Origin: a bacterium
GTDB taxonomy: Bacteria; Patescibacteria; Paceibacteria; UBA9973
DNA length: 21,047 bases
Assembly: GCA_021813235.1 (NCBI GenBank)
Contig: JAKALG010000004.1
Span: 1-21,047, forward strand
Reading direction: 5' to 3'
The notes beneath the pieces are model-generated. The model made no database searches. It saw only the letters and a list, made by a program, of their open reading frames with translations, and was not told the DNA's origin. This document shows positions 1-21,047 of the stretch, in pieces; the stretch's first letter is position 1, and each line of letters begins with the position of its first letter. Position numbers and translations under genes: made by a program.

Positions 1-1
1 T

Positions 2-3000
2 TTTGTCGCAGTTGGTGATACTGGAGCTGTAATGACCTCTCCTGATGGAATTACTTGGACAGGAAGAACTGCAGCTGAAGCAAATAACTGGGCTGGAGTG
101 ATATACGGAGGTGGAAGTTTTGTAGCAGTCGCTACTACGGGCACGAACAGAGTAATGACATCTCCAGATGGAATCACTTGGACAGCCAGAGTAGCTGCTG
201 AAGTAAATCCTTGGCTTTCTGTTTCTTACGGTAATAATCTCTTCGTAGCGATTGCATATACGGGCACAAACAGAGTAATGACATCTCCAGACGGAATAAC
301 TTGGACAGCCAGAGCAGCTTCCGAGGCGAATACTTGGTATGCTGTTACTTATGGGAACAATCAGTTTGTTGCGGTTTCTCAAGATGGTATTAATAGAGTA
401 ATGACCTCTACTTGGGCTAGTGGTTACACTTATAATTACACAGTAAATGCAGCGAATGGAAGTACATATTTAGATGGTGTAGCGACAGTTAGCCTATCTG
501 TTACGACAGATGTGGCAGGAAATGTATCATCTGCTCCAACCAATAATACATTTACAATTGATACCACGGGTCCTATAGCAGCTATAACATATTCAATCAG
601 TCATCCAGTAAAGACTGGAGACTCTCAAGTCATTACAGCTACATTCAACAAAGTAGTTGCAGATTCACCAGTTATGAAAATTGCAATTTCTGGTTCAAAT
701 ATTTTAGCTGCTACGAATATGACAAAAATAGATACCACTCATTATACATACACTCACACAGTCGGAGCAGGAGATGGGACAGCCACAATTGCTTTAAGTA
801 CAGGAATGGATTTGGTAGGAAATCTCGTTATTCCTGCACCTACAAGTGGAGCAACATTTTCTGTGGATAATACTTTACCTACAGCCACTATTTCTCCAAT
901 CTGTACTATTGGAATCAATGGCTGTACTAGTGCTGGAGCTCTAGCGACTCCGCAAGAATCATATAATGTACAAAGCATAGAAGGAACCGCGAGCGATACA
1001 GCACTCGACAATGTCCAAATTTCTATAAAAGATACGATTACAAATCTATGGTACAACGGCATTTCTTTTACAAGTGCAACTGAAAATTATTTAGCGGCGA
1101 CAGGCATGACGACTTGGATCTTTAATTTGGGAGCTGTGCCTTTGACAATAGGTCATATCTACTTAATTGATGTAAAAGCTACAGATACTGCTCTCAATTC
1201 TACAGTGCAATCTTTATCATTTAAATTTGTAAACTCTCCACCAACAGTTTCAAATGTCACTGTTTCACAAGATTTAACTGGAGTAGTAAATGTTTCTTAT
1301 GATGTCACTGATGTAGAATCCACTCAGACAACAAACTATCTTTTCTACGGAGTAGGAGCAACACTCAATGGAACCATAGATGGTTCTGTCACATCACTTA
1401 CAGTATCTGATGGAACATTTTTCGGAGCTTCCGGAAGTATTTTAATTGATGATGAAATAATTTCATATACAAGTAAAACAGGAAATATATTAAATGGTTT
1501 AACTCGAGGTGCTTTAAATACAACTGCAATATCTCACATTACTGGTGCAACAATATACATTAAAGCAAATACAGTATCAGGCACTGGTATAGGTTTGTCT
1601 AATAAAGGAGTCGGTAAGACAATAGTTTGGACTGCAAAAACAGATGTCGATGGTTATGAGAGTTTGACTGAAATCATAAAGGTAGTAGCCAATGATGGCT
1701 CGACAGGATCGATGATAGGCTCTCTAGCTTCAGTTGCCTTTCCATTAGATGTAAAAACACCCACAGCCACTGTCACTTTCGATGCTGGGGTTGCAGGTGT
1801 CACAGGTAGTGCTACCATCACTATTCCAAAACCTGCTGATCAATCTGCTGTAGAATATAAAATTAGTGATGACCCACTAACTCAAACAAACCCAACCAAC
1901 TCAGGCTGGGTGGCTATGACGCAAGATACCACTATCCCTTGGACTTTTGATTCCGACATTGAAGCTAAAACAATTAAGTATCAATATAGAGATGTGTATG
2001 GAAATATCTCAACTGAAACTGCGACTTCCACTCAAGCACCTATCCCTGCAAGTTCATTCTTGGTTCAAGATTCTTCAAACATAAATATTCCTTCATACGA
2101 TATGTATATTGGTTGGGCACCAGCAAGTCCTACAGGATTCGCTTCTTACAAATTAGAATATGCCACATCAGCAGACAATGTGACTTACGGAAGTTATACG
2201 ACTGTTCCTGGAATGTCTAATCCAACAACGGAATATTATGTTCATAGAAGTTTAGATCCTACTAAATTTTACAAATACAGATTAGGAGTTGTCGGAACAA
2301 ACAACAATGTCTCTATTCGTGCAGGAGCAGCTATTGTGGCTAAACCAGACGGAGTTCAAAACTATGGTGAAGGTGGAGGGGGAAGTATTGCTGTTGCTTC
2401 GAAAGTTGAGAAAGTTGTTCCTACTCAAGGTTCTGATAAAAATGTAACCGTTGGCTATATATTAACTGACACAACTTCAGCTTTAAAGACTGCTCCTTCT
2501 TATGAAGCATATTTGTTTTACAATATAGGAATTACTCTTCCGCTCAATGCATTGACGGGAGATAATCTTACAGTTTCAGATGCTACAAAATTAAAATCTT
2601 CTGGTTTTATTCAAATCAACAATGAAATTATTAAGTACACAGCTAAAACGGGAAATGTTTTAAGTGGACTCACTAGAGGCACTTGGCCTACGGATGCAAC
2701 GACTCGCACAACCAGACAGAATACAACATTTCTTGCTGGTACTCCTGTCTGGATAATGGCTTCCAGTACTACGCCAGTGGCTATCACCAATACAACGATA
2801 ACAACTGGACAAACTGGTTCTATAGTTTGGACTACTTCAAGTGAAACAGCTTTGGCTGGAGATACTTATAGTATCGTCGGGATAAGGGTTTTGATTCATG
2901 ACAATCAAGCTTCCACTTCAGCTCCTCTTTCTAGTCAAAATGATTTTACCGAAGATGGAACTTTAGCACTTTTGGATTTGAGTAATCCAGCCACTTCTTC

Positions 3001-5284
3001 TAGCGCTATAAAATCTACCAGTGCTTTGATCACCTGGAACACAGTTGATTATGCAGATAGTCTGATTGAATACGGGATAATAGCACCAGGAACCGCAGGA
3101 GCATATAATTTATCTAAGACTAATTCAACAAAAGTTTTAGCACACAGTGTTTATTTAGATGCATTAACTCCTTCGACTACTTATTACTACAAAACAACTT
3201 CAACCAATCTAGACAATCAAGCCACTGTCGCTGAATCTTCTTTCACCACGACTGCTGGACCAGTCACCAGTGGAGTTTCTTCTGGTACTATCACAGATAC
3301 TATGGCCACCATCACTTGGACTACGGATATCAATGCCACTTCTTATGTAAATTACTCTACAGATTCTGCTTTAACTTCTCCAGCTCCGACAAGATTTGGT
3401 TCTGCTGATTTGACTACGACTCATTCTATAACTTTAACTGGTTTGAAAAATAGTATGACCTATTATTATTCTGTTGATGGAGCAGACGTGAGTGGAAATA
3501 TAGGAGAGAATACTAATAGTAGAAGTTATTATAGCTTCACAACTCTAGCTGATCAAACGCCTCCCGTGATTTCTAATATTTCAACTCCGATAATCACCCC
3601 TACTCAGGCAGCAATAATTTGGACAACCAATGAATTAGCAGATGGAAAAATAAGATACGGCACCATTTCTGGCACTTACACGAATGATACGACATTAGTA
3701 GCCACTCCGATTACTAGCCATTTAGTGACCTTGAGTAATCTAACAGCTACTACTACATATTATTATGTAGTAGTGTCAGCAGATGCAAATAATAATATTG
3801 CCACTTCCAGTGAACAATCATTTACTACTACAGCAGTGGAAACAATTACAGTGAGTGGTGGTGGCGGTGGGGTGATAGGTGTCGCTCAAGCTCTTTATGA
3901 TGCTTTGCTTGCTCAAAACGAAAGTTACAAGGCTAAAATTACAGCTCTTGATACTACTCCACCAGTCATTTCTAATATTCAAGTGTCTGGTATTACTCCT
4001 TTTGGGGCGGTGATTTCTTTTGAGACAGACGAAGATGCATTATCCTTTATTGATTATGGAAAAAGTAAAGGTAGTTATGACTTACTCGCAGCAGATAATG
4101 TTTGGTCAAAGAATCATACGATTAAACTTTTTGGTTTAAATTTGGGTACAGATTATTATTTTAAAATTAGTGCGATGGATAGATCAAATAATATTGGTAC
4201 TTCAGATGAACAAACCTTCACTACAAAATTCCTGGCTGAAAATGTAACTGATATTACAAAGATAGACAATGTGGAACAATATCAGAAAGAGATAGAAGCG
4301 ACCATTGAATCAATTCTTCCTTCACTCGTTCCTCCTTTCATTGATAAGCCGGTGGTTTCAGATATTACAGAGAGTAGTGCAACCATAACTTTCCGTACAA
4401 ATGTGAAGTCATATCCAGTCATTGATTACACTACGGATGCAAATTATGTTGCTATTAAAGATAATCCGTATGATGGAGAAATATCAGATACATCAGCAAA
4501 AAATATTTTGCACACTCTTTCGTTGGTTGGATTGAAATCTAATACAAAATATCACTTTATGGTCAAAGCTTTTTCTCTTCCTCAAGTTATTGGTAAATCA
4601 GATGACTTAACTTTCACCACAGCTGCTTCCAAGATCCAAGGATCAATCATTGATGTGAAGAAAGATTCTTTCAATGTGGTCTGGACTACAGATGAACCAT
4701 CTTCTTCTATTATTGAATACAAAAACCAAAAAACAGGAATTATGTTACGTATTGCAGATGATGTAAAAAACACTTCTCATTCAGTCCTTGTTGAAAATCT
4801 TGCTCCCGGAACGCTTTATCAAGTAAATATCTCTGGTGTTAACGGAAAAGGAAATCAATTAGAAGGTAGCGCACCACTTAATGTCAAAACTCTCACCGAC
4901 ATTACTCCTCCTGTCATATCTAATTTGAAAGTAGATAGTTCTCTTGTGGTAGGAAGAACAGATAAAGTTCAAACAATTGTTTCTTGGCAAACAGACGAAG
5001 CCTCCACTTCAACTGTTTACTACGAAGAAGGTTCTGGTTCTGCTGACGCTAAACTTTCCAACAAACAAGAAGATACAGAATTGACAAAGAATCACGTTGT
5101 CATTATTACAGCTATGAAATCAGGGACAGTTTACCGCTTTACCGTAGAGTCTATAGATGACGCCAACAATGTAGCTAGACCACCAATTCGCACCATTATT
5201 ACCCCTAAACAGACTGAATCGATAGTGGATGTTATCTTCAAAAACTTCAACGATACGTTTAACTTTATTAACAATGTGAAGTAG
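2..5284 (+). CDS. Giant surface/secreted protein with SPDGITW repeats, Ig-like modules and seven FN3 domains (5' end missing)
   Basis: The frame is open from base 2 with no start in the window, so the gene is 5'-truncated; the ATG at 32 lies inside a repeat. Counting residues from that ATG: 1-124 are three about 41-residue (123-base) repeats with the core MTSPDGITWT and YGNNxFVAV, resembling beta-propeller blades; 125-575 are Ig-like/Big-type segments; 440-511 and 829-909 are two copies of a module ending in TGNxLxGLTRG; about 984-1723 are seven FN3 domains with WTT(D/N)E, YYY and FTTTA signatures. Glycine-rich linkers occur at 780-784 and 1276-1280. It is probably an extracellular adhesin or envelope protein, as is common in CPR bacteria. 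No LPXTG motif or clear C-terminal membrane anchor is visible; the protein ends FNDTFNFINNVK. Secretion is inferred because the signal peptide lies outside the window. The exact ligand is unknown. Confidence 0.9.
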   Translation, partial: FVAVGDTGAVMTSPDGITWTGRTAAEANNWAGVIYGGGSFVAVATTGTNRVMTSPDGITWTARVAAEVNPWLSVSYGNNLFVAIAYTGTNRVMTSPDGITWTARAASEANTWYAVTYGNNQFVAVSQDGINRVMTSTWASGYTYNYTVNAANGSTYLDGVATVSLSVTTDVAGNVSSAPTNNTFTIDTTGPIAAITYSISHPVKTGDSQVITATFNKVVADSPVMKIAISGSNILAATNMTKIDTTHYTYTHTVGAGDGTATIALSTGMDLVGNLVIPAPTSGATFSVDNTLPTATISPICTIGINGCTSAGALATPQESYNVQSIEGTASDTALDNVQISIKDTITNLWYNGISFTSATENYLAATGMTTWIFNLGAVPLTIGHIYLIDVKATDTALNSTVQSLSFKFVNSPPTVSNVTVSQDLTGVVNVSYDVTDVESTQTTNYLFYGVGATLNGTIDGSVTSLTVSDGTFFGASGSILIDDEIISYTSKTGNILNGLTRGALNTTAISHITGATIYIKANTVSGTGIGLSNKGVGKTIVWTAKTDVDGYESLTEIIKVVANDGSTGSMIGSLASVAFPLDVKTPTATVTFDAGVAGVTGSATITIPKPADQSAVEYKISDDPLTQTNPTNSGWVAMTQDTTIPWTFDSDIEAKTIKYQYRDVYGNISTETATSTQAPIPASSFLVQDSSNINIPSYDMYIGWAPASPTGFASYKLEYATSADNVTYGSYTTVPGMSNPTTEYYVHRSLDPTKFYKYRLGVVGTNNNVSIRAGAAIVAKPDGVQNYGEGGGGSIAVASKVEKVVPTQGSDKNVTVGYILTDTTSALKTAPSYEAYLFYNIGITLPLNALTGDNLTVSDATKLKSSGFIQINNEIIKYTAKTGNVLSGLTRGTWPTDATTRTTRQNTTFLAGTPVWIMASSTTPVAITNTTITTGQTGSIVWTTSSETALAGDTYSIVGIRVLIHDNQASTSAPLSSQNDFTEDGTLALLDLSNPATSSSAIKSTSALITWNTVDYADSLIEYGIIAPGTAGAYNLSKTNSTKVLAHSVYLDALTPSTTYYYKTTSTNLDNQATVAESSFTTTAGPVTSGVSSGTITDTMATITWTTDINATSYVNYSTDSALTSPAPTRFGSADLTTTHSITLTGLKNSMTYYYSVDGADVSGNIGENTNSRSYYSFTTLADQTPPVISNISTPIITPTQAAIIWTTNELADGKIRYGTISGTYTNDTTLVATPITSHLVTLSNLTATTTYYYVVVSADANNNIATSSEQSFTTTAVETITVSGGGGGVIGVAQALYDALLAQNESYKAKITALDTTPPVISNIQVSGITPFGAVISFETDEDALSFIDYGKSKGSYDLLAADNVWSKNHTIKLFGLNLGTDYYFKISAMDRSNNIGTSDEQTFTTKFLAENVTDITKIDNVEQYQKEIEATIESILPSLVPPFIDKPVVSDITESSATITFRTNVKSYPVIDYTTDANYVAIKDNPYDGEISDTSAKNILHTLSLVGLKSNTKYHFMVKAFSLPQVIGKSDDLTFTTAASKIQGSIIDVKKDSFNVVWTTDEPSSSIIEYKNQKTGIMLRIADDVKNTSHSVLVENLAPGTLYQVNISGVNGKGNQLEGSAPLNVKTLTDITPPVISNLKVDSSLVVGRTDKVQTIVSWQTDEASTSTVYYEEGSGSADAKLSNKQEDTELTKNHVVIITAMKSGTVYRFTVESIDDANNVARPPIRTIITPKQTESIVDVIFKNFNDTFNFINNVK

Positions 5285-5290
5285 TGTGTT

Positions 5291-5340
5291 AAATATATAT
5301 GAAATATATGTTAGTATGTATACTGCATATATCATATTTT
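5291..5340. terminator. AT-rich imperfect inverted repeat after the giant gene
   Basis: The left arm at 5291-5310 (AAATATATATGAAATATATG) pairs imperfectly with the right arm at 5326-5340 (CATATATCATATTTT), which ends in a T run. It could end the upstream transcript or form part of the promoter region of the following response regulator, whose ATG is at 5349. The arms are almost pure A/T, so chance pairing is possible. Confidence 0.3.
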
Positions 5341-5348
5341 AATGTTGT

Positions 5349-5801
5349 ATGGATACAAAACAAGATAGAATAAAAATTCTTTTAATCGATTCTGATGAAA
5401 TGATGCGTATTTATTTTCGCGACATTTTTTGGATGCATGGACGTGACGATTCCTATAAAGTAGATATAGTATCTTCACTAGAAGAAGCAGAAAAGAAATT
5501 GGAAGATAAAGATACAAGACCCGACATTTTGTTTTTGGATGTTTTAATGTCGGCTAAAGGAAAAAGCAATAGTATTGATGATCAAGTTCATAAATCTATT
5601 TCTTTTATTGAAAGAATAAAGAAAGAAAAAGATTTAGAAAAAATAAAGGTTGTTATTTATTCTAGTCAAAAAGAGAAACTAATAAAAGATGAAATTTGTA
5701 AATTAGGAGTTGAGGATTTTTTGACAAAAGGGGAATTGATGCCTAAAGAGATAATAGCTTTCGTTGATAAAATTTATGAGTCAAACAATAATAAAAACTG
5801 A
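5349..5801 (+). CDS. Single-domain response regulator (receiver domain only)
   Basis: A 150-residue CheY-like receiver with no output domain. It starts IKILLIDSDE, supplying the acidic pocket (Asp14, Asp16). The phospho-acceptor is Asp64 in DILFLDVLM, Ser105 is the switch Ser/Thr in VVIYSS, and Lys127 is the conserved Lys in DFLTKGEL. An insertion of about 15 residues rich in Lys/Ser follows the phosphorylation site (SAKGKSNSIDDQ), longer than in CheY. No histidine kinase is in the window. Its 3' end overlaps the next gene (ABC ATPase) by 26 bases, so translation of the two is likely coupled, which suggests that phosphorylation signalling and the transporter are connected (inference). No Shine-Dalgarno is seen; TATTTT at 5335-5340 could be a -10 box for a leaderless mRNA. 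Confidence 0.85.
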   Translation: MDTKQDRIKILLIDSDEMMRIYFRDIFWMHGRDDSYKVDIVSSLEEAEKKLEDKDTRPDILFLDVLMSAKGKSNSIDDQVHKSISFIERIKKEKDLEKIKVVIYSSQKEKLIKDEICKLGVEDFLTKGELMPKEIIAFVDKIYESNNNKN

Positions 5802-7149
5802 AAATTTAAATTTATGGTACGACAAAGGCAAGCCTACGGAAGTGCACTCTTTAAAAGATGTAAATATAAGCATCGAAAAGGGTGACTATGTCTCTTTCTT
5901 CGGTCCATCTGGTTGTGGTAAGACGACGATGCTTTATGCTATCTCTGGTATTGATCGTTTCCAAGAAGGAAAAGTTTTCATCAATAACCGAGATATCTCT
6001 GGGCTTACTAATCAAGAGTTGGCGATTTTTAGACAAACAGGTATCGGTATTGTTTTTCAGCAATTTAACTTGGTGCCTTCTCTAACAGTTTTAAAAAATG
6101 TTGCCTTGCCAATGCTTTTTGTTGGTATCTCTTCTGAAAAAGCAGAAATTGAAGCACGAAAACTTATTGAAAGATTAGATATGACTAAATATATCGATCG
6201 TTATCCATTTGAACTTTCTGGAGGACAACAACAGAGAGTGGGTATAGCACGTGCACTCGCAAATGACCCTCCGATTATTATTGCCGATGAGCCTTTAGGA
6301 AACCTTGACTCCAATAATGCTAAAATGGTTCTTAACTTTTTGAAAGAATTAAATGAAAAAGACGGAAGGACTGTGATTATGGTTACTCACGAAGCTTGGA
6401 GTTTACGTGATGTTAAAACAATTTTCCATATGAAAGATGGGACAATTACCGAAGTTGAAAAGACCAAAGTTGGTACAGTCGGTGATTCTATAACGAAACA
6501 TCTTAACGATCAACTTTCTTCTATTTCTCAAGAAAAATCTTCTGAAGGATCTTTGTCAAAAGACAAACAAATTGTTAGCGAAGAAAGACTTACCGCTCGT
6601 ATTTTGGCCAATTTCTTACTTCGAGGATATTCAATGGATGAAATCATGCGTTTTGAATCTTTTGTAAATGATAGATTTGAAAATAAAATAGATAAAAAAG
6701 AATTTCGTAAAATGGTCAATAAACCGTTTAAAGATGGTGGTGTCGGTCTATGGAAAAAGAAAGCAGAAAGGGTTACTAAATACTTAGAAGAAATATTAGA
6801 TGAAAGAAAAAACGTAAGTCATATTTATGAAATCATAGAAAAAAATCCAGAGATGTCGGTCTTTGATGAAATTCATAGTATTCGTAATTGGGTACTAGAA
6901 GGGTATACTGGACAATTATCTCCAGTCCAAGCTATGGCCTTAGACCAAGTGATCTCTGATAGAATTAGGAATTTTATTTCAGCGGAAGAAGTTGTTGAAA
7001 TATTAGATCTCTCAAAAAATAAATTTGGCGTTGGCCTATCGTTCCGTGCAGCTCAGTTAATATCTGAAAAGTTAGAGTTGATATTGAATGGAAATGATGA
7101 AAAGCCAGAAAATGAAGAAAAAGATGAAAATCTTGAAGAAAAGTTGTAA
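5776..7149 (+). CDS. ABC transporter ATP-binding protein (LolD/MacB type) with long C-terminal helical extension
   Basis: Residues 1-228 form a complete LolD/MacB-type ATPase: Walker A GPSGCGKT (43-50), Q-loop in VFQQFNLVPSLTV, signature LSGGQQQRVGIARAL (147-161), Walker B IIIADEP (167-173) and switch His205 in VTHE. It would power the permease encoded next. Residues 229-457 are not part of the usual roughly 230-residue protein: a Ser/Lys linker (about 232-268), then predicted helical segments with charged and hydrophobic residues and an acidic tail (GNDEKPENEEKDENLEEKL). I do not recognise this extension. ATG 5776 was chosen over an in-frame TTG at 5764 because MSQTIIKTENLNLWY is a normal family N-terminus; neither has a good Shine-Dalgarno. 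The start lies inside the response-regulator gene. Substrate unknown. Confidence 0.9.
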   Translation: MSQTIIKTENLNLWYDKGKPTEVHSLKDVNISIEKGDYVSFFGPSGCGKTTMLYAISGIDRFQEGKVFINNRDISGLTNQELAIFRQTGIGIVFQQFNLVPSLTVLKNVALPMLFVGISSEKAEIEARKLIERLDMTKYIDRYPFELSGGQQQRVGIARALANDPPIIIADEPLGNLDSNNAKMVLNFLKELNEKDGRTVIMVTHEAWSLRDVKTIFHMKDGTITEVEKTKVGTVGDSITKHLNDQLSSISQEKSSEGSLSKDKQIVSEERLTARILANFLLRGYSMDEIMRFESFVNDRFENKIDKKEFRKMVNKPFKDGGVGLWKKKAERVTKYLEEILDERKNVSHIYEIIEKNPEMSVFDEIHSIRNWVLEGYTGQLSPVQAMALDQVISDRIRNFISAEEVVEILDLSKNKFGVGLSFRAAQLISEKLELILNGNDEKPENEEKDENLEEKL

Positions 7150-7158
7150 TATAAAGTA

Positions 7159-8370
7159 ATGCCAGATAAAAAATTAAAATTAACTGAATTATTGTCTCTT
7201 TCTTTTCGAACCTTTCGTACCAAACCGCAAAGAGCTTTTTTGACTGTCCTCGGTATGTCTGTCGGCATAGGAACGGTTTTGCTTTTAGTTTCTCTTGGTT
7301 ATGGTCTCCAATATATTCTAATAGGAAAACTCATGACTACAGAAGATTCATTGATAACCATGGAAATTTCTTATCCTACAGAAAGTAATATTTTAATTAA
7401 GAAACCATTACTTGATACTTTAAAAACATATGAAGATGTAGCTGAAGTAAGTCCTGTCGCCCAATTTCCAGGTGAAGTGAGCGAAAATGGTGGCTCTAGT
7501 CTTTTGGTTGATACAAATATAGTTGAGCCTGCTTATTTTAGATTATCTGGTCTTTTGCCTAGTGTAGGTACTTTGCCAAAAGAAGGAGAACAAGGATTGG
7601 TGATTTCTAGTCAAACGTTGATACCACTTAATCTTAAAGCTGACGAATCTTCTATAGATAGAGCTCTCAATTTTAAAGTTTTTTATCAAGATGATAAAAC
7701 TAATACATCTGAAGAAGCTGATTCTCTTACTCCAATAAAAATAAAAGGTATCATTAGTGATGAATCAATGGCGCCGACGACTATTGTTTTTGCCAGTTCT
7801 CTTTCTAAAGAGCCACCTTTCTATCGAAAAGCTTTAGTGAAGGCAAAAAGTGTAGATGTGTTGGAAAGGCTTCGTGATAGGTTGTTAGGAGAAGGATTTT
7901 TAGTCTCTGCTCGTATTGACCTTGTGACACAAGCTCGAAAAATCACAAATATAATTACGATTATTTTAGGTATCTTCGGTATAACAGCATTAGTTGTTTC
8001 TGCTATTGGTATGTTCAATACCATGCTTGTCGGATTTTTGGAGCGTATTTATGAAGTTGGAATTTTGAAATCTTTAGGAGCAACTGATTATGATGTTCGT
8101 AATTTGTTTCTAGTTGAGGCTTCTATCATGGGTCTTTTAGGTGGCGTTGGAGGTATTGCGATAGGTATTGGAGGGGGAGAACTTTTAAATTTTTTAGTTA
8201 GTCTTTTGTCTACTAAATTTGGCGGTGAACCGATAGATCTTTTCTTAACTCCATGGTGGTTTGTTTTTATTATTTTAGCTTTTTCTATCATAATTGGTTT
8301 TGCTTCCGGTTGGTGGCCAGCACACAGAGCCTCCGGTTTATCTCCTAAAGAAGCTTTCACAAAGAGATAA
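7159..8370 (+). CDS. ABC transporter permease, MacB/FtsX family
   Basis: A 403-residue permease with the MacB topology: a short cytoplasmic N-terminus (LSLSFRTFRTKPQRAFLTVLGM), TM1 at about 27-48, a large extracytoplasmic domain (about 50-260), then three TM helices at about 264-290, 321-350 and 364-385, the FtsX-like domain. The typical loop VGFLERIYEVGILKSLGATDYDVRNLF follows TM2, and the C-terminus WWPAHRASGLSPKEAF matches the family's P-A-x-x-A-S-x-L-x-P-x-E-A ending. It starts 9 bases after the ATPase stop and is surely its partner. In MacB/Lol-type systems the ATPase drives conformational work on extracytoplasmic substrates rather than classic pore transport. The substrate (peptide, lipoprotein or other) cannot be told from sequence. 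Confidence 0.92.
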   Translation: MPDKKLKLTELLSLSFRTFRTKPQRAFLTVLGMSVGIGTVLLLVSLGYGLQYILIGKLMTTEDSLITMEISYPTESNILIKKPLLDTLKTYEDVAEVSPVAQFPGEVSENGGSSLLVDTNIVEPAYFRLSGLLPSVGTLPKEGEQGLVISSQTLIPLNLKADESSIDRALNFKVFYQDDKTNTSEEADSLTPIKIKGIISDESMAPTTIVFASSLSKEPPFYRKALVKAKSVDVLERLRDRLLGEGFLVSARIDLVTQARKITNIITIILGIFGITALVVSAIGMFNTMLVGFLERIYEVGILKSLGATDYDVRNLFLVEASIMGLLGGVGGIAIGIGGGELLNFLVSLLSTKFGGEPIDLFLTPWWFVFIILAFSIIIGFASGWWPAHRASGLSPKEAFTKR

Positions 8371-8399
8371 TTTTGTATAATAGCAATTTTATAGAATTC

Positions 8400-8414
8400 T
8401 GTTATATTTAAAGG
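8400..8414 (+). promoter_or_regulatory. lepA extended -10 promoter abutting the start codon
   Basis: TGT at 8400-8402 precedes TATATT (8403-8408), an extended -10 element, and only 6 bases (TAAAGG) separate it from the ATG at 8415. Transcription would begin at or next to the start codon. AAAGG could act as a weak ribosome site if a longer transcript is made from the upstream TATAAT at 8376-8381. Confidence 0.5.
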
Positions 8415-10232
8415 ATGAATTTAAAACACATCAGAAATTTTTCTATTATAGCTCACATTGATCATGGCAAGAGTACTTTGGCAGACCGAATGTTAGAGAT
8501 TACTCATACTATTCCAGAGCGTAAAATGCGTGACCAATTTCTAGATTCTATGGAACTTGAACGAGAAAGGGGAATAACTATCAAAATGCAGCCTGTCCGT
8601 ATGGAATATGCCTTAAATGGCCAAAATTACGTTTTAAACCTGATTGATACTCCGGGGCACATAGACTTCTCTTACGAAGTTTCTCGCGCTTTAAAGGCTG
8701 TAGAGGGGTCTATCTTGCTTATAGATGCCACTCAAGGGGTGCAGGCTCAGACACTTACTACACTCGAAATGGCTCGAGAAAGTGGCCTTGTTATCATCCC
8801 TGTGCTTTCAAAAGTTGATTCTCCTTTAGCTCGTATTGAAGAGATAAAAATGGAAGTAGCTATCTTGCTAAATGTAGATCCGGATTCTATTTTAGAAGTT
8901 TCTGGAAAAACTGGAGAAGGTGTAGAAAATTTACTTACAGAAATAATAAAAAGAGTTCCGCCACCAGACTCTTCTAAAGAAGATATTAAAGATAGTACTC
9001 AAGCTTTGGTGTTTGATTTCAAATATGACAACCATCGTGGAGTTATCGTGTATGTCAGAATTTTTAGTGGGTCAATAAGAAAAAATGACAGTCTATTGTT
9101 TTCTGTTTCCGGAGAAAAATTTGTTGCATTGGAAGTCGGAATATTTTCCCCAGAAGAAAATCCGAAAGATTCTATCGGCGTTGGAGAAATAGGTTATATT
9201 GTGACAGGAATTAAAAAGCCGGGCATTGCTTCCGTCGGTGACACTATTACTTTTTATAAAAAACCATTGAGAGCTTTGCCAGGATATATGAATCCTCGTC
9301 CTGTCGTTTGGGCTTCAGTTTATCCAGAAGATGCTGACGATTTTCCAAATTTAAAACTTGCTTTAGGGCGCTTGAAACTTTCTGATTCCGCTTTTTCTTA
9401 CGAAGAAGAAGCATCTGGTATTTTAGGAAAAGGTTTTCGTTGTGGGTTTTTAGGAATGCTCCATTTGGAAATAATTACTGAACGCTTAAAAAGAGAATTT
9501 AATCTTCACTTAGTGGTGACGATGCCCTCTATTACTTATAAAGTGGTTTTAAGAAATAATAAAGAACAAATAATTTATTCCCCACATTTTTTCCCAGACG
9601 ATAGTCAAATTCTTAAAATTTATGAACCATGGGTTGCTGTCAAAGTCATTACTCCACTGTCTTATACTAGTATGCTTATGCCATTTCTTTTTGATCATGA
9701 AGCAGAAGTTCACACCACAGATAGTTTTGGAGACAATCGTTCGGTCATAAGTCTTGATATGCCTTTGCGTGAGTTGATGCGCAATTTCTTCGATGACTTG
9801 AAAAGTCTTACCTCAGGATACGGCTCTATTTCTTATGAAATTGGAGAATATAGAGAAGCGGATGTAGCTAGACTAGACATTTTAGTAGCAGATGAATTAA
9901 TGCCAGCTTTTTGTAGAATTGTTTCTAGACGTAGAGTGGAAGAAGAAGCTCATCTGCAAGTTGAAAAGTTGAAAAAAATAATTCCACGTCAACAATTTGC
10001 TTTTAAAATTCAAGGAAAAGCCTTGGGTAGAATAATTGCTTCAGAATCTGTCTCTGCTTTTCGTAAAGATGTTTTGATGCATGGCAGTAAAGTTGTAGGT
10101 GGAGGTGATGTCAGTAGAAAAAAGAAATTGCTTGAAAAACAAAAGAAAGGGAAAGCTCGAATGAAAGCAACTGCAAAAGTAAACATTTCTCAGGATGTTT
10201 TTCTAAAAATGATGCGTGGAGGAAACGACTAA
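8415..10232 (+). CDS. lepA: Elongation factor 4 (LepA), ribosome back-translocating GTPase
   Basis: A full-length 605-residue LepA, a soluble GTPase acting on ribosomes. G1 is AHIDHGKST (13-21), G2 lies in RERGITIKMQ (51-59), G3 is DTPGH (78-82). G4 is SKVD (132-135) where translational GTPases usually have NKxD, and G5 is SGKTG (163-167) rather than SAKTG. EF-G-like domains follow, and the LepA-specific C-terminal domain ends with GGGDVSRKKKLLEKQKKGKARMK, which is diagnostic. Start ATG 8415 fits the family (MNLKHIRNFSIIAHIDHGKST). The Asn-to-Ser change in G4 touches guanine recognition, but the rest looks functional, so it may be a lineage feature. The stop directly abuts the stop of a small minus-strand gene. 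Confidence 0.97.
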   Translation: MNLKHIRNFSIIAHIDHGKSTLADRMLEITHTIPERKMRDQFLDSMELERERGITIKMQPVRMEYALNGQNYVLNLIDTPGHIDFSYEVSRALKAVEGSILLIDATQGVQAQTLTTLEMARESGLVIIPVLSKVDSPLARIEEIKMEVAILLNVDPDSILEVSGKTGEGVENLLTEIIKRVPPPDSSKEDIKDSTQALVFDFKYDNHRGVIVYVRIFSGSIRKNDSLLFSVSGEKFVALEVGIFSPEENPKDSIGVGEIGYIVTGIKKPGIASVGDTITFYKKPLRALPGYMNPRPVVWASVYPEDADDFPNLKLALGRLKLSDSAFSYEEEASGILGKGFRCGFLGMLHLEIITERLKREFNLHLVVTMPSITYKVVLRNNKEQIIYSPHFFPDDSQILKIYEPWVAVKVITPLSYTSMLMPFLFDHEAEVHTTDSFGDNRSVISLDMPLRELMRNFFDDLKSLTSGYGSISYEIGEYREADVARLDILVADELMPAFCRIVSRRRVEEEAHLQVEKLKKIIPRQQFAFKIQGKALGRIIASESVSAFRKDVLMHGSKVVGGGDVSRKKKLLEKQKKGKARMKATAKVNISQDVFLKMMRGGND

Positions 10233-10346
10233 TTACCTTGGTTGAAAAGACGGCAAATAAAGCAAAATCATGCCCAAAACCATTAATATGGAAATTATCA
10301 TCCAGATTACTTGTATTTTCTTTTGGTGTTTTTTATTAAAAAACAT
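10233..10346 (-). CDS. 37-residue single-pass membrane peptide
   Basis: A short open frame of 38 codons including TAA. It begins MFFNKKHQKKIQ, a basic cytoplasmic head, then one hydrophobic helix (VIWMIISILMVLGMILLYL) and a short PSFQPR tail, so positive-inside topology is clear. Support for a real gene: a good promoter on this strand (TTGAAA, 16-base spacer, extended -10 TGA-TATTAT) ends 7 bases before its ATG, and the frame ends exactly where lepA ends. No Shine-Dalgarno is present, consistent with a leaderless message. From memory, similar tiny basic-head membrane peptides occur in Parcubacteria genomes, but I cannot confirm a family. Function unknown. Confidence 0.6.
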   Translation of the reverse strand: MFFNKKHQKKIQVIWMIISILMVLGMILLYLPSFQPR

Positions 10347-10381
10347 ATAATATATAATATCACATTATGAGGAGTTTTCAA
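10346..10381. promoter_or_regulatory. Back-to-back promoters sharing one -10 region
   Basis: On the minus strand: -35 TTGAAA (10376-10381), a 16-base spacer, TGA (10360-10362) and TATTAT (10354-10359), reading into the 37-residue gene. On the plus strand: TATAAT (10353-10358, with a second at 10346-10351), 8 bases before the DivIC-like ATG at 10367. Because TATAAT/ATTATA is nearly symmetric, the same base pairs can act as -10 in both directions. Confidence 0.5.
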
Positions 10382-10747
10382 AAAAAGGGGAGATGGAAAA
10401 AGATAACGCAATCAAAGATGTTTTTGATGTTTTTAGGTATTCTTATACTGATTTTTGTTTTTAGCGTTTTCAGTTTTATGGGGAAAATGGAAGAGACTAG
10501 TAAAAATAAGAAAATAGTAGAAGATAAAATAGCAGAATTAGAGAAATCGAAAGAAAAACTAAATGAAGATATAAATAAGTTAAAAACAGACGAAGGTGTA
10601 GAAGAAAATATCAGAGAGAAATTTGGCTTGGCAAAAGAAGGGGAAAATATGATTATGATTATAGATGATAAAAACCAAGCAGAAACGCCGAAAAAAGATA
10701 CTTCTTTCAATCTTTTTACTACCATAGAAAGTTGGTTCCGACCATAG
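10367..10747 (+). CDS. DivIC/FtsB-like septum formation initiator family protein
   Basis: A 126-residue bitopic membrane protein: a basic N-terminus, one TM helix at about 18-38 (MFLMFLGILILIFVFSVFSF), a coiled coil at about 42-75, and the family motif GVEENIREKFGLAKEGENMIMI (77-98), matching the DivIC/FtsB pattern of an E-x-x-A/I-R-E-x-x-x-L/F-x-x-x-x-P/E-G-E. Such proteins bind FtsL and FtsQ/DivIB at the division site outside the membrane. The C-terminus ends WFRP, where the last codons and the TAG stop are contributed by a hairpin repeat (see 10738-10776). ATG 10367 lies 8 bases after a -10 box, so it is probably leaderless. Confidence 0.85.
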   Translation: MRSFQKKGRWKKITQSKMFLMFLGILILIFVFSVFSFMGKMEETSKNKKIVEDKIAELEKSKEKLNEDINKLKTDEGVEENIREKFGLAKEGENMIMIIDDKNQAETPKKDTSFNLFTTIESWFRP

Positions 10748-10776
10748 TCGAAATCCCGACATAAAGTCGGGATTTA
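10738..10776 (+). repeat. Double-hairpin repeat, copy 1 (overlaps the stop of the DivIC-like gene; also terminator-like)
   Basis: A small hairpin, CGAC-cata-GTCG (10739-10750), is followed by a perfect 10-bp stem AAATCCCGAC (10751-10760), loop ATAAA, and GTCGGGATTT (10766-10775), then AT-rich sequence. Copy 2 at 18108-18143 has the same two-hairpin order and is nearly identical apart from A/G and C/T exchanges. The larger hairpin could also terminate transcription. Confidence 0.7.
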
Positions 10777-10787
10777 ATTAAATTATA

Positions 10788-10802
10788 TGATATAATAAAT
10801 AT
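10788..10802 (+). promoter_or_regulatory. Extended -10 promoter of the D-2-hydroxyacid dehydrogenase gene
   Basis: TGA (10788-10790) plus TATAAT (10791-10796) lies 6 bases before the ATG at 10803. The distance places the transcription start at the start codon, so the mRNA is probably leaderless. No matching -35 is seen, as is normal for extended -10 promoters. Confidence 0.6.
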
Positions 10803-11810
10803 ATGAAAATAGCTTTTTTTGAATTACCCGCAATTGATAAAAGTATTATAAAACAATCACTTAATGATATTGAAATATTGTTTTGTGATAAGAAATTAGA
10901 TAAGAATAGTGTAGACAAAGCAAAAGACTCTAGTATTATCTCTATTTTTATTGATTCAGTAATTAGTAAAGATATTATTGATTTATTGCCTAATCTAAAA
11001 TTTATTGTTACTCGTTCGACTGGTTTTGAACATATTGATATTTCATACTGTGCACAGAAAGGAATTTTAGTTTCCTCTGTTCCATCTTATGGAGATCATA
11101 CAGTTGCTGAACTTGCTTTTGGTTTCATATTGAATCTTTCCAGAAATATTTTGAAAGCAAATAATCATATAAGAGAAACATTGGATTTTAATTTTTTTTC
11201 TTCATTACGTGGTTTTGATTTAAATAATAAAACAATTGGTGTCGTGGGCACTGGGCGAATCGGTAAGAATGTCATAAAAATTGCTAAAGGTTTTAATATG
11301 AATATTATTGCCTGTGATCTTTATCCAGATTTAGAATTTGCCAAAATAAATAATTTTAAATATAAAGATTTTGAAGAAGTTATTAAAGAAGCAGATATTA
11401 TATCCTTACACGTTCCATTTACAAAGGAAAATAATCATCTGATAAACAGAAATGTTATTTCAAAAATGAAAAAAGGTGTTTTGCTTGTAAATACTGCCAG
11501 GGGTTCTTTAATTGATACAGAAGCATTGATTTGGGGGATTAAGGAAGAGATAATTAGTGGTGTTGGATTGGATGTTTTAGAAGAGGAGAGAGAATTGAAG
11601 ATTGAAAATGAACTTTTTAATTCCAACGGTTTAAAAGATATCAATTACAAAATACTAGAAGAGGATCATATGTTGATGAGCATGCCAAATGTTATTATTA
11701 CGCCCCATATTGGTTTTTATACAAAAGAAGCTGAAGATCAAATCATAAAAACAACGATAGAAAACATCAAGAGTTTTATTGATAATAAGCCAATAAATTT
11801 AGTAAGATAA
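10803..11810 (+). CDS. D-isomer-specific 2-hydroxyacid dehydrogenase, D-lactate dehydrogenase-like
   Basis: A 335-residue NAD-dependent oxidoreductase of the D-2-hydroxyacid dehydrogenase family. The Rossmann motif GVVGTGRIGKN has the GxGxxG at 149-154, and Asp172 (CDLYPD) follows the second strand, favouring NAD over NADP. Catalytic residues are Arg233 (NTARGSLID), Glu262 (GLDVLEEER) and His302 (ITPHIGFYT). The long stretch between Glu and His and the PHxxFYTxxA context resemble D-lactate dehydrogenase (LdhA/VanH type) more than glyoxylate or phosphoglycerate enzymes. Reaction: pyruvate to D-lactate with NADH is most likely; hydroxypyruvate to D-glycerate is an alternative that would feed the next gene, a glycerate kinase 7 bases downstream. 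The substrate is not decided by sequence alone. Confidence 0.88.
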   Translation: MKIAFFELPAIDKSIIKQSLNDIEILFCDKKLDKNSVDKAKDSSIISIFIDSVISKDIIDLLPNLKFIVTRSTGFEHIDISYCAQKGILVSSVPSYGDHTVAELAFGFILNLSRNILKANNHIRETLDFNFFSSLRGFDLNNKTIGVVGTGRIGKNVIKIAKGFNMNIIACDLYPDLEFAKINNFKYKDFEEVIKEADIISLHVPFTKENNHLINRNVISKMKKGVLLVNTARGSLIDTEALIWGIKEEIISGVGLDVLEEERELKIENELFNSNGLKDINYKILEEDHMLMSMPNVIITPHIGFYTKEAEDQIIKTTIENIKSFIDNKPINLVR

Positions 11811-11817
11811 AAAGAAA

Positions 11818-13092
11818 ATGGATCAAGAATTAATTAAAAATTTTGACCAGATTGCAACTACTCCAAATCGCAAAATGGCTTTAGAAATAGTGGAATCAGG
11901 ACTTCTAGCTATCAATACAGATAAAGTGATAGAATCGTCAGTTTCTCTTATAGGCAATAATTTATTTATAAAAGGGAAAGGGTTTAACCTCGCTAAATAT
12001 AAAAGAATAAAAATTGTTGGTTTTGGTAAATCTTCTTGTGAAGGTGCTTTGGCTCTAGAGAAAATACTAGGTTCAAAACTAGAAAGAGGAGTTGTTATTG
12101 ACACCCACAAAGCTCCAAGCGAACGCATAGAAACTTTTGCAGGTACTCACCCAAAGCCTTCAGAAGCAAATAAAGAAGCAGGGGCAAAAATATATGATTT
12201 AGTAGATAAATCAAACGAAGATGATCTTATCATTGCTATTGTTTCAGGAGGAGGTTCTGCTTTACTTTGTTATCCGGAAAGCGAATGCAATCAAGGAGAA
12301 TTACTTTATGATTCTTTTTTGAAAACAGGAAAAACTATTTCAGAAATGAATACAGTCAGGAAACACTTGTCTCTTTTAAAAGGGGGAGGACTAGCGAAAA
12401 TAGCGTATCCAGCCACGATCATTGGGCTTATTTTTTCAGATGTTCCAGGAGACATTTTTGAAGATGTTGCTTCAGGTCCGACTTATAAAGACAAGACTAC
12501 TGTAGGTGATGCTAGACAGATTATTAAAAATAATAATTTAGGAGAATTTGATTTGATTGAAACGCCCAAAGAAGATAAATATTTTAGTAAAGTTTTCAAC
12601 TTTGTTCTTGTCTCCAATAAGACGGCAGTCAGAGCTATGGCGAAAAAAGCAGAAGAATTTAGTTTAAAAGCTACAATCGTCTCTACAGATTTATATGATG
12701 AAGTAGATAAGGCGCTAGAAAAAATATTCTCAGTTGAAAAAAATAGCTCGCTTGTTTTGGCTGCCGGAGAGCCACGCATAGAAGTCAAAGATAGAAATGG
12801 TAAAGGGGGGAGGAATTTACATATGGGATTAGAAGCGATAAAAGACAAAATGGTAGACAAAGATTCTGTTTTTATATCTTTTGCTTCTGATGGTATGGAT
12901 AATAGTGATGTGGCTGGAGCAATTGTAGATAAAAATACGATAGAAAAAATAGAAAAATTAGGAATAGATGTGAATGATGCATTAGAGCGTTTTGATTCTT
13001 ATCCAGTTTTTGAAAAATCAGGGGATATGATTATAACCGGCCCGACCAACGCGAACGTTTCTGACCTCATGTTGCTTTTAACCAAAAAATAA
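11818..13092 (+). CDS. Glycerate 2-kinase (DUF4147/MOFRL family)
   Basis: A 424-residue cytosolic class-II glycerate kinase, phosphorylating D-glycerate with ATP to 2-phosphoglycerate. Family motifs in order: GFGKSS (68-73), GTHPKPSEAN (109-118), SGGGSALL (143-150), NTVRKHLSLLKGGGLA (178-193), SDVPGD (207-212), GEPRIEV (317-323) with GKGGRN (328-333), then the C-terminal MOFRL domain with SFASDGMDNSD (354-364) and TGPTNANVSDL (407-417). Length is normal. It starts 7 bases after the dehydrogenase stop, so the two form an operon; the ATG follows AAAAGAAA, a poor Shine-Dalgarno, implying translational coupling. Its product is the substrate of enolase, encoded further downstream. Family assignment is firm; substrate specificity is from the family. 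Confidence 0.93.
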   Translation: MDQELIKNFDQIATTPNRKMALEIVESGLLAINTDKVIESSVSLIGNNLFIKGKGFNLAKYKRIKIVGFGKSSCEGALALEKILGSKLERGVVIDTHKAPSERIETFAGTHPKPSEANKEAGAKIYDLVDKSNEDDLIIAIVSGGGSALLCYPESECNQGELLYDSFLKTGKTISEMNTVRKHLSLLKGGGLAKIAYPATIIGLIFSDVPGDIFEDVASGPTYKDKTTVGDARQIIKNNNLGEFDLIETPKEDKYFSKVFNFVLVSNKTAVRAMAKKAEEFSLKATIVSTDLYDEVDKALEKIFSVEKNSSLVLAAGEPRIEVKDRNGKGGRNLHMGLEAIKDKMVDKDSVFISFASDGMDNSDVAGAIVDKNTIEKIEKLGIDVNDALERFDSYPVFEKSGDMIITGPTNANVSDLMLLLTKK

Positions 13093-13113
13093 AAAAAGTT
13101 ATATAAACGAAAA

Positions 13114-13150
13114 ACCCCTTACACGAGCGGGTTTTCCGTCTGTAAGGGGT
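13114..13150. terminator. Strong hairpin terminator between convergent genes
   Basis: A perfect 10-bp stem ACCCCTTACA (13114-13123) / TGTAAGGGGT (13141-13150) encloses an inner GC-rich region (CGGG/CCG). On the minus strand it is followed at once by TTTTT, giving a textbook intrinsic terminator for the cysteine-rich protein gene; on the plus strand it ends the glycerate kinase transcript with a weaker T-rich tail. Confidence 0.8.
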
Positions 13151-13171
13151 AAGATTTAATTTTTACTATTA

Positions 13172-13972
13172 CTATTCTGCACAAGGATCAAGCCAATAAG
13201 GGCAATAATGTCCTACATCTTTGTCATCAATAATTGAAGGCAAAAATGTTTCTTTTGAAAATCCAAAGTATTCTTTTGCTTTACCTGAAGCCATCTGGCA
13301 GTCTTTTTTAGGATTGTTTTGGCCATCACGGTAAAAACAAAATGAACACGTGCATTGATCTATTCCTTTCTGAGGGCTGAAAGGAATATCTGCATTTGGG
13401 CCTGCAAGATGTTTTTCATATTCCTTTGCGTAATCAATTTTTGCTCTAAGAAATGGTTTACCAAGTAGTGTATGTGTATTTGGTAATTTTTTCCACCAAT
13501 CAACGCCAGGTCCGGGAACAGAAGTGTATCCCCAATAAGTTTCCATATCTTCTGTTGGAATTGCTGGGATGCGCCATCCAATTTGATCGGTTTTACCGCA
13601 AATACTACTTTCTACCAACCCTGTCTCATCAATATTACTAGTATCTTTTTTTTGTTCTTCTCCTGCACATTTAGCGCACAAGAAAGATTGATAATCAAGA
13701 AAAGTATTGTATTCACGCCACAATTTAACACCAGAGATTCCACAATTATCGCATACGTAAGTGCTCAAATCTGCTTCTTCAAGATAAGAGCCACCACTAA
13801 CTGGGAAATAAGCGTATCTTTGAGCAAACCGTAAAGCCAATAGTGGATTTGTAAAGTTGAGGAATGATAAAGATGGATTTCTTCCGCGACTTTTTTGCCA
13901 CAGAGCGTGTAAAACAACATATTCTGCGGAATCAGCAGGATATTTTCTGAGAAGGTTTTTTGTAATTCTCAT
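13172..13972 (-). CDS. Cysteine-rich, zinc-ribbon-like protein of unknown function
   Basis: A 266-residue protein with start ATG at 13972 (MRITKNLLRKYP). This was preferred over the ATG at 14044 because AAGGA lies about 9 bases before it and the longer frame would run through a leader hairpin. CDNCG and CAKCAG (a CxxC pair about 33 residues apart) form a probable zinc ribbon in the middle. A second cysteine cluster near the C-terminus, QCTCSFC, KKDC and YCPYWLDPC, could bind a second metal. Trp and Pro are frequent (VPGPGVDWWKKLPNTHTLLGKPF). There are no membrane segments or signal peptide, so it is probably cytosolic. I do not recognise the family. It is the only minus-strand gene in this metabolic stretch, with its own promoter and terminator. 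Confidence 0.8.
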   Translation of the reverse strand: MRITKNLLRKYPADSAEYVVLHALWQKSRGRNPSLSFLNFTNPLLALRFAQRYAYFPVSGGSYLEEADLSTYVCDNCGISGVKLWREYNTFLDYQSFLCAKCAGEEQKKDTSNIDETGLVESSICGKTDQIGWRIPAIPTEDMETYWGYTSVPGPGVDWWKKLPNTHTLLGKPFLRAKIDYAKEYEKHLAGPNADIPFSPQKGIDQCTCSFCFYRDGQNNPKKDCQMASGKAKEYFGFSKETFLPSIIDDKDVGHYCPYWLDPCAE

Positions 13973-14005
13973 TTCTAATATTCCTTTTTTTGTGAAAGAT
14001 TTTGT

Positions 14006-14058
14006 TTGTTGAGTTATTTCTATCCCCAAAATTTTTAGAAACAAAAATAACCCAACAA
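14006..14058 (-). promoter_or_regulatory. Long stem-loop in the leader of the cysteine-rich protein gene
   Basis: The arms at 14006-14019 and 14045-14058 pair at 13 of 14 positions (TTGTTGAGTTATTT against AAATAACCCAACAA). They lie between the inferred transcription start near 14095 and the chosen ATG at 13972, so the mRNA would carry a roughly 120-base structured leader. Nothing identifies a known riboswitch class. Confidence 0.5.
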
Positions 14059-14101
14059 ATCATGAAAAGGATAAGTTTTCAAAGATCAAAAAGCTACATA
14101 T

Positions 14102-14129
14102 ATAATACACTTTTTAAGTAAAAAGTCAA
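14102..14129 (-). promoter_or_regulatory. Sigma-70-type promoter of the cysteine-rich protein gene
   Basis: On the minus strand, -35 TTGACT (14124-14129), a 16-base spacer and -10 TATTAT (14102-14107). It predicts a start near 14095 and a long leader. Confidence 0.65.
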
Positions 14130-14163
14130 GAGCTGAATAGTTATTAGAATATAGTATAACCCC

Positions 14164-14202
14164 GTAGTAGAACTTTCAAAAAGTTTCACTACAGGGTATA
14201 AT
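14164..14202 (+). promoter_or_regulatory. Hairpin merging into a TATAAT box
   Basis: GTAGTAGAACTTTC pairs imperfectly with AAGTTTCACTAC, flanked by CCC and GGG, giving a roughly 15-bp stem with one bulge and two mismatches. The right arm runs straight into TATAAT (14197-14202), which lies 9 bases before the ATG of a small frame at 14212. The overlap of stem and -10 box suggests a regulatory or repeat-derived element. Confidence 0.45.
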
Positions 14203-14211
14203 TTATAGTGT

Positions 14212-14340
14212 ATGGAGAAAAGTTTTGACAAATGGAATGAAATAAAAAAACAAGTTGATATAAAAGAAATCAAATTAGAAAAAATTACCTCATATATAAC
14301 AATCGGACCTCGCATTTCTGCGAGGTCCTCGGAGGCCTAA
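14212..14340 (+). CDS. Small 42-residue frame, possibly the N-terminal remnant of a PemK/MazF-like toxin
   Basis: It starts MEKSFDKWNEIKKQVDIKEI. This resembles, from memory, the N-terminus of PemK/MazF-family toxins in Parcubacteria (a helix with a FxxWNxxKK pattern before the catalytic FYHEREIWWC-type strand). The resemblance ends after about 25 residues: the catalytic strand is absent and the remaining codons run through a perfect hairpin (14305-14328) to a TAA. A TATAAT box sits 9 bases upstream. Either a decayed toxin gene whose 3' part was replaced, or a genuine short peptide gene. No antitoxin gene lies next to it. Confidence 0.35.
   Translation: MEKSFDKWNEIKKQVDIKEIKLEKITSYITIGPRISARSSEA
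14305..14328. other. Perfect 10-bp GC-rich hairpin
   Basis: GGACCTCGCA (14305-14314), loop TTTC, TGCGAGGTCC (14319-14328). No T run follows on either strand, so it is not a standard terminator. It may be the core of a small structured RNA made from the minus-strand promoter at 14356-14385, or an interspersed repeat. Confidence 0.55.
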
Positions 14341-14355
14341 GCCACTAATGCATTA

Positions 14356-14385
14356 AGTGTACCAGAATGTCGGACAAAAAGTCAA
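14356..14385 (-). promoter_or_regulatory. Candidate minus-strand promoter upstream of enolase
   Basis: On the minus strand, TTGACT (14380-14385), an 18-base spacer ending TGG, and TACACT (14356-14361). The TTGACTTTTT start is the same as in the promoter at 14102-14129. It points into the perfect hairpin at 14305-14328 and away from enolase, with no convincing gene beyond, so a small RNA is possible. Confidence 0.35.
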
Positions 14386-14408
14386 TAGTTATTCACAGGC
14401 AGAAAATA

Positions 14409-14417
14409 TGTTAAAAT
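14409..14417 (+). promoter_or_regulatory. Extended -10 box of enolase
   Basis: TGT (14409-14411) plus TAAAAT (14412-14417) lies 11 bases before ATG 14429. The alternative ATG at 14408 falls inside this element, which argues for the later start. Confidence 0.4.
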
Positions 14418-14428
14418 ATAAAGATATT

Positions 14429-15667
14429 ATGGATAATAAAATTACAAAAATTATAGCGGAAGAGGTAAAAGATTCACGCGGAAATCCTACTATTAAAGTG
14501 ACGGTTTTTTGTGGTGATGAGTTTGGTAGTTTTGCTGTGCCTTCTGGAGCTTCCACTGGGGCACATGAGGCGCATGAATTAAGAGATGACGATGACAAAG
14601 GCGTAGGGAAAGCAATAGAGAGAGTAAACAATATAATTGCACCGATGCTGATTGGCCAGAATGTTTTGAACCAAGAAGTGATTGATAATATCATGATTAA
14701 ACTAGATGGCACCCCCAATAAAGATAGCTTGGGTGGAAATGCAATGATCGGGGTTTCTATCGCTTGTGCTAAAGTTGCCGCTAAAGTTTCTCATTTAGAA
14801 ACTTTTGAATATTTAAAAACTTTAGCTCACATAAAACCTTCCCAAAAAGTTCCATATTTATATATGAATCTAATAAATGGAGGAAAACATGCGAAGAATA
14901 ATTTAGCTTTCCAAGAATATCACATTGTACCAGAGACAGAAGATGTGGAGGAAGCAGTCAAAATGGGAGTTGCTATACAAAAATCACTGGGGGAAATTAT
15001 TGAAAAAGATTTAGGTAAAGAATCTCTAGTTTTGGGAGACGAAGGTGGTTTTGCTCCAAAGATAAGTGATATAAAAAAACCGCTCCAATATTTAAGAAAA
15101 GCCATAGAACAAAATAGTCTTATCGGAAAGGTTAGGTTGGCTCTAGATGTTGCGAGCTCTTCTTTTTATAATAATGGAAAATATAAAATTGGTGAAAAAG
15201 AAATTTCTAAAGAGGAATTGATGAATATTTATGATTCTTTAGTCAACGAATTTAATTTAATTTCTATTGAAGACCCATTTAATGAAGAAGATTTTGGGAG
15301 CTTTAGAAAATTAAGAGAGAATCATAAGAAATTATTTAGACCTCGCGCTAGTCTTTTTGTCGTTGGAGATGATTTAACTGTCACTAATACTATGCTCCTA
15401 GAAAAGGCTATAGGGGCAGAAAGTATTAATGCGATGATTATAAAACCAAATCAAATAGGCACTCTTTCCGAGACGCTTGATACTATGAAATTAGCCAGAG
15501 AAAATGATATAGAGCTCATCGTGAGCCATAGAAGCGGGGAGACAGATGATGATTTTATTGCTGATCTTGCCTATGCATTCGGTTGTTTTGGCTTGAAGTC
15601 TGGTGCCCCTCTCAAGCCAGAAAGAAAAGTGAAATACGATAGATTAATTAAGATTTCAGAAGAATAA
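14429..15667 (+). CDS. eno: Enolase (2-phosphoglycerate dehydratase)
   Basis: A 412-residue enolase converting 2-phosphoglycerate to PEP in the cytosol. ATG 14429 gives MDNKITKIIAEEVKDSRGNPT, matching the family N-terminus; an in-frame ATG at 14408 and a GTG at 14357 are upstream but not needed. The mobile loop PSGASTG (38-44), His154 (NGGKHA), Glu163 (FQEYHIVP) and Glu205 (GDEGGFAP) are in place. Metal ligands are Asp240 (ALDVASS), Glu281 (SIEDP) and the Asp pair 314/315 (VGDDL). Lys339 (IKPNQIGTLSET), SHRSGET (366-372) and Lys390 (LKSGAP) complete the site. It is slightly shorter than the usual roughly 430 residues but lacks nothing essential. It follows the glycerate kinase in pathway order and precedes PEP synthase. 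Confidence 0.97.
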   Translation: MDNKITKIIAEEVKDSRGNPTIKVTVFCGDEFGSFAVPSGASTGAHEAHELRDDDDKGVGKAIERVNNIIAPMLIGQNVLNQEVIDNIMIKLDGTPNKDSLGGNAMIGVSIACAKVAAKVSHLETFEYLKTLAHIKPSQKVPYLYMNLINGGKHAKNNLAFQEYHIVPETEDVEEAVKMGVAIQKSLGEIIEKDLGKESLVLGDEGGFAPKISDIKKPLQYLRKAIEQNSLIGKVRLALDVASSSFYNNGKYKIGEKEISKEELMNIYDSLVNEFNLISIEDPFNEEDFGSFRKLRENHKKLFRPRASLFVVGDDLTVTNTMLLEKAIGAESINAMIIKPNQIGTLSETLDTMKLARENDIELIVSHRSGETDDDFIADLAYAFGCFGLKSGAPLKPERKVKYDRLIKISEE

Positions 15668-15681
15668 TTTTAATTTAATTA

Positions 15682-15690
15682 TGTTATAAT
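15682..15690 (+). promoter_or_regulatory. Extended -10 promoter of ppsA
   Basis: TGT (15682-15684) plus TATAAT (15685-15690), 8 bases before the ATG at 15699. It is probably a leaderless transcript; no -35 is evident. Confidence 0.6.
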
Positions 15691-15698
15691 AATTGTAT

Positions 15699-18152
15699 AT
15701 GGAAGAAAATAAAAATTTTGTAAAATGGTTTAGTGAAGTTGGTATTATTGATGTCCCTGTCGTCGGAGGTAAAAATGCAGCCTTAGGAGAGATGTTTTCT
15801 AACCTTGTGCCTCTCGGTGTAAATATCCCAGACGGCTTTGCTTTGACGGCCGATGCATATAGACATTTTTTTAAGAATACAGGTTTAGATGAGCAGATAA
15901 AGAAAATTCTTGCCGATTTAAATACAAAAGATATACGCAATTTACAAATTCGTGGAAAAAAAGTTCGTGAAGCTATTTTAAAAGCAAAATTGCCAGAAGA
16001 CCTTAAAGAAATAATCACGAAATCTTATGCGAAGTTAGAAGAAAAATATGGAAAGGATAGAGCTGTAGCCGTCCGTTCTTCTGCCACGGCGGAAGACCTT
16101 CCAGGAGCTTCTTTTGCAGGGCAACAAGAAACATATTTGAATGTTCATGGTATTGAAAATATTCTTGTCGCAACCAAAAAATGCATCGCTTCGCTTTTCA
16201 CCGACCGAGCTATTTCATATAGAGCAGATAAAGGATTTTCTCATTTTGACGCTGCTTTGTCTGTCGGTATTCAATGTATGGTGCATTCCGATCTGTCTTC
16301 TTCAGGTGTTGCATTTACCATAGACACAGAAACAGGTTTTGATAAGGTAATTGTTATCACTGGCATATACGGTCTTGGTGAATTTATCGTGCAAGGTAAA
16401 GTTATTCCCGATGAGTTTATAATCTTTAAGCCAGCTTTAGATAAGGGTAATAAAAATCCAATGATTGCGAAAAATATTGGAAAGAAAAATATAAAACTTA
16501 TTTATGCCAAAGATGGCACAAGAGAAGAAAAAGTTTCTATAGAAGAGCAGAAGAAGTTTTCTTTGACAGACGAAGAAGTGATAAAACTCGGAAAATGGTG
16601 TTATGAGATAGAAAAATATTTTTCAAAAAAACACAACCATTATCAGCCGATGGATATTGAATGGGCCAAAGATGGCAAGACGGGGGAACTTTTCATCGTG
16701 CAAGCACGCCCAGAGACAGTTGTTTCCGGTCAAGATAAAAATATCTTAAAAGAATATCAATTAGAAAAAAAAGGCAACATATTAGTTTCTGGTATTGCTG
16801 TTGGCTCTAAAATCGGTAGTGGAAAAGTTCGCGTCTTATCTAGTGCAAAAAATATAAATTCTTTTCAGAAAGGAGAAGTATTAGTGACAGAAATTACTGA
16901 TCCAGATTGGGAGCCAATCATGAAGATAGCTAGTGCTATCGTCACGGACAAAGGAGGACGTACTTCTCATGCAGCCATAGTTTCGCGTGAGCTTGGCATC
17001 CCTTGTATTGTCGGTTCTAATGATGCGACCAAAGTACTTAAAAATGGACAAGAGGTGACGGTAGATTCTTCTCTAGGTCAAGTGGGAAATGTTTTTGAAG
17101 GAATAATTCCATTTAAAATAGTAGAACATCATTTGGATAAAATACCGAAGGTAGATACAAAAATAATGGTAAATATCGGTTCACCAGATGAAGCATTTAA
17201 GAATTTTAATCTTCCGGTAGATGGAGTGGGCTTGGGCAGGTTGGAATTTATTATTGCTTCACATATCGGCGTGCATCCAAATGTTTTACTTGATTACCAA
17301 AAATTAAAAGAAGAAAATAAAAATAAGAAAAATCCCGAACTAAAAAAAGTTCTTGAAAAAATAGATGAGCTAACTCCTTTATATGAAAACAAGGCACAAT
17401 ATTATATAGACAATTTAGCAAGAGGTATTGCAAAAATCGGTGCTACCTTTTATCCAAATAAAGTCATTATTCGTCTTTCTGATTTTAAAACGAACGAATA
17501 TCGCACCTTACTCGGTGGTGATATGTATGAACCGCATGAAGAAAATCCGATGATAGGCTGGCGTGGAGCATCGAGATATTATGATCCAAAGTTTAAAGAA
17601 GCTTTTGGTCTTGAATGTAAAGCGATGAAGATTGTTCGAGAAGATATGGGTCTTTCAAATGTTGTCCCAATGGTTCCATTTTGTAGAACACCAGAAGAGG
17701 GAAGACAAGTTATAAATGTAATGAAAGAATATGGTCTTAACCGTGAAATAGATAAAGAGCTCAAAGTTTATGTCATGTGTGAGATACCTTCAAATATCCT
17801 CCTGGCAGATGAATTTCTTGAAATTTTCGACGGCATGTCTATAGGTTCCAACGATCTTACTCAGCTTACCTTAGGGCTAGACCGAGACTCTGGAATTGTC
17901 ACGCACATTGCTAATGAAAATAATGAAGCTGTCAAAAAGCTTGTAGCTGAAATTATCCATAAATGTAAAGAAAAAGGGAAATATATAGGTATTTGCGGGC
18001 AAGCACCATCGGACTATCCAGAGTTTGCTCAATTTCTCTTGAATGAGGGGATAGAAAGTATGTCGCTCAATCCAGATACGGTTATAAAAATTATTATGGC
18101 ACTTGCCCCGACCGTAGTCGGGGTCCCGACACAAGGTCGGGACAGGATTTAA
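15699..18152 (+). CDS. ppsA: Phosphoenolpyruvate synthase (pyruvate, water dikinase)
   Basis: An 817-residue enzyme making PEP from pyruvate and ATP (reversible; in some fermenters it runs towards pyruvate). N-terminal ATP-grasp domain: VVGGKNAALGEM (21-32), AVRSSATAEDLPGASFAGQQETYLNV (124-149), ending IEWAKDG...FIVQARPET (319-340). The swivelling phosphohistidine domain has GGRTSHAAIVSRELGIPCIVG (419-439) with His424. The C-terminal TIM barrel has RLSDFKTNEY (592-601), FCRTPEEG (661-668), SIGSNDLTQLTLGLDRD (714-730) and catalytic Cys766 in ICGQAPSD. ATG 15699 was chosen over TTG 15693, given the -10 at 15685-15690. The last roughly 14 residues (PTVVGVPTQGRDRI) are encoded by a hairpin repeat rather than family sequence. 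Confidence 0.96.
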   Translation: MEENKNFVKWFSEVGIIDVPVVGGKNAALGEMFSNLVPLGVNIPDGFALTADAYRHFFKNTGLDEQIKKILADLNTKDIRNLQIRGKKVREAILKAKLPEDLKEIITKSYAKLEEKYGKDRAVAVRSSATAEDLPGASFAGQQETYLNVHGIENILVATKKCIASLFTDRAISYRADKGFSHFDAALSVGIQCMVHSDLSSSGVAFTIDTETGFDKVIVITGIYGLGEFIVQGKVIPDEFIIFKPALDKGNKNPMIAKNIGKKNIKLIYAKDGTREEKVSIEEQKKFSLTDEEVIKLGKWCYEIEKYFSKKHNHYQPMDIEWAKDGKTGELFIVQARPETVVSGQDKNILKEYQLEKKGNILVSGIAVGSKIGSGKVRVLSSAKNINSFQKGEVLVTEITDPDWEPIMKIASAIVTDKGGRTSHAAIVSRELGIPCIVGSNDATKVLKNGQEVTVDSSLGQVGNVFEGIIPFKIVEHHLDKIPKVDTKIMVNIGSPDEAFKNFNLPVDGVGLGRLEFIIASHIGVHPNVLLDYQKLKEENKNKKNPELKKVLEKIDELTPLYENKAQYYIDNLARGIAKIGATFYPNKVIIRLSDFKTNEYRTLLGGDMYEPHEENPMIGWRGASRYYDPKFKEAFGLECKAMKIVREDMGLSNVVPMVPFCRTPEEGRQVINVMKEYGLNREIDKELKVYVMCEIPSNILLADEFLEIFDGMSIGSNDLTQLTLGLDRDSGIVTHIANENNEAVKKLVAEIIHKCKEKGKYIGICGQAPSDYPEFAQFLLNEGIESMSLNPDTVIKIIMALAPTVVGVPTQGRDRI
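18108..18143 (+). repeat. Double-hairpin repeat, copy 2 (inside the 3' end of ppsA)
   Basis: Hairpin one is CCCCGAC (18106-18112), cgta, GTCGGGG (18117-18123); hairpin two is GTCCCGAC (18123-18130), acaag, GTCGGGAC (18136-18143). The core CCCGACACAAGGTCGGGA matches copy 1 at 16 of 18 positions. As in copy 1 it lies over a gene's 3' end, here adding codons before the TAA. Confidence 0.75.
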
Positions 18153-18161
18153 TGTTATAAT
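18153..18161 (+). promoter_or_regulatory. Extended -10 promoter of the small membrane protein gene
   Basis: TGT (18153-18155) plus TATAAT (18156-18161), 6 bases before the ATG at 18168. The box starts directly after the ppsA stop. It is probably leaderless. Confidence 0.55.
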
Positions 18162-18167
18162 AGATAT

Positions 18168-18371
18168 ATGCTTGTAATCTCACAAACAATATTTTATCTA
18201 GTTTCATCAGTAGCAATAATAGCTGTCGGAGTGTTGTTGGTGATAGTTATGTATTACTTGATTTGTATCTTAAGAGATACTCGTAATATAACTGATGATG
18301 TAAGTGAGACTTATAATAAGATAAAGAAAAATATAAAAAAGATTATTAATTCATTAACTAAAAAAAAGTAA
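18168..18371 (+). CDS. Small single-pass membrane protein (DUF948-like)
   Basis: 67 residues: one long N-terminal hydrophobic helix (about 5-35, IFYLVSSVAIIAVGVLLVIVMYYLICIL) and a basic amphipathic C-terminus that looks coiled (DTRNITDDVSETYNKIKKNIKKIINSL). The layout resembles DUF948-type membrane proteins that precede YtxH-like proteins, which is exactly the next gene, 1 base after this stop. Likely membrane bound with a cytoplasmic tail. Function unknown. Confidence 0.75.
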   Translation: MLVISQTIFYLVSSVAIIAVGVLLVIVMYYLICILRDTRNITDDVSETYNKIKKNIKKIINSLTKKK

Positions 18372-18372
18372 T

Positions 18373-18690
18373 ATGGCAAAGAAAAAAAGTTCAAAATTTT
18401 TAAGTGGTGCATTGGTAGGAGCAACTCTCGCTGTCGCAGCAGAGATTTTTTCTAATTCAGAAAAAGGTCAGCAATTAAAAAAAGAAGCGAAAGATAAAAT
18501 GGCAGATTTCTATAAAACCGTTGCTCCAAAGATAAAAAAAGCAAAGGTAGTAGGAGAGAAGGAATATAAAGCTTTCATGGAAAAGGCTTTAGCTGATTAC
18601 AAAAAAGACGGGAAATTTGATGCAGAAGATTTGAAACATCTAGCCAAACAAGCCCATGCTTCCTGGAAACACTTGAAAAAGAATCTTTAG
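18373..18690 (+). CDS. YtxH-like small protein
   Basis: 105 residues. MAKKKSSKFLSGALVGATLAVAAEIFSNSEKGQQLKKEAKDKM has the YtxH pattern: a Gly/Ala-rich hydrophobic segment (about 10-26) followed by SNSEKGQQLKKEA, then Lys-rich helices. YtxH-type proteins are small, often stress-associated envelope proteins of unknown mechanism. It follows the previous gene by 1 base (TAA-t-ATG), so the pair is co-translated, and it is closed by the terminator at 18702-18742. Confidence 0.75.
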   Translation: MAKKKSSKFLSGALVGATLAVAAEIFSNSEKGQQLKKEAKDKMADFYKTVAPKIKKAKVVGEKEYKAFMEKALADYKKDGKFDAEDLKHLAKQAHASWKHLKKNL

Positions 18691-18701
18691 AAACTGTACA
18701 T

Positions 18702-18742
18702 AAAAAAAGGCGACCCAGTCGTTAGACAGGATCGTTTTTTTT
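18702..18742. terminator. Bidirectional intrinsic terminator
   Basis: CGACCCAGTC (18711-18720), loop GTTA, GACAGGATCG (18725-18734): a 10-bp stem with two mismatches, followed by eight T on the plus strand and preceded by seven A (T on the minus strand). It ends the YtxH-like gene and the convergent minus-strand gene. Confidence 0.8.
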
Positions 18743-18744
18743 GA

Positions 18745-19089
18745 TTATTCAGGCAATTCTAAAAATTCATGAACTGCCTTTTTAACTTTTTCGTTTATTA
18801 CGATATTGCCATTTCTCAGGCCGAATATCGTCTCAATTTTTTCTTTTGTAAATTTTATTTTTTTCCCCTCCATTTCTCCTTTACCGAAGGCAATTTTTTT
18901 TGCTTTCCAGTCGATATACCAATCAGGTTTATTGGGATCAACTGTTGAAGCTTTTCTAATTACTAAAGCTCCAATTTCATTAGATAAAACAAGAGTATAT
19001 CTTATCTTGTCTAATAAATGTACTTCCATTCTTGACCCATACAAAAAAGTCAAAAACGGAACGGTCAATTTAATTTCTTCTCTACTCAT
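18745..19089 (-). CDS. Conserved-looking 114-residue protein of unknown function
   Basis: Starts MSREEIKLTVPFLTFLYGSRMEVHLLDKIRYTLVLSNEIGAL and ends ELPE. It is an alternating beta-rich and charged sequence without cysteines, signal peptide or TM helix, so likely a soluble cytosolic protein. AAGGA (plus-strand 19097-19101) sits 7 bases before the ATG, a clear Shine-Dalgarno, which the plus-strand core genes lack. It lies 77 bases downstream of the tRNA-Gly gene and could be read through from that promoter. The family is not recognised. Confidence 0.7.
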   Translation of the reverse strand: MSREEIKLTVPFLTFLYGSRMEVHLLDKIRYTLVLSNEIGALVIRKASTVDPNKPDWYIDWKAKKIAFGKGEMEGKKIKFTKEKIETIFGLRNGNIVINEKVKKAVHEFLELPE

Positions 19090-19166
19090 TTTTCATTCCT
19101 TATTGTATATTAATGTGCAATTAATTTTTTTTATACATTAACAACAAAATAGAAAAAAAACAAGGG

Positions 19167-19237
19167 TGCGGGATGGGGTAATCGAAACCCCGTCTAATCC
19201 TTGGGAAGGACTCATTCTGCCACTAAACTAATCCCGC
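19167..19237 (-). tRNA. tRNA-Gly (anticodon CCC)
   Basis: A complete cloverleaf on the minus strand: acceptor GCGGGAT pairs with ATCCCGC, discriminator A; D-arm region GTTTAGTGGCAGAAT; anticodon stem AGTCC/GGATT around loop TTCCCAA (anticodon CCC, reading GGG); T-arm GGGGT-TTCGATT-ACCCC. CCA is not encoded (the 3' flank is CCC), so it must be added by an enzyme. In a low-GC genome GGG codons are rare, so another glycine tRNA (TCC and/or GCC) should be elsewhere. Confidence 0.95.
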
Positions 19238-19247
19238 ATGTATATAA

Positions 19248-19276
19248 AATATATCGTTGTTTCCTCTTTTGAGCAA
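19248..19276 (-). promoter_or_regulatory. Promoter of tRNA-Gly
   Basis: On the minus strand, TTGCTC (19271-19276), an exact 17-base spacer, and TATATT (19248-19253), about 10 bases before the mature tRNA 5' end. Confidence 0.5.
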
Positions 19277-19290
19277 GTAAGAAATCAAGT

Positions 19291-19331
19291 AGAAAAAGAA
19301 ACTGCCGGAGAAACAGCAGTTTCTTCGGCAG
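19291..19331 (-). terminator. Intrinsic terminator of the T9SS-cargo gene
   Basis: On the minus strand, CTGCCG-A-AGAAAC, loop TGCT, GTTTCT-C-CGGCAG: 12 paired positions with one A/C mismatch, followed by TTTCTTTTTCT. It lies 8 bases past the TAA and separates this gene from the tRNA. Confidence 0.85.
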
Positions 19332-19339
19332 TGAATTAT

Positions 19340-20611
19340 TTACTTCATCAAAATCATTTTCTTGACCTGCGCGAGATTGCCACAGGTAATTTTGTACATA
19401 TACGTTCCACTCGCCAATTTGCTAGCGTCAAATTCAACGCTGTAATTGCCGGCGGCTTTCTGTTCATTCACAAGAGTTTTAACTTCTCTTCCAGCAATGT
19501 CATAAATTTTTAATGTAACATTTCCAGCTGTTGGAAGTTGATAGCTAATAGTTGTTGAAGGATTGAACGGATTCGGATAATTCTGGTTCAACTTAAATTG
19601 TGTCGGAATTTCGCTATTTTCTTCAACTCCTGTAACCATAGGAGAAATAATTATTGGGCGGTTATTATTAAGTGTTCCTGATATTTCTATTGGATTATCA
19701 GTTATAATAATTGGGTTTTCAACAACAGCCTTTTGTCCAGCGAAGTAAAATTTGTCGTTTATCCTTTTAGACATAAAATTACTTCCAGAAGGCAGAGAAA
19801 CATTTTCTTTTGCTACTAAATTTCCGTTTGTAATTGGTTCTTTTGAAAAAAGTCCCCATTTCCCATCCATCATTTTTCGCCAATTTACAGTTACTGGAGT
19901 TGTTGGTGCAACTGCTCCAGATCCGCCACTACTGTTATTGTAGAGTATGGGCCAGTAATTGGTGTTTCGAAGATCTACGATAGCACTTAACAATAAAGTT
20001 TCATCCCAAGTATCAATATAACCGTCGCCACTTAGGTCTAGTTTTACTTTTGTTGTGTCATTTTGTGGTATTGTGCCAATCATTGCCCACATTTCAATGG
20101 CATCAGCTATGTTTAATCTTTCGTCATTATTAATATCGCCATAACTACTCATGGGTATATTAATAATTTTTAATGCTCCGGTTGTTGCTCCCCAATGTTC
20201 TTCTCCATCAAATAAATTTACATAAGGGTACCAAAAAACTCCGCTTAAATTATTTCCAACATGAAAACTTATTGTGCCAAGCTCTTCGCCGTTAGTAACA
20301 AATAATGGATTCCCGACCGCTGCGATTTTTAATTGTCCATTATTGAAACCGGATAGATAGTCCCAACTGTAGTTATAAAGCAATGACCCTAAATTGAAAT
20401 AATTAGGATAAAATTCTGAGCTGTAATTTATGTACAACTCAAATCCTTTTAGATAAGCAGTATTACCAAGTACTTGTACCGGAGTTGTAATATTTGTTCC
20501 CGCGCCGACCGTTCTACCAGGTAAGAATATGTTGTGTACAGTTACTTGAGCATTAATACTCAGTGATGAGAGAAATACAACAGCGAATAAAAGTACAAAC
20601 AGCTTTTTCAT
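19340..20611 (-). CDS. Secreted protein: signal peptide, cohesin-like and dockerin-like domains, T9SS type-A sorting domain
   Basis: 423 residues. A Sec signal peptide (MKKLFVLLFAVVFLSSLSINA, likely cut before Gln22). Residues about 23-152 look like a cohesin-type beta sandwich (LKGFELYINYSSEF, GTISFHVG). Residues 157-213 look like a type-I dockerin with two calcium loops (DINNDERLNIAD and DLSGDGYIDTWD). About 215-337 is a linker with NPI-type repeats. Residues 338-423 are a canonical Por/T9SS C-terminal sorting domain: FKLNQNYPNPFNPSTTISYQLP, VTLKIYDIAGREVKTLV, GNYSVEFDASKLASGTYMYKI, ending KKMILMK. Known T9SS cargo is exported across an outer membrane by Bacteroidota/Ignavibacteria-type bacteria. 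AGGAGA lies 6 bases before the ATG, the strongest Shine-Dalgarno of any gene here. It has its own promoter and terminator. It may be horizontally acquired, or the contig lineage needs rechecking. Confidence 0.88.
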   Translation of the reverse strand: MKKLFVLLFAVVFLSSLSINAQVTVHNIFLPGRTVGAGTNITTPVQVLGNTAYLKGFELYINYSSEFYPNYFNLGSLLYNYSWDYLSGFNNGQLKIAAVGNPLFVTNGEELGTISFHVGNNLSGVFWYPYVNLFDGEEHWGATTGALKIINIPMSSYGDINNDERLNIADAIEMWAMIGTIPQNDTTKVKLDLSGDGYIDTWDETLLLSAIVDLRNTNYWPILYNNSSGGSGAVAPTTPVTVNWRKMMDGKWGLFSKEPITNGNLVAKENVSLPSGSNFMSKRINDKFYFAGQKAVVENPIIITDNPIEISGTLNNNRPIIISPMVTGVEENSEIPTQFKLNQNYPNPFNPSTTISYQLPTAGNVTLKIYDIAGREVKTLVNEQKAAGNYSVEFDASKLASGTYMYKITCGNLAQVKKMILMK

Positions 20612-20667
20612 TTTGAATCTCCTCTTGATTTTAAATGATTTTGTTTTTGTTATTTAGGGGATTTTCC

Positions 20668-20710
20668 CACTAATTTAAGGGCGAAAAGGGGATTTGTCCA
20701 CAAATTAGTG
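20668..20710. repeat. Inverted repeat in the leader of the T9SS-cargo gene
   Basis: CACTAATTT (20668-20676) and AAATTAGTG (20702-20710) pair perfectly, 25 bases apart, inside the 20612-20745 leader. The loop is G-rich (AAGGGCGAAAAGGGGATT). It could be an operator or an RNA stem; no known class is recognised. Confidence 0.4.
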
Positions 20711-20751
20711 AGAATATACCCAATTACTGTCAATGTACGAAATATTCGCAT

Positions 20752-20779
20752 ACAATAGCATTTTTATAATAAATGTCAA
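20752..20779 (-). promoter_or_regulatory. Promoter of the T9SS-cargo gene
   Basis: On the minus strand, a consensus -35 TTGACA (20774-20779), a 16-base spacer ending TGC (extended -10), and TATTGT (20752-20757). The predicted start near 20745 leaves a leader of about 130 bases. Confidence 0.6.
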
Positions 20780-20799
20780 GGATTTAAGCTTGACGCGTA

Positions 20800-20808
20800 T
20801 GCTATAAT
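20800..20808 (+). promoter_or_regulatory. Extended -10 promoter of the glutaredoxin gene
   Basis: TGC (20800-20802) plus TATAAT (20803-20808). The predicted start near 20815 lies just before the left arm of a long leader hairpin. A TTGAC at 20790 is too close to act as its -35. Confidence 0.55.
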
Positions 20809-20820
20809 AAAAGTAATTAA

Positions 20821-20921
20821 TCCCGTACGAAGTTTATTTATTAGGTTTGTATAGGGAGGTGATTTATTATAATTTAATTTTAAAGTAAGAGTGAACAAAT
20901 AAGCTTTTACTTCGTTCGGGA
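20821..20921 (+). promoter_or_regulatory. Long base-paired leader ending at the glutaredoxin start codon
   Basis: TCCCGTACGAAGT (20821-20833) pairs with ACTTCGTTCGGGA (20909-20921) at 12 of 13 positions. The stem continues with TTATTTATT (20834-20842) against AACAAATAA (20894-20902) after a 6-base bulge. The right arm's last base is the A of the ATG. The loop holds GGGAGGTGAT (20854-20863), an almost perfect anti-16S match with no start codon nearby. Confidence 0.55.
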
Positions 20922-21047
20922 TGAAAAACGTAACAATTTATTCGACCCCCACTTGTCACTTTTGTCACATGGCAAAAGATTTTTTTAAAGCTAATAATGT
21001 AGCTTATACAGAATACGATGTCATGAGTAATTTAGAAAAAAGAAAAG
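20921..21047 (+). CDS. Glutaredoxin family thiol-disulfide protein (3' end missing)
   Basis: The first 42 residues are visible: MKNVTIYSTPTCHFCHMAKD, then FFKANNVAYTEYDVMSN. This is the glutaredoxin/NrdH-type thioredoxin fold start: beta strand, CxxC active site Cys12-His-Phe-Cys15, helix, then YTEYDV. It reduces disulfides or mixed disulfides in the cytosol, using reduced thioredoxin reductase or small thiols depending on subtype. The ATG is preceded by TTCGTTCGGG with no Shine-Dalgarno at normal distance; the leader folds onto it. The gene runs off the window end, so length and subtype cannot be judged. Confidence 0.88.
   Translation, partial: MKNVTIYSTPTCHFCHMAKDFFKANNVAYTEYDVMSNLEKRK

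Follow-up and report, generated by a model that had tools for sequence, protein, structure and literature searches.

T9SS-type sorting tails on cargo genes in shared slots of Candidatus Nomurabacteria genomes

The cargo cassette and its slot

The window, by which we mean the whole stretch of 21,047 nucleotides that was analyzed, carries a cassette with a cargo gene between a tRNA gene and a glutaredoxin gene. The features are the following.

19164..19238, minus strand: tRNA-Gly(CCC), left border of the slot
19280..20920, no strand: cassette interval; in seven cargo-less relatives, glutaredoxin directly follows tRNA-Gly
19295..19326, minus strand: terminator-like hairpin with T tract
19340..20611, minus strand: cargo gene encoding 423 aa, with a Sec signal peptide, a cohesin, a dockerin, a beta domain, and a T9SS sorting tail of type A
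19340..19594, minus strand: T9SS type-A C-terminal sorting domain, residues 340-423 (PF18962, TIGR04183), more conserved than the passenger
19646..19894, minus strand: beta-rich module, residues about 240-322, with the WKK..NGKWGLFS.E.ITNGDL block of the cargo family
19964..20152, minus strand: dockerin type I, residues about 154-216 (PF00404, E 9.3e-5)
20156..20545, minus strand: cohesin-fold module, residues about 23-152
20546..20611, minus strand: signal peptide MKKLFVLLFAVVFLSSLSINAQ, read by eye, with a predicted cleavage site
20619..20625, minus strand: Shine-Dalgarno AGAGGAG, -14 to -8 of the cargo start
20663..20716, minus strand: conserved leader hairpin or inverted repeat, 54 bases, 5' UTR
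20752..20779, minus strand: sigma70-type promoter TTGACA-N16-TATTGT with TG before the -10, from a pattern scan and by eye in relatives
20921..21047, plus strand: start of the glutaredoxin gene, right border of the slot, running off the contig (the L074 relative is PF00462)

The sequence-only reading of this DNA had proposed a signal peptide and a canonical T9SS sorting domain in one ORF, and both were recovered. The N-terminal Sec signal peptide was recognized by sequence reading, by a hydropathy rule, and as a helix of residues 2-19 in the structure model. PF18962 matched residues 345-420 of the tail (E 3.8e-13; 50 bits, cut-off 27), and TIGR04183 also matched it (E 1.5e-13; 50.5 bits, cut-off 23). 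Furthermore, the cargo protein has a cohesin fold and a dockerin that passed the PF00404 cut-off by the narrowest margin (23.0 versus 22.9 bits); solved dockerins gave a profile match to this module only at E 0.009-0.02. Neither a glycoside hydrolase nor a scaffoldin was found among the window genes scanned. Overall, the observations of the sequence-only reading held and were understated, since the cohesin/dockerin modules, the leader hairpin, the family-wide occurrence, and the loss of the anti-Shine-Dalgarno sequence described below go beyond it; its interpretation was supported in part.

Among the best 120 of 5236 matches, at least 12 full-length passenger relatives (42-51% identity) came from metagenome assemblies, and no full-length homologue was seen in named FCB genomes. 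None of 31 pattern-matching stretches in viral contigs encoded a passenger relative. The passenger profile without the tail (A4) matched strongly in 3 of 397 order-sample genomes; this passenger is thus rare, and the breadth of the phenomenon rests on the tail. The cargo tail is up to 73% identical to tails of unrelated proteins (P0014), as close as within its own family.

The promoter, Shine-Dalgarno sequence, and terminator that had been proposed from the letters were all located (see the feature list). The promoter scan alone is weak, with 12 promoter-like sites in the region versus 9.0 expected; by eye, the site recurs in the relatives L001, L012, L009, and L003. In the aligned leaders (set A6), GGAG is present in 8 of 8, despite differing flanks and spacing, and the promoter and leader DNA of the window is about 77% identical to that of L001, L012, and L009. 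The leader hairpin lies 44-59 bases before the cargo start codon in the window, L001, L003, L009 (two), and L012, and a weaker form was seen in L141 and L074. Applied to 71 + 40 loci, the leader model matched at E < 0.01 only upstream of the slot cargo genes, the L141 cargo gene, which lies elsewhere, and one L009 gene. Covariation is thin (two-sided change in 3 of 23 pairs, several pairs broken, covariation term +0.45), the model scores on the reverse strand too, and the element may equally be a DNA inverted repeat. A role as a general regulon was rejected, since the element does not precede other tail genes at E < 0.01. In L009, the hairpin also precedes a 281-aa lipoprotein-like gene. A separate 14-base inverted repeat, ATCCCGTACGAAGT/ACTTCGTTCGGGAT, with one mismatch, is present at window positions 20820-20833 and 20909-20922; it encloses GGGAGGTGATT, immediately before the glutaredoxin start.

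The window is Candidatus Nomurabacteria (CPR) DNA: the core genes on both sides of the cassette are closest to this group, and the gene order is the same. A PEP synthase scan of genome contigs yielded 24 loci, 15 Nomurabacterial or syntenic with Nomurabacteria and 9 from Xenorhabdus. The PEP synthase of the window is 94% identical to that of Ca. Nomurabacteria L001, 79-85% to those of the other 14 loci, and 51-52% to those of Xenorhabdus. LepA reaches 85% identity to Nomurabacteria, and the glutaredoxin start is 74-93% identical over 11 Nomurabacterial loci (88% to L001). Origin of the genome from a T9SS-bearing phylum, which the sequence-only reading had considered, was rejected on the basis of these core genes and of the Omp85 search described below (0/147 in the family).

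A tail-bearing gene was detected between tRNA-Gly(CCC) and glutaredoxin in L001 (G001), L003 (G002), L009 (G003, two copies), L012 (G004), and L074 (G287). The passenger belongs to the window's family in G001, G003, G004, and G287, whereas a variant passenger is present in G002 and in the second of the two copies in G003. The slot is empty in L005, L006, L008, L011, L021, L022, and L024, with about 140 bases between the landmarks in L021; L002, L004, L007, and L010 were uninformative. An assembly chimera had also been suggested. For this slot the relatives refute it, since tail genes occupy the same place in five other MAGs and the right-flank glutaredoxin is Nomurabacterial.

Two further observations were made at these loci. 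The tRNA-Gly(CCC) gene is inverted in the five cargo-bearing relatives (L001 13727, L003 13268, L009 10926, L012 14284, L074 6787), whereas neither the window nor any of the seven empty slots shows this inversion. By its sequence and gene order, L012 belongs to the Nomurabacteria, and the MAG is mislabelled, its record title reading Burkholderiales bacterium.

Tail genes across the family

PF18962 scored above its cut-off in 48 of the 147 genomes of the window's family, about a third, and in 6 of the 15 genomes from the PEP synthase scan. In the order sample, 30 of 397 genomes were positive, at least 7 of them from the window's family, and in the phylum sample 5 of 379, two of them from the family; positives outside the family are raw matches and may include contaminant contigs. 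For the Fisher test (48/147 versus 3/377), all but two phylum-sample genomes were taken as non-family, and the 377 may include family genomes without a tail match.

Forty context stretches with 45 tail genes, picked mostly for long contigs and high scores, were compared. In 39 of them, another family genome contained an ortholog-like match (tblastn E up to 1e-20, 60% covered) to at least one flanking ORF. One slot, rpsF-ssb-[tail gene]-efp-recA, recurs in G013, G514, G425 (with two tail genes), and G415, and in G515 and G523 as far as the contig reaches. Tail genes also lie next to nusA or at most a few genes away from it (G001, G013, G004, G003, G014, G287, G509, G424) and near secA (G514, G515, G516, G464, G458). 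Of the slot gene names, one example each of rpsF, ssb, efp, recA, nusA, tpiA, secA, and glutaredoxin was Pfam-checked, and the others were assigned by eye. RNase P RNA genes adjoin tail genes at L122 9170-9462 and L127 7490-7860, so that here too slots border stable RNA genes.

These shared slots bear on contamination or misassembly as a general explanation, by which Bacteroidota or Ignavibacteria DNA would have been joined to CPR contigs. One order-sample genome (G049, nine matches) indeed looks mixed, and none of the flanking ORFs in L147 finds support in another family genome. Separate assemblies, however, have the same slots and common flanks on contigs of up to 336 kb, and the composition of the window's cargo gene is not outlying (15% of windows of 1272 bases deviate at least as much). 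We find this explanation barely credible.

All 60 collected tail proteins match PF18962, a result that is partly circular because the same model selected them. They fall into 8 passenger clusters and 22 singletons, with Ig, FG-GAP, Kelch, PKD, and GH16 among the passenger modules. Sorting genes by a crude motif and hydropathy rule let through at least one false tail gene (L134_9011). The C-terminal domain could simply be an Ig-like fold that provides stability or display in ordinary CPR surface proteins, with no sorting role. In line with this, the cargo tail also scores above the FlgD_ig cut-off (CHU_C stays below its own), and FN3-type surface proteins are encoded near the cargo gene (window 32-5284). 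We give this explanation little credence, because it does not account for the YPNP/NYPNPFNPST, G, and G.Y features that the 60 proteins have retained, for the basic residue within the last two positions of 46 of them, or for the link between GGAG and tail type described below.

Secretion machinery and start signals

T9SS tails are regarded as marking bacteria that have both an outer membrane and a T9SS, and to our knowledge such export tags are read only in bacteria that have an outer membrane. Omp85, the outer-membrane marker, was found in 0 of 147 family genomes, while 7 of 14 control genomes were positive. That the window's relatives probably lack an outer membrane is thus well supported. 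SprA was above cut-off in 0 of 147 family genomes and in 0 of 6 in a second search, with no control genome above cut-off in either. PorU gave 0 of 10 above cut-off in a search with no T9SS-bearing control, and its three sub-threshold matches were the tails themselves. GldM/PorM was detected in 0 of 9 genomes, the controls being silent too. A lack of these other T9SS parts in the relatives is less well supported than that of the outer membrane. For the putative unrecognized export route considered in the sequence-only reading, these searches of the relatives found no machinery, but the tail looks constrained.

The ribosome of these bacteria was found to differ as well. The full 16S genes of G001 and G432 align with RF00177 from end to end, but their 3' ends read GTGGAATAATTCAATTTGAAA in place of GGATCACCTCC. 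The same end is present in G435, G458, G464, G515, and G516, giving seven genomes in total. In G001, the nearest relative among the genomes compared, the 16S gene without the anti-Shine-Dalgarno sequence (L167 488-2105, minus strand) is located on the contig of its cargo copy. Three of the 147 family genomes contain a canonical end pattern, which in one case belongs to a true SSU end. Family-wide loss rests on the 7 true 16S ends and on the 144 of 147 genomes in which the pattern is absent; by itself this absence is weak evidence, since many MAGs have no 16S gene. The end is replaced by GGAATAATTCAATTTGAAA, identical in L167, L117, L122, L124, L126, L127, and L130, and the sequences diverge beyond it; the altered end could be a new mRNA-contact tail.

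In line with the leaderless expression style that had been proposed for the neighboring core genes, only 23 of 569 genes in 661 kb of G001 (L001) have a Shine-Dalgarno sequence at the first ATG, all three tail genes included, and TANNNT peaks at -12 (93 versus about 20), as in leaderless genes. In the window, an SD-like word is absent at 12 of 15 starts and present for FN3_32, h114, and the cargo gene; the starts of enolase and hyp13172 are uncertain, and that of FN3_32 is near the contig edge. G001 also has response-regulator-like genes, named by eye, with strong Shine-Dalgarno sequences (C15 45993-46475 and 228428-228892; C20 251725-252165). One of them adjoins the cargo slot, and the set is perhaps imported too.

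Counted on simple longest ORFs, with L150 dropped for want of upstream sequence and L075 counted as a long-type tail, GGAG lies upstream of 15 of the 18 genes with long tails and of 1 of the 41 with short tails; among other (neighbor) genes, 10 of 458 have it. Starts are A-rich in the tail genes that do not belong to the long-tail set (A 0.55 versus 0.42 in neighbors). Bacteroidota have A-rich starts without a Shine-Dalgarno sequence. Since the start signal tracks the tail type, each tail type appears to bring its own start context. Two signals, GGAG and the T9SS tail, thus persist in a carrier that cannot read them by known means.

Both signals might instead be meant for a partner. An epibiont would export the protein, and the exposed PorV/PorU attachment complex of the T9SS-bearing partner would take it up and fix it on the partner's surface or, more boldly, the partner itself would express the gene. 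In favor of this, the carrier retains both GGAG and the T9SS tail, two separate signals that match the presumed donors, start-codon contexts differ between long- and short-tail genes, and cohesin/dockerin, Kelch, FG-GAP, and Ig modules suit adhesion. However, the promoter common to five genomes looks by eye sigma70- and CPR-like, so that transcription probably takes place in the carrier, and substrates of the known T9SS approach the attachment complex from inside. We consider such a partner-directed tag rather improbable. An equally doubtful idea is a pool of genes with a "foreign address", whose GGAG and T9SS tail, unreadable in the carrier by known means, would fit Ignavibacteriota or Bacteroidota partners, the adhesins acting on the partner.

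Origin and meaning of the tails

The long tails of the CPR genes do not form one clade but are interspersed among named Ignavibacteria tails. This is the only conclusion drawn from the tail tree, which has 85 columns, with 44 of 71 inner branches open and the bootstrap not settled, leaves out the short tails and most listed homologues, and includes L143 as a long-branch row. Relatives of a second long-tail passenger family carry the names Patescibacteria, Nomurabacteria, and Ignavibacteriales, and one of them lies on a 2.08-Mb Ignavibacteriales contig (P0270; 46% over 73%). For the recA-slot passenger, the relatives are weaker (about 25-33%) and include some with Bacteroidota names. Third-position GC follows the host genome with a slope of 0.47 in tail genes versus 0.94 in other secreted genes, and in the GC-rich G287 the cargo gene has a GC content of 0.38 in surroundings of 0.49. 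The GC3 slope and the intermixed Ignavibacteria tails speak for repeated import.

Recent acquisition, as proposed in the sequence-only reading, is consistent with a third-position GC half-way to the host and with long tails lying among those of Ignavibacteria. On the other hand, slot, promoter, leader, and GGAG are common to diverged relatives, and the acquisition was therefore not a one-off event. Moreover, the kept GGAG and the conserved promoter and leader DNA look like inheritance under selection, not like repeated fresh import.

Within the cargo family (13 pairs among the best 40), tails are 61-68% identical and passengers 33-43%. For the window and L001, the values are 67% for the tail and 43% for the passenger, with a dN of 0.25 versus 0.54; in these pairwise rates, synonymous sites are near saturation. 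The tail is also more constrained than the passenger in L112/L136, L113/L130, and L140/L146, but it changes as fast as the passenger or faster in L113/L122, in the pair formed by the two of L132, and in several distant pairs. In G287, two unrelated passengers (L074 7537-9084 and L075 7787-8614) carry sister tails (90/95, below the starred level), which would fit a common donor, gene conversion, or tails adapted to a single reader.

The constraint on the tail raises the question of a CPR reader, an unrecognized surface-sorting device that would read T9SS-type tails without an outer membrane, so as to anchor, trim, or gate proteins at the cell wall or the S-layer. Such a reader could explain why tails are more conserved than passengers in the pairs named above and why the 60 tails are joined to 8 passenger clusters and 22 singletons. 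Tail genes near secA in five genomes (one SecA was Pfam-checked) are compatible with it, and the sister tails in G287 would be expected if tails adapt to one reader. Against it stand the Omp85, SprA, GldM, and PorU searches, with the silent controls noted for SprA and GldM, the pairs with fast tails, the 99 of 147 family genomes without a tail above cut-off, and the lack of a separate clade of long CPR tails. On balance, we judge a CPR reader unlikely.

We lean toward recurrent import of cargo genes into shared slots, followed by expression and Sec export by the carrier, as the most likely reading. The donors would be T9SS-bearing neighbors or hosts, Ignavibacteriota for the long NYPNPFNPST tails and Bacteroidota for the short YPNP tails. 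Imported genes would settle in a few chromosomal slots and then be inherited or swapped among relatives. Transcription would start at the carrier's own sigma70 promoter, Sec would carry the protein across the single membrane, and the cohesin/dockerin or Ig/propeller modules would act at the cell surface or in the medium. The tail would be read by no T9SS in the carrier cell, and GGAG and the tail would be largely donor signals, maintained by recurrent import. Against recurrent import, carry-over should decay, yet the cargo-family tails are more conserved than their passengers; this selection is the main point against the tail as mere luggage.

Like T9SS type-A cargo of Ignavibacteriota and Bacteroidota (TIGR04183, PF18962), these proteins have a signal peptide, a variable passenger, and a canonical sorting domain. 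Unlike it, they are encoded in CPR bacteria without Omp85 and without detected SprA (controls silent), in shared slots amid CPR core genes. The window's protein also differs from cellulosomal and non-cellulosomal cohesin-dockerin proteins in that a single small protein combines both modules with a T9SS tail. The databases already contain individual members from Ca. Nomurabacteria and Patescibacteria (P0122, P0259), which NCBI names "T9SS type A sorting domain-containing protein", but for the family-wide set, the slots, and the signals we found no description in the literature. Among the matches listed in the open-licence literature, including the available excerpts of PMC12419801 and PMC8542988, nothing on T9SS or sorting domains in CPR, Patescibacteria, or Nomurabacteria was found.

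Other cases of 16S rRNA without an anti-Shine-Dalgarno sequence exist. In mammalian mitochondria, according to the available part of PMC10582724, the 16S rRNA has none. The CPR 3' end resembles this type in its lack of CCUCC and in the few SD genes, but its GGAAUAAUUCAAUUUGAAA end is common to seven CPR family genomes, and imported-looking genes still keep GGAG. A report of anti-Shine-Dalgarno loss in CPR was not found in the open-licence literature, as far as the available excerpts of PMC10582724, PMC9723584, and PMC6851277, among others, extend.

The carrier is a tiny and probably dependent bacterium. In this CPR family without Omp85, one genome in three carries T9SS-type tails; their presence is either a record of cohabiting bacteria or a sign of a tail that works without the known machine. 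If it is a record of partners, it would be a testable clue to the hosts of Nomurabacteria. Furthermore, the loss of the anti-Shine-Dalgarno sequence makes imported genes recognizable by their start signals and opens a test of translation initiation on ribosomes that lack that sequence.
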